Shown one piece after another: positions 1 to 64,000 of a stretch of DNA of 64,000 nt. The stretch is from Heliocidaris erythrogramma. Lineage: Eukaryota > Echinodermata > Echinoidea > Camarodonta > Echinometridae. The stretch spans positions 11,088,773-11,152,772 of the forward strand of contig CM046863.1 in the NCBI GenBank assembly GCA_025617745.1, given 5' to 3'. The position numbers and the translations under genes were made by a program. The notes beneath the pieces were generated by a model. That model ran no database searches and was not told the DNA's origin. It saw only the letters and a program-made list of their open reading frames with translations. The stretch's first letter is position 1. Each line of letters opens with the position of its first letter.

Positions 1-696
1 ACATGTACATGTAAGAGCTCTTTTGTCTTTCAGTTACTTAGTGGGTGGTAAATGCCACCCATGGCCAGCTGCAAGGATAGCGCTGGGGGGGATATCTGGC
101 AAAACGGGTTCCCCTGCCAGCCTCTGATACTAAATATGCCCAGGATTTTGTAATGTCGATGTACATAGACAGAAAGTGAAATGTCTCCAAAACTAGCGGT
201 ATACATGTACGTCATGAGCATAAGTGTCAAGACAAAAGACATAGAAACTATGCAACAGTTGACTGAGGCATGCTCAAGACACATCCTGTGCAATGCAATA
301 TGAGAGTGAGTTAACCCGTTGACTACTGAATTCTTTCGTTCCCATAGGCTTAATACAGGGACCACCCGGTCCCAGTAAACAATGGGTTAACGCACTACTA
401 CATGTGTACATGTACATTACAGTTAGGAGGCTATACGAATATGGTAATGCGTAGTGACTGAGTAGACATCAATGTATTATGTAGTTTACAGTATGCAACA
501 ATCCCATATTACCCTCTACTACCATTCTTTGATTTAGGGGTTCAATGAAAATGCTTCAAACGCGGGGTATTTTACAATCTCTGTTTTCCTTGTTTTTATC
601 TAAAATTGGGGATTACTTCCAGGAAAGATTGTCCTGTTTCTCCCAAACACCCTGGCCCTGACACGTGACCTTTCATCTATCTCTCTCTCTCTTTAG
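1..696 (+). other. Intron of the TBC gene (5' part of gene lies outside window)
   Basis: No exon is visible before the acceptor at 695-696. The stretch is ordinary AT-rich intron with ACATGTACATGT words and one small repeat at 311-391. The pyrimidine run at 680-692 precedes the AG. Confidence 0.6.
311..391. repeat. Short interspersed repeat with GTTAACCC ends, copy 1
   Basis: Starts with GTTAACCC and ends with GGGTTAAC. Much of the interior (a CCCATAGGCTTAATACAG block) is shared with 13458-13538, so this is a short repeat of about 80 bp with inverted ends. Confidence 0.55.
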
Positions 697-772
697 GTGT
701 GTTGATCTGCGTGTCAGAAAAGATAAGGAAACAACGGGTGTGGGGTATTATCAGAGACTACAGAACAGTAAG
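697..772 (+). CDS. TBC1D2B: TBC gene exon a
   Basis: Acceptor CTTTAG before 697, donor GTAAGA at 773. Enters with one base of a split codon, leaves in phase 0. Encodes the stretch ending YYQRLQNSK, which fits the segment just before the TBC arginine-finger helix. Confidence 0.75.
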
Positions 773-3700
773 GTAAGACTTAGATCCCTGTTACACCGGA
801 ATCCTAAGGAGTATTGGGGCGCCCAGAGACTGGTCTCGGGTAGGTTTCAAATCCGGTGTAAGCGCACGAAACCTACCCGAGACCACTTCTGAGCAAACCA
901 GTCCCGGACAACCTAGTGATGTGGTACGAGACTTCTTAGGATCCGGTGTAAACGCTAACCTACCCGAGACTGGTTTGTGCTCTGCTAGCACGTGTGGAAT
1001 GATTGCGTCATCGCAAACACAACGCGCGCTAAATACAGTCCGCCCAAGTACTAAACGTCCACAAACAAAGTATCACTCAAAACCTGTCTCGGGTAAATTT
1101 GCGTAAGTCGGTGTAAACACACAATAGGTCATCTTAAATTCACTTACATGTATTTGTGGGTTCTCATGGGGAATTTGACACCATCCAGGTATTTACATAA
1201 CAAATAACAGTTGTTGTCAATCAAAGAGAATGGACTTTACTTTTAAGACCAACAGGCCTTGTTAAATGCACTGCACAAACCACCCACCACTGCATAAGGA
1301 AATCTCATAAATTTCCCTCACCCTCCCTCAAGATTTGAAGGCAAACTCAAGGAATTTCTGTTGGGACAGAGAGTTTTGCTGCCTGGTGAACCTACATGTA
1401 TACCCGCATTAATTGGTGATTCAACCAAATCTGGTGTCAGCAAATTATGACGCAATGCACAAATTGAAACTGACGACTGTCTGGCTTTAACATGCGTTTA
1501 TTTATTTATTCAAAAAATTTTTTATCACTAGTTATTTATGTCTTTTAAAAGATATGAAGGTTTTTCTACTTTCTAGGAATGTGCAGGAGACCATATGCAG
1601 CAGGCTTGGGTGTCCGCACTCAAAGCCACTTGCAAACTCAATATTTGCTCACCAACTGTCTCCATCAGACTCAACATGACTTTCAGAATCATCTTTTAAT
1701 CATTGAGCTGATCATTTGTATTTAATTCATTATTTACATACATTTGTGTATTTGTTTTGTTTATTGTATTACAGGTGTATATTGTTTATTCCTATATATT
1801 ATTTGTTTCTTTATTCTTTATTTGTTAATGTTTATTTCCTGAAACATACCTCAATTAGATGACAAGTTGGGTATAGAAATTTATTTCTATCTCGTTTTCT
1901 TTCTTTTTTCAGAGCTTCAAGTCGAGTCCAGCAACAAAGCAAATAGAGCTAGACTTGTTGAGAACACTGCCTACCAATAGACACTATGAGAAGATGGAAT
2001 CCCAAGGAGTAAGTTAAAAATAGAGAGTGTTCGAGAGATAGAGAGAGAGAGAAAGAGAGAGCTTGATCTATTGAAAACACTGCCTACAAACAGACACTAT
2101 GAGAAGATGGAATCTCAAGGAGTAAGTTAGAGATGGAGAGTGTTCAAGAGATAGAGAGAGAGAGAGAAAGAGAGAGCTTGATCTATTGAAAACACTGCCT
2201 ACAAACAGACACTATGAGAAGATGGAATCTCAAGGAGTAAGTTAGAGATGGAGAGTGTTCAAGAGATAGAGAGAGAGAGAGAAAGAGAGAGCTTGATCTA
2301 TTGAAAACACTGCCTACAAACAGACACTATGAGAAGATGGAATCTCAAGGAGTAAGTTAGAGATGGAGAGTGTTCAAGAGATAGAGAGAGAGAGAAAGAG
2401 AGAGCTTGATCTATTGAAAACACTGCCTACAAACAGACACTATGAGAAAATGGAATCTCAAGGAGTAAGTTAGAGATGGAGAGTGTTCAAGAGATAGAGA
2501 GAGAGAGAAAGAGAGAGCTTGATCTATTGAAAACACTGCCTACAAACAGACACTATGAGAAGATGGAATCCCAAGGAGTAAGTTAGAGATGGAGAGTGTT
2601 CAAGAGATAGAGAGAGAGAGAAAGAGAGAGCTTGATCTATTGAAAACACTGCCTACAAACAGACACTATGAGAAGATGGAATCTCAAGGAGTAAGTTAGA
2701 GATGGAGAGTGTTCAAGAGATAGAGAGAGAGAGAGAAAGAGAGAGCTTGATCTATTGAAAACACTGCCTACAAACAGACACTATGAGAAGATGGAATCTC
2801 AAGGAGTAAGTTAGAGATGGAGAGTGTTCAAGAGATAGAGAGAGGGAGAAAGAGAGAGCTTGATCTATTGAAAACACTGCCTACAAACAGACACTATGAG
2901 AAAATGGAATCTCAAGGAGTAAGTTAGAGATGGAGAGTGTTCAAGAGATAGAGAGAGAGAGAAAGAGAGAGCTTGATCTATTGAAAACACTGCTTACAAA
3001 CAGACACTATGAGAAAATGGAATCTCAAGGAGTAAGTTAGAGATGGAGAGTGTTCAAGAGATAGAGAGAGAGAGAGAAAGAGAGAGCTTGATCTATTGAA
3101 AACACTGCCTACAAACAGACACTATGAGAAGATGGAATCTCAAGGAGTAAGTTAGAGATGGAGAGTGTTCAAGAGATAGAGAGAGAGAGAAAGAGAGAGC
3201 TTGATCTATTGAAAACACTGCCTACAAACAGACACTATGAGAAAATGGAATCTCAAGGAGTAAGTTAGAGATGGAGTGTTCAAGAGATAGAGAGAGAGAG
3301 AAAGAGAGAGCTTGATCTATTGAAAACACTGCCTACAAACAGACACTATGAGAAGATGGAATCCCAAGGAGTAAGTTAGAGATGGAGAGTGTTCAAGAGA
3401 TAGAGGGAGAGAGAGAGAGAGCTTGATCTATTGAAAACACTGCCTACAAACAGACACTATGAGAAGATGGAATCTCAAGGAGTAAGTTAGAGATGGAGAG
3501 TGTTCAAGAGATAGAGAGAGAGAGAAAGAGAGAGCTTGATCTATTGAAAACACTGCCTACAAACAGACACTATGAGAAAATGGAATCTCAAGGAGTAAGT
3601 TAGAGATGGAGAGTGTTCAAGAGATAGAGAGAGAGAGAAAGAGAGAGCTTGATCTATTGAAAACACTGCCTACAAACAGACACTATGAGAAAATGGAATC

Positions 3701-6700
3701 TCAAGGAGTAAGTTAGAGATGGAGAGTGTTCAAGAGATAGAGAGAGAGAGAGAAAGAGAGAGCTTGATCTATTGAAAACACTGCCTACAAACAGACACTA
3801 TGAGAAGATGGAATCTCAAGGAGTAAGTTAGAGATGGAGAGTGTTCAAGAGATAGAGAGAGAGAGAGAAAGAGAGAGCTTGATCTATTGAAAACACTGCC
3901 TACAAACAGACACTATGAGAAAATGGAATCTCAAGGAGTAAGTTAGAGATGGAGAGTGTTCAAGAGATAGAGAGAGAGAGAAAGAGAGAGCTTGATCTAT
4001 TGAAAACACTGCCTACAAACAGACACTATGAGAAAATGGAATCTCAAGGAGTAAGTTAGAGATGGAGAGTGTTCAAGAGATAGAGAGAGAGAGAAAGAGA
4101 GAGCTTGATCTATTGAAAACACTGCCTACAAACAGACACTATGAGAAAATGGAATCTCAAGGTGTAAGTTAGAGATGGAGAGTGTTCAAGAGATAGAGAG
4201 AGAGAGAGAAAGAGAGAGCTTGATCTATTGAAAACACTGCCTACAAACAGACACTATGAGAAGATGGAATCCCAAGGAGTAAGTTAGAGATGGAGAGTGT
4301 TCAAGAGATAGAGAGAGAGAGAGAAAGAGAGAGCTTGATCTATTGAAAACACTGCCTACAAACAGACACTATGAGAAAATGGAATCTCAAGGAGTAAGTT
4401 AGAGATGGAGAGTGTTCAAGAGATAGAGAGAGAGAGAAAGAGAGAGCTTGATCTATTGAAAACACTGCCTACAAACAGACACTATGAGAAGATGGAATCC
4501 CAAGGAGTAAGTTAGAGATGGAGAGTGTTCAAGAGATAGAGGGAGAGAGAGAAAGAGAGAGCTTGATCTATTGAAAACACTGCCTACAAACAGACACTAT
4601 GAGAAGATGGAATCTCAAGGAGTAAGTTAGAGATGGAGAGTGTTCAAGAGATAGAGGGAGAGAGAGAAAGAGAGAGCTTGATCTATTGAAAACACTGCCT
4701 ACAAACAGACACTATGAGAAGATGGAATCTCAAGGAGTAAGTTAGAGATGGAGAGTGTTCAAGAGATAGAGAGAGAAAGAGAGAGCTTGATCTATTGAAA
4801 ACACTGCCTACAAACAGACACTATTAGAAAATGGAATCTCAAGGAGTAAGTTAGAGATGGAGAGTTTTCAAGAGATAGAGAGAGAAAGAGAGAGCTTGAT
4901 CTATTGAAAACACTGCCTACAAACAGACACTATGAGAAGATGGAATCTCAAGGAGTAAGTTAGAGATGGAGAGTTTTCAAGAGATAGAGAGAGAGAGAAA
5001 GAGAGAGCTTGATCTATTGAAAACACTGCCTACAAACAGACATTATGAGAAGATGGAATCTCAAGGAGTAAGTTAGAGATGGAGAGTGTTCAAGAGATAG
5101 AGAGAGAGAGAAAGAGAGAGCTTGATCTATTGAAAACACTGCCTACAAACAGACACTATGAGAAGATGGAATCTCAAGGAGTAAGTTAGAGATGGAGAGT
5201 TTTCAAGAGATAGAGAGAGAAAGAGAGAGCTTGATCTATTGAAAACACTGCCTACAAACAGACACTATGAGAAGATGGAATCTCAAGGAGTAAGTTAGAG
5301 ATGGAGAGTTTTCAAGAGATAGAGAGAGAGAGAAAGAGAGAGCTTGATCTATTGAAAACACTGCCTACAAACAGACACTATGAGAAGATGGAATCTCAAG
5401 GAGTAAGTTAGAGATGGAGAGTGTTCAAGAGATAGAGGGAGAGAGAGAAAGAGAGAGCTTGATCTATTGAAAACACTGCCTACAAACAGACACTATGAGA
5501 AGATGGAATCTCAAGGAGTAAGTTAGAGATGGAGAGTGTTCAAGAGATAGAGGGAGAGAGAGAAAGAGAGAGCTTGATCTATTGAAAACACTGCCTACAA
5601 ACAGACACTATGAGAAGATGGAATCTCAAGGAGTAAGTTAGAGATGGAGAGTGTTCAAGAGATAGAGGGAGAGAGAGAAAGAGAGAGCTTGATCTATTGA
5701 AAACACTGCCTACAAACAGACACTATGAGAAGATGGAATCTCAAGGAGTAAGTTAGAGATGGAGAGTGTTCAAGAGATAGAGGGAGAGAGAGAAAGAGAG
5801 AGCTTGATCTATTGAAAACACTGCCTACAAACAGACACTATGAGAAGATGGAATCTCAAGGAGTAAGTTAGAGATGGAGAGTGTTCAAGAGATAGAGGGA
5901 GAGAGAGAAAGAGAGAGCTTGATCTATTGAAAACACTGCCTACAAACAGACACTGAGGAAATGGAATCCCAAGGAGTAAGACAGAACTGGAGAGATACAG
6001 AGTTAAATGTAGAGAGATAGAAGGAGAGTGAGAGAAAGAGATAGTTATAGAAGGCTCTTTTGACAACATTACCTACAAACAGACACTATGAGAAAATGGA
6101 ATCGCAAGGAGTAAATTAGAAAGCAGCGATAAAGAGTGTAGACGGACAGGGAGAGAGACTGGGAGATGAAGACAGAGATAGAGATAGATGAAGACTATTG
6201 GAAAGGTTGAGATAGAGAGAGAGATTGAGGAATTAAAAAATGTGGAAAAAACAGAGCGAAAGATGAAAGAAGCGACAGTGGTGTACCTGTAAAATGGACA
6301 GACTATGTGACATATAGAAAGATAAAGGATTATGTAAAAGATACACAGAATGAGAGATTCATATAAACCGTGGAAATGCAGAAGGCAACAGCATAAAAAA
6401 GCAAAAGTGTAGAAGGAGTGAAAATGAATAAAAGGAAACTAACATAATGATACAAATTGGTTTCTATCTTTTTACTTTCCTTTTTTTTTTCTTCTATCTT
6501 GTTCTATAATGTCCTTCAGATCCCCAAGTTGAGAAGAGTTCTACTTGCATACAGTGTACACAACCCAGCCATTGGATACTGCCAGGTAGAGTGTATGAAA
6601 ACGACTACCTTTGTTCTCTTCCTCCTCTTCATTCTTCTTCTTCTTCTTTATCTTCTTCTTTTTTTCTTCTTCTTCTTCTTTTTTTCTTCTTCTTCTTCTC

Positions 6701-9700
6701 CTTCTCCTTCTCCTTCTCCTTCTCCTTCTTTTTCTTCTTCTTCTTCTTCTTTTTTTTCTTTTTCATCTTCTTTGTCTTTTCATCTTCTTCTTCCTCTTCC
6801 TACTCTTTGTCGCTGTTGTCGTCTTATTCTTCATTTTGACTCCACATGCCGTGGTTTTTAATGTGTTACTTATTCTCAGAAATGTGATTCTACATGTATT
6901 ACAAATGCATTGATTTAGCTGTCTTAAATAAATAATTTATTTAGAAAAACAAAAATATGAAGTAAGCAAAGTGAATGTTTTTAATACAACATTTTACTGG
7001 TTGGTTGCTTTTTTTCAGGGACTGAATCGAGTAGCAGCCATCGCTTTGCTCTATCTAGAAGAAGAAGATGCCTTTTGGTAAGTTCAAGTTCATTAAATTG
7101 ATTTTTCAACGTATTTATTTATCTACTGTAGGTACATGTATTCTAACATTTATACAGTGTGAATGACTCTCTACTTTTGAGGAATAGTTCTCAGGTTTTG
7201 ATATGTTATCATTGGTAGTAATTTTTCAGTGTCCATCTTGATTAAAGCATTCTTTCTTGATATCAAACCTCGCAATTCATTAACCTTCTTTGTAATTCCT
7301 GAAAAAATATATGCTTTTCTTTGTCCAAAGGCCCTACATGCTCTTTGGCTTGATTTTGGCGATTTGGATGGCCTGCACCATTGAAAATGTTAACCATACT
7401 ACCTTATATTGTTTTGTACACAGGTGTCTAATAGCCATTGTGGAGTACATTATGCCCATGGATTATTGCAGTAAGACGTTGATTGGTTTCTCACACAGAT
7501 CAGAGAGTCTTCAGTTATGTTCTTCTATTTCATCATAGTTTCTCTAAACCGAACTATGTTGTATCGTTTTGTACACAGGTGTCTAATAGCCATTGTGGAG
7601 TACATCATGCCTATGGATTATTACAGTAAGACGTTGATTGGTTCCCAGACAGATCAAAGGGTCTTCAGGGAGCTCCTAGCAGAGAAGATTCCAAGACTTC
7701 ATGCTCACTTTGAGGAATACTCGTAAGTAATGCATCGGGGGGGTTTCATCAAGTGTCTTGTCAGTGAATTTTACCGACAAATTTACTCTCAGCCATTCAG
7801 ATGCAAGGATTTCAGTAGCTTATAACAGTTATTGCAACCTGGGCCCTGGGGCCTGGGGCCCATTTCATGAAACTTGCTTTCACTGACAATTTACAATAAC
7901 TGTTATAAGCTACTGAAATCCTTGCATCTGATTGGCTGAGAGCAAATTTGTCGGTAAAAATCACTGACAAGACACTTGATGAAATGCCCCCTGGTGACTA
8001 TATGCTTTCAAGTTAGGGTTATATGATCAGGGTAGTGGCAAGACCCCATGCATATATCCACACTGGACCATTAAGAATGGGAGGGGGGTGGGGCAGATTT
8101 TAGACCAAATTACTTTCCAATGACAGTGTCTTCAGGGAACTTGTAGCAGAGAAGATTCCAACACTTCATGCTCGCTCTGAGGAATACCTGTTGTAAACTT
8201 GGCAGCTAGGGTTTTTATGATGAGGGGAATTGTAAGACCCATAGATATATACATGATAAACCATTTCGAATGCTGGGGGTGGGAGGGGGGAGGCTGTTGG
8301 ACCAAATGAATTTCCAGCAAGTTAGCCCCAATTTTGCCAAAAAGCTAAAAGTCTTTGAAGAAAATGAGGTCTTTGGATGTTGAATTTTTTAGTGAGAGGC
8401 TGAAAAAAGGTCATCAGAATTAAAAATTTGATTTTCCCCACATTCAAAATTTTTGTTGGCAACTTGCCAACACAGTTATACAAAAATCAAGATTTGCTGG
8501 CAGTAAATGTTTAATGTGAGGATGTGACTTCATTGTTCTTTTGATTTAGAATCGACCTATCGCTGGTAACCTTCAACTGGTTTGTGACCTGCTTCTGCGA
8601 TAATATACCAGCAGAGGTGAGTATTGGGTTTGAAGAGGGTGTCACTGTTGATTCATTTAATACATGGATTTTGAGCAACTAAATAAGACACATACATGTA
8701 CATACCCAAACAGCCTTCTCGTAAATACATTGATTCTAAACGGCGTAAGCAAAACTTGAACCAAAACTCTCTGAATTTACCCATTTTTTTTTCAGCCTGT
8801 GTCATGGTTTCTTGCATTACCCTGTTGTGTTTGTTGCCATATATTTGTTGAGGAAATTTCACTAAGCATTAAAAACCTTAAATTGGCATTGTGTTTAAAG
8901 GTTCTAAATCGATGGGTTTTTTTCCCCTTATGAATTGGATTTTTGGAAAACGTTAGACATGAGTCTCCATTTCATAAAACGGGAGCATTTCATCAAGCGT
9001 TTTTACCAACAACTGTTATAAGCTACTGAAATCCTTGCATCTGATTGGCTGAGAGCAAATTTGTCATAGAAATGGGGCACTTTTTATTGATGACAAGTTT
9101 TATGAAACAGGTTCCTGTTCCTGGGAAGGGAAAAGCGAATTCAATCATTATAACGCTCGGATATCTCCTCCCGCTACAACTGTTCATGATGTGCAGTTGG
9201 ACCATTGCATATAGTTTCCCCGTACTCTTTTACAAAGAGAGCAGTCGGTTCTTAATATGCAAAGGGCGGGCCTCTCCTACACGCAGGATTTTCATTCAAA
9301 ATCCTATTCAAGGTACAATTAATTATCTGAATGCATAAAATCTTGGCTTCTGGGTTGTGAACATGTATACATATAATACTACTCCATGTAACTAGGTGTG
9401 CTTATAACCGTGCCTAATCTTAACCAGATTTGAATTCAGATACTAATTTATTTTCACTGAAATTTTTCTTTCTTTCTAAGACCATGCTACGAATTTCGAT
9501 TTCACTTTCAATCTTTTTACTGATTTATTTTTTACTTTTTTCTTTCTTTCTCTTGAAGACCATGCTGCGGATCTGGGACACCTTTATGTCAGAAGGCAAC
9601 AAGGTTCTCTTCAGGTACTCCCTAGCAGCTTTCAAGATCTTTGAGGAGGAACTTCTGAGACAGAATGACTATCTGAGGATCTTTGCTTTCCTACGACGCA

Positions 9701-12700
9701 TGCCAGAGATGCTCACAGATGTACAGAGACTCACACAGGTACGGTACCGTCGTGAAATGTAGGGGCGTTTAAAGTCTGTTAACCAACATTTGCTCTAGCA
9801 ACAGAGAAATGGGGTAAGGATTATGGTTGTGATTTGACTTTCAAGATAAAGTTGAGTTCTGGTCATGAGATTGAATTGTGAAAGGAACCATCGCCAAGCA
9901 ATTGGAAAAGGTTGATTATATATAGCACATAAGAACGGGTGCATGCTGTAAGGTTTTGGAATCACCAAAATGATAAGAAATTGCTTCAGTCCTGCTAAGA
10001 GTCACATGCACTGCACACAGAAATGTGTACATGGGCCTACACACAAATGTTCAGCCTGAACATTTCAGCTGTTTCTTGTTATATTTTGAATGTGAGGGTA
10101 TTTGAAGAGAATTCATTTTAAGGAGACATTTCTACTTTGATAATCTTCCAAACTGACATAAAAGTAACAAGAAAGCTCACAAATTATTTTTTACCTTTCC
10201 CAGAACTCAACATTTCATTTAAGTCCAGTATAGAGGGTTCTCACGGCAGCCATGCTGGAGGACATAACAATAAAAACCTCTGCATCAGACTATGAAATGC
10301 CATTGTTGTCATGGTCCAGTGCACAGGTTTTTATTGATGTGTCCTCCAACATGGCTGCTTCTGGGAACCCTCTACACTGTTAGGTCTTGGGTTGAAGGTA
10401 ATGGTACATTTAACCCCTACCATGCCGTGGGCGGCAAATCCCGCCCAAAAATTTGAGTGTTGAACATTTTGTTTAGGCTCAGAATAGCTTTAAATTTTTT
10501 CCTCATACAGAAACCTGTGCCTTCAATATAATGCCTATTCCTATGCAATATATCTTTGCCCAGTTTGCTCAAGAAAAATCTCATTGAAAGTTAATATTTA
10601 AAAGAGAATGAAACTCACAAAAATTGGCTGATAATCACATGGAAAATTGTCAGCCTGTTCAAAATATCTTGAAAATACTCATATTTGATTACTCAGTAAG
10701 AAGAAAAATCTCTTTAAAGGAGAATTAACCTCAAACAATAAAGACGATAGTGTTCAAAGGTGTTATTTATTCCTACTTGTTAGACTATATGGCTTCGCGT
10801 CAACATATACGAGATCGATACGAATCAAGGTTTTCTGAGCAAAATGTATCATCTGCTAGCAATATGTATCGTCTGCTAGCAGCACATGGGGCTGCCATTT
10901 TGTTTATGTGTACAAGAAGATTTCCTTAATCCAAATGCCCAATTGCCCTTTTCAAAATTAAAAACCCATTTGAGATTAAAAATATAGAATAGATATGTCA
11001 ATTTATTTTTAAACTGAAGATTTCCTTATATATTTCTGTTGAAAATCGACATTCGCTTAATAGAAATCTATTTTCTCGATACTGGACTAATGGGACGGAG
11101 CAAATTAATTCAAATTTTATGGATACTTCTTCCCTGAGCATCTATAGCGGCAAACTATGCATTCACCTGCTTTCGGATAATGGACTTGAAAAGTCAGAAT
11201 GCATGCTGCATATATTATGTTCTGCTCTGTTTGGCAAACCCAAGAAAATAGATTTTTGTTAAGCAAAACCAGACAATTTAAAAGTATCATTATAAAGATT
11301 TAATTTGTATAATACATGTAAACACCCACTTTATATTTTCATCACATATGGGATTTTAGGTAATGAAGAAAATCAATTTAGGTTTTGGATTCAAAATATC
11401 TTCCTGACTGGAACATTTCTCATGTACAACTCCAAATCAGCAAGAAAATGGCAGCCCCCATGAAAATGAGTAGGAGACGATACCGGGTGTTGGAATATCT
11501 TTATTTATACCCTTTTCTGATATATTATTAGAAAATGATTTAGGCCAATAAGTAGGAATATATTACACTTCCAATATAAGTAAATTTGTAATCAGGGGTT
11601 AATTCTCCTTTAAATTTTGCAGATTCCTTGCCAGATTTTATCCCATGGGGGCTGCCATTTTGAGAACATAGTCGTACATGTCAATTTACCTGTACACAAT
11701 GGATATTATGTTGCATTATAATGAATAGCTACAGTGTATTGTACAACTAAAGCCACCAATGCAAAATGGCAGCCATCTTGGTACCCCCATTGTCTCACAC
11801 AGGTGATATCTAAGAGCAGTTGTAGGTCTTTGTCACTTCTTTGAAGAATTGACAAACCTTTTGACCAATCCTGCTTAACAAAAGAAACAGTTGAACCAAA
11901 TATCTTGACACAAATTGGTTATATGACAGGATAAAAGTATCTCCATTTAAATGTACATGACTACAAAAATGGTTTATTATAAGAAAACCCAGTGTCATGC
12001 ATTCCACAGGTGATCATGAGTGTCATGTAGCTAGTGTATAGGTCAGTGGGTATCTCACAAATAGAACTGCTCTGACATTACTTTGTAAAGAAAATGGCAG
12101 CCCCCATGGGATAATGTCTAGCAAGGAAACTGCAACTCTTTGAGACACCGATCTCCTTAAATAATCAAATAGGAGTAATTTCAAGATATTTGTAATAGGC
12201 TGACAATTATCTACATGATTATCGGCTAATGTGTGTTGCCTTTCATTCCCCTTTAACTCTTGAAAGTTCAGTTTTGATAATTGCTCAAAAATCTGTTGGC
12301 ATGGAAGGGGTTAATGTATGTGTGTGATAGTGACTAAGCAGCATGTGTCAAAAAAACCGCCATTAAAACCACTACTTATGAAAAAAAAAATGCATCTGAC
12401 ATTCTGACACTATGAACATGACGGACAAAGAGAGTGGACAAAATAAACAACCCCTCGTTCTACCCTTCACAATGGTTCTGGTAATACAAAGAACATCCCT
12501 TCACTGCTATTACAACACATGTATGTGAAAATATGTAGAACTGGGGAGCGTTGATCATCAAGTGTTTTGTCAGTGATTTTTACCGACAACTGTTTTAAGC
12601 TACTGAAATCCTTGCATCTGATTGGCTGCGAGCAAATTTGTTGGTAAAATTCACTGACAAAACACTTGATGAAACGCTCCCCAGGTGTCACATGCAAATG

Positions 12701-14645
12701 CACCTGTTCTACTTATTTCATGTAGTATCAGTGAAGGGATGTTCTTTCGTCTACCAGAGCAATTGTGGAGGGTAGGATGAGGAGTTGCTCATTTTGTCCA
12801 CTCTCTTTGTCTGTCATGTTCATAGTGTGACCAATTAAGAATAATCTACATGTATCAGGGATCTGTAAATAGCTAGTTTGGCCATGCATGCATGAAATAT
12901 TCACTATGAACATGGCAAACAAAGGTGTCACATGCATATTCACCTGTTCTACTTATTTTACATAATAGCAATGAAAGGATGTTCTATTGTCTACCAGAGC
13001 AATTGCGGAGGGTACAATTTGGAGCTGTATATTTTGTCCGCTCTCTTTGTCATCGTGTTCATAGTGATTGTTGTTCTGGGCAGCGTTTCATCACATTGTC
13101 ATACATGTAAGTACAAGTTTGCCGACATCCCATTGAAACGCGTGTATTAAAATTGACATGCGTTTTAACGGGATGTCGGCGAAATTGTACTGATGACAAT
13201 TTGATGAAACGATGCCCAGACTCCTTTGTATAGCTGCAGTAGTTACAATGAGAATGTTATTTGCATGACTTATTGGTAATCTCCTTGAAAACAAAAGAAT
13301 GCTGATATTGCAATTAGGGTCATGACCCTTCATGTTAAGCGTATTGTTGTTTGTTTCTATCAGATTGCCTTTGATGAGCTGAACCCGTTTCCAAGGAGAC
13401 ACATCAACAACAAGAGAACCATCCACAGAGCACATGTCAAGGTCAGTTTTAGACTCGTTTAACCCCTTGACTGCTGAACTCTCTCATTCCCATAGGCTTA
13501 ATACAGAAGCCACACAGCTCTCGTAGGAAATGGGTTAAACAAAGAAAGATCTATGTAGTTCATTTCATATCTTTTCCAACTTACAATCGATGTTGATAAT
13601 CGTTTTGCTCACATACGTGTACAAGGCAGAGCTGAAGAAGTTTGTGTAATATTCATCATGGAATGCAATAAAGGTACTATCAACATCGATGGATCACATG
13701 AGATTATAACATACTGTACATGATATTGATGTGAATGTTAGCTAATGGCTATTTTCCTCTGGGGTAGTTTCCCTAGGGAGGTATTCATTCAATAGTAATT
13801 GTCCTGGGTATGGATACTCTTCCTTCAATACTAGATAATAATAATATTAAATCATTATAATAATAATAATCCGTTCTTGTTTAGTGCATATCCCATTATG
13901 CCCTTGAGCAAGGCATTTTATCTGCATTGCTCCTCTCCACCCAAGTGTATGATGGAGTGGAGTGGAGTGGAGAATGTGCACTGTAATGTGCAGAACCACA
14001 GTTGAATACAGTTACTGGGGTAATAATTCTGTAAGCGCTTTGGTCGGTTGCATTTTAACTGGTAACGCTGCATAAGAAACGGCTATTATTATGATATAAC
14101 ATTCCAATGCGGTTCAAAAAAGCTTTGGAAATTATAATCCTGGTTTTAGCTCCGCAATCAGCGCATGATGCATTTCAAGGAATAATCCTACCATGGGCCC
14201 ATTTCATAAAACTTGTTATCAATAACAAGTTGCAATAACTGTTATAAGCTACTGAAATTCATGCATCTGATTGGCTGAGAGCATATTTGTCGTAGAAATG
14301 TGGCAGTTGTTACTGATGACAAGTTTTATGAAACGGGGCCCAGGTACCCATTACCTCACATTGGTCAAGTGTCTTGCAGAAGTACATTAGTGCTGCAGCA
14401 AATTCGAACCTCATTCCCTGTGGTTCACAGTCCAGGGACTAATATCCCCTCGACCAAAACACCTCTGCGTTCTCTGTGTTCCCATCTTCCTTTCTTTTCT
14501 TTTTTTTCTTTTATAGCAACAACTGGATGAGCTGGAAGCAATCCGAGCAGAGTTTGTCCCGCGCCATTCACAAAACGGAGATGAGCTTGCCAGCGATGAG
14601 GAGGAAGATTATGACCAGGTAGAGGCATTAGGAGGGGCTTCTTAA
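697..14645 (+). CDS. TBC1D2B: TBC-domain Rab GTPase-activating protein, TBC1D2B-like (3' nine exons)
   Basis: Nine exons with matching phases: 697-772, 1913-2008, 6520-6585, 7019-7077, 7579-7722, 8550-8616, 9559-9738, 13364-13441, 14517-14645, about 297 residues, stop TAA at 14643-14645. They encode most of a TBC domain and the C-terminal tail. TBC proteins stimulate GTP hydrolysis by Rab GTPases on membranes; both fingers are visible: arginine finger IELDLLR (exon 1913-2008) and glutamine finger YCQ (end of exon 6520-6585). The tail ELEAIRAEF ... ELASDEEED resembles the end of vertebrate TBC1D2B (from memory), which favours 2B over TBC1D2/Armus. PH and coiled-coil parts expected upstream are outside the window. 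Odd features: an array of about 35 partial copies of exon 2 in intron 2, a duplicated decoy exon in intron 4, and degenerate duplications of the last exon's end. Family sure, paralogue less so. Confidence 0.85.
789..953. repeat. Degenerate fold-back element
   Basis: Inverted ends: TTACACCGGAATCCTAAG near 790 pairs with CTTAGGATCCGGTGTAA near 936-952. Inside, GTCTCGGGTAGGTTT and AAACCTACCCGAGAC form a second inverted pair, and related CTCGGGTA words recur to about 1093. Confidence 0.55.
1100..1912 (+). other. Intron, nothing recognised
   Basis: AT-rich intron between exons a and b. A good pyrimidine tract (1892-1910) precedes the acceptor AG at 1911-1912. Confidence 0.5.
1913..2008 (+). CDS. 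TBC1D2B: TBC gene exon b (arginine-finger exon)
   Basis: 96 bp, phase 0 at both ends, acceptor TTTTTTCAG, donor GTAAGT at 2009. Carries IELDLLRT, the IxxDxxR arginine finger that completes the Rab active site. This exon is the source of the tandem array that follows immediately. Confidence 0.85.
2009..6120 (+). repeat. Exon-derived minisatellite, about 35 copies of 109-116 bp
   Basis: From about 2040 to 5960 a unit of about 113 bp repeats about 35 times (CTTGATCTATTG recurs at about 2061, 2176, 2291 and so on to 5918). Each unit holds the last 68 or so bases of exon b, the donor GTAAGT, and a (GA)n-rich spacer. In frame, most units read ELDLLKTLPTNRHYEKMESQ followed by the donor and a TAG. 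Differences between copies are few: TCT/TCC, AAG/AAA, and spacer GA number. Two degenerate copies end the array at about 5955-6115. The spacer upstream of each partial exon is purine-rich and lacks a polypyrimidine tract, so the copies look unable to act as normal acceptors, although every one keeps a consensus donor. Confidence 0.95.
6121..6519 (+). other. Purine-rich intron remainder
   Basis: GA-rich degenerate continuation of the array spacer to about 6260, then ordinary intron; pyrimidine tract 6475-6518 precedes the acceptor. Confidence 0.5.
6520..6585 (+). CDS. TBC1D2B: TBC gene exon c (glutamine-finger exon)
   Basis: 66 bp, phase 0. Encodes KLRRVLLAYS ... IGYCQ. The YxQ motif is the glutamine finger of TBC domains. 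Acceptor TTCAG, donor GTAGAG (weak). Confidence 0.88.
6606..6805 (+). repeat. (CTT)n-type polypyrimidine microsatellite
   Basis: About 200 bases of nearly pure C/T with TTC and CTCCTT runs. Long open frames here are low-complexity artefacts. Confidence 0.9.
7019..7077 (+). CDS. TBC1D2B: TBC gene exon d
   Basis: 59 bp, encodes GLNRVAAIALLYLEEEDAF plus two bases of a Trp codon; acceptor TTTTTCAG, donor GTAAGT. Matches the conserved GLN-AAI-LL block that follows YCQ in TBC domains. Confidence 0.88.
7395..7517 (+). pseudogene. Partial duplicate (decoy) of TBC exon e
   Basis: Sequence with the acceptor TTGTACACAG and the first about 90 bases of exon e occurs here, about 155 bp before the true copy. 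It reads CLIAIVEYIMPMDY, then an indel after KTLIG breaks the frame, and no donor follows. It is a truncated tandem duplicate with an intact acceptor. Confidence 0.85.
7579..7722 (+). CDS. TBC1D2B: TBC gene exon e
   Basis: 144 bp. Completes the Trp codon from exon d, then encodes CLIAIVEYIMPMDYYSK ... FRELLAEKIPRLHAHFEEY; donor GTAAGT. Matches the VEYIMPxDYY and QRVF.ELL...LP.L..H block of TBC1D2-type domains. Confidence 0.88.
7737..7991. repeat. Fold-back family A, inverted double copy
   Basis: Two copies head to head: the left arm starts TTTCATCAAGTGTC and the right arm ends GACACTTGATGAAA. The shared core contains AGATGCAAGGATTTCAGTAG. Further copies at 8981, 12543, 14195, 27806 and 27936. 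Confidence 0.8.
8550..8616 (+). CDS. TBC1D2B: TBC gene exon f
   Basis: 67 bp, encodes IDLSLVTFNWFVTCFCDNIP; acceptor TTGATTTAG, donor GTGAGT. This is the conserved WF..F....P helix of the TBC fold. Confidence 0.88.
8981..9111. repeat. Fold-back family A copy
   Basis: Begins near CATTTCATCAAG, carries the core TAAGCTACTGAAATCC and GATTGGCTGAGAG, ends TTTTATGAAACAGG. Confidence 0.7.
9466..9497 (+). repeat. Short duplicate of the acceptor side of exon g
   Basis: CTTTCTTTCTAAGACCATGCT... here copies the junction at 9541-9575 (acceptor plus first bases of exon g), offset by about 80 bp. Confidence 0.65.
9559..9738 (+). CDS. TBC1D2B: TBC gene exon g
   Basis: 180 bp, phase 0. Encodes TMLRIWDTFMSEGNKVLFRY and on to LTDVQRLTQ; donor GTACGG. 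RIWD.F..EG..V.FR is a TBC-domain hallmark. Confidence 0.9.
9841..10222. repeat. Fold-back family C copy 1
   Basis: Starts with AAGATAAAGTTGAGTTCTGG and ends CCAGAACTCAACATTTCATT, an inverted pair. The interior (CACATGCACTGCACACAG, TTTGAAGAG) is shared with 17185-17573 and 40068-40358. Confidence 0.7.
10231..10374. repeat. 144-bp fold-back element
   Basis: TAGAGGGTTCTCACGGCAGC at the left pairs, with a few mismatches, with GCTGCTTCTGGGAACCCTCTA at the right; GCCATG.TGGAGGAC continues the stem. Confidence 0.75.
10409..12317. repeat. 1.9-kb palindromic element with another inside
   Basis: Left arm from CATTTAACCCCTACCATGCC; right arm ends GGCATGGAAGGGGTTAATG. Arms also share ATCTTGAAA/TTTCAAGATAT and GCTGATAATCACATG-type words. 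The middle carries the family B fold-back at 10712-11614. Confidence 0.65.
10712..11614. repeat. Fold-back family B copy 1 (about 900 bp)
   Basis: Ends TTTAAAGGAGAATTAACCTC and GGTTAATTCTCCTTTAAA. Inside, near each end, are ATCGTCTGCTAGC and GGCTGCCATTTT in opposite orientations. Shorter relatives lie at 41886-42607 and 42985-43640. Confidence 0.75.
12406..13070. repeat. Palindrome with extra direct copy, interrupted by a family A insertion
   Basis: A segment at 12406-12540 (CTATGAACATGACGGACAAA ... GAACATCCCTTCAC) recurs inverted at 12684-12830 and again at 12923-13070. The family A element 12543-12682 sits in the centre. Confidence 0.7.
12543..12682. repeat. Fold-back family A copy
   Basis: GGGGAGCGTT at the left and AACGCTCCCC-type end at the right, with TCAAGTGTTTTGTCAGTGA / TCACTGACAAAACACTTGA arms; same core as 7737-7991. 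Confidence 0.8.
13078..13217. repeat. 140-bp fold-back element
   Basis: Left end GGGCAGCGTTTCATCA, right end TGATGAAACGATGCCC; the arms also carry GCCGACATCCC and GGGATGTCGGC. Confidence 0.8.
13364..13441 (+). CDS. TBC1D2B: TBC gene exon h
   Basis: 78 bp, encodes IAFDELNPFPRRHINNKRT and HRAHVK; acceptor TTTCTATCAG, donor GTCAGT. The NPFP.R.I.N.R motif closes the TBC domain in TBC1D2 proteins. Confidence 0.9.
13458..13538. repeat. Short interspersed repeat with GTTTAACC ends, copy 2
   Basis: Same family as 311-391: shares CCCATAGGCTTAATACAG and a GGGTTAAAC end. Confidence 0.55.
13845..14456. repeat. Interspersed repeat (SINE-like), interrupted by a family A element
   Basis: After an (ATA)n run, words such as CCGTTCTTG, TTTAGCTCCG, GCATTTCAAGGAA, AATCCT and GGTACCCATT follow in the same order as at 41283-41580. 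Family A (14195-14341) interrupts it between AATCCTACCA and GGTACCCA. Confidence 0.65.
14195..14341. repeat. Fold-back family A copy
   Basis: GGGCCCATTTCATAAAACTTG at the left, CAAGTTTTATGAAACGGGGCCC at the right, with the common core. It is inserted in the older repeat 13845-14456. Confidence 0.8.
14517..14645 (+). CDS. TBC1D2B: TBC gene terminal exon i
   Basis: Acceptor TTTATAG; encodes QQLDELEAIRAEF, then GDELASDEEEDYDQVEALGG and stop TAA (14643-14645). A donor-like GTAGAG at 14619 would allow a further exon, but none is seen downstream, so a terminal exon is preferred. The acidic tail is typical of TBC1D2B. Confidence 0.8.
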   Translation, partial: QQLDELEAIRAEFVPRHSQNGDELASDEEEDYDQVEALGGAS

Positions 14646-15500
14646 AATGAACAATCTTCCAGGAAGTCAATCTCGTAAACCTTTCAGCATATCTACCAGT
14701 GAAATCAGCCGATGACTTTTGACCTTCAAAGAGTTCCACTTTAACGTTTGAAGAGCATGACCAGGAAGAGGCACAGGAGGAGCTTCTTGGAATGAACAAT
14801 CCTGCCGGAAATTGCTGATAAACAGTGACCTTTGAATAATCCTCTACTGAGATCTGCAGACAAACTTTGAAATTTGAAAACATTACTACAAAGACCTACA
14901 TGTACTGATGTACAGTGTACCTGTGTTTGGGATGTAACTCTGGCCAGCCATGACCAGGTAGAGCCATTAATACACGGAGCTTCTTGATGTGCAGGAAGTC
15001 CTTGTTAAGAAATGCCAGTTTTGAATAATCCTCTAGCAAGATCTACATTCATCTACATGGAGCATGATCTTGTGATGAAAGATGACCTTGTAATGTACCA
15101 ATACTCAAGTACATTCTATTTATGAACTCTGGCAAGTAGAGGCATTAGGAGGAAGTTATCAGTTCAAAGAGTCCTACACACTCGTTTTTGCAACGAACTT
15201 ATACCTTTGGACAATCTTCTCATAAAATATGGTGATGAAGGATGACCTTCAGAGAGTTATGTACCAAGACGTACTGATGGAGCTTTTGCCATGACCATTG
15301 ACTCACTTGTGGCCCTGCTCTAACCAGGTGAAGACAATGGGAAAAGCTTTTTAATATGAACAATCCTGCAGGACATTCTTCTGAAGAACCGTAACCTTTG
15401 AACCATCCATTAGCAAGATCTACATACTTTATATAACCTATGGAGGTTACAATCAAGTCAGGGCATTAGGAGGAGCTTTTAAATATGAACTGTAGAAAGG
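14611..15500 (+). repeat. Degenerate duplications of the terminal-exon end in the 3' flank
   Basis: The stretch GACCAGGTAGAGGCATTAGG with following GAGCTTCTT...ATGAACAAT recurs in decayed form at about 14758, 14950, 15127, 15325 and 15452, each followed by partly similar text (AATCCTC, AAGATCTACAT). Spacing is irregular, 127-198 bp. Confidence 0.65.
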
Positions 15501-15770
15501 TCTATCTGATAAGTTTTGTCCTCAAAGAATCTGTGCTATCTGCTAATGGTCTTTGACCTTTGAAAAGAATTTTGTCAAAGGACCTACAGCTGGAGTTTTA
15601 ATCATGAATGTTGACTCTGTGAACTGTTGACATCACTTGAACTTTGACTGACATTCGATTAACCCTTGAACTTTGGCCCAGTTATGAAGAAAGAAAGCTC
15701 AACCCAGAAGTGCCAGAAGGAACTATGTATAACATTTGATAACCAACTCTATCAACAAGTCATTGACAAT

Positions 15771-15938
15771 TCTGTGGAACCTCATTATAAGAAAATTGCT
15801 TTACAAACTCTTGTTTGTGCTGGTCCAACCTATTTGTATTCTATTGTTTTTCTATCCCTGATGATATAACATAGTTTCAGCATAACGCAGGAATTTCCTT
15901 TGTACCAAGGTATTTGTTATAACGAGGTTCCACTGTAT
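15771..15938. repeat. Short TIR element, family H copy 1
   Basis: CTGTGGAACCTCATTATAA at the left and TTATAACGAGGTTCCACTGTA at the right. Same type as 35371-35550. Confidence 0.65.
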
Positions 15939-16230
15939 CATATTATCGTTGGCTTGTGATCTTTTACTGACTACCTTTGAACTTTAACCAACTATTGACC
16001 TCCAAGAATGTTTACAAGTAAATGTGTCAGTGATTGATAAGAGGACCAAAATATTGTCTTTCAATATAAATTTTTGCCATTTATACCATGAACATTTATT
16101 GGGCCAGTTACATCAGACAATCCAACAATTAAATCTTATGTACGAGTACAAAATGCCATAATCTTGCAAAGAGAGATTGTATTAGGGATAGCAGTTTTGC
16201 CAAATTCAGAGTCTGTCTCCTGTGTTGAAT

Positions 16231-16805
16231 TTAAAGGGCAATCCAATCTTGGTGATAAGTTGATTTGTCTTAAAGCAGAAAAATAAGAAAAACAAGATCG
16301 TGAAAGTTTGAGAAAAATCGGACAAGGAATAAGAAAGTTATGAATGTTTAAAAAGGAGATCACTACATCTATGCGAACCTCAAATTGGCAATTTGGTGAG
16401 TCGATTGTGACATACTTGTGAACAACTCTCCCGTATGTCGTACACAAAAATATCATTAATTTGCGGTTTTCTTTGAAGCGCCTTTACCCTCGGGGCAGTA
16501 CTCAAAATATATTGGAGATCGCATATTTTTATAGGTCCTCGTGAAAGAAAAAAATCATACTGAGTAATACATTTTGAATAAAATGACATTTTAGTCGTTT
16601 TCTGTGTTGGAGCGAATGGGGGAGTAGTCCGCAACTACATCACAGTGATGTCGGCCAATTTGAAATTCCCATATGTATAGTGATTACAACTTTTAAAAAT
16701 TCATAACTTTCTTATTGTTTGTCCGATTTCATTCAAACTTTCACCAATCTGATTCTCTGATTGTTCCTCTTTCATTCAGAGCAACTTGTCATTAGGGTTG
16801 GATTT
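16231..16805. repeat. 575-bp fold-back element
   Basis: TTAAAGGGCAATCCAATC at the left, GGGTTGGATTT at the right. Inner stem: ATCGGACAAGGAATAAGAAA / TTTCTTATTGTTTGTCCGAT. Confidence 0.75.
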
Positions 16806-17184
16806 AATAAGCCAAAAATGTATTAATAATGCATGACAAATATATATGTTGTGTGTTCAATCAGATACGTGTAGTAATTCTTCTGTTGGACAATGGTATA
16901 TTAGATATGTTTTTCTCTTTCTGAAGGCTTTTCTTACAGTGGTGCTGAATTTATACCTCTATCTTTTTTACTGAGAGATACATCTTCCATGTAGAGTGAT
17001 TCAGTATTTTTTAAATTTTTTAAGGAAACTTGTATTTATGTTTTAGTTATTTTATTGATTGGTTGTGATAGTCTTATGCTATTACCACAGTAATAGTCGA
17101 CTCTGCTGTATGACTCAATAAATACCAAGTAAGCATATACACCTGGATTGAGGGTAGCAAATAAGGATTAATGTCTTGCCAAAG

Positions 17185-17573
17185 TATGCAAGTTAAGTTC
17201 TGGTCATGTGATTACAATGTGAGAGAAACCTCTCAAAACAATGGGGGAAAGGCTGATCAGATCAACGTAAGAATTGGTGTTGACGGAGGTTTTGGAAACC
17301 TCAAAATGATAGGAAATTGACACAATCTTGCTGAAAAGCACATGCACAGCGCATGGAAACGGGTATATGGGACTTTACACAGACACACACATGTGGCAAG
17401 AATGTTTGGCCCGAACACACTTGAGTTCTTTCTCCTCGTAATTATTTCAAATATTAGAGCTATCCTTTTCAGAGGACATTCCCGATATGACATTCTTTCA
17501 AAGTGACGTGGAAAAATGAGAAAGCTCACAAATTTATTTTTCACCGTTCTGAGAACTTGACCTTCTCTTTAAA
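17185..17573. repeat. Fold-back family C copy 2
   Basis: AAGTTAAGTTCTGGTCATG at the left and GAGAACTTGACCTTCTCTTTAAA at the right; interior shared with 9841-10222. Confidence 0.7.
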
Positions 17574-17660
17574 CCATCAGCATCTTGTAATTAAATATCA
17601 TAATTGATAGGATTGAAGTAAATTGAATATATCATAAAGAAAATGTGAGAAAATTACAAT

Positions 17661-17731
17661 GCCCCGACCGGGATTCGAACCCGGGACCCTGGATTACATG
17701 ACCAGTGCTCTACCAACTGAGCTATCCAGGC
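17661..17731 (-). tRNA. tRNA-like sequence (Thr-UGU position), minus copy of an inverted pair
   Basis: 71 bp cloverleaf: acceptor GCCTGGA/TCGGGGC (mismatched), D arm GCTC/GAGC, T arm CCGGG TTCGAAT CCCGG intact. Anticodon loop CATGTAA puts UGU (Thr) at 34-36, but position 33 is A, not U, and the 31:39 pair is T:T. Probably a decayed or element-borne tRNA copy. Confidence 0.5.
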
Positions 17732-17841
17732 TCATTGGGTAGGCCATTATAGCGTACAATGGAAATTGGTATGGATGTACCCCGTACGCTCGATGGAAAG
17801 AGAGGGGCTATATGTGAGATTGTTACTTTGCTTCGACGGGA

Positions 17842-17912
17842 GCCCGGATAGCTCAGTTGGTAGAGCACTGGTCATGTAATCCAGAGTCCCGGGTTCGAAT
17901 CCCGGTCGGGGC
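17842..17912 (+). tRNA. tRNA-like sequence (Thr-UGU position), plus copy of an inverted pair
   Basis: Same as the minus copy at 17661-17731 but acceptor GCCCGGA/TCGGGGC with one G:G mismatch. A box GTGG-less but TAGCTCAGTTGG and B box GGTTCGAAT are good. Same unusual A33. Both copies lie in a palindrome whose outer arms (17631-17661, 17912-17942) are about 30 bp inverted repeats. Confidence 0.5.
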
Positions 17913-17959
17913 ATTGTAATTTTCTCACATTTTCTTTATGATACATCAGCATCTTGTTA

Positions 17960-19190
17960 TAAAAAAAACAGTCAATAAACCACAATACCATAAGCATTGT
18001 ACTTCATTATTCATGGGCCTCTGAGATTTGCAATTAACCCTTTCATGACAGGAATTATTTAAGGGCTAAATTGATCCTCAAATTGGCAACAATAATATTT
18101 CTCTTTTAGTGCTACATGGTTCTAATAAGGTGTAATGTCTTTGAGAACAATATACATGGTTAAGAATTTTGTATAAAAGTTGTAAAAAATGCCAATTTTG
18201 ATGAAAAACAGATTTTGAACCTCTCAATGTGTTGTGAACTGCAGCCCCCCCCCCACTTTTTTCAGTAAACACGTGCAAACGTATAGCAGTGCAAAATGTG
18301 GTATACACGCAGCCCCCCATTAAGCCCCTCCACTTTCCAAGACGTTCCGCGGTGCCTGTTCTGAATTAGTTTAAATGAAATATAAAATTAATTATAATAA
18401 TGCAAAGAAACAGTCTTATATATTGTGTGTAGAGGAGGTTGTATACCATGGTACTTCCTGCAAAGTCCAGTAAAAATATATAAATGTACTTTCCATTTTA
18501 TGGTCTAAAGCTTAATATTGAATTTCTTATTCACAAACAACTACATTATCCATATAAAAAAATATTTAAAGTTCATATTATTACAAAAATATGCATCATT
18601 TACAAACTAATGCTCTAATTACTGTACAGCCGTCTACTTCTGATACATGAAATTTAAAAACTCATTGCTTTTAAAATTGCATTGAATATATGGTTATAAT
18701 CATTTTTTAAAATTTTGAAACCCATTGTCATTCCGACTAAGTTCATATAAAAACTTGAGAATATTATATATACTCAATGTCATGACATAGATGTATATCT
18801 TAAGTTGTAAAGAAATTCAGAATATATTATGTGATGCATATATTTCTATAAATATTAAAAAGAAAGCAAATATATTGAAAACTAAGTTAATGTATGTAGT
18901 GTTTTTATTTCTTTGTGATTGAACATGTTCTATTGTCACAATGTATTTTTTTTTTTAACATCTTAGGATTACATGAAATTTAAGGAATACTAAACCGAAT
19001 CGATTATAGATTATTATTTTTTATTATTTATTTTTTTTTTTAAATGGCAACACTCACAATATTTTACTAACTTCAGTCCGGTAATTTAAAAAATGTGCAT
19101 GAAGGGTTTACTGTTATAAAAGATAGGCTATGTTCCCACGAAAGGAAAAGAAGGCATACCTACCTGTATTGTAATTTCCCCCTCATTTCT
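17960..19190. other. AT-rich intergenic, nothing recognised
   Basis: No exon, tRNA or clear repeat structure seen; includes a C-tract near 18244 and T-tracts near 18950 and 19030. Confidence 0.4.
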
Positions 19191-19860
19191 TATATCCCCG
19201 CCAAACGGAGTTTGAAGGGGTATATAGGAATCAGCGTACGGTCGGGCCGGCGGGCGGGCGGTTGGTCAGTCCGTTGAAAATCTTGCGCATCGAACTACTT
19301 CCTCATTTTTCTAGCAATGCTCGTGAAATTCGCCACACACATTAGTCTTGGGATGAAGAATGTGCCAGCCATAGTTTCTTAATGTGTCGGAATGCATTGC
19401 CATGGTAACGGCATGGCAACGGCATATTATGGTAATAATAAATCAGTGAGAAATCTTACGGATCGAATTACTTCCTCATTTTTCGAGCAATGCGCATGAA
19501 ATTCGTCACACACATTGGTCTGGGGATGAAGATGTGCGAGACATATTTTTTGAATATGTTGGAAAACTGCGTTGCCATGGTAACAACATATGGCAATGAA
19601 TCAGGGGAAAATATTGCCGATCAAACTACTTCCTCACTTTTTCAAGCAATGCTCATGAAATTAGGCACACACATTGTTCTTGTAAAGATGTGCAAGACAT
19701 ATTGTTTGAATATGTGGCAAACTGCGTTGCCATGGTAACGACATATGGCAATAAAACGGGGAAATTTTACAGATCAAACCACGTCTTCATTTTTGGATCA
19801 ATGCTCAGGGAATTTGGCACACATATTGGGGCGGGGGTATTAATCACCTTCAGTGATATT
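19190..19860. repeat. Degenerate tandem repeat, four units of about 155-170 bp
   Basis: GATCGAACTACTTCCTCATT-type starts at about 19286, 19459, 19617 and 19771; each unit continues with GCAATGC.C.TGAAATT, CACACACATT, GATGTG and GTTGCCATGGTAAC. A GC-rich leader (CGGGCCGGCGGGCGGGCGG) stands before the first unit. Confidence 0.8.
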
Positions 19861-20339
19861 CTAGTTTAGTCTGTCTCGTGTTTTGATTTTTTCCTTCTTT
19901 GTTTTTGTTGTTTTGTTTGTTAAATGTCTGGTTCTTTCTTTCTTTTTTCCTGTTCATTATTTGTGTAATCATCATCAGTTGTAAAGCACTGGAACAATCT
20001 ACCTCAACTAAATAATGGACACTGAATCCAATACAGTATTCAAATCTGCAACACAATAACTAAACCAAATAGCATCGTTCCGGATAGAGACAACATTTCT
20101 GTAAAAACTCACCCTTGTCAAGCCCGAAGTTATACTTCGGATTTACGTAGGGGGGAAAACCGACAACCCCCCCCCCCCCCCCTCCCCCTACTCTACTGGC
20201 ATACCTTAAGAACACAATTTATTTATTTTTAAATCCCCTTTTATTTTGTACTTTTACGGCACTGTGTCCCATCTTTTACAAAACCCTGTATGTGCCTGTG
20301 TGTAATTCCCAGTGGACCATTCGGAAGTGATCAACACAA

Positions 20340-21506
20340 GGTACAAGGTCTCACGTAGCGGTAATGACTCGTGGAGTATTTGTACAGGGCGGATGCGAAT
20401 GATAATAATAACTTTTTGATTATTATAAAGGGGCCTTTCCAATTAAGTAACTGATCAAAGCACTTTAGAGTAGAATTCCCCCAGTTATACGTGGATGCAA
20501 TGAATCATAATGGCAGTCACGTGCTTGTGATGTCATTATTTGTGGTAAATGATGTACGCTGGGTCCGGCACGACACATTTGGTCAGAACTAAAAATGTAT
20601 TTCATTATCGTTTCACTAAATTTTTGTAATAGATATGATTAGATATGACAGCGGTTGCAAATACTGTTGCTGATTTGCATTGTAATCCCCCCAGAAAAGA
20701 AATAAATCAATGAATGATATAAATACATACATTACGTACATAAATAGATAATAAGATGAAATGAAACGAAAATAATGTTAAACACATAAGAATAAACAAA
20801 TGAATACAAAATTTTAAAAGAAGATTGGAAAAAAGTGTTATTACATTTTGTTTTAAAGCTGCATCCCTCCTCGTTTCCTTGTTTGTTTTTCTCTCGGAAT
20901 CGCACTGTTCAGTACACACGTTCGCAGCAAAATGATGCTGTGCAGAAATCTGAAATATAGCCAAATGCGGTTTAATACATACATAGACCCTACCAGAAAA
21001 GAAATCCGATATTCATAAAAAAAGGAATTGACATCGTAATTAGTAATACTTATTGAGCTTTCCATGAAATGTTTATTCTTCTTAAAGAAGAAAGCACTCT
21101 TCTCTTTAAAAAAAATATTATTATTATTCAGAGATATCTAAAATGATATCTCCCATTTATCACTGGGGAAGATTACTTTATTTAATTTTATTTGCTTTCT
21201 TTTCTTTTCTTTTCTGTACTTTTCTCTTGTTTTTCATTTGATTTTTTATAAATTTGATTTCGTTTTTGTTTTAGTTTTTATCTTTTTTGTTTGTTTAATT
21301 GTTTGATTATCCATTTGTTTATGTCTGTTTCTTCGTTCAGCTATTCATCGTGAAGCAGTAATGACTGGCGGAGTGAGTGTAGCAGGCGGATGCGAGTCAT
21401 ATCCACTGTGTCCTGCACGACGCCTTTGGTCGGAAAAAAAGTCTTTCAATAAAAAACTTAACCTAAATTTGTTAAAACAATAGAAAATAAATAAATAAAT
21501 AAATAA

Positions 21507-21545
<39 letters not shown>

Positions 21546-21895
21546 GGCCTACATACATATATACATAAATAAATAAATAATAAATTCAAATGTGATAAAA
21601 AATAATGTTAAACACATAAAAATAAACAAATTTATAAAAAAATATTTAAAGAAAATTTTTTAAAAGGGAAGGGATAAACAAGGGTTATAGATTATTTTTT
21701 TTAAATAGCTGCATCACTCCTCGTTTCCTTCTTTCTTTCATGTTGCTCTATCGGAATTGCGCTGTTTCACACGTTCGCAGAAAATTATGCTCGGCAGAAA
21801 TATGACATCAGGGCTGGCCAAATCCGCTATAACAAAGACCCTACTAGACAATACAGTGTATTACCGAAACAGAAATCCTATATTCATTTCTGCAT
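20340..21895. repeat. Ancient diverged direct duplication, two copies
   Basis: 20345-21025 and 21345-21895 share in order: GTAATGACT...GGCGGATGCGA, CACGAC..C.TTTGGTC, AATAATGTTAAACACATAA, TCCTCGTTTCCTT, TCGGAATTGCGCTGTT, ACACGTTCGCAG, ACCCTAC.AGA and AGAAATCC.ATATTCAT. Neither copy has a convincing reading frame. Confidence 0.7.
21487..21541. repeat. (AAAT)n then (AT)n microsatellite
   Basis: Direct reading: about nine AAAT units followed by about 15 AT units. Confidence 0.95.
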
Positions 21896-21919
21896 GATCG
21901 ATCGACCGTATCGGGCCTG

Positions 21920-22153
21920 CACTGTAAAAAAAAATACTGTAGGAAGTACAGTAAATTACTGGCAACCCGGCTGCACAGTAAAATACTGTATCATTTACAG
22001 TTAAATATTTTTTTTTTACAGTTATATACTGCTTTTCACAGCTAACTGTAGAATAAACAGTACAATACTGTGAAAAATACAGTAATTTACTGTGCATCGG
22101 GTTGCCAGTAATTTACTGCAAATTCCTAGGCCTACAGCAATTTTTTTACAGTG
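21920..22153. repeat. CACTGTAAAA-ended MITE-like fold-back
   Basis: Starts CACTGTAAAAAA, ends TTTTTTACAGTG; arms share CAGTAAATTACTGGCAACCC and GGGTTGCCAGTAATTTACTG. The ACAGTA/TACTGT word recurs throughout. Confidence 0.8.
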
Positions 22154-22219
22154 TACTTTGTACAACTTTATACAAAGCAATCCTTCCCGGGGAATTCCTC
22201 CTAAAAGGTAGTGAAACGG

Positions 22220-22400
22220 TTGATTGATTGATTGATTGATTGATTTGATTGATTGATTGACTTTATTTGCCAAGCCTTCATAACATAATACATTTGTACA
22301 TAGTAGAATAACAAATTAGCAAGCTTGAACAGGATAACCCACGAAAGCTCGAAAGCTTATTTCCAGTGGGGTCCTCATGTATGAATAAAATAATCATTGA
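22220..22400 (-). mobile_element. 3' end of a LINE/SINE with (TCAA)n tail
   Basis: On the minus strand the sequence GACCCCACTGGAAATAAGC runs through TATGAAGGCTTGGCAAATAA into AGTCAATCAATCAATC repeats, the form of a 3' UTR plus microsatellite tail of CR1/L2-like non-LTR elements. No coding part remains. Confidence 0.6.
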
Positions 22401-22639
22401 GTTAGAACATATCACGTTGAGGAATAAATAAGGAAAAGTAAATCATAAAAATAATAATGATAAGTATATCGTTAGAATGAGAGGAAAAGAAAGAGAAAGA
22501 GAAGAAGAAAAAAGAAGGAAAAAGAGGAGAAGACGAAGTTAGAAGGAGGAAGAAACGGAGAGAGAGAGAAACGAAGATGAGAATTAAAAAAAATACGCTA
22601 AATCTTTCATCATGTTAAAACTATCTAGAAATATATACA

Positions 22640-22870
22640 GTAAACAGCATATTGGAACAATAGACCCTAACCCTACAGGCATCCCCTAAATCTATTCCTA
22701 TAATCCTATACCAAAACTTAGCCCTGATCTTTGGGCCTAATCTTAACCCTTTACCCTAAACCGTATCCTATTATATATATCAAACTCAAAGCCTGACCCA
22801 AGGACCTAACCCTTATCCTTAACGCCAACCCTAACCCCGACTTGACCCTAATTTAGATCCTAATGCGGAT
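22640..22870. repeat. Degenerate CCCTAA-like tract
   Basis: Frequent CCCTAAC, CCTAA and TAACCCT words without strict period. A shorter similar tract lies at about 41084-41130. Telomere-like but too degenerate to call a telomeric insertion. Confidence 0.4.
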
Positions 22871-23063
22871 AATATTTCCTTAACCCTGATGTTGTTGTTT
22901 GTTTTTTTGCTTAATATTGTCGACGTGCATTTATCAATGATAAGAATATTTACGCCCTATACCATTTTTCCGATATTCATTTAATGCACATGTATGTGGT
23001 GACTTGGGTTAATGGCTTTTTATTATCTAGCCAATGGCGCGATAGCTAAGAAGACTCATTTGT

Positions 23064-23073
23064 GCGCATGCGC
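23064..23073. promoter_or_regulatory. NRF-1-type palindrome upstream of calmodulin-like gene
   Basis: GCGCATGCGC lies about 330 bp before the ATG. This is the core of the NRF-1 consensus, common in metazoan promoters. Binding is inference. Confidence 0.4.
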
Positions 23074-23150
23074 GTGCGGTTACTCACGTCACTAGATGAC
23101 TACAATACTAAACGAAATCAATATGATTTACTTTAAAGAGATCAACACGG

Positions 23151-23404
23151 TATATAGTCACGTTTAGAAGGAATCAATCATTTTACATCCAATTTCCATC
23201 ACCAAATTTATTACACTCTCACTGTGCCTTGCAGATGAAAAGAACTCTTTATTGCACAGAGACAAGAGATCAATAACTTATATATCGTTACGTTGTAAAG
23301 GACTTAATCACTTTACATCCAGAGTCCATCACCAAGCTTATTGCACTCTTAAATCTATTTGCTGTACTTTGCGGAAAAGGAAAACCTCCTTTACAGAGAC
23401 CATG
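23151..23404 (+). promoter_or_regulatory. Duplicated promoter/5' leader of the calmodulin-like gene
   Basis: Two diverged direct copies of about 128 bp abut the start codon: 23151-23263 and 23279-23404. Both have TATATA, then TTTACATCCA, TCCATCACCAA, TTATT.CACTCT and an A-rich end with ACAGAGAC. The start codon follows the second copy. Which TATATA is used cannot be told. Confidence 0.55.
23402..23404 (+). CDS. Calmodulin-like exon 1 (initiator ATG only)
   Basis: GACCATG followed by donor GTAAGT. Calmodulin genes typically have an intron directly after the ATG. Confidence 0.75.
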
Positions 23405-26400
23405 GTAAGTGTTTAACAACTGTTTAACATATTTTGGACAATTATTATTTCAAGTCTGTGCTGAATATTACTTGTCTTTTATCTTTCTACTTCAGCGTTG
23501 GTATTTATTCTTACAGCGCCCCCCCCCCCCCTCTCTCTCTCTCTCTCTCCCTCTTTGTTAAATATCTATCTGGAAATGATACACGGACAAAAACTACATT
23601 TCGATTCTATAAATATGCAGCGCTTTTCCATTGTTTTTGTTTTTAAAGGAGTGTAAATACAGATGTAATGTATGTGACATGATGTGGTAGAGTAAATTTT
23701 TCTTACTATGTTTTTTGATGGATGTATATTGTACTGATGACATAATCATGGTTATAGAGGCAGTGATTGTTACTGAGTTAAACCCGCCTTGCGCCAACTG
23801 GTTCGTGATTAAAAGAATGAAAAACTCAAAGAAAGAAAGAAATGACACTAACTGAATGCAGTTTAAGCTTGCTTACTAAAATAGTTCAATCAACATATTG
23901 TTGTCTTATTATTTTATCAAGTCATTTTCCAGCCGAGTTTTATTGAGATATCTTTAATAGCAATGATTACAATCAAAACTGATGCTTTTCTTAATGCTTC
24001 CATAATGTCAACTACATGTAACTTATAAGTGGATTTTAAAATAAGATAATTCTTTTAATTTGCATTCTATCAAAATTTGCGAATAATTTGAGATATTTTT
24101 TTTTAATTAAAAAGTTAAATTTTTTCATCAATATTCCTATTTTAATGCCAGTTTTTTAATTGCAAGGAGTTGTAAGCCTTCAGTATGCATCATAGCCAAT
24201 GAGAATACTTCCCATATTTCAAAAAGATCTTAATTACAACCTTTTTTAATTCTTTGTAATAGCTTTAATCTCACTTTCACTCATTATGTTTCTCTGGTAT
24301 TTCTTATTCTATCACTTAATCTGATTTGAGTTTTATCCCCTTTAAACTTTGTGAGTTATCTTCCTTCGTTTCTATAAGAATACGGGGGGGGGGGGGGGGG
24401 GTTATTTGATTGAAAAATAAAATTCCTTCCGAGAATGTCTACTCATTCATACACCAGTATAATGTGATAGTTCTATAATTTCTCTACATGAACCTTTTGT
24501 CTCCTAATGGAAAGAATAAATGTAATGAATCAATCAAGAAGAAAAAAAAAAAACAAGCAAGCATAATTTCTGAGAAACGTGCCTAATAGCAGGATACGAA
24601 TTAGGAAATTTTGTGATTGTGTCATCATTTGGGAAATTCCGAATTCTTCAAAGTGCACGCTTCTAGAGATATATATATGTATATTACTACAAATATTAAT
24701 AGGCGGGAAAGTGTTGCTTTAGTGACTTAGCTGGACAGTCTGTTTCGGCCGAAGCCTCATCAGCAACTAAATCAACTTATACAATGGTTTATTAAAGTAC
24801 AGCGTAAGATAGACATATAATTCTAGCGCAGTCAAGCAAGCAAAAGATACATTTACGTGGCTTTTTAATGGTACAACAGAATACATAATAGCACTGGTAC
24901 TAGCCGTTATGGACTTAAGAGGCTTAACCTGGAGTGGGGTAGTTTGAGTCTAGTTTATTACATGTGGAGGGGCGGGGGTGGGTTCAGGGGTTAACATTTC
25001 AACATGTAAATACCAGTACTATTATCTATTCTATATTGTACCATTAAAGAGCCACGTACATGTATCTTTTGTTTGCTTGCTTGACTGCACTATAATTATA
25101 CGTCTATCTTACGCTGTACTTTAATAAAACATTGTATAAGTTGATTTAGTTGCTGATGAGGATTCGGCCGAAACAGACTGTCCAGCTAACCCCCCCTGTT
25201 CAGACGCTATTCAGTTTATACCGAAACTCGATAAAGAAACGACGTATAAAGAATCATCGTATAGCTAACGGGTCGTTCAGACGCATATTGCGACCGTCGT
25301 GAAAAAGGTGGTATAGATGCGCAGTTTCCCACTGCGCGTGTTGTTATGATCACGAGGTATCCGCGGAAGAGAGGTAAAAGGTCACCTTTCACGCGCGCTC
25401 CCGTTAAGCCCCGCCCAGTTATAGCGTTCTATGGTCGCCATACGTTCAGACGGACACGGAACAGTGATTCTTTATCGAGTTCTAGTTCGAAACGATGCTC
25501 TGACCCTCGTTTCGCTATACGTCGTTTCGCTATACGTCGTTTCGTTAGTCAGCGTTCAGACGCAAAATTTCATCGTATAGCTATACCGTTCTAGTATAGC
25601 TATACCGTTTTGGTATAGATTTTTAGCGTCTGAACACCATGTGAGCCACTAAAGCAACACTTTCCAGCCTATTAAAATTTGTATATGAGCTCCGAAGCAC
25701 TTTCAGCCATTGCAGTTCACCCCTTACTTACCTGTATATACTGTATATAATTTGTAATCGAGCTATCCGCCTTTACTTTTGTCTTCATTGTGTTGTTTAT
25801 TCAGTGTATTGTTTCTGCATGGGTCTACAACAGAGGTGGTGCTTGGTGGGGGGGGGGGGGGGGGTATAGCCACGAGGCACAGTGCCCCCACGTTTTACAG
25901 TGCAAAAACGTTGCCACTTTTTAATTTTGAAATGTGCCCCTTTTCAAATCTGATAAGTGATATTTTACTCGTGACGAGTGCCATTTTGTCTTTCTAATAA
26001 TATAAGTGCCCTTTCCTCTTCTGATAAGTGCCCCTATTAAGGTGACAAGGTTTTCAAAAGCTTTAAAGATTCGAAGCGGCTTATAGCCCGATAGTAATGG
26101 TTTGACTTATTAATGGCAATCATGTTTCAATCTATATTTCCATATAAAAACATCCCCAAAATCCCCCAAATAAAAAAAAAAGAAAATGAATAATGATAAC
26201 AATGATAATATTACTAATAATAATGATAATCATAATCATCATCATGATGAAATTAAAATAGCAAAAGTAGTAATAATAATAATAACAGTGATAATAATAA
26301 TGATATTGATAATAATAATGACATAGAAATACTACAAACCACTCCTGTAAATTTTCATGGAATCCGTATTTAATGTAATGCTAAACAGAATGACTGTAAC

Positions 26401-27220
26401 TTCTGTAAGACGGTATGAACAAATAAGGATTTTTTTAATGAATACATGTACATCTTTTTGTGAACTATATTGCTCGCATTCTCGAAAGCCCCCCTATCCA
26501 GGCAAGGCTACGTGCGTAGATTTAGTCCACCGAATTATGGAGTGCCAAATGTGACCCTCTTTAAATCCTACAAATCACCATTATAGTTCTTGAACTAAAT
26601 GCAAAAACAAAAACTTGTCATGATAGAATTGATATTTGGTGCTCATTTCATGCAAAAATATTATTTTGCTTCTATTTTTTTGTTACATAAATATACATTA
26701 GGTATTTAAAAGGGACTTAGGGGTTGACAAATGGCCTTACATAAATCAGCGGCCTAAGCTAAGCCCACTTTCGAGAAATCGGGCTAATAATGACTTTCCT
26801 GATTTAATTCTAAATCCCTCAGGACCATCGTCTGACTACAGAACAGGAAAAGGGTAACAAACTTTCAGTTTTTATTTTATTACGTCATTAAGTGTAAAAT
26901 AAGTATGTAAACAATATTTGGTTTATTTAATAGTACTTGGCATTGATGTTTTCATATCAGTATCAGTTTAGGAAGGTAGAATATACATTATAGAGTACTA
27001 CTACTAGTAGCAGTAGTAGAATTAATAGTAGTAGATGAGTAATAGTAGTAGTAGAATTAGTATAGTAGTAGTAACAATAGTAGTAGTAGTAATAGTAGTA
27101 GTAGTAGTAGCAATAATAATAGTAGTAGTAAAAGTAGTAGCAGTATAGTAGTAGTAGTAATAGTAGTAGTAGTAGCAATAGTAGTAGTAATAGTAGTAGT
27201 AATAGTAGTAGCAATAGCAA

Positions 27221-27262
<42 letters not shown>

Positions 27263-30200
27263 AATCACTTCCCCGTGCTTAACAAACATGCTTCTTTACT
27301 TATCTATGTGCAATATAATATGCTTTTCCTAGAAGGAACAGCACTCTATCGATTTAATTACGACAAATAAAAACGTATACTATACGAACACAATGTATTC
27401 ATGTTTTCATTTGATTTGTTATACCTCTCTAGGATTAAAAACGGTCTTCTCCTTTTTCGACAAAAAAGGAAATGGTAAAATCGGAAGTGTGGAGATTGGA
27501 GCTGCGTTGAAGGCTCTAGGATATCTGCCAACAGATGACGAAATACAAGACATGATACAAGAGGTGGCCAAGAATCATGGTATACATAATGTGCATAGAG
27601 TAGTAATGGTAGTAGTAATAGTAGTAGTAATAGTAGTAGTAATAGTACATGTAGTAGCAGTATAGTAGTAGTAATAGTAGTAGCAATAGTTGTAGCAGTA
27701 TAGTAGTAGTAGTAGTCGTAGCAATAGTAGTAGAACGACTGTGTCATGGTTGGTGTTATCATTTGTTACACACGTATGTGATTTGTTCCATGAAAGAATT
27801 TCCAGGTGGGCGTTTCGTCTTGTCAGTGATTTTTTACCGACAAATTAATCTCAGCCAATCTGATGCAAGGATTTGGTAGCTTATAACAGTTATTGCAACT
27901 TGTCATTGATGACAAGTTTTATGAAACAGGGCCCAGGAGGACGTTTCATCAAGAGTCTTGTCAGTGATCTCCCCCCCCCCCCCCCGCTCTCAGCCAATCA
28001 GATGCAAGGATTTCAGTAGCTTATAAGAGTTATTGCAACTTGTCCTTGGTGTCAAGTTTTATGAAACAGGGCCCTGATGCACAGCTGAAGAGTGAATATT
28101 TCAGTTGTGGACCATATGCGAGGGTAAATAGTAAATAATGCCACAGTCACACCAACAATACCGACGCCAGACCGACAACAGACTGAACCAAAAAAAACCC
28201 GGTCGATTTGGAGTCTGTGTAGGGTCGGTACTCGGGACCTAAGCTGTGGGACGTTATAGTAGGGTATCTAAGAGGGGTATCCGTGCACCCCCCCCCCCCC
28301 CCCAGGACTAAACGAAACCAACTTTTTTAACTTCTTCATAATATGCTTAAAAACATTCAAGATGTTAACAAGAAAAAAATGCCCTTTTCAAATTTTGTTG
28401 AGAGGTCCTTTTGTACTACCGTCACATTTTGACCTGTAACTTTCTGTATGGTCATCAGATTGGTATGAAAATTGGTAGCGTTCTTGCCAGTACTGGTCTA
28501 CACATTTCGATATAAAAATATATCCATATCAAAAGGTATGTTGCCATGGCAACAGTTATCATGAATGAAAATCTAACTAGAATAGAAGAATTTCATATTT
28601 TTTTCAAAGAAAATTGCTTAGACATGAAAACAATCACTACAGTATGAGTTTGATGCAATATTCATGGTGTTTAATGACATTTCCTATCACTTTGAAACAT
28701 ATACAACATATATTGATAAAAGGAACTCAAAATGAGTGACATATCGGTACACACATCAACATCAAGCTTTATTATAATCAGATTATCACAAAACAGGGTT
28801 GCAGGTTAAAATGAAGCTGTCCGTATTCTTAATGCATAAAGACGGCGAAATCTTGAAAAATATGCGAAAACAATAGGTTTGTAATACGCATAACATATTA
28901 CTATGCCAAAATGCAATTGGGTTCCTTTTATCAAAATATGTTGTATATGTTTCAAAGTGATAGGAAATGTCATTAAACACCATGAATATTGCATCAAACT
29001 CATACTGAAGTGATTGATTTCATGTCTAAGCAATTTTCTTTGAAAAAAATATGAAATTCTTCTATTCTAGTGAGATTTTCATTCATGATAACTGTTGGCA
29101 ACATACATTTTGATATGGATATATTTTTTATATCAAAATGTGTAGAACAGTTAACATCTTGTTAACATCTTGAAGAATTTAAAAAAGTTGGTTTCGTTTA
29201 GTCCTGGGGGGGGGGGGGGTGCACGGATACTCCTCTTAGATACCCTACTATTATCCATGACAAAATAAAATACTCCTCATCACTTGCCAGCTTCGATCAA
29301 GAAGGATAAAAAAAACATTTCAATTCATCTTACAAATAATATGGTTTAAGACACTTCCCCACCCTCCATTGCGTCTATTCTCTCACTTTCTTCTCTCTGC
29401 TTTTTCGTGAATACTTCTCTTCTCCGTACTCTTTTTATGTTGCACCTCCATTCTTAACCCTTGTTTCCCTCTTATCCCCTCTTTTTCTCTCTCTCTTTCC
29501 CTTTTTTTCTTTTCCCCCCTGCAATCAAGCCCAACGGTCTAGGAATTTTATCTTTTTCTTTTTTTTGTATGTAGTTATTATCTTTTTATATATTTATTTT
29601 GTAATATTATGTATTATGTTACTAAGGGCGCCCTCGCCTCAAGCTTTTGCTTTTAGAGAGGTGTGTCCTCCAAATTACGTATGTGTATTTTGTCGTAGTA
29701 GTTGTAAAATATACATGTACATCATTTTGCTCATTTATTACTTTGTACACTTATATTGAAAAATTGGAAATAAATGTATTGAAATTGAAATTGTTTGGCG
29801 GTTTGACTGTGGTATTACCGACAAACCCTGTCAAGATCTCACGATGTTTATTAACACTCTTATTATTATTAGTAGTAGTAGTAGTAGTAGTAGTATTAGA
29901 TGGAATAGGTGGACTTGTTTAAAGTAAATTCTTTGAATATGCGTTGTTATTGCCGAAGGCTTATTTTCCTTTACTTTGATCCTCTTTTGAATCTTGATTG
30001 AAAAGAGCTAATTTGGTATAGCCTTTTCATTATTGCTATTGGTATCAATTTACCTCTCCCAAACAAGAGCCAGTATAGCGTATCCACTATTCGAAAGGAG
30101 TGGGGGAATATTTCGGGGGGGGGGGGGGTCGACGCCCCCCCCCCGGAAATTTAAAATTTAATAAACCGATTCCTGTCTTAATTGGCTACCTGATAATCCC

Positions 30201-33200
30201 TTAGTCACCTGTATGTACTCATTTTATACTGGAAATTGTTAATGATGTGGCTATTTTTACTTTTATTATCATCACTGTTATTACAAGTATTTTCCATCGT
30301 GTTTTTTTTGATGACGTAAAGGTTCCATCACCTTCCCAGAATTCACAGCGTTCATGTCAGAGGAGGACACTGAGGATGATCTGAAGAAGATGTTCAGGGT
30401 GTTTGACAGACATAATAAAGGTTTCATCAGGTAAAATTGACAATTTAATATTTATTATTATCTATTCATGAAAATTGATAGTTGCCTGTATAAAGCGCGA
30501 CTCAGACAGTGACATCGTTTAAAGGCGGTCCATCGCCGGTTTCAATGGAGACAAATCTGTGTTTGCTGATGCTGCAAAATAGTTCTTGCGCATACTAAAC
30601 TAGGTCTAGTCGAAATTATATTGAGGATCAGCGAAATGTTCTTCTCGGCAAAAATCGGCATAGATCGCTGTGATATACAAGTTAAAATAATAAATATAAT
30701 ATACTGTTAATACATGGTTGGGAGTGTGTTAGTGCGATCTGGCAACACAAAGGTTTTTATCGTGGTGTACTAACGCACGAGGCGTAGCCGAGTGTGTTAG
30801 ACACCACGATAAAAAACCTGCGCGTTGCCGGATCGCACTAACGCACGACCTCACAACCATGTATTAATAGTTTTATAAAAGAGGTCTACAATCTCAATGC
30901 TTTCACTTACCTCAGACTGTCATGGCATGTCCCATGCGTGAATCCTGCTTAGCAAAACATGTAGTAGACTGTTGCAAACGTACAATGTTTAGGCCTAGTC
31001 TAGACGGTTGCGAACGTATATACAATGTTTATTTACAATGTTTAGGCCTCGTCTTAGACCTATTTGTTAGTAATGTGAACCTGACAATTATGGAAGTGGA
31101 ATTGAATCTGGTTCACCGATGTATTTTCACTTCCTTGAGCTTGGCTGACATGGCTGAGCATGTTCGAATTTGAGCTATCGAAGCTCGAAGATGAAGACAA
31201 AGTACCACCAATGGCACTAGGAGTAGGACTAGTACCAGTACTAGCACTCGTAGTAGGAACAGGACTAGTACTATCACTAGAAGAAGGAGTAGGACTCGGA
31301 GTAGGAATCACTTGGCACAGTTGTGTTCTTTGTGTAGTCCGTTCCATCCGCTTTTCTGATGCCTGCATAGAAATGGCTCAACAGCGTATTAACTCACGTT
31401 GCGTGAGGGTGGATAGGTCCGTGCGACTGAGTTTAGCGAAACTTTCAAGCTTTGAAAATCTAAATTTCACTGCTCTTTTCGTACTGTTGGAATCCTTCCC
31501 ATTCAGTAGATCGTCGAGTTCTTCCTCCGTGAGAAGTGCAAAACTGAGATTCGAAGATACAGCCATTTTTTACACGCTTCTGTCGTCAAAAATTAAACTT
31601 AAACTTTCATTTTCGGTATGAACTGCACCGATCCGACCGCGGTAGCGCTACAGCTGTAACATTGTTGATTTGTTGATTCGTTGACATTAGCGCGACGATC
31701 GATATCGCGTTATCGATAGCGTATACGGTATAGCGTGTAAAAACATATAGCAAAATAGAGTCGTATCGCCTGCGCTACATAAATGTTTACATGTTTATGT
31801 TTACATGTGCACATGTGCACATGTGCAACAGTCCCCTTTGCCGTATGTTATCACTTTTTTTTTGCACAGTCACGTGGTGTTATTTGACCAATCAAGATGG
31901 CTACATTCTTGAACCCGTTTTATAATACTGAATAGCGAACGCGTACATGTTTTGCGCTATGTGTATCCTGCAATCTGCTGTGTGTATTTCTGACGCCGTA
32001 CCATAAACGTATTTTATAGAACAAAGCAATTTCATCTTTATTATGGATGACACTTTCAGTATTTCGGAGTTAGCGACAGATATCTCAATTCTAAATGTGG
32101 AGGAAGATTTGGAGCCGACTGCCTGTAAATGCTCAGAAGCTGCTGGTACAAAACGGCCAGACGGATGTGCCCTTGCAAGAGTGCCGGCCATCCACACTGC
32201 GGTGTTCCTGAGGCCGAGAGGAAACGTCGCCCTTGCACCAACCGGGAACCCGATGGCGATGGCGATGGCGATGGCGATGGCGATGAATCAAGTGTGAGTA
32301 GATCATTATCTTATCATATTTATCGGAACCAAAGTCTATATGCAACCATTTCGATCATTTTTCTTGCGATTTGTCATTGTGTAATTTACTAATAACTAAG
32401 ACTCAAGAGAAATAGTATAGAACTATATTATAGTCAGATAGTGTGAATGTGAGTTACAATCTATGTCACACTCACAGCCAGGTCTGAGATAGTGTGTTTG
32501 CAAGAATCTTCATTAATCAAATTGAAGGAAGAAGGAGGAGGAGAAGAAGAAGGAATCTATTTATGAATGAAGGTATGCCAAGATGCAATTAGAATCAACA
32601 CCAGACATGTCAATTGGTGATTGGCTTTGTGAGCTGTGAAGAATCCCCCCCCCCCCCTGTAAAAAAACACACCAAAAACTGAAGTGAAGGGGAAAAAATC
32701 TAGTACAGGCTTTTGCAAGTCAGAGTCACAGTATACACTGCACATGTATGCATGTATGTCTAATTGTGACTCCAAAAATTCAAATACATGTACACTTATT
32801 GGTACCAGTTCACAAAAAATATATCAATAATAGAATGGAACCTCATTTTATGAAGAATTAATATTTTGCCCTACAAGTTTAATAATTTTATGATTTTTTC
32901 ACAAAACGGTATTTCCATACTTGAACAGAGCAGAATGTGCACTTTACATTACAAGCATGTATTTTTCCGTACTTTATTCACTGTTGTTCTTTTTTCTTAC
33001 CCAATGTAGAAATTTGTGATGGATCTAGAGAGAGCTGATCTGGAACGCGTCACCATCCAGTTCCTCTGCAGAGATGTTTCCCGGATGTTTACTTGGATGC
33101 CGTAGCAACTGTAGAGCCTACCCAACCTGCTGAAAAAAGGCCTGGACCGAGCAGCCAGCCTGCATCATGGTGTAGACGTGATGGAAGATGTGTGCCCATG

Positions 33201-36200
33201 CCAAAAGAGGTAGAGAATGTGTGTTGCCGTGTCCGCACCTGCGTCACGACTGCTCAATACTTCACTGATGCAGTTCTAAATGGCAATGTCTTGGCTGCAT
33301 GTATGGCAGCAAGCAACGATGCATTTCCAAGGGACATTCCGAGGTCGAATGAATCGTACCGGCATTATGCCTACAAACGATTCACGTATATTTACCATTG
33401 GTACTTGGGAGCAGGAAACAGGAGAGTTGTTCCATCATGTGCTATACTGCGGATAAGGCATGCCTATCCATCCCCCACGGAGGCTTACAAGGGCTTCGTC
33501 GATGGAGTGCAGGATTGAAATCCATCTAACATGAACACTGGTCTTGATCTTTTTTATGTCTGCTTTTATTGTTGAAATTTCGATCTGCTGGACATAGAAC
33601 CAGGCGCGGATCCAGGGGGTGGCGCAAGGGGCGTGCGCCCCACCCCCCCCCCCCCCCCGTTTTGTCTGACAAAGTATGCCCCGGACCCCCTAGATGGCCG
33701 TTTGGCTTTGTCAAACGGAGGGTTCCTCAGTGTACGCCCCCCTTTCTGAAAATCCTGTATCCGCCCCTGAGAACTGTAATCCTTCTTTAAAAATTGGTTA
33801 TTATAGTTCCTGTTTATATTCACCTTTTTCTTGGTGATTGTAAATGTAGTATGTATGTACCAAAGAAAGCATTTTCTGTGTGTGATCATTATTTTAACAT
33901 AATGTTTATGTTAACGTTTATCAGAGAGGAAATATATTCATGTCATTTGAAACAAACAAAAAATCTTATCTGATAAAGGGTTTCCGTACTTGATTTTAAT
34001 CCATTTTTCCCTGTGTATTTCAACACAGTCCATGACCATGAATATACATGTCTTTCTGTGATGTTTTTTCTGTTTATGGTGATTATTTAGTCTGATTTTT
34101 CATGCTGTTTTTAGCTGAACTACATTGTATATGATAAGCAGTCCATTGGGTTTGATACATGCTGTACATTGTGTGAAGTGAGATACATATGAATTGCATG
34201 CGGTAAACATCAATAAGAATTTGCCATCTGGTGATCATAAGTAGTTAATCAAAACAATTGTAATGTATTGTATCAATGCATTTAATTACAACCGAACAAT
34301 ATCACTTGCCAGCATATAATGTGAATGTGTGTGATATACATTTAATAACTTCTCTTTTGTACCTATCTGTATTCCTGACTGTAATCATTGTATTTAGGTA
34401 TTATGGTATTATAAACTGCAATATGTCAATGTTGCAATATTCAATGAAAATACCCTTGCCAGCATATTCCTGTGTGAATTTCCATAATATAATGCAATAT
34501 GAAAACTATGTCCAAAATAAATCTGCCAGTGAACGTTGCCATTTTCAGTTTCTTGTATAGCCATTGATAATGTGATCACACCAAATAGTGAAGCTGTTTT
34601 CCTTCCAAGGTTTACTTTTATTGTGATCTGTTGACACTGTTTGTTTTAGAATTTGCTTATGCATAGATCCACAAACTTTTCCTGAAATATGCCTTCATGT
34701 ATATACTGTTGAAAGTACAGTTTTACACTTTTGAGCTGATTTTTATATATATTTATTACAGTTTTATATACATGTATTCTATTCCACAAACTTGCCTTGA
34801 AACGTGCCCATTTAGTGTTGAAATAATAGTTTTACAATATGAAGTTGATTTCTTCTCATACTTGTGTAGATTTATCAGAAGTTATATCATTTTTAAGAAA
34901 CGTATGCATTATGCATACAGGGACATTTCTTCTACTTTTTTTTTATATGCCATTTGCTTTTCCATATATGCCTATATACTGTTGAAAGTATAGTTCTATA
35001 CTACTAAGCTGATTTTCGTATATATTTATTACAGTTTTATGTATTCTAGATATACAAACTTGCTTTGAAACATGCCTATTTAGTGTTGACAATATAGTTT
35101 ACAATGTTCAGTTGATTTTACTCATACTTGGGTAGTTTTATTACAAGTTATACATGTACATGTATTATTTTAAAGGAACTTACAAGTATTACATACAGGG
35201 ACACCTTTTCTACTTTTCTTTTTCCTTGTGATTTGCCATTTGCCATTCCACTGCATGTAACATGTAAGGAAGTAAATGAAGACGGCATGGAAAAGTACTC
35301 TTCATTGTGTGTATGTGTCAGAAATTTTGAAGTACTGTAATGTACATTCCTTTTATTTCATAATATTTTTGTACAGTGGAGCATCATTATTAACGAACTC
35401 CTTGGAACCAAGGAAATTCCCTCTTTATATCGAATCATTGTTATATCAGGGCTAAAAAGCAATAGAATAGAAAAAAGTGGGACTGGCAAAAATACTGTCT
35501 TATAATGAGTTTGTTATACCATTGTCCTTTATAAGGAGGTTCCACTGTACCAGGTATGTGGAGGAAGGCATATGGAGTGAGATAGGAGAAAAGAGAAGGA
35601 GGAGGAGGGAGACAGAGAGAGAGAGAGAGAGAACAAGGGAGAGAAATTATCAAGTTCATGAGAGAAAGAGAGAGTGAAATATAAGATAGAGAAACAGAAC
35701 GTAAGTGAGAATTAAAGATAGAGTGGAAGGGAATATTAGTGGGTGTAAGGCCATCGCCAGGGATCACCTCCGGGGCGCAGCCGGCGCTGACGACGGTAGC
35801 CCGTGGAGGTACATTGTACGATTTGCAGCTGGTGTGCAGCTCAAGCAGATGCAACTCGAACTTTTCATGCAAAGTTTCCTTGGAGGAAAAAAAGCAGCCC
35901 ACGTCCAAATTTATTTCTGTGTTCAATCCACGAGTTGTACGAGCTGTGGATACGGACGTATTCTCGTCTGACTGTCTCTCCTCTCGACCTCCATTTCGTT
36001 CGAAAACCGCTATTATATTCGTGTCTAGCCATAGCCCATAGCATGGAGTATCCCGAAACTAATGCCTAGTTCACATTTGCCGCGGACGCCGTGCGATAAA
36101 AGTGTCTACGATTTTCGGTGCGATTTTGCGGGCATCGTACGCCGCTAAGGGCTACGGCATTTGTGTTCACATTGTCTACGGGCATCGTGCAATTTGTTCT

Positions 36201-37107
36201 TCGGGGCCTCGGGGGCAACCCGTCTAAATTCCGTACGGGCATTGTGCGATGTCAATGCAGTTGCCGTACAGTCTCCACAACCTCAGTGAGGAATTCGTAC
36301 GGAGACCGCGCGGCTCCCGTGGCAAGGCTTCACGGTGCGGTGACTGTGCAGTCGCCGTGCCGTTTGAGGATCCCAATCCCCAGCAATAGTGATTATGTGT
36401 ACATATTTCATATTTTACGGGTACTGCCCGGGCAGCGAGCGGCAACCTGGCAATAGCTGTGCGAGGGTCGTGCGAATGTACAATCTCCTTTTTGCCCCCA
36501 TGTCCATCAAAAATCGTGCGTTTGCTGCACGATGACGCTTGGCCATTGCACCGGTGCCCGTGCGAGGATTGTGCGATGTCACCTACGACATGTCTACGGG
36601 CTACGGTCTTACTTTTTTTTTAAATTTGTCAAACTCCTCTAGATAACAAATCGTAGAGGCTGCGGAGCCCGTGAATCCGCACGAAAATCTTACAACCTCC
36701 GCACGGAGGCCGCGCGGAGGCCGCGCGGAAAGGGGGATACGGGCAGTTTACGGGCTCCGTAGACAAATGTGAACTAGGCATAACATAGCGTATCAGCTGG
36801 CAAGCTCAGCTCTCGCCCCTGCGCTCGCGGGCTATTTACAAATTGTCCGAGCGATTCCGGAAATCTCCGAACTTGCCTTCGCCTGGATAGCATAGAAACA
36901 CACGGGCACCGCCGATGGACCGCCTTTAAAAAGCGATTGCAAAAAGATGAAAGCAAACAAGAATTTGCATAACTTGTGTATGGGTTATTGCGTTCACAGG
37001 CTCGATTAGCGCAGGTAATGACGTAATCGAAATGACATCTCGTGTGAGCCGGACTTTAGACAATTTTGTTTTGGAGGGAAAGGGTTACCATTTCCATTTT
37101 CTTCTTC

Positions 37108-37139
<32 letters not shown>

Positions 37140-37946
37140 CTTCTTCTTCTTCTTTTTTCTTCTTCTTCTACTTCTTCTTCATCTTCTTCTTCTTCTTCTT
37201 CTTCTTCTTCTTCTTCTTCTTCTTCTTCTTCTTCTTCTTCTTCTTCTTCTTCTTTTTCTTCTTTTTCTTCTTCTTCGTCATCTACTCCTTCTTCTTTTTC
37301 AACTGAAATTCTTCTTTTCTTTAATAATAATGTTAAAAACAGTAACAAGTGAGGAATTCAGAATATCATTAAATAGAGAAAGAAAGAGAGGAGAAATAAT
37401 GAAAAAGTAGGGACATGGAGAGCGAGAGAGACATACAGACAGACAGAGAGAAAGGGACGGAGACAGAAGGAAACAGGGGGAGATAAAGCCTAGGTGTGTG
37501 TGTGTGTGTGTGTGTGTGTATGTACAATAATGTTCCCCACAAATCAATGTGTGTGAGGGTGTGTGTACGCATTCAAACCGATGACATCGAACAAAGAGAA
37601 CAATGGGTCATCGGTAGTAATTCAATAGGTCATCGGTTGTCAACAATTGGTGTGGTTTATTCCGTCAATGAATTTTGTGACGCAATGCAATAGTGGAGTC
37701 ATCGGTTGAAATTCGAACAATAGAAAACATAGATGTGTGTGTGTGTGTGTGGGCGTGTTTAGCAGTATGTCCGAGGACATTTTCGGACAGAGAACAAAAA
37801 AAACAACATGAGAACAATGGTCCTCGGAAGCCGGACAATAGTCCTCGAACGTCGAACAATGAATTTATGCCTTATTCCGTCGACTGTCCGAGGACGGAGG
37901 AACAATAGAGGAGCAATACTTGTCCTCGGGAAAAAAGCAATACAAG

Positions 37947-37992
<46 letters not shown>

Positions 37993-38459
37993 CGGGGGGG
38001 GGGGGGGGGGGGGGGGGGTTATTGAAAATAGTTCGCTCTCGCCTTTAACCTCTCAACTTGTTTACTAACGATCGAGTTGACTCCTTTTCCTTGTCGACAG
38101 CCCATCAGACCTACGTGAAGTCCTCATCGATCTCGGCATGGAGATCACCGACCACGACATTGACGAAATGATTGAAGAAGTTGATGAGGATCTAAACGGC
38201 CATATCACCTTTACAGGTAATAGTATTGTTAATTCGAATTCGTATTGAAAAACAATTATTCAGAAGGCTCAACATGTTCAATAATTTCGAGAAAAACAAA
38301 AACATGCTGCAATCGAGTACCAATTAACGAATGATGTTAAGAAAACTCGTATAGAGATCACCGACCACGACATTGAAAATTGTTTTGATCAAATAACATC
38401 ACCTGATTATAGCGTAATAATTGTGTGCATCTTCCTTCCTCCCCCTCCCTGTCACCCAC

Positions 38460-38498
<39 letters not shown>

Positions 38499-38651
38499 CA
38501 TCTCTCCCCCTCCTTCGTCTTCCTCCCTCCCCTCTCTCTTTCTTTCTCCCGATCTCACTTTCTTTATCTCCCTTCCCTCCCACTTCCTCTCTCACCCTCT
38601 CCCTCTCTTTCCCTGTCTGCAGAATTTACGAAGATCATCACATCGCAGTGA
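23402..38651 (+). CDS. Calmodulin-like EF-hand protein, complete, six coding exons
   Basis: Exons 23402-23404 (ATG only), 26823-26853, 27433-27579, 30322-30430, 38101-38216, 38623-38651; 435 bp, 144 residues, all phases agree. The intron after ATG and the 31-bp second exon are the calmodulin gene plan. Protein starts MDHRLTTEQEKG and ends FTKIITSQ. Calmodulins are Ca2+ sensors that bind and regulate target enzymes. Loops: EF1 21-32 (DKKGNGKIGSVE; Lys at position 3), EF2 57-67 (one residue short, no starting Asp), EF3 89-100 (DRHNKGFISPSD; His, Lys and Asp at ligand positions), EF4 125-136 (DEDLNGHITFTE; near canonical). So it probably binds at most one or two Ca2+. It could be a diverged calmodulin-like paralogue or a troponin-C-like protein; the exon plan favours calmodulin descent. 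Introns are full of repeats and one holds a nested gene. Confidence 0.88.
24699..25672. repeat. Large fold-back element with a second element nested in its right arm
   Basis: Outer ends AATAGGCGGGAAAGTGTTGC and GCAACACTTTCCAGCCTATT. Arms about 180 bp each (24712-24880 and 25035-25190) share TGTCCAGC, TTCGGCCGAA, CTGATGAGG and AGATAGACATATAATT-type text. The right arm is interrupted by 25197-25636. Confidence 0.8.
25197..25636. repeat. TGTTCAGACGCTA-ended element nested in the fold-back
   Basis: TGTTCAGACGCTA at the left is the exact inverse of TAGCGTCTGAACA at the right. GTTCAGACG recurs internally (about 25273, 25444, 25554), and CTATACGTCGTTTCG is repeated. GC content is higher than in the neighbours. 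Confidence 0.8.
26178..26325. repeat. (AAT)n/(GAT)n-rich low complexity
   Basis: AATAATAATGATAAT-type runs in intron 1 of the calmodulin-like gene. Confidence 0.85.
26823..26853 (+). CDS. Calmodulin-like exon 2 (31 bp)
   Basis: Acceptor CCCTCAG, encodes DHRLTTEQEK plus one base, donor GTAACA. Length 31 bp equals vertebrate calmodulin exon 2. Confidence 0.75.
26998..27262. repeat. (GTA)n trinucleotide microsatellite
   Basis: About 260 bases of GTA/ATA/GCA triplets in intron 2. Open frames of poly-Leu/Tyr here are artefacts. Confidence 0.95.
27433..27579 (+). CDS. Calmodulin-like exon 3 (EF1 and start of EF2)
   Basis: 147 bp; encodes LKTVFSFFDKKGNGKIG and on to IQDMIQEVAKNH; acceptor CTCTCTAG, donor GTATAC (weak). 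The DEIQDMI.EV match to calmodulin is strong. Confidence 0.9.
27598..27735. repeat. Second (GTA)n microsatellite
   Basis: Begins 18 bp after exon 3. Same triplet type as 26998-27262. Confidence 0.95.
27806..27934. repeat. Fold-back family A copy
   Basis: GGGCGTTTCGTCTTGTCAGTG at the left and ACAAGTTTTATGAAACAGGG at the right, with AGATGCAAGG-type core. Confidence 0.75.
27936..28074. repeat. Fold-back family A copy
   Basis: Immediately follows the previous copy in the same orientation: GACGTTTCATCAAGAGTC at the left, AAGTTTTATGAAACAGGGCC at the right. A C-tract replaces part of the interior at 27970-27985. Confidence 0.75.
28257..29250. repeat. 994-bp fold-back element with TTA target-site duplication
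   Basis: TAGTAGGGTATCTAAGAGG at the left and CCTCTTAGATACCCTACTA at the right (28257, 29250), flanked by TTA on both sides (28254-28256, 29251-29253). The arms are several hundred bases long and include GGACTAAACGAAACCAAC and its inverse, plus a C-tract paired to a G-tract. A TTA/TAA duplication is the PIF/Harbinger habit. Confidence 0.85.
29530..29795 (+). mobile_element. 3' end of a non-LTR element with (GAAATT)n tail
   Basis: GGGCGCCCTCGCCTCAAGC, then TTTGCTTTTAGAGAGGTGTG, then GGAAATAAATGTATTGAAAT repeats; typical CR1/L2-type 3' UTR in this class of genome. No coding part. Confidence 0.55.
30322..30430 (+). CDS. Calmodulin-like exon 4 (EF2 end to EF3)
   Basis: 109 bp; encodes SITFPEFTAFMSEEDTE and DLKKMFRVFDRHNKGFIS; acceptor GTAAAG is weak, donor GTAAAA. 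FPEF and FRVFD match calmodulin. Confidence 0.88.
30707..30867. repeat. 161-bp fold-back element
   Basis: TTAATACATGGTTG at the left and CAACCATGTATTAA at the right; stem continues with TTAGTGCGATC.GGCAAC. The loop holds CGAGGCGTAGCCGAGTG. Confidence 0.8.
31060..31566 (-). pseudogene. Relic ORF resembling the ends of a Crypton/DUF3504-type protein
   Basis: Starts MAVSSNLSFALLTEEELDD, continues LLNGKDSNSTKRAVKF; one in-frame TGA (31378-31380) interrupts it; then a Ser/Thr/Pro-rich tract and the end FHFHNCQVHITNK with stop at 31060. The KDSxxTKRA motif after an acidic leader is, from memory, the N-terminus of many DUF3504 (Crypton-type tyrosine recombinase derived) proteins of marine invertebrates, and their C-termini often end in an F.NC.V.I strand. 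The recombinase core is absent, so this would be an internally deleted derivative. Start lies 476 bp from the divergent P2X7-like gene. Confidence 0.4.
31871..31901 (+). promoter_or_regulatory. Candidate promoter of the P2X7-like gene
   Basis: CACGTG (31871), CCAAT (31888) and AAGATGGC (31894, YY1-like) lie 140-170 bp before the ATG at 32043. The same 476-bp interval separates the divergent minus-strand ORF, so a shared promoter is possible. Confidence 0.35.
32254..32286 (+). repeat. (GATGGC)n hexamer repeat
   Basis: Five or so GATGGC units near the end of exon 1; reads Asp-Gly or Met-Ala repeats depending on frame. Confidence 0.95.
33010..33518 (+). CDS. P2X7-tail-like exon 2 (main domain)
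   Basis: Acceptor CCCAATGTAG. The domain-bearing frame is open from before 33093 to the TGA at 33516-33518. Cys pattern WCRRDGRC ... CCRVRTC suits zinc binding; the C-terminal half matches the P2X7 tail best. Confidence 0.7.
33600..33770. repeat. Interspersed GC-rich fold-back
   Basis: CAGGCGCGGATCCAGGGGG at the left and CCTGTATCCGCCCCTGA at the right; the inner stem pairs TTTTGTCTGACAAAG-type with CTTTGTCAAAC. Contains a C-tract. Confidence 0.65.
34690..35245. repeat. Two-copy tandem duplication, period about 276 bp
   Basis: 34690-34963 and 34966-35245 share ATATACTGTTGAAAGTA, TATATATTTATTACAG, AAACTTGC.TTGAAAC, TTTAGTGTTGA, CATACAGGGACA and TGCCATTTGC.TTCC in order. Confidence 0.85.
35371..35550. 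repeat. Short TIR element, family H copy 2
   Basis: GTACAGTGGA at the left, TCCACTGTAC at the right, with CGAACTCCTTGG / AAGGAGGTTCC and GTTATATCAGG-type interior, as at 15771-15938. Confidence 0.75.
36063..36780. repeat. 718-bp GC-rich TIR element with TAA target duplication
   Basis: TGCCTAGTTCACATTTG at the left is the exact inverse of CAAATGTGAACTAGGCA at the right; TAA flanks both ends (36060-36062, 36781-36783), as in PIF/Harbinger insertions. The interior is CpG-rich, with repeated GTGCGATG, CTACGGGC and CGCGCGGAG words, unlike its AT-rich surroundings. No convincing protein. Confidence 0.85.
37085..37300. repeat. (CTT)n microsatellite
   Basis: Over 200 bases of almost pure CTT, in intron 4 of the calmodulin-like gene. 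Confidence 0.97.
37560..37950. repeat. Word-repeat region between (GT)n tracts
   Basis: Two adjoining segments share the frame GAACAAT(A/G)G and TTATTCCGTC, but each has its own repeated word: GTCATCGGT in 37595-37710 and TCCTCGG/CCGAGGA in 37765-37935. (GT)n tracts stand at 37495, 37735 and 37950. A third related segment is at 56895-56990. Confidence 0.6.
38101..38216 (+). CDS. Calmodulin-like exon 5 (EF3 end and EF4)
   Basis: 116 bp; acceptor TTGTCGACAG, donor GTAATA. Encodes PSDLREVLIDLGMEITD and DIDEMIEEVDEDLNGHITFT, matching the LR.V...LG...TD...DEMI.E.D pattern of calmodulin. Confidence 0.9.
38354..38376 (+). pseudogene. Fragment copy of calmodulin-like exon 5
   Basis: 23 bases (GAGATCACCGACCACGACAT and TGA) repeat the exon at 38143-38165 exactly, 211 bp downstream, inside intron 5; no splice sites. 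Confidence 0.75.
38455..38620. repeat. (CT)n polypyrimidine tract before the last exon
   Basis: About 160 bases of C/T-rich sequence ending at acceptor CTGTCTGCAG; probably a strong polypyrimidine tract. Confidence 0.85.
38623..38651 (+). CDS. Calmodulin-like exon 6 (C-terminus)
   Basis: Completes the Glu of EF4 and encodes FTKIITSQ, stop TGA 38649-38651. A polyadenylation signal AATAAA is at 39170-39175. Confidence 0.85.
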
Positions 38652-39179
38652 AGACATCAGAATCCACATACTCCACACTCCACAACTGAGGGGCGGAGAG
38701 GGCTAGGGGAAGAGGGGGGGGAGGGTGTAGTTAGGTAGAAAGTAGCTTACCCGATAATTATGCTCTGGTTCCCCTTCCGATCTGGACGACATTCTCGAAA
38801 GCGGCCTAAGCCTTGCTTAACTTAGGTCGCTAATCTGTCAGCCTAATATGTCTGTCTAGGTTCCGTATAAATTATTTAAATTTATTTAACAAAAGAAAGA
38901 AACGGAATTATTTTTTGGCCTAAAATGAACATAAAAAATCAGTTGCATCTAGAGGGGTTTTTTAAATACACATTTCGTTACAAAACTATGGTGATTTAAA
39001 TAGGATTAAGCGAATGACATTTGACACTTCATAATTCGGTGGACAACGGACTGAATAGTACGGCTAACAGTTCGACGGCCTTCAAGAGTACGGGCAAAGC
39101 TGTCCGCAGGGACCTCTAATAAGTGTAGTAATGTTCGGGTTGTATAGCTCAGCGTGGTAGTTATTATACAATAAAAAAG

Positions 39180-40067
39180 TTCCTAAGGATGTGGATGGAA
39201 GAGGCTTTAGACCGGACATGAGGAATAAATGATAAGATGAATTTAATTTGCACGGAAAAGAATGTGTTTCGTATATTTACTACGCATTGACAATTCGAAG
39301 ATTTTAATGCACTATTTTATTTTAAAGCATTCTACACAACTGTAATTAGGAGAAAAAATTCTTTCGATTGTACATGGTGAAAATAAGAATCAAGTATTTC
39401 GATAATACATGTGCATGCAGTATTTTTAATGGTATAATACATTGGGGCGTGCACTAGAAGCCTATTCTAAATGAAATATCTGCCTCTGTTAACATTATAT
39501 TTGCATAATCATCATAGTGATTGTGGCAATTTTAGAGGGGTTCTGTTGTCTTGAGATGCAATAAGATGTGACATGGATTGGGATGTTGAACATTTTAAAA
39601 CAGACAACCCCTAACGATTTAATAGAATCAGGTTAACCGCATAGCGATTTGTACTTTGAAAACATCAAATGTACTTTAGAAAATATCAAATTTACTTTTA
39701 GGAATATCAACAGGCAAAATACAGACAAGTTGGTAGCATTAGTAAGAGCTCACGTTAAGAAGATTATAGAAAATAAACTACATGATGTCGTCATAATGAT
39801 GTGTCAAACGAAATGGAAGAAAATTTCCTTTTATAACATTTAGAAATTCCAAGTAACATTACATTGAAATAATGGCATACTAAGAGTCAGTCAGGGAAAA
39901 GAAAATACCTTTATTATACAATTTCATTATACTCCATTTATTTATTTATATGCATGTATATATCATATATTTATTGGGTGTGATCTGATCAGCAATGACA
40001 AAAATGTCTACTACAGAGGCCTACAGATATAAAACTATGTAGGCCTACATAGTCTCACAGAAGTATT
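39180..40067. other. AT-rich intergenic, nothing recognised
   Basis: No exon or clear repeat structure seen apart from small GAAAATATCAAAT-type echoes at 39650-39720. Confidence 0.4.
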
Positions 40068-40358
40068 TCAATTAAATTGTGAGAGAAATTGTATCAAAGC
40101 AGTTGAAAAAGGTGGATCATATGTGTATACTTTAAGGGTCTGACATCATCAAAATAAATTTTACGCGGAAATGGCTATATTATGGGACTGCACACACATG
40201 TGGCATGAATGTTTGGGCAAAACACTTTAGCCTTTTCTTTATGATGAGGGCATTTGAAGAGCAATCATTTTCTTCCAGACTAGCAAAGATAGAAAAAGAA
40301 AGCTAACGTGGTTTTTTTTGTGTGTCACCTTTACCAGAACTCCACCTTATCTTTAAAA
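40068..40358. repeat. Fold-back family C copy 3 (left end missing)
   Basis: Interior GTGAGAGAAATTGT, CACACATGTGGCATGAATGT and the right end CCAGAACTCCACCTTATCTT match copies 1 and 2. Confidence 0.65.
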
Positions 40359-41282
40359 TGTATAAAGAAATTATTACAAAATTAGGATTGGAACTGATTT
40401 TAATAAAGTTAAGGGGGAAACAACAACAACGATAAGTACCCCTAGTATACAGGTAGGGGCTGTGCTAGAGTACTTTGCTACATGCAAATTTCTCATAATG
40501 TGCTGACAAGCAACAGAATTTGTTTTTGTCATGAAGTGGGGAGGGGGCGGGGTGTCTATCGACCCATGACCCCCCCCCCCCCTTTAGGCCGCCCCTGTTT
40601 GTAGACTATTGAGAGAGGCGTGACCTCGTACTGTGGGAACCCCCTTTGTGTTATCGGTGTCTACATCTGCCATATAATCCATTTTATGTTTGTATTATTA
40701 CTGAAAATAAAATAGAACTTACTTGCGGGATTTAATGCTGTACTATAACGTCTTAATTCATCAGTGGATTAACTCATATATTTCATGACGTTGTGTGAGT
40801 TCATGTGAATTTCTTAGACTCGATGTGAAATTCATGTTTGCGCGAAACATTTGAACGGGGAAGCATGTGTTCCATTAACACGTAATTACAGAGGCGTTAA
40901 TAAATTTATTTACGACATAGGTCCCTTTCCTTGAACCCCAACCGAAAAAATTCAAATAATCTTTATTAGGGGTCACGACCTTGAGCTGCTATATGACGCA
41001 TGCTCTGTCGACAATTTCACCACGGTCAATATCCTATACGCTAACCGGAGTCCTAACTTTAACCGGACGGTGAAACAAACATGTAACCCTAAACCTAACT
41101 ATAATCCTAAACCTAACCTAAAACACAATTGCAACCGTAAGCCCTATCATTGACAAAATATAGTCCGACGCAAGAGTCTGGTGACCGCCCCCCCCCCCCC
41201 CCAATTAAAAAAAATTGTTTATTAACTTCGTCAGCCTACTTTACTGTTTTGGAACCAGCCACAAATCATTATTACTTTTTTT

Positions 41283-41580
41283 ATGTATAATAATAATAAT
41301 AATAATAATATTCCGTTCTTGTATAGCGCATAACACGTTATAATACATAGGTCTCTATGCGCTTCCAAAGGGTTTGGATATTATTACCCTTGCTTTAGCT
41401 CCGGCAGCCGTAATCAGCACAAGTGCATTTCAAGGAAAAAATCCTGCCAGGTACCCATTTACTACACCTGGATGGAGAGTGGCAAATGTGGATTAATGTC
41501 ATGCCAAAAGACACTAGTACCGGGCTCAACCCTTGGATTGAGAGTCAAGTGAATGAACCACTATACCACGACACCTCCAC
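41283..41580 (+). repeat. Interspersed SINE-like repeat
   Basis: (AAT)n, then CCGTTCTTGTATAGCGCAT, TTTAGCTCCGGCAGCC, GCATTTCAAGGAAAAAATCC and GGTACCCATTTAC as at 13845-14456. The right end (GGGCTCAACCC ... CACTATACCACGACACCTCC) resembles a decayed tRNA-like part. Confidence 0.6.
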
Positions 41581-41639
41581 ATACATGTATATATTTATTT
41601 ATTCATTCATTTTCTATTTCTTTTTATTAATTTCATTTT

Positions 41640-41647
41640 ATTAATGT

Positions 41648-41694
<47 letters not shown>

Positions 41695-41775
41695 CATTTA
41701 TTTATTTATTTTTATTATTTTACTTTTTATTTATTTATTTATTTTATTTATTTTTTGTTGGGGGGGGGGGGGGGC
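41640..41775. repeat. (AT)n, (TTTA)n and G-tract
   Basis: Direct reading: TATA run 41650-41690, TTTA/TTTATT run to 41755, then about 14 G. Confidence 0.95.
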
Positions 41776-41885
41776 TAAATATCTAAAATAATGAAACGCA
41801 CTGCACACAATTATGAGTAAATAGAACTACACAGCATACAGGAAACAAAGCTTAGTCCTCGAATACTTAATGACTGAAACGCTCA

Positions 41886-42607
41886 TTAAAGGAGAAGGAG
41901 ATTAAAGGAGAATATAAATGTACTTATGTTCAAAGATGTAATATATTCTTAATCATTGGCCCGTATCTCTTTAAAAATAAAATAGCTGAAAAGGGTTTAA
42001 ATGAAGAAATTCTAGCACACGATATCGTCTGCTAACGCTTCACATGGGGGATGCCATTTTCTTGATGATATGGAGTTGTACATGAACCACTGGAAACCGT
42101 TCCGGTCAAGAAGATATTTTTAGTTCTAGAGCTAAATTGATTCTCTTCATTACAAAACAAAAATTCCCATATATGATGGAAAATATATAACAGATGTATA
42201 CATATATTCTAAAATTTGAAATTTTTAGATTTCTTTTTAAATTTTCTGGTTTTGCTAAAATAGAAATCGATTTCTTGGGCTTTCCTGGCAGAGTAGAACA
42301 TAATTTACTCAATGCGCATTCTGACTATTGAAGTCCATTATCTTAAAGCAGGTGAAAGCATAGCTTGTTACTTGTATCAGGAAGAAAGACAATTTTGAAT
42401 TCGGATTTAAAAAAAATCTCTATGTACACATCAATAATATGGCAGCCCCAGCAAGGTATCGCTAGCAGACGATAAATTTTGCAGAGAAAATCTTGATTTA
42501 TGCCCACCTCGTATATTTTAATGCAAAACTACTTAGGAAAACAAGAAGGAATAGATTACATCTTTGAATATAAGCACATTTATATTTTGAGGTTAATTCC
42601 CCTTTAA
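41886..42607. repeat. Fold-back family B copy 2
   Basis: TTAAAGGAGAA near the left, GAGGTTAATTCCCCTTTAA at the right; internal GATATCGTCTGCTAACG, GATGCCATTTTCTTG and, inverted, ATGGCAGCCCCAGC and CGCTAGCAGACGATAA. Confidence 0.75.
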
Positions 42608-42984
42608 CATACACGAAATATGAAATCATTTTAGGTTATCCCCAATATATTTAATTGATTCTAAGATGTTCTCAAAGCTGCCTTTAAACTGAGCTCCTAA
42701 ATAGATCATCTTTTGACAGAATGTTAAAAACGTATGTGCTTCTTATTTCCGATCATGCACCATTCTCCCGTGTAGAAGCTTAGAAAGTACTTGATGGCAT
42801 TTTTTTGTTTTACGTTTGCAAGTCAAAAGTAATAGTTAATAATAAAAATAATGCATAATAAGTGAGTTGTTTGCTAAAATTCAAAATAAAATGCAACTAT
42901 TCTCTTAAGCGCATAGAGACAATTTTGTATTTTGCGCTATATAAGCATCTTATTATTAATTTATAGTCTTATTTTCATCAAATA

Positions 42985-43640
42985 GTTAAAGGACAAGTAA
43001 CCCCACGTGATATTCTAGATGCACCTATTGTCTGCTACGTCTTTCCATGGAGGCTGCCATTTTGTGCATGACACGGATCATTAGGTACCATATGCATTGA
43101 TAATAGCCTACCTTTACAACAGATACGTCGCTTTGTTCTGATTGTATTACGATTGTTATTGGCCATGGGCCTAGATAATTGACGACCCATGAGTTCTAAT
43201 AGCCATCCTGTAAAGCAGATTCCTCGCTTTGTTTTGGTATTGTTACGATTGTCTCCGTCCTTGACGTCAATTCTCCGTCCTTGACGTATATTTTTTATGA
43301 AGTATATTTTTTATGAACAAATTAAGACCTTTTAAAAAATATATAAAACTAAACTTACATTTCAGAATATGTGACTTTATCTAATATATATTTGTCCTCT
43401 AAAAATCAATTACAAGTTAACGATGAAGGAAATTTTACTTGGGATGAAAAATATGTTCGTGTACACATAAAGTAATGGCAGCCCCCTTATTATTGCTAGC
43501 AGACGATAACTTGGCTGGAAAATAGTGATTTATATCTATATCCTGTGTTTTTACATGAAATTGCATGTATCAAATAAGAGGCATATACTACACCATTCAA
43601 AATAAGCTAATTCATACGCTGAGGTTAATTTCCCTTTAAG
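42985..43640. repeat. Fold-back family B copy 3
   Basis: GTTAAAGGACAAGTAACC at the left, GAGGTTAATTTCCCTTTAA at the right; internal TGTCTGCTACGTC, GGCTGCCATTTTG and, inverted, ATGGCAGCCCCC and GCTAGCAGACGATAAC. Confidence 0.75.
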
Positions 43641-43676
43641 AATGACCTTAAGATGGCGCTGTTCTATTCTACCAGT

Positions 43677-43832
43677 CAGTGCCGTATATAGAGAGTCTGG
43701 CCTACTCGGTTTCAGTTGGGTAGCAACGTGGCGTATATGCCTTTGTTATGTAAGCTTGCAACAAAGGAATATGCGCCATGTTGTTACCCAACTGGAGCCG
43801 AGTTGGCCAGACTCTATCTATATACGGCACTG
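43677..43832. mobile_element. hAT-like MITE 1 with 8-bp target duplication
   Basis: CAGTGCCGTATATAGA at the left and TCTATATACGGCACTG at the right, long stem (156 bp). Flanked by CTACCAGT at 43669-43676 and 43833-43840. CAGTG ends plus an 8-bp duplication fit hAT elements. Confidence 0.85.
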
Positions 43833-43840
43833 CTACCAGT

Positions 43841-44027
43841 TAGTGTCCCTGTATAAGAGAGTTACGACAACTGGGGATTTGAACGCCATTTTGTTTCCAC
43901 TATTACGTAACATTTCTATTCAATTCCGATGAGCACCTGGGTGTTCTCAATAGAAAGAATTCGAACGCCATTTTGTTTCCAGAAAAGTGGGACGTCCATG
44001 TCGCAACTCTTTAATACAGGGACACTA
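43841..44027. mobile_element. hAT-like MITE 2 in the same target
   Basis: TAGTGTCCCTGTAT at the left, ATACAGGGACACTA at the right (187 bp). Flanked by CTACCAGT at 43833-43840 and 44028-44035. Different terminal sequence from MITE 1. Interior has a repeated GAACGCCATTTTGTTTCC. Confidence 0.85.
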
Positions 44028-44035
44028 CTACCAGT

Positions 44036-45179
44036 TAGAGGCAACTTTGCAGACACAGTAATGACAAAGTAGAGAGCTCATAAAAATGTCTTGCTTTTAC
44101 CAAAATCCAACAATTCCTCCAACATCCAATATAAATCATCGCAATTCTTTCATTTTATTCCACAACAATAAGTTTAGAATACTTCATAAACAATCACCAA
44201 AAGATACGTCGGAGGTTACATGGCGCTATATACTATATTCAAAATATGGGCTTCAAATATTAATTCTATTAAGAGATATTTCAAGTTCAATTACATTCTC
44301 AATAAACCTAAAAATGACTTGTGAATAGATCATAGGAAATGCCCCCGTACGCGCTTTCAAAGAATAGGGCCTGCGCGGAACACAAGATGGAGTTTAGTTC
44401 CGCGCATGCATTTTCATGTTATCCGTAATTTCCTGCATACTCCATAAATGTTTACTTATATAATGTCAGGTAAAGTTCTTTGAGGATGACGTTATACTTT
44501 TTATCTGTATACACAAATTATTTTTATGTGATTGGTACACTTTAAAAAAAAAAATAAGTACATCGAACATTCATCCTGTATGTCCATTTATAGAAAATAC
44601 TTTCCCCAATGAAGTGACACATGATACATTGTTTCGATTACGATACTACTATCACTACTCAGCCTAGTTTATAAACCATGTTTACATTCTTCATTCACCT
44701 TGTTTGATTGGTTGCTTAATTTCATTCAAGTATATTAAAACATGAAATATATAGCAAAGCTAGGAAGATATATAGCTTGGACACAACGACCGATGACAGC
44801 TTGCAATGAGCTTATTTCCAATGAAATCCTACATCATTATTATATTGATAAATCATAAATATTCTGTTTCATGCATATCATCATGAAGCTAATCGAAAAT
44901 AAGAATAAGCTAATCTAACGCAAAAAGAATTGAAATATTTTCTGAGTAAAACTTTGAAATGTGATCAATTTGTAATAGCTTCTAAATAAAGAGTTCCAAA
45001 ACTATCCAACATTGAAATAGAAATCTTTTGGGTTAAATAAAGTTACACTGATTTTCTTGTATCTCATGATTAACATCGGTTTTACATGACGGGTAAAGTT
45101 CCTACGTCAAGCTACGGCGCATAGGACATTGTCACGCCGTGAATAGTTTATCCATGGACAAGCAAATTACCCCCGTGCG
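44036..45179. other. AT-rich intergenic, nothing recognised
   Basis: Only a small GC-rich hairpin at about 44374-44404 (GCGCGGAAC ... GTTCCGCGC) stands out. Confidence 0.4.
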
Positions 45180-45403
45180 TAAAGTCTGGCTCACAAGAGG
45201 CGTCATTAATTTTACTGACGCTAGGACCACGTCATTGACTTGTACAGTTTTTTGCTCGCGTCATCAAAGAGATATATCTTTAAAAAATAATTACAAAATG
45301 AACAGTGCAAACAATACTTGGCGTATGGGTCAATTGCCTTCACAGGCTCGATTAGCGCAGGTACTGACGCAATGGAAATGACGCCTCATATGAGCCAGGC
45401 TTA
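45180..45403. repeat. 224-bp fold-back element, related to 36970-37060
   Basis: TAAAGTCTGGCTCACAAGAG at the left and CATATGAGCCAGGCTTA at the right. The right arm (TTCACAGGCTCGATTAGCGC, then CAGGTA.TGACG) is also found at about 36998-37025. Confidence 0.65.
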
Positions 45404-45763
45404 AGGATTGGCTCACACGTCAAGGAGTCGAATCAAATTGCTACTTTGAGGTGGATTTCCGCTCCTGTGAGAGTTCATAACCTTAGAGCATGGCTTAGAG
45501 CGTCTATTTAAATTTTTCACATTTCAAATATGGTCCGTCATGGGGTAATTTATGTAATACAAATAATGATAATTGAAGACAATTGTATTAAATGTAGGAT
45601 TTAACCGTCTTGGCAAGTGAATAGTTTGAGAATATCCTCACGTGAAGTCAGCACACGACCATCGCTTACAATCTGAAACGTTGAGGGCTGTAATCCTAGG
45701 CTGGCTATCCACAGATTGGGGCTTTGAATGTCGGACGCTATGTACAATTCTGTAGTCGGAAAG

Positions 45764-45788
45764 ACAGACAGGGAGGGAGGGGGAGACG

Positions 45789-45822
<34 letters not shown>

Positions 45823-46330
45823 GGTGAGATTAAGAGGTGGAGATATAGGAAGAGACAGAGAAAAGAGAAGGGAGATAGAGAGGAGGATGAGAGAGAAGGA
45901 AGAAAATGAAGCCGAGAAGGAGGGAGTGTATGTATGAGTGTCCGTGTGTGGGATTGCGTGAGTGTTTGTGTGTGAGAGAGAGATAGATAGAGACGTGGGA
46001 GAGACCAAGTGTGTGTGTGAGAGAGAGATAGGGAGAGAGTGTGTCAGAGAGGAGAAATCGAAGAGAGAGAAAGAGAGGTGGGGTGGGGGAGGGGGGGGGG
46101 GGTTAAGGTGGGAAAGACACACATGGGGATGGAGGAGGGCGAGGCAGGAAGGAAGAAAGAGAGAGAGAGGGGGGGGGGGTGAGATTGAGAGGTTGTGTGT
46201 GTACGTGTGAGGGTGCGTTTGTGTGTGTATGTGTGTAGTGTTAGAGAGAGGGGGAGTGAGGTGGAAAGAGAGAGGGAGGCGGGGAAATCGAGAGGGAAAG
46301 AGAGAGAGAGAAAGAGAAAGAATGAGGACA
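45764..46330. repeat. (GA)n/(GT)n-rich low complexity
   Basis: Long purine-rich tract with GAGAGA, GTGTGT and G-runs. Long open frames on either strand here are compositional. Confidence 0.9.
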
Positions 46331-47129
46331 TGATGCCAAAAGGACATGTAAACTACCACTCTAAGGTAATACTACGACTATTACTACTACGTTCTGCTAC
46401 TACGGATATTATGACTACATCGTATTTGGAATATTACCACTCCTACTACTGTCCTTACACCTGCTGCTACTGCTGCTACTACCACTACATCTCCACTACT
46501 CATTTTCTTAATTCTGTTGCTCATTTAATTTTCAGGGCCCCAATGAAGAGCAACAGTGTGTATCTAAGGGAGGGGCAAGAGGGGGCACGTGGCGGCACTT
46601 GAGGGGGCGCAAAAAAATAATATAACGTGAATGTGTCGGCAATGATTACTACTACTCCTACTACTGCTGCTATTCTATATCGGATGACCCTGAACGTTGC
46701 TAGTCCAAATTTAAAGAATGGGAGGGGGTCGTGGAGGCCAACAAACAAAAAAGTATTTCGAGATCGCCTTGACCTCATATTGGTCAAATTTATGACAGAT
46801 ATCGTTTTCTTTTAACAAGTAAAAGGTCATACAATTATTATTGACGAGCTGCCGGCAAGGCAGAAACTCCATCACTAATTTGTCCTGTCTGAGAGGGGAT
46901 GACACCCCCACCCCCAATGTCCATGCAGACAACAACCGTTTACCTTCTTGTGTATTGGCAGCCTTAAAGACAGCTATTCCATCTGATTGTAGTTTCAAGA
47001 TGAAGAACATGTCATTTTGTGGGATCTGTCTCCTTGGCTGTGTCATGTAGGGAGGAAAGACCTGCCGAATTGATAGCAAAATGATTCGATACTATTAATC
47101 TTGCTTACAAACGAAAAACAATAAAAAAG

Positions 47130-47345
47130 TATGATGATGACGATAATAACAATGACAGTGATGATGATAACATTATTACTACTACTACTACTTGTCATTA
47201 ATAATAATAACAAGAAGAAGACGAAGAAGAAGAGGAAGAAAAAAAAAAGAAGAATAGTATTAATGATAATAATAATGATGATGGTGATGATGAAGAAGAA
47301 GAAAAATAATATAATAAAACAACACAATAAACAATAGAAATCACA
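47130..47345. repeat. Trinucleotide low complexity (GAT, GAA, AAT)
   Basis: GATGAT, AAGAAGA and AATAAT runs. No gene. Confidence 0.9.
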
Positions 47346-47376
47346 ATAATAATGATATTCGCAATAATATTACTAA

Positions 47377-47892
47377 CTAGTTTATCGAATTGAAAAACTA
47401 GGATTATCGAATTGATAAACCGGGTTTTTCAAAAAACCTATGATATCGGTCGATATTCAGGGTTCTGATAAACCAGGATTATCAAATCGAAAAACTAGGT
47501 TTATCAAATTCGATAAACTAGATTTATCAAATTCGACAAACTAGATTTATCAAATTCGACAAACTAGGTTTATCAAATTCGATAAACTAGGTTTATCAAA
47601 TTCGATAATCTAGGTTTATCAAATTCGATAATCTAGGTTTATCAAAATAGTTGTCAAAAAATTAGATAATGTAGGTTTATCGAATTCGATAATCTAGGTT
47701 TATCGAATTCGATAAACTAGGTTTATCAAATTCGATAAACTAGGATCATTATCAAATTCGATAATCTAGGTTTATCAAAATAGTTGTCCAAAAATTCAAT
47801 AATCTAGGTTTATCGAATTTGATAATCTAGGTTTATCGAATTCGAAAATCTAGGTTTATCGAATTCGATAAACTAGGTTTATCAAATTCGAT
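47377..47892. repeat. Left array of TTTATCGAATTCGATAAA palindromes
   Basis: Units of about 23 bp, CTAGGTTTATCGAATTCGAT and variants (AAATTCGATAA, AATCTAGG); each unit is a near-perfect palindrome. The left edge has a variant segment GATATCGGTCGATATTC with GGTTCTGATAAACCAGG. Confidence 0.9.
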
Positions 47893-49010
47893 GGTAACCC
47901 CGAATATCACGTGATTATCGCATGCGCATGCGCACTTAGTCCCGCGCGCGCGGGGCGGCTCGGGGCATGCGCAGCCGGCACCTACTCGCACGCCGGAATA
48001 ACTTCGGGTTTTCTCATCCAATCATTACCCCGTTCTTCTTATTATTTATGAATATACATGAAAATAATTACCATACCATCCTCTTTCATGTAATATATAT
48101 TTCAGCGTGCAAAAAATACATTAAAATATTAAATATTATCCTCAAACTGACTCATATTTTTCTTTGAAAATACACATATTATCAAGGTGATTTTTATAAG
48201 CTGATATTAAAAATCTCCATCTTATTAAGGCTAATTTAAATTATATTTTGTTTTTTTTTTAAGGTTAGGTCTGTCTAGCTGACATAAACAGCTACAAATT
48301 AAAACAAAAACAATCACAAACATTAAAGGCTCATAAATACATTTACTACAATTACAAACCGTACGTGACTAATTGGAACAGAGTTTATATACAAAACATT
48401 TATAATAAAAAAAAAATGTATAACAGAGTTTAATATTTGCTAATTAATGTTAATTGTTTACATGACAATCAGGCTACTTGTAAAGATTTAATATGCACGC
48501 AAAATAATATAATTATTTATAATATAATTCAACTAGAATTCTTTTGAACAATATTTTTTCCACGAGCCCCGAGAAAACACATCCACTCGCCCTAATAACC
48601 CATGCATATACTCTATAGAGTTAACATAAATAGCACCGATCATGCTGTTAAAATCCAAATAAGGCCTATGTTTAAAGCCGATTAGCGAAGAATCCTGGAA
48701 CTAAAATTTGTAAGTGTGATTAATTTTGATCAAGAAAATATCCCAAATAATCAAATTAAACAAAAAATAAATCATGAAAAACCTGAGGATTTTCATAAAT
48801 AAGCGTTCTGTAAAGAGTACAAAAATAGTTGGACTTTTTGTAATCGATTACGCTCAATACCTCTCAGAATGTTATTCACATGATCCCAGGACCATTGCTA
48901 CGTTCATCACGATTGGGTAAAGGTGCCAACACGAAAGTTAAATTAGCTACCACAAAAACCAACACTGCCATGTTCTTCGCCGCCATTTTTGCACTTTCGA
49001 CATGTCATGT
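47893..49010. other. Single-copy core between two palindrome arrays
   Basis: About 1.1 kb, not repetitive in this window. Its left 100 bp are GC-rich with ATCACGTGAT (47908-47917) and a TGCGCATGCGCA site (47923-47934), like a small CpG-island promoter. The rest is AT-rich. Right edge holds the small ORF 48876-48986. Confidence 0.6.
48876..48986 (-). CDS. Possible first exon or small ORF with signal peptide
   Basis: Minus-strand ATG at 48984-48986 in an AAAATGGCGGC context (Kozak and YY1-like). Reads MAAKNMAVLVFVVANLTFV, then LAPLPNRDERSNGPGIM and TGA; a GTGAAT donor overlaps the stop. The hydrophobic stretch at residues 6-21 looks like a signal peptide with cleavage near the LAP. No downstream exon was recognised. 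It may be chance. Confidence 0.3.
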   Translation of the reverse strand: MAAKNMAVLVFVVANLTFVLAPLPNRDERSNGPGIM

Positions 49011-49832
49011 GATCAATTCGATAAACCTAGATTATCGAATTCGATAAACCTAGATTATCGAATTCGATAAACCTAGATTATCGAATTCGATAATCTAGGT
49101 TTATCAAATTCGATAAACTAGGATTATCAAATCGAAAAACCTGTGATATCAGAACCCCGAATATCGACTGATATCACAGGTTTTTTGATAAACCAGGTTT
49201 TTCGATTTGATAATCCTAGTTTATCAAATCGAAAAACTAGGTTTATCAAATTCGATAAACTAGGTTTATCGAATTCGATAATCTAGGTTTATCGAATTCG
49301 ATAAACTAGGATTATCAAATCGAAAAACCTGGTTTATCAAAAAACCTGTGATATCAGTCGATATTCGGGGTTCTGATAAACCAGGATTATCAAATTTGAT
49401 AAACCTAGTTTATCGAATTGAAAAACTAGGTTTATCGAATCGAAAAACCAGGATTATCAAAAAACCTGTGATATCGGTCGATATTCAGGGTTCTGATAAA
49501 CCAGGATTATCAAATTTGATAAAACTAGTTTATCGAATTTAAAAACTAGGTTTATCGAATCGAAAAACCAGGATTATCAAAAAACCTGTGATATCGGTCG
49601 ATATTCAGGGTTCTGATAAACCAGGATTATCAAATTTGATAAACCTAGTTTATCGAATCGAAAAACTAGGATTATCAAATTGATAAAAACCGGGTTTTTC
49701 AAAGAATTCGATAAACTAGGTTTATCGCTTGATATTCGGGGTTGTTGTTGAAAAACTAGGTTTATCAATTCGATAATCTAGGATTCTCGGCGAAAAACCT
49801 AATTTATCGTCGATAAACTAGGTTTATCGAAT
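49011..49832. repeat. Right array of palindromic units
   Basis: Same 23-bp palindromic units as 47377-47892, plus four segments of AAACCTGTGATATC, (A/G)GTCGATATTC and GGGTTCTGATAAACC at about 49139, 49344, 49461 and 49580; the 49139 one is itself palindromic. Confidence 0.9.
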
Positions 49833-50275
49833 TTTTGGACAACTATCGTTCCATAGCTGCTGCCTATGTCGCGATTTATATGTTGTAGGAATGGCGCGTC
49901 AAAACTGGAGCATAGGCATTCTCGGCAAGACAGCCCACTTTGAACAAAGATAATTTATTTCCAAAATATTTTTCATGCAAAACAAAATGTGTGGCCAACT
50001 TCTATGGAATTTAAGCTCTCGTTCATCGAAAACATAAAATGTAACCAGGCACCACAAAACCACCAAAAAGTCACCAGATATGATTTTTTAGTTAAGGTCT
50101 AATTCTGAAAGAGCAGATTCTCAGCTTTAAAATGATATATATAAATCATTAGCATTGGATGTTCCTAACCCAATGTACAAAGAGAAGAATGCACAGTCCC
50201 TCATAATGTTACTTCTGAGAAATGGGTTTAAAGTTTGCGGTCTATTGAAGCACTCTGACTTGCAGGTTACAGCCC

Positions 50276-50525
50276 TATAGCTAGAAGGTCCGATAGTTAG
50301 CGGGCCCGATAGACCTACACCCAATAGATAGAAGGTTCGATAGACCGAATGTACGACAGGGTCCAATAGTCCGAAGGTTCTATAGATCGAATGTCCAACG
50401 GGGTCCGATAGTCAGAAGGTCCGATAGACAGAAGGTTCTATAGACCGAATCGGCAAAAGGGTCCGATAGTCCGAAGGTTCAGTAGGGGTCCGATAGTTAG
50501 AAGGTCCGATAGACCGACAATAACG
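50276..50525. repeat. Left terminal array of GGTCCGATAG units
   Basis: GAAGGTCCGATAGACCGAA-type units, about 11 in a row, with small variants (TTCGATAG, GTCCAATAG). Mirrors 55276-55570. Confidence 0.9.
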
Positions 50526-50715
50526 TAAAACGGTAAAATAAGTGAATACAATAATTTTTTTAATGCCTTATCTTTTTCTATGTGTATTATAATAAACCGA
50601 TGCACTAGGTCTGTAGGCCCACCCTCCTCCCCCCCCCCCAAAAAAAAAATAAATGGGGAACTTATTTTCAGGTTTTGTTTTGTTTTATAAATTTTCAACA
50701 TGTTAAAAGTATTTT

Positions 50716-51114
50716 TAACAGAGCATCATCATCATCACCGTGGGGCGGGGGTGGTCCACCCATGCAGCTCAGCCCCTGGTTAATTTTGCCACTAAACCGA
50801 TGCATTGGCAATGGGGAACGCTGACCATTGTTTGAAACATGGAAATCTAATTATATGGTACACACTAAAGCCCCGAGGCCCATCATGCCCGAAGCATTTT
50901 TTTTTCTAGTGGAGCAAGCTTAGGAAAGGGCGTCCCCTTCAAACACAAGTGTTATTTTAATATTAAACAAAGAAATTTTATGGGGGCACACTTTATAGTT
51001 GAATTTTCATTAAATGTAACAAAAGATAAGATTCTAACAAAAGATTCTGCCCGATAAAAATGAAATTGTTTCCATTAGGCCCTACCACCTTGGGAGGGGG
51101 AGATTTCCATTTTT

Positions 51115-51145
<31 letters not shown>

Positions 51146-54100
51146 TTTTTTATTTTTTTTTGGGGGGGGGGGGGGTTTCAGGTGATATTTTCCTATCAGC
51201 TATGATGTCAGCTTTTATACTTTTTTGAATGTTCACCGACTACACCCATACTACTATCTTGTGGCAGATTTTAGTATGTGGACTCTGTCGGGTAAATTAT
51301 ACCATTTTGGGGGAGGGGGTGGGGGAATTCGAGAATAGTGGGATACCTCACTGCCCGAATATTATGATATTCGGGCTTCTTGTTGCTGCAGGACGTAAGA
51401 GGTGCTTGCTGCAAGAAACAATCTAGGTCTAGTTTCTTGATTGTATGAGCGAGCAAAGCGAGCGAACGAGAGAGAGAGAGAAACAAAAATAATTTTGTAT
51501 CCTGAGAATAGGTTCTAGCGTATTGTTATTCCGTTCTCATAATCTGTGTAACATGTTATCGGCAACTTTCGTTCTCATATTGGGAAGAGACTATTGGTCA
51601 CATGCCATTATTTCTGAAAATTCATCTCTTTAGCCTCTTTAGGTCAACTTGCCGCTCGATTCTTTTCAGTTATGTTGCTAACATTCTTTGATTAGTAAAA
51701 TAGCATAACATTCGCTAGAGATTCAAGATGCAAACCAAATAACTTCCATAAGAATATGACTTATTAATATAATTGCATTGGTTTATATACATAAATATAG
51801 CGATTATATTAATAAATAAGATAAGATTCTAACAAAAGATTCTGCCCGATAAAAATGAAATTGTTTCCATTAGGCCCTACCACCTTGGGAGGGGGAGATT
51901 TCCATTTTTTTATTTTTTATTTATTTATTTATTTTATTATTATTTTTTTGGGGGGGGGGGGGGGGGTTTCAGGTGATATTTTCCTACCAGCTATGATGTC
52001 AGCTTTTATACTTTTTTGAATGTTCACCGACTACACCCATACTACTATCTTGTGGCAGATTTTAGTATGTGGACTCTGTCGGGTAAATTATACCATTTTG
52101 GGGGGAGGGGGGTGGGGGAATTCGAGAATAGTGGGATACCTCACTGCCCGAATATTATGATATTCGGGCTTCTTGTTGCTGCAGGACGTAAGAGGTGCTT
52201 GCTGCAAGAAACAATCTAGGTCTAGTTTCTTGATTGTATGAGCGAGCAAAGCGAGTGAACGAGAGAGAGAGAGAAAAAAAAATAATTTTGTATCCTGAGA
52301 ATAGGTTCTAGCGTATTGTTATTCCGTTCCCATAATCTGTGTAACATGTTATCGGCAACTTTCGTTCTCATATTGGGAAGAGACTATTGGTCACATGCCA
52401 TTATTTTTGAAAATTCATCTCTTTAGCCTCTTTAGGTCAACTTGCCGCTCGATTCTTTTCAGTTATGTTGCTAACATTCTTTGATTAGTAAAATAGCATA
52501 ACATTCGCTAGAGATTCAAGATGCAAACCAAATAACTTCCATAAGAATATGACTTATTAATATAATTGCATTGGTTTATATACATAAATATAGCGATTAT
52601 ATTAATAAATAATTAATATCAATAATGAAAATATAATGGGCATTGGTAAATAACCCTAATAATGCTAGTGAGCGAAGTTTTTATTTTTTTTGTTTTCTCT
52701 TTCCTTTCTGATCATCATCATCACCGTGGGGCGGGGGTGGTCCACCCATGCAGCTCAGCCCCCTGGTTAATTTTGCCACTAAACCGATGCATTGGCAATG
52801 GGGAACGCTGACCATTGTTTGAAACATGGAAATCTAATTATATGGTACACACTAAAGCCCCGAGGCCCATCATGCCCGAAGCATTTTTTTTTCTAGTGGA
52901 GCAAGCTTAGGAAAGGGCGTCCCCTTCAAACACAAGTGTTATTTTAATATTAAACAAAGAAATTTTATGGGGGCACACTTTATAGTTGAATTTTCATTAA
53001 ATGTAACAAAAGATAAGATTCTAACAAAAGATTCTGCCCGATAAAAATGAAATTGTTTCCATTAGGCCCTACCACCTTGGGAGGGGGAGATTTCCATTTT
53101 TTTATTTTTTATTTATTTATTTATTTTATTTTATTTTATTTTTTTTTTTTTTTTGGGGGGGGGGGGGGGGTTTCAGGTGATATTTTCCTACCAGCTATGA
53201 TGTCAGCTTTTATACTTTTTTGAATGTTCACCGACTACACCCATACTACTATCTTGTGGCAGATTTTAGTATGTGGACTCTGTCGGGTAAATTATACCAT
53301 TTTGGGGGGAGGGGGGTGGGGGAATTCGAGAATAGTGGGATACCTCACTGCCCGAATATTATGATATTCGGGCTTCTTGTTGCTGCAGGACGTAAGAGGT
53401 GCTTGCTGCAAGAAACAATCTAGGTCTAGTTTCTTGATTGTATGAGCGAGCAAAGCGAGTGAACGAGAGAGAGAGAGAGAAAAAAATAATTTTGTATCCT
53501 GAGAATAGGTTCTAGCGTATTGTTATTCCGTTCCCATAATCTGTGTAACATGTTATCGGCAACTTTCGTTCTCATATTGGGAAGAGACTATTGGTCACAT
53601 GCCATTATTTTTGAAAATTCATCTATTTAGCCTCTTTAGGTCAACTTGCCGCTCGATTCTTTTCAGTTATGTTGCTAACATTCTTTGATTAGTAAAATAG
53701 CATAACATTCGCTAGAGATTCAAGATGCAAACCAAATAACTTCCATAAGAATATGACTTATTAATATAATTGCATTGGTTTATATACATAAATATAGCGA
53801 TTATATTAATAAATAATTAATATCAATAATGAAAATATAATGGGCATTGGTAAATAACCCTAATAATGCTAGTGAGCGAAGTTTTTATTTTTTTTGTTTT
53901 CTCTTTCCTTTCTGATCATCATCATCACCGTGGGGCGGGGGTGGTCCACCCATGCAGCTCAGCCCCCTGGTTAATTTTGCCACTAAACCGATGCATTGGC
54001 AATGGGGAACGCTGACCATTGTTTGAAACATGGAAATCTAATTATATGGTACACACTAAAGCCCCGAGGCCCATCATGCCCGAAGCATTTTTTTTTCTAG

Positions 54101-55113
54101 TGGAGCAAGCTTAGGAAAGGGCGTCCCCTTCAAACACAAGTGTTATTTTAATATTAAACAAAGAAATTTTATGGGGGCACACTTTATAGTTGAATTTTCA
54201 TTAAATGTAACAAAAGATAAGATTCTAACAAAAGATTCTGCCCGATAAAAATGAAATTGTTTCCATTAGGACCTACCACCTTGGGAGGGGGAGATTTCCA
54301 TTTTTTTATTTTTTATTTATTTATTTATTTTATTTTTATTTTATTTTTTTTTGGGGGGGGGGGGGGGGTTTCAGGTGATATTTTCCTACCAGCTATGATG
54401 TCAGCTTTTATACTTTTTTGAATGTTCACCGACTACACCCATACTACTATCTTGTGGCAGATTTTAGTATGTGGACTCTGTCGGGTAAATTATACCATTT
54501 TGGGGGGAGGGGGGTGGGGGAATTCGAGAATAGTGGGATACCTCACTGCCCGAATATTATGATATTCGGGCTTCTTGTTGCTGCAGGACGTAAGAGGTGC
54601 TTGCTGCAAGAAACAATCTAGGTCTAGTTTCTTGATTGTATGAGCGAGCAAAGCGAGTGAACGAGAGAGAGAGAGAAAAAAAAAAAATTTTGTATCCTGA
54701 GAATAGGTTCTAGCGTATTGTTATTCCGTTCCCATAATCTGTGTAACACGTTATCGGCAACTTTCGTTCTCATATTGGGAAGAGACTATTGGTCACATGC
54801 CATTATTTTTGAAAATTCATCTCTTTAGCCTCTTTAGGTCAACTTGCCGCTCGATTCTTTTCAGTTATGTTGCTAACATTCTTTGATTAGTAAAATAGCA
54901 TAACATTCGCTAGAGATTCAAGATGCAAACCAAATAACTTCCATAAGAATATGACTTATTAATATAATTGCATTGGTTTATATACATAAATATAGCGATT
55001 ATATTAATAAATAATTAATATCAATAATGAAAATATAATGGGCATTGGTAAATAACCCTAATAATGCTAGTGAGCGAAGTTTTTATTTTTTTTGTTTTCT
55101 CTTTCCTTTCTGA
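50716..55113. repeat. 1.2-kb tandem repeat, four units
   Basis: Units about 50716-51819, 51820-52710 (lacking about 300 bp at its start), 52710-53913 and 53914-55113. Units 3 and 4 are nearly identical. Each holds CATCATCATCACCGTGGGGC, TGGAGCAAGCTTAGGAAAGG, a (TTTA)n run, a G-tract of 13-17, CGAATATTATGATATTCGGG (hairpin), and GAGCGAGCAAAGCGAG. A 67-codon open frame recurs unchanged at 52016, 53220 and 54418; it spans a G-run and is probably incidental. Confidence 0.92.
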
Positions 55114-55275
55114 TTTCTTCTTTTATATTAATTTCTCTTCTTTTCATTTCTGTTCTTCTTTCCTTTTCAACCTATTCCTTTTTTTCTTTTTCTTTGGTTG
55201 GAACGCCCCCACTTATTTTAACCACATATTTTACCCACTTATCATGTTATCCACTATTTTACCCTTTTACGTATT

Positions 55276-55570
55276 TATTGTCGGTCTATCGGACCTTCTA
55301 ACTATCGGACCCCTACTGAACCTTCGGACTATCGGACCCTTTTGCCGATTCGGTCTATAGAACCTTCTGTCTATTGCAACCCTCTCGTACATTCGGTCTA
55401 TCGAACCTTCTATCTATCGGACCTTCTGACTATCGGACCCGTTGGTCATTCGATCAATAGAACCTTCGGACTATCGGACCCTCTCGTACATTCGGTCTAT
55501 GGAACCTTCTATCTATTGGGTGTCGGTCTATCGGACCCGCTAACTTTCGGACCTTCTAGCTATAGGGATG
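55276..55570. repeat. Right terminal array of CTATCGGACC units
   Basis: TCGGTCTATCGGACCTTCTA-type units, about 13, the inverse of the left array, with local rearrangements. Confidence 0.9.
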
Positions 55571-56013
55571 ACCCCCGACTTGCAGGGTGTTGTGCTCAGG
55601 TGACAAAAGGAGGATTAGAACTCAATGACATTTTTTTATGAAGGGATTATCAAATTGAACTAAATCTTGGCGTACTAATTAGTCATATCCTGTTCATCAT
55701 AGTGCACAAGTATCAATGCAAGAACTTACTCCGTTTAAAATGTATGGGAGATCAAAATGAGACAAGTATTCAGGGTCGTGAAAAAGAAAAGTAATACAAC
55801 AAAATCCAGAGAAGACACACATAAGTCTGATAAAAAACTGTCAAAAATACCACTTTTAAATTGTTTGGTGCCTCAAATTTTTAGATTACTTAGAAAAAAA
55901 GTATACTCTTTCAGGAAATACCCAAAACTAAAATTTGACCAAAAACACATTGATTGAGCTCTAACTGAAAATCACACTGTTCGACTTTTTGGTGGTTTTG
56001 TGGTGCCTGGTCA

Positions 56014-56894
56014 CAAATATGGTACATGTTATTTATTTGTTTCAGTCTACTAAAGGGGAAGTTCATGTTTTATAAAAAAAAAAAAGCAGAACATAAAAAG
56101 CCGCGTGGATAATTCTCTTTGAAAACGAACTTTTCCTGCCGTCATTCTTTGCGCAATTGGCGAAACGCCGCCTAGTTGTTCCTTATTATTTATTTTGGTA
56201 AAATATCAGCTAGTCAATCGCATCCGTTCATTTCGCTCCGGAGAGACTATGGCAGTTGACGCAGGGCGTTGAAGCAATGAAGCTGTATTTAAGGGAGCGC
56301 CACGACTGGCGACATTACGGTATATTTGAACTTGCCGTTTTTGAGATATGGCGCCGACAAAAGTGAAAAGATATGTAAAACAGGATGTGGTCTGTACTTG
56401 AAGTACAGCCCACCTAATAATGATAATGACAGTATTTATTATAATAAAAATGTTGAATACTATCATTATCCGGATAAGGCGCTCAAGCATTCCTGGACAA
56501 TGAACTTACAACTACGTCAAGAGGCCCGCTCCCTATAGCCTCAATGCACATAGGTCTTCCTGTATTTTCATCATCGCTGTAGGATTCCTTTCCACTGCCT
56601 GAATCGCCATCAGAGGTTGATGTGGATGGGGTCGAAATAGCAAGGGGAATTCCTTCCTCATTGCCGCCGTCTATTTGTCGGTAGAAGTTAAGAATCAGTC
56701 TCCCTGTGCACAAGAAAACAAGAGCCTGAATCATGAAACTTGTCCTGCAATCCAACATACATTCGGCCGACATTTGCTCAAGGCCTTATATACATGTATA
56801 AATTATATATATATATATATAGACAAAATAGGAATAAAAACTATAACTTTGCAAGTCCGAAGCAGAACTATATATATATATATATGTATATACC
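56014..56894. other. Intergenic; one doubtful minus-strand exon
   Basis: On the minus strand 56511-56705 has an acceptor TTCTTGTGCACAG, then LILNFYRQIDGGNEEG and a Ser/Asp-rich run, ending at donor GTAAGT. It looks exon-like but matches no family I know. The rest is AT-rich with (AT)n at 56800-56885. Confidence 0.25.
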
Positions 56895-56990
56895 CTTATA
56901 TTCTACGAAAGGGCGAATCGTAACAATGTGGTTTATTCCGTCACAAAAGAAATTCGACTTGCGGAAAGGCGAATTGGAACAATAGGCCTA
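56895..56990. repeat. Third word-repeat segment
   Basis: GTGGTTTATTCCGTCA and GGAACAATAGG as at 37560-37950, here with the repeated word GGCGAAT. Confidence 0.5.
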
Positions 56991-57120
56991 TACAAAATAT
57001 ATTAATATATATATATATATATAAATGTGAAAGAAATTGCGAGATTAACGTTGCGTAGCTCAATCAAAGTTCCCCAGAGCTGTCCTCCCTTTTTGAAATT
57101 TTTGCAAAGGCTGAAAAAAT

Positions 57121-57191
57121 GTCTCCGCCGGGAATCGAACCCGGGTCGTTGGCTTAGAACGCCAATGCCTTAACCACTAGACCACGGAGAC
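57121..57191 (-). tRNA. tRNA-Arg (anticodon UCU), copy 1
   Basis: 71 bp; acceptor GTCTCCG/CGGAGAC perfect; D stem GTCT/AGGC; anticodon arm TTGGC GTTCTAA GCCAA with U33 and anticodon TCT; T arm CCGGG TTCGATT CCCGG. No introns. It lies in a repeated unit, so it may be a mobile tRNA copy, but the fold is intact. Confidence 0.75.
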
Positions 57192-57521
57192 GGGTTAGTG
57201 GTTTCGGCGACACCAGATTCAATTGACCGACAGATTGACAAATCCTCAACCTTACTAATTAATTCCTTTGTCGGGGGCAGGTGAGTTTTGAACAAAAATT
57301 TCAAAAAGGGAGGACAGCTCTGGGGAACTTTGATTGAGCTACGCAACGTTATTCTCGCAATTTCTTTCACATTTGTATTTATTTCCACGAGATTTGCCAA
57401 AGTTGTTGTATATGTTATTTCCTTACACTATATATATATATATATATATATTAATTAATAAGGTTGAGGATTTGTCAATCTGTTGGTCAATTGAATCTGG
57501 TGTCGCCGAAACCATTAACCC

Positions 57522-57592
57522 GTCTCCGTGGTCTAGTGGTTAAGGCATTGGCGTTCTAAGCCAACGACCCGGGTTCGATTCCCGGCGCAGAC
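57522..57592 (+). tRNA. tRNA-Arg (UCU), copy 2, acceptor mismatch
   Basis: Same sequence as copy 1 except CGCAGAC in the 3' acceptor strand, which breaks one pair. Confidence 0.65.
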
Positions 57593-57834
57593 ATTTTTTC
57601 AGCCTTTGCAAAAAATTTCATAAAGGGAGGACAGCTCTGGGGAACTTTGATTGAGCTACGCAACGTTATTCTCGCAGTTTCTTTCACAATGTATTTATTT
57701 CCACAAAATTTGCCAAAGCTGTTGTATATGTTATTTCCTTACAAATAATGCTATTAATAATAATTTATTCTAATGTATACATGTATTCAAAGCATTCGCT
57801 TGGATCCAGCTGAGGCACTAGCGGCTTGTCTTGT

Positions 57835-58105
57835 TCAAAAACTCATCTGCCCCTGACAAGGGGAATTAATTAATAAGGTTGAGGAATTTGTCAATCTGTC
57901 GGTCAGTTGAATCTGGTGTCGCCAAAACCACTCACCCGTCTCTGTGGTCTATTGGTTAAGGCATTGGCGTTCTAAGCCAACGACCCGGGTTCGATTCCCG
58001 GCGGAGACATTTTTTCAGCCTTTGCAAAAAATTTCAGAAAGGGAGGACAGCTCTGGGGAACTTTATTTGAGTTACGCAACGTTATTCTCGCAATTTCTTT
58101 CACAA

Positions 58106-58110
<5 letters not shown>
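57835..58110 (+). repeat. tRNA-bearing repeat unit, third copy
   Basis: From CCCCTGACAAGGGGAATTAA through the tRNA at 57938 to TCGCAATTTCTTTCACAA; same order of blocks as 57460-57740. An (AT)n tract follows. Confidence 0.85.
57938..58008 (+). tRNA. tRNA-Arg (UCU), copy 3
   Basis: Acceptor GTCTCTG/CGGAGAC (one wobble); D loop TATTGGTTA differs slightly; anticodon and T arms as copy 1. Confidence 0.7.
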
Positions 58111-58146
<36 letters not shown>

Positions 58147-58540
58147 CTGCTTTGGCGAGTAACATGTTTTCAATATCACTTACTCCTTTTGATTATGTTG
58201 CCAACTTTATGCTTTTTACTACTATTATTTGTGTTTCATTCTGTTTGATTTAGCAAATAGACTTGAAGAAGGCCAGGAGCCGAAAGCTTGTAAATTAACC
58301 GAGTGACCTGCTTCATTCTGTTCCATCATTATCAGTTCACACACACACACACATTCTGTGTCTGTCAATATAACTATGATATACCATTATAAAGTCGTGG
58401 GTACTTTTTATTGTGGGTCAGTATATATATATATATAATCCGAGGTAGGATGGTTAAATCAACACGGCTACTGCCAGTTTCATGCTTCAAGATAAAGCAA
58501 TCATCAGGCCGTCGATGAAGAAACGTGTGTGTGTGTAATT

Positions 58541-58705
58541 GGGTTTTTTACAGACGTGTATCAATCAGATATGATTATTTACGTCTGGGACCGACCTTTA
58601 ACGTCACCATCCGAAAGACGTGACTCAATCTCGAACCTGGGTCCGCTGAATCAGTTTATAACTTCCACTGTTAGCTAGATTACAGGCGCACGCCACAACG
58701 CCCAG
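58541..58705 (-). mobile_element. SINE with 7SL-RNA-like head, copy 1
   Basis: On the minus strand the element begins CTGGGCGTTGTGGCGTGCGC, then CTGTAATC and AGCTA, closely like the 5' end of 7SL (SRP) RNA and Alu. A B-box-like GGTTCGAGATTG lies about 70 bases in. It ends in TAAAAAACCCAATTACACACAC, an A-run and (CA)n tail. 165 bp. Confidence 0.7.
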
Positions 58706-58736
58706 TTAAAGAATCTGGGTACGTGTGTGTGTAATT

Positions 58737-58901
58737 GGGTTTTTTACAGACGTGTATCAATCAGATATGATTATTTACGTCTGGGACCGACCTTTAACGT
58801 CACCATCCGAAAGACGTGACTCAGTCTCGAACCTGGGTCCGCTGAATCAGTTTATAACTTCCACTGGTAGCTGGATTACAGGCGCACGCCACAACGCCCA
58901 G
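58737..58901 (-). mobile_element. SINE with 7SL-RNA-like head, copy 2
   Basis: Nearly identical to copy 1, 196 bp away in the same orientation, with the better match CTGTAATCCAGCTACC and B box GGTTCGAGACT. Its (CA)n tail abuts the 5' flank of copy 1. Confidence 0.72.
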
Positions 58902-59214
58902 AAAGAGAATAAAGTTGCCTTTAATAATTCCAAAACTTACAATGAAAACAGTTACTACTACATGTACCACGGGTCAGCTTGGAATCGGTTATACATTTGC
59001 ATTTACATCGGTTATACATATACATTTGGGAATCGATTACAAGGCATTTTAATCACAGTATAGAACAGGCGTTCGAATTACAGTACAGAACAGTATAAAT
59101 ACATGTAAATTATCGATTAAATTGGAAAATGACAAGACAGAAAAAATATATAACAATTAGCGGTAGAATTTTAAGGCTGAACATAGCGTGTGCAGACCCG
59201 GAAACGAGCAGAAG

Positions 59215-60048
59215 CTATCTTTTTTGGCGGGTGTTGTGGTATTTTAGCTGGTATTTGTTTTTGTGCCTGCAAGTGGAGACCAGCTCGGATCTCTTGTTGA
59301 GTGACTTGGTAGAGTCTGCACATGCAATGTACAGCTTTTCAGTGAGACAGAGTTGACATTTCTTGGATTGATTGCTGTATGGATGTGCCTGCTTGATGAT
59401 GTTCCAGTTGATGGTGTAGTCGGTGTTGCTGTCCTTGAGGTCCCAGATGTATTTGGATAGTTGCGTGGCATTGGTGTTGTTTCTGTGACTGAAAGAGTGT
59501 TTGTGGTTGGCGAATCTAGATTTGAAAGTTCCTTCTGTCAGACCGATGTATTCCATTTGTTTTTCTGCGGTAGTGACGGTTGCTTTGTAGATGAGAGCCT
59601 GTGAGAGGCATTTTCCATCGACGGGGCATTCTTGTCTTCGGCGGCAGTTGCATTCTCTGTCAGCTGTAACAGTTGCGGGGGTAGGTGCGAGGATTATCTT
59701 GTTGTGTTGTGAGATTATGGATCCTATATTCGGCATGCATGAGTAGCTCAGTTTGACGGCGTTTCTGTTGAATATCTTGTGAAGGGGTGAGCGCCTATGG
59801 AAGTGGGTGTTGAGTAGGTGGAGAAAGGTGTGGCCAATGTTGGTGGTGATGTTTTTGTTGAAGGGTGGATTGAACCAAATGATATTCCTGCGTCGTCTGC
59901 GCTTGGGATTTTGCGGGGTTTCGATGTATGAGAATTGATGTGTGTGTCCACTAGTGGTGAGGGCGCTTCGTATTCTGGGCAGGCTGAGTTGAATGTGGTT
60001 CTTGAAGGTTCCTTCAGGAAGGAGAATGCGCTCATTGAAATGTCGGAC
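59215..60048 (-). mobile_element. 5'-truncated Penelope-like element, GIY-YIG end
   Basis: One open frame of about 275 codons: VRHFNERILLPEGTF, RRRRRNIIWFNPPFNKNIT, LHKIFNRNAVKLSYSCMPN, a Cys cluster CNCRRRQECPVDGKC, then YKATV...YIGLTEGTFKSRF (GIY-YIG-type nuclease core: YK and YIGLT, R), H..SF and KCQLCLTEKLYI. Stop near 59215. Penelope-like elements encode reverse transcriptase followed by this nuclease; the reverse transcriptase is missing. The linker NPPFNKNITTNIG and C-terminal NKYQL are typical from memory. Confidence 0.85.
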
Positions 60049-61319
60049 AAGCCGATATTTTGGGCTCTTTATGCTTTTCCGATACCGAAAATTTCCTTTT
60101 TTATTAATGCTTTACAGACCACCCTACAGCATTTCGGGTGTGGTCGATGTATGTTTTAGGCCCCCCCCCCCCCCCCCGAAACTTAATCACTGTAAAGGTC
60201 ACGTGTGCCTTGTATACTTACTCAGAGGGCAAAGTAGTTCCTCGGTTTATTTTTCTTAAATTGTTTTAGAGATTATATTATATGTATATATGAAGTTAAT
60301 ATAGTATATTCTCATGCAGATTATACATTTATATAATCATGAATAAATAACAATAACGTGAATGCTTTTAACGAGGAAGGATAATAAAACTTGCTTAAGA
60401 AGTAGTCCGCACACATGTGGCTACATGTCAGGCAAGGCCCTGCTGTGTAACCACATGCACATCTTACGTTCAAGGCAGCAAGTTACCAGTTTGTGAAGCT
60501 GTCACCAGTAGCCGTTGTTATTTGCAGTTAACATGCATTAAAGGTATGTTGAGATAATTGAACACTATATAAATATCAACTTATGACCAGTGAAATAATG
60601 AGAACAATGTTATAATAACAGTTATCTTAGTGTGAAAGTTTGTTTTATAGTTTGACTTGATTTGTGTAGTGTCTATACAGACAACTTTACACGTGTGGAT
60701 GTTTTAAGTCATTGCTCATAAATTGTATTGTGAACTTTCGAAGGAATATATTTGATAACTGTTTTATAATGAGATTGTAAATTGTTCATAAATCATTTGT
60801 TCAATAAGTTAGCGATATTTTTATCACCTTGAGTGAGGTGTATGTTACTGTCAGAACATGCAAGCGTTCAATAGTTTGTATCATGCTAATTAGATGCACT
60901 TCTACTGCACAGTCGAATGTATTAGCGTGCATTTTCTTTGGACGTTTTTTGGGGATTGATGAATAGTCTGAAGCATCAGACTCACCTTGTTAAATTATAT
61001 ATTTTTACAGAAATACCGTCATAAATGTTAAATCCATATTGATACTTATTATAATCATTTTTTATGTACTAATAGCCACTGACATGACTGATTTGCAAGT
61101 TTTGGTGATGGGCACATCTGAGATGATGTAACTTTCTTGACACGTATGACATATTCTGACTAGGGTAAGTTTTGTCGATTTATTTCAATGTATAACCAAT
61201 AATTTATCATCAGAATATTTCATATCGATATATAAGAGAATATTAGAATATAAGAATATTTCTTTTTGTCTACCTTTTATTTTGATGGTTCTTGTCTGAT
61301 TATAAATACAACAACATAG
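60049..61319. other. AT-rich intergenic, nothing recognised
   Basis: C-tract at 60160-60178; otherwise no structure seen. Confidence 0.4.
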
Positions 61320-61508
61320 TTTTTCATACTTTCAAACCATGTTTGTATATAAACTGAACAGTGCCCCTCATCTCATTTTTAAATGTATATGAACTTTTTA
61401 GATGTATATGTATTACGTGTTTTTACAAAGTGTGACCAAAACAAATTTCCATGTATTCTTGCGAATCTGGACGAATAAAAGAATTTGAATTTGAATTTGA
61501 ATTTTGAA
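61320..61508 (+). mobile_element. 3' end of a non-LTR element with (TTTGAA)n tail
   Basis: GGACGAATAAAAGAATTTGA followed by ATTTGAATTTGAA repeats is the tail form of CR1/L2-like elements. No coding part. Confidence 0.55.
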
Positions 61509-61564
61509 TCCTCATCACCTTCATCATCGTTATCACTATTTATTGGTGTCACCTTGGCCAGGGA

Positions 61565-61594
61565 GGGAGGGGGGGGGGGGTTCATTCCGACAAC

Positions 61595-61625
<31 letters not shown>
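61565..61625. repeat. G-tract and long C-tract
   Basis: About 10-12 G at 61570-61580, then about 30 C at 61596-61625. Confidence 0.95.
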
Positions 61626-61626
<1 letters not shown>

Positions 61627-61769
61627 TCAAAATCACACACAAACAAATCCCCATACACAAACGCTCACAAACACATTTTATGAAAGAGTGCAGTAAGTTC
61701 TTTACGTGCAAGGATGGTGACTCTCCTACAGGGGACTCAATTTCACCTGCTAAAGGAGGGACAAACTTG

Positions 61770-61875
61770 AATAATGCTAATAGTAATAATAATGATAATA
61801 ATACTAGTAATGATAAAAATAATATTAATGATACCAATAATAACAATAATAATAATAATGATAATAACATTTTTT
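61770..61875. repeat. (AAT)n low complexity
   Basis: AATAATAATGATAAT-type run. Confidence 0.9.
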
Positions 61876-62540
61876 AACGCGCACATATCCATCCCAAGAA
61901 ATGCTCAAGGATTGCAGCCTAACAAACATGCATTATTATATGAACAACTTTTAAGAAAATTAAGACATTTGACGTTAAAGCTCACGTGCAATTTTTATAG
62001 AAAACAAATTTGCCTGAAACGGTTTTTGCCCCATTGTTCTCCGGTGATATTTAATGCAAATATCTGAAAGAACGCTAGATAACGGCTATACATGATACAC
62101 TAATCGATAGGACCCTTCCCTCTCGACGGCTCCCCGCGCAGCAATCTCTGCGTTTCCTGTGTGTGCCACGTATACACAACCTTAGGTTTTACACATGTGC
62201 AGTGAAAGTTCCAGTTGTTGGAATTTACGTCCCAGGCCAGGTATTATAATGTTTTTATTTTTAATGTTTTATTATTATTTTATATTTATGTTTGTTATTT
62301 TTTATTTGTTTTAATTTTTTTTTTTTTTTTAATGTTTAATTTTTTAATTTTTATTTCTATTTTGATTTATTATTATTATTTTTTTTTCTTTTTTTTTTTG
62401 GGGGGGGGGTCACCTCTCATTTGTTTAATATTTGGAGAAAAGATATTAGTATTGCTAGTATCTTGCTATTCATCATCCAATAGCAAATAAAAATGTGTTT
62501 TAGGGCTTACAGCACATAACTTTGAATGCGTTAAACTTAC

Positions 62541-62765
62541 GTCTTGTCCGTGGAACGTATGTGGCCATTTCGGTACCGATCTGCATGTACCGATTGCCGC
62601 TTTCAAGCACAAGTTGTACTTGTGTGGAACGCTGATAAGCATAGACAGGATTCACCGCAAAGGAACTCTTAACGGGAACGACATCAATAAAGTATGGAAA
62701 AGAGACGGCCTGGCTTTCGCTATCGATTCGTTGACTGAATATGTTTTCCACAACGGGCCTGTTAC
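62541..62765 (-). CDS. Possible exon of an unidentified gene
   Basis: 225 bp between acceptor TTTCGATTTCGACAG and donor GTAAGT on the minus strand. Best frame: NRPVVENIFSQRIDSES, then VSFPYFIDVVPVKSSFAV and QVQLVLESGNRYMQIGTEM. It has balanced composition and alternating beta-strand-like pattern, loosely like an extracellular ZP-type domain, but the family is not recognised. No partner exon was found in the window. Confidence 0.35.
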
Positions 62766-63166
62766 CTGTCGAAATCGAAATAGATGGATTACAAAATGTG
62801 AAATGTACTAAATTATTAGAAAATATATATCACAGCCCTTTTTAGAGTGATACTCGTTTAAACCCACCCTGCTGTAAGCGAAGACAAAAATGAATGCATT
62901 TGTCTTTCTTTAATGAAAAACAAATGACTGTCTCGATCATTCAACAACAATGCAATGAGAGCAACTTAAATGACCTGAGGATAAATGTCAGTTTGGAAAA
63001 CTATTTTCATCCAAGATATTTTTGTTTGTTTCCCGGTATTAGATTTGACGGTCAATCTCGAACGATAGTTGCTGACAGGTATAATTCAGTATACGAAATC
63101 AACCGGTTACGGAACCCTCAGTTACATCACCACCACCCCACCTTCTTTTCTTTATTTATTTTTTGA

Positions 63167-64000
63167 TTTTTTTTTTTCAATTTTATTTCTTACATGGGAT
63201 CATAAAGAACCCCTGACATGCTTTTGATATTATTATACTGAATATGCCATTGAGAACAGGCAATGCAATTTTACTGCATGGTATGAATATTATGATTCTT
63301 TCCTACATCATGCTGATATCCACTTACATTGTTGATATAATAAGATTTTGTTCCATCGACTTGCTACACCACTTTCAGTACATGCATTGCTCGTTCCAGG
63401 ATTATTAAAACTCCTTGTTTCTTTTTTTTCCTTCTTTTGATATATTTTTTTCAAATTATCTATTTGCAAACATGTATCTAACAGGATATGACAAAAAATA
63501 CATACTCTTTTCGTTCAGATGGAAAGCAAACAACCACGCTTCCTCCTGTTTCCGTTTAACAACCTAAAATCCAAGAATGAGAAAGGGTAAAATTTTAGCA
63601 TGTTTTAGTTTTCTGATTAATGCAGTGCCTCATCACGGTCCTATGGAAATGAAACTGTTTTGGAAATGGTTACAGAAAGCTCATTAACATCTTGGATAAC
63701 TGATCTAGCGTCCTAGGAGATGGCAGAAAAAGTCTAATCTGACCGGGGGTGATCTAAGAAGTGCAGATAAGCGGGGAAGGGTGGGTGACTAAAAAACCCA
63801 CAGCAACAACAACAGGAAACGAGTGTGGAAAAAGAGAATTATCTTTAAGGGTAGTTTCAGAATATTTCCCGTAATGATTTATTTAAAAAGCTTTTCAACT
63901 TATCAACATTTCAGGAACTTTAATGCCGAGGTGAAAACAATGAATACTAAAGATAATGGTATTAACAGTAATAATACCACCACTTATAGTTATAGCACAT
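63167..64000. other. AT-rich end of window, nothing recognised
   Basis: No exon, tRNA or fold-back structure seen. Confidence 0.4.

Follow-up and report, generated by a model that had tools for sequence, protein, structure and literature searches.

Tandem repeats that lie across exon-intron borders, called mirages, have been described in amphioxus Adh3, in the globin genes BflGb6 and BflGb9 and in troponin C, with similar but imperfect border repeats in PGBD5; the same accounts say that they leave splicing undisturbed (PMC3087553, PMC3902484). In the human gene IFI6 (6-16), a minisatellite is reported to supply multiple splice donors, two downstream units being used to give isoforms (Turri et al. 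1995, as related in PMC4526556). Microsatellites bound the tandem duplications of the Sp185/333 genes of the purple sea urchin and have been suggested to promote instability (PMC3091723, where "GA microsatellite" occurs 49 times as a term). Searches of open-licence literature listed no echinoderm mirage. Here we describe an array in the intron at 2009-6519 of a sea urchin TBC1D2B-like RabGAP gene.

Structure and origin of the array

The authentic exons of the gene are intact: the frame is open from exon a to exon i, AG/GT borders are present throughout and urchin proteins match (Table 1). Exon b carries the arginine finger in an IxxDxxR motif, described in PMC11101121. Exons b and c are joined directly in the annotated proteins P0121, P0122 and P0133 of three other urchins.

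Table 1 Features of the TBC1D2B-like locus (positions in the window)
Feature	Position	Strand	Description	Basis
Exon a	697..772	+	TBC1D2B-like gene	AG/GT borders, open frame, protein match
Exon b	1913..2008	+	96 nt, encodes SFKSSPATKQIELDLLRTLPTNRHYEKMESQG, with IxxDxxR arginine finger	Borders, frame, protein match
Minisatellite	2009..6120	+	Intron start after exon b, then 36 copies of the 63-nt exon b end, donor and GA-rich spacer	Repeat analysis, TRF
Core copies (34)	2059..5863	+	Donors (first intron base) 2122 to 5863, 109-115 bp apart	
Copy 35	5914..6028	+	Decayed; donor 5976 is GTAAGA; exon part 2 nt short	
Copy 36	6060..6120	+	Decayed; donor 6111 is GTAAAT; Thr replaces arginine finger	
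Exon c	6520..6585	+	Next acceptor after the array; YxQ motif (IGYCQG)	Exon mapping, acceptor score
Copy of intron end and first ~90 nt of exon e	7392..7514	+	Spare acceptor (first exon base 7424); 88.6% identity	
Exon e	7579..7722	+		Exon mapping
Copy of exon e 3' part	8125..8187	+	Without donor; 88.9% identity	
Copy of intron end and exon g start	9441..9494	+	Spare acceptor (first exon base 9481); in exon g frame	
Exon g	9559..9738	+		Exon mapping

TRF placed a tandem repeat at 1958-5994 (period 113, 35.6 copies, score 7398), the runner-up in the window, i.e., the whole 64-kb stretch of DNA analysed, scoring 729. As in mirages, the repeat crosses the border, taking in the 3' 63 nt of exon b, the donor and the start of the intron, and has a homogeneous core with decayed edge copies, 35 and 36. 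The first-pass annotation had described about 35 near-identical units made of the 3' two-thirds of exon b, its donor and a GA-rich spacer, and both points were borne out: the unit holds 63 of the 96 nt of exon b, and there are 34 core units, with a mean pairwise identity of 98.6%, plus two decayed ones. The 33 core spacings were of 115 bp (14), 113 bp (14), 109 bp (3) and 111 bp (2). Evidence for a further decayed copy at 6121-6519 was weak (1% of 300 shuffles matched its score, and its exon part was not significant), and no other GTRAGT-bearing TRF array (period of at least 20, at least three copies) was found within the window or the 45 kb upstream of it.

Two acceptor-side border copies, of exons e and g, lie in the same gene. 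Nearby same-strand copies touched 5 of the 24 exons mapped and 59 of 300 segments outside exons, which indicates that local duplication is widespread here and not directed at exons. The whole unit occurred only at this locus among the 47 matches scored as best in the 1.06-Gb genome. A dispersed repeat was not supported, the other listed matches being short and covering only the last few bases of the exon and the GA-rich spacer. A paralogue as donor of the unit was rejected, given that TBC matches elsewhere were at most 51% identical and that no close TBC1D2B copy was among the best scored.

Our preferred reading, to which we give a probability of about 0.7, is that the array is a donor-side mirage, produced by local tandem duplication at the exon-intron border and amplified into decoys that exchange with the exon end. 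A duplication over the border would leave the real exon whole and an intronic decoy consisting of the exon end and its donor, and would survive for that reason. The decoy was probably multiplied by slippage or by unequal exchange between GA-rich spacers.

Similar arrays and apparent coding constraint among the decoys

Fifteen arrays outside the window were examined (L026, L030, L033, L043 with L044-L045, L046-L051 and L053-L057); all arrays other than the one in TBC1D2B were detected through an intact AG/GTAAG. Seven were accepted as further donor mirages (L043, L046, L047, L053, L054, L055 and L057), two of them with Pfam support. Six (L026, L030, L033, L048, L050 and L051) were dropped because the exon was not convincing and L056 because of two open frames, and L049, which begins near the end of the sequence stretch analysed, was left out of the count. 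Seven of 15 is not a rate, since L046-L051 and L053-L057 were picked by eye from the listed matches, several for coding-looking units. Genome-wide, three successive AGGTAAG motifs with gaps of 80-110 were counted at 527 places and the reversed pattern at 392, the counts with gaps of 50-80 being 517 and 440; donor arrays are only weakly enriched, and an AGGTAAG array by itself proves nothing. Donor-side exon-border arrays recur in this genome, which is new.

Silent and amino-acid variants among the decoy copies only, pooled over the eight arrays, were compared with a neutral simulation. The pooled decoys carried 18 silent and 15 amino-acid variants, against a neutral mean of 24.7 amino-acid changes in 33, and none of 5000 simulations gave so low a value. 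A rerun on segments one codon shorter gave 17 silent and 15 amino-acid variants where 22-24 amino-acid changes were expected (P = 0 of 2000, 0.0015 and 0.006 at transition weights of 2, 4 and 6). Transitions and transversions stood at 26:6, a bias beyond the strongest weight simulated. This shortage of amino-acid changes, in the frame of the exon, among the decoy variants of the eight pooled arrays is also a new observation.

A plain neutral minisatellite without exchange with the exon, its silent bias due to chance and mutation bias, is a minority possibility that has to be taken seriously. The individual arrays are small (in that of TBC1D2B, the copies by themselves show just 4 silent variants and 2 amino-acid ones), the transition bias is strong, and three of the eight arrays singly show little or no depletion: L047 with 2 silent and 5 amino-acid variants, L055 with none and 2, one of these a stop, and L057 with 3 and 3. 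However, the depletion is frame-specific at all three transition weights, is absent in the two wrong frames (8 silent and 24 amino-acid variants, P > 0.55), and persists without the TBC1D2B array (14 silent, 13 amino-acid, P 0.0025-0.01). The simple neutral satellite offered as an alternative in the first-pass annotation is incomplete in this respect.

From the frame-specific depletion we infer exchange between exon ends and decoys, with selection on the exon leaking into the array. In a donor-side mirage of this kind the real exon end would in effect be unit 0, and unequal exchange or conversion would swap it with the copies over time. Amino-acid changes would be filtered each time a line of copies occupied the place of the exon, and silent ones would persist.

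Donors, acceptors and reading frame

GTAAGT occurs 44 times in the window, 35 of them in 2009-6120 counting that of exon b. The donors had been called equivalent, and indeed 33 of the 34 core donors read GGA/GTAAGTTA as in exon b, the other one reading GGT/GTAAGTTA. The donor 8-mer was identical in 34 of 34 core units; this is no sign of selection, because with 11 of 97 columns variable chance predicts only about one change in the 8-mer. The predicted lack of an acceptor in the array was confirmed among the AGs scored (in bits, with a scoring matrix): the best reached 0.9 in the core and 2.2 in copy 36 (at 6083), against 6.9-14.3 for nine real acceptors. By the same matrix the copies, unlike mutually exclusive exons, have no usable acceptor of their own.

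The units had also been said to keep the reading frame, which is true inside the exon fragment only. Their spacing is divisible by three only in the two 111-bp cases, and the exon b frame stops just past the donor, as GTA AGT TAA in exon b, two codons beyond its own donor, and as GTA AGT TAG at core donors. No open frame crosses the array, the longest being 46 aa on the + strand and 87 aa on the - strand. Lengthening of exon b by whole units, as formerly proposed, is therefore possible as an isoform but only as a truncating one, the frame ending after 34 codons whichever later donor serves.

With donor-side decoys of this kind, splicing would most likely take place at exon b's own donor, since exon definition pairs an acceptor with the nearest donor and the array has no usable acceptor for a new exon; use of a later donor would lead to an early stop. 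We consider it unlikely that the array is instead a regulated poison device, in which splicing from array donors would keep one or more units, bring in a stop and cause decay, array length tuning TBC1D2B output. Such a device would be served by 36 extra donors, 33 of them the same as the real one over 11 nt, by the nearby stop and by a GA-rich spacer that resembles exonic enhancers. Against it, donor invariance is no more than so homogeneous an array predicts, and the amphioxus mirages are reported without splicing disturbance (PMC3087553, PMC3902484).

Exon b, its copies and the known systems

Exon b differed from the core by 7 silent and 1 amino-acid differences in 60 nt, with P of 0.0006-0.001 under an all-neutral model and of 0.06 if half of the changes occurred on exon b. 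It was separated from all 33 units compared (one unit with a deletion was excluded) by 11 of 95 sites, which indicates no exchange between exon b and the array after the latest homogenisation of the core. Silent sites had diverged further (7 of 13) than the intron next to exon b (4 of 37; Fisher P = 0.003, rising to 0.012 when one non-fixed site is dropped), an excess for which no simple model accounts. The catalytic arginine is missing from all 36 copies, the core units carrying Lys.

A formerly used second exon b, encoding a TBC domain made GAP-dead by Lys in place of the arginine finger and afterwards shortened and multiplied, would fit a peptide kept despite the silent divergence and a sole fixed amino-acid change that falls on the catalytic arginine, a residue that does not vary among the 12 proteins compared. 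We nevertheless judge this origin very unlikely, as the units begin 33 nt into exon b and have no acceptor, the intron flank differs at only the four sites, no such isoform was seen, and a match at one codon in 20 is post hoc. It is scarcely probable that the array serves as a platform that binds U1 in bulk, either to shield a long intron from premature polyadenylation or to titrate U1: the 35 GTAAGT, that of exon b included, fall in 4.1 kb free of AATAAA and ATTAAA, with two such motifs just beyond at 6232 and 6427, but the array itself is the main cause of intron length.

Returning to the donor-side mirage, we propose tentatively, at somewhat less than even odds, that the exon end is an exchangeable member of the array, that the decoys bear a footprint of purifying selection and that the array may act as a reservoir able to rewrite the exon end, mostly silently, but here also without the catalytic arginine. 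This suggests a measurable route for introns to return variation to exons. Introns with ten or more near-equal donors are, moreover, natural tests of 5' splice site choice by the spliceosome.

As in Sp185/333, tandem duplications at this sea urchin locus are edged by microsatellites, but the Sp185/333 units are gene-sized and belong to an immune family, whereas this array lies at an exon border. It shares with IFI6 a minisatellite at a donor that provides several donors. The IFI6 units are reported as used donors, and on our reading of PMC4526556 the protein stays open with them; here later donors would truncate it. The amphioxus mirages are closest: the unit is part of an exon, the border and part of the intron, the real exon is intact, and the core is homogenised with the edges excluded, whether at a 5' or a 3' border. 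The urchin array differs in its host, its GA-rich spacer, the coding-constraint test on its decoys and its copy number, 36 against the 6 and 3 units reported for two BflGb6 haplotypes (PMC3087553, PMC3902484). Mirage-type border repeats were already known from lancelets; what is new is their extension to a sea-urchin genome where such arrays recur.

Anatomy and coding content of the array

The window spans C11:11088773-11152772, and the C-terminal part of a TBC1D2B-like RabGAP gene lies on the plus strand of its first 15 kb: nine exons, all bordered by AG/GT, that together encode 297 codons without a stop. Their product scored 197.4 bits for RabGAP-TBC (Pfam) and its top protein match was a TBC1D2B-like protein of Lytechinus variegatus (98% identity, 98% of the query covered), which indicates a sea urchin close to Lytechinus. 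With the latter as guide, 24 exons were placed across ~50 kb; no match was found for guide residues ~650-838, and the 5 kb directly upstream of the window are N.

The first-pass annotation had proposed an exon-derived donor minisatellite in the intron after exon b (1913-2008), and this was confirmed: 36 copies of a unit comprising the last 63 nt of exon b, the donor and a GA-rich spacer lie downstream of the exon. Thirty-four are core units, with 33 spacings of 115 (14), 113 (14), 109 (3) and 111 bp (2) and a mean pairwise identity of 98.6% (97 alignment columns, 11 variable); adjacent core units were 98.7% identical, barely above other pairs. Copies 35 and 36 were decayed in both exon part and donor. 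A search with positions 1958-2190 against the 1.06 Gb, 26-contig genome, which scores the best candidates only, gave 47 matches, among which the complete unit was found only at this locus, the remaining ones being short and confined to exon b's last bases and the GA-rich spacer.

The IELDLLRT encoded by exon b carries the arginine finger motif IxxDxxR known from TBC domains (as described in PMC11101121). The finger arginine was invariant in 12 of 12 aligned proteins, the window's counted, and is replaced by lysine in all 34 core copies as well as in copy 35, and by threonine in copy 36; elsewhere the core consensus retains the exon b peptide. Exon b and core differ at 8 of 60 nt, 7 of them silent (P 0.0006-0.001 under all-neutral changes). 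Since P becomes 0.06 if just half of the changes fell on a neutral array branch, this pair alone is only suggestive of constraint. Unexpectedly, exon b and the units differ at 4/37 sites of the adjoining intron versus 7/13 silent sites; Fisher's test gives P 0.003 for this contrast, or 0.012 if one site that is not fixed is omitted. A stretch of 38 nt spanning the donor shows no fixed difference (P 0.03). No simple model fully explains this mosaic.

Splice signals of the array intron

Splice sites were scored with a weight matrix. The exon b donor reached 5.9 bits; among the eight donors of the gene (range 5.1-11.5) only one is weaker. Of the array donors, 33 equal it and one scored 5.7. A strong acceptor was sought in the array and not found: the best core AG scored 0.9 bits and copy 36 2.2, as compared with 6.9-14.3 for the nine real acceptors of the gene, and 32% of the window's other AG sites score at least as high as the best core AG. 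Under exon definition a short exon is closed by the nearest donor, and the 96-nt exon b is thus probably closed by its own. Read through this donor, exon b continues with V, S and a stop; therefore, use of a later donor would truncate the TBC domain. Such use would also leave the stop far upstream of the next exon junction; in vertebrates transcripts of this kind undergo nonsense-mediated decay, and if that rule holds in urchins, later-donor transcripts would be targets. The functions suggested earlier for the array (extension of exon b by whole units, a splicing buffer, bulk U1 binding) are partly supported at best: the donors are equal, but whole-unit extension would occur only as truncation.

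Other donor arrays and variation among copies

Three AGGTAAG with gaps of 80-110 occurred at 527 places genome-wide versus 392 for the reversed pattern, and with gaps of 50-80 at 517 versus 440; most of these arrays therefore need not be splice-related. Fifteen arrays, found through an intact AG/GTAAG and largely picked by eye, were inspected. Seven (L043, L046, L047, L053, L054, L055 and L057) were accepted as donor mirages, i.e., tandem repeats across an exon-intron border; in each, the array's first donor terminates an open exon that also has an acceptor. The L046 exon, followed by three extra donors, belongs to a different TBC gene (25.8 bits in Pfam against a cut-off of 25.2), and that of L055, with 17 donors 77 bp apart, scored 40 bits (cut-off 27) for the glycogen-debranching central domain. 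L043-L045 present a transmembrane-like exon and 21 donors spaced exactly 97 bp. Support for L043, L047, L053, L054 and L057 consists of frame and acceptor, Pfam matches being absent or below cut-off.

Distinct variants among the copies alone were counted in the exon's frame in eight arrays, the seven accepted and the window's. Pooled, 18 were silent and 15 changed an amino acid. Neutral simulation put the expected number of amino-acid variants at 24.7 of 33, and none of its 5000 runs reached a count as low as the observed one. Variants fell at 18 of ~107 silent versus 15 of ~370 other sites; among the first intron bases 16/104 sites were variable, a count inflated by one 2-nt deletion in the window array, without which array it was 9/80. 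Windows one codon shorter gave 17 silent and 15 amino-acid variants (P 0/2000, 0.0015 and 0.006 at transition weights 2, 4 and 6), the observed bias of 26 transitions to 6 transversions being above the strongest weight simulated. Both wrong frames gave 8 silent and 24 amino-acid variants each, matching chance expectation; without the TBC1D2B array there were 14 and 13 (P 0.0025-0.01). Fixed exon-versus-copy differences were 9 silent and 1 amino-acid.

Several observations speak against such a depletion: stops make up two of the copy variants; taken singly, L047 (2 silent, 5 amino-acid), L055 (0, 2) and L057 (3, 3) show little or no depletion; and the window's own copies hold just 4 silent and 2 amino-acid variants. 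The copies are thus hardly translated units under strict selection. We infer sequence exchange between the exon end and its copies, each copy lineage having often enough been the exon; this reading draws on 32-33 variants, and the arrays behind them were selected mostly by eye and detected via the intact AG/GTAAG. If true, exon selection would leak into intronic decoys, a new and testable consequence.

Local duplications and known systems

Local same-strand copies were found for 5 of the 24 exons and for 59 of 300 random non-exonic control windows of the region; therefore, local tandem duplication is common and not exon-targeted. Border-spanning duplication is presumably tolerated because one exon stays whole.

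Local copies in the TBC1D2B-like gene and other repeat features (window positions unless a contig is named)
Feature	Position	Observations
Copy of intron end and exon e start, ahead of exon e	7392-7514	88.6% identical; 7424-7514 holds ~first 90 nt of the exon; acceptor equally strong (8.4 vs 8.2 bits); one base inserted, 5 changes silent and 2 altering an amino acid
Copy of exon e 3' part	8125-8187	
Copy of intron end and exon g start, ahead of exon g	9441-9494	78% identical; use of the spare acceptor 9481 (10.4 vs 11.6 bits) would lengthen the TBC domain in frame by 26 codons, most of them hydrophobic (9441-9572)
39-nt copy near an upstream exon		
Repeats of last coding exon's end and following sequence, downstream	14604-15490	five local matches; 76-95% identity in the four listed
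Five tRNA matches (Rfam)	17660-17913 and 57120-58009	an opposite-strand pair and a cluster of three
Two blocks of 23-bp-based repeats	47467-49703	~1.1 kb apart; units look like mutual reverse complements
L046, donor array of another TBC gene	C5:35919700-35921200	exon parts at three spare donors differ from the exon only silently
L048, GA-rich candidate array	C7:12043500-12045300	ten AGGTAAG, mostly 102-112 bp apart; make-up resembles the window array's spacer; no exon seen adjoining

Border-spanning tandem repeats were named mirages in amphioxus, in Adh3, BflGb6, BflGb9 and troponin C (PMC3902484; PMC3087553); that of BflGb6 counts 6 units on one haplotype and 3 on another (PMC3087553; PMC3902484), and PGBD5 carries a less perfect one (PMC3902484). 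Amphioxus mirages are reported to leave regular splicing undisturbed (PMC3087553; PMC3902484). A literature search of open-licence PMC articles found no echinoderm mirage. The human IFI6 minisatellite, which supplies several donors (1995 study, as cited in PMC4526556), is the functional precedent for the window array. The TBC1D2B-like array is a large example of the mirages of the amphioxus type.
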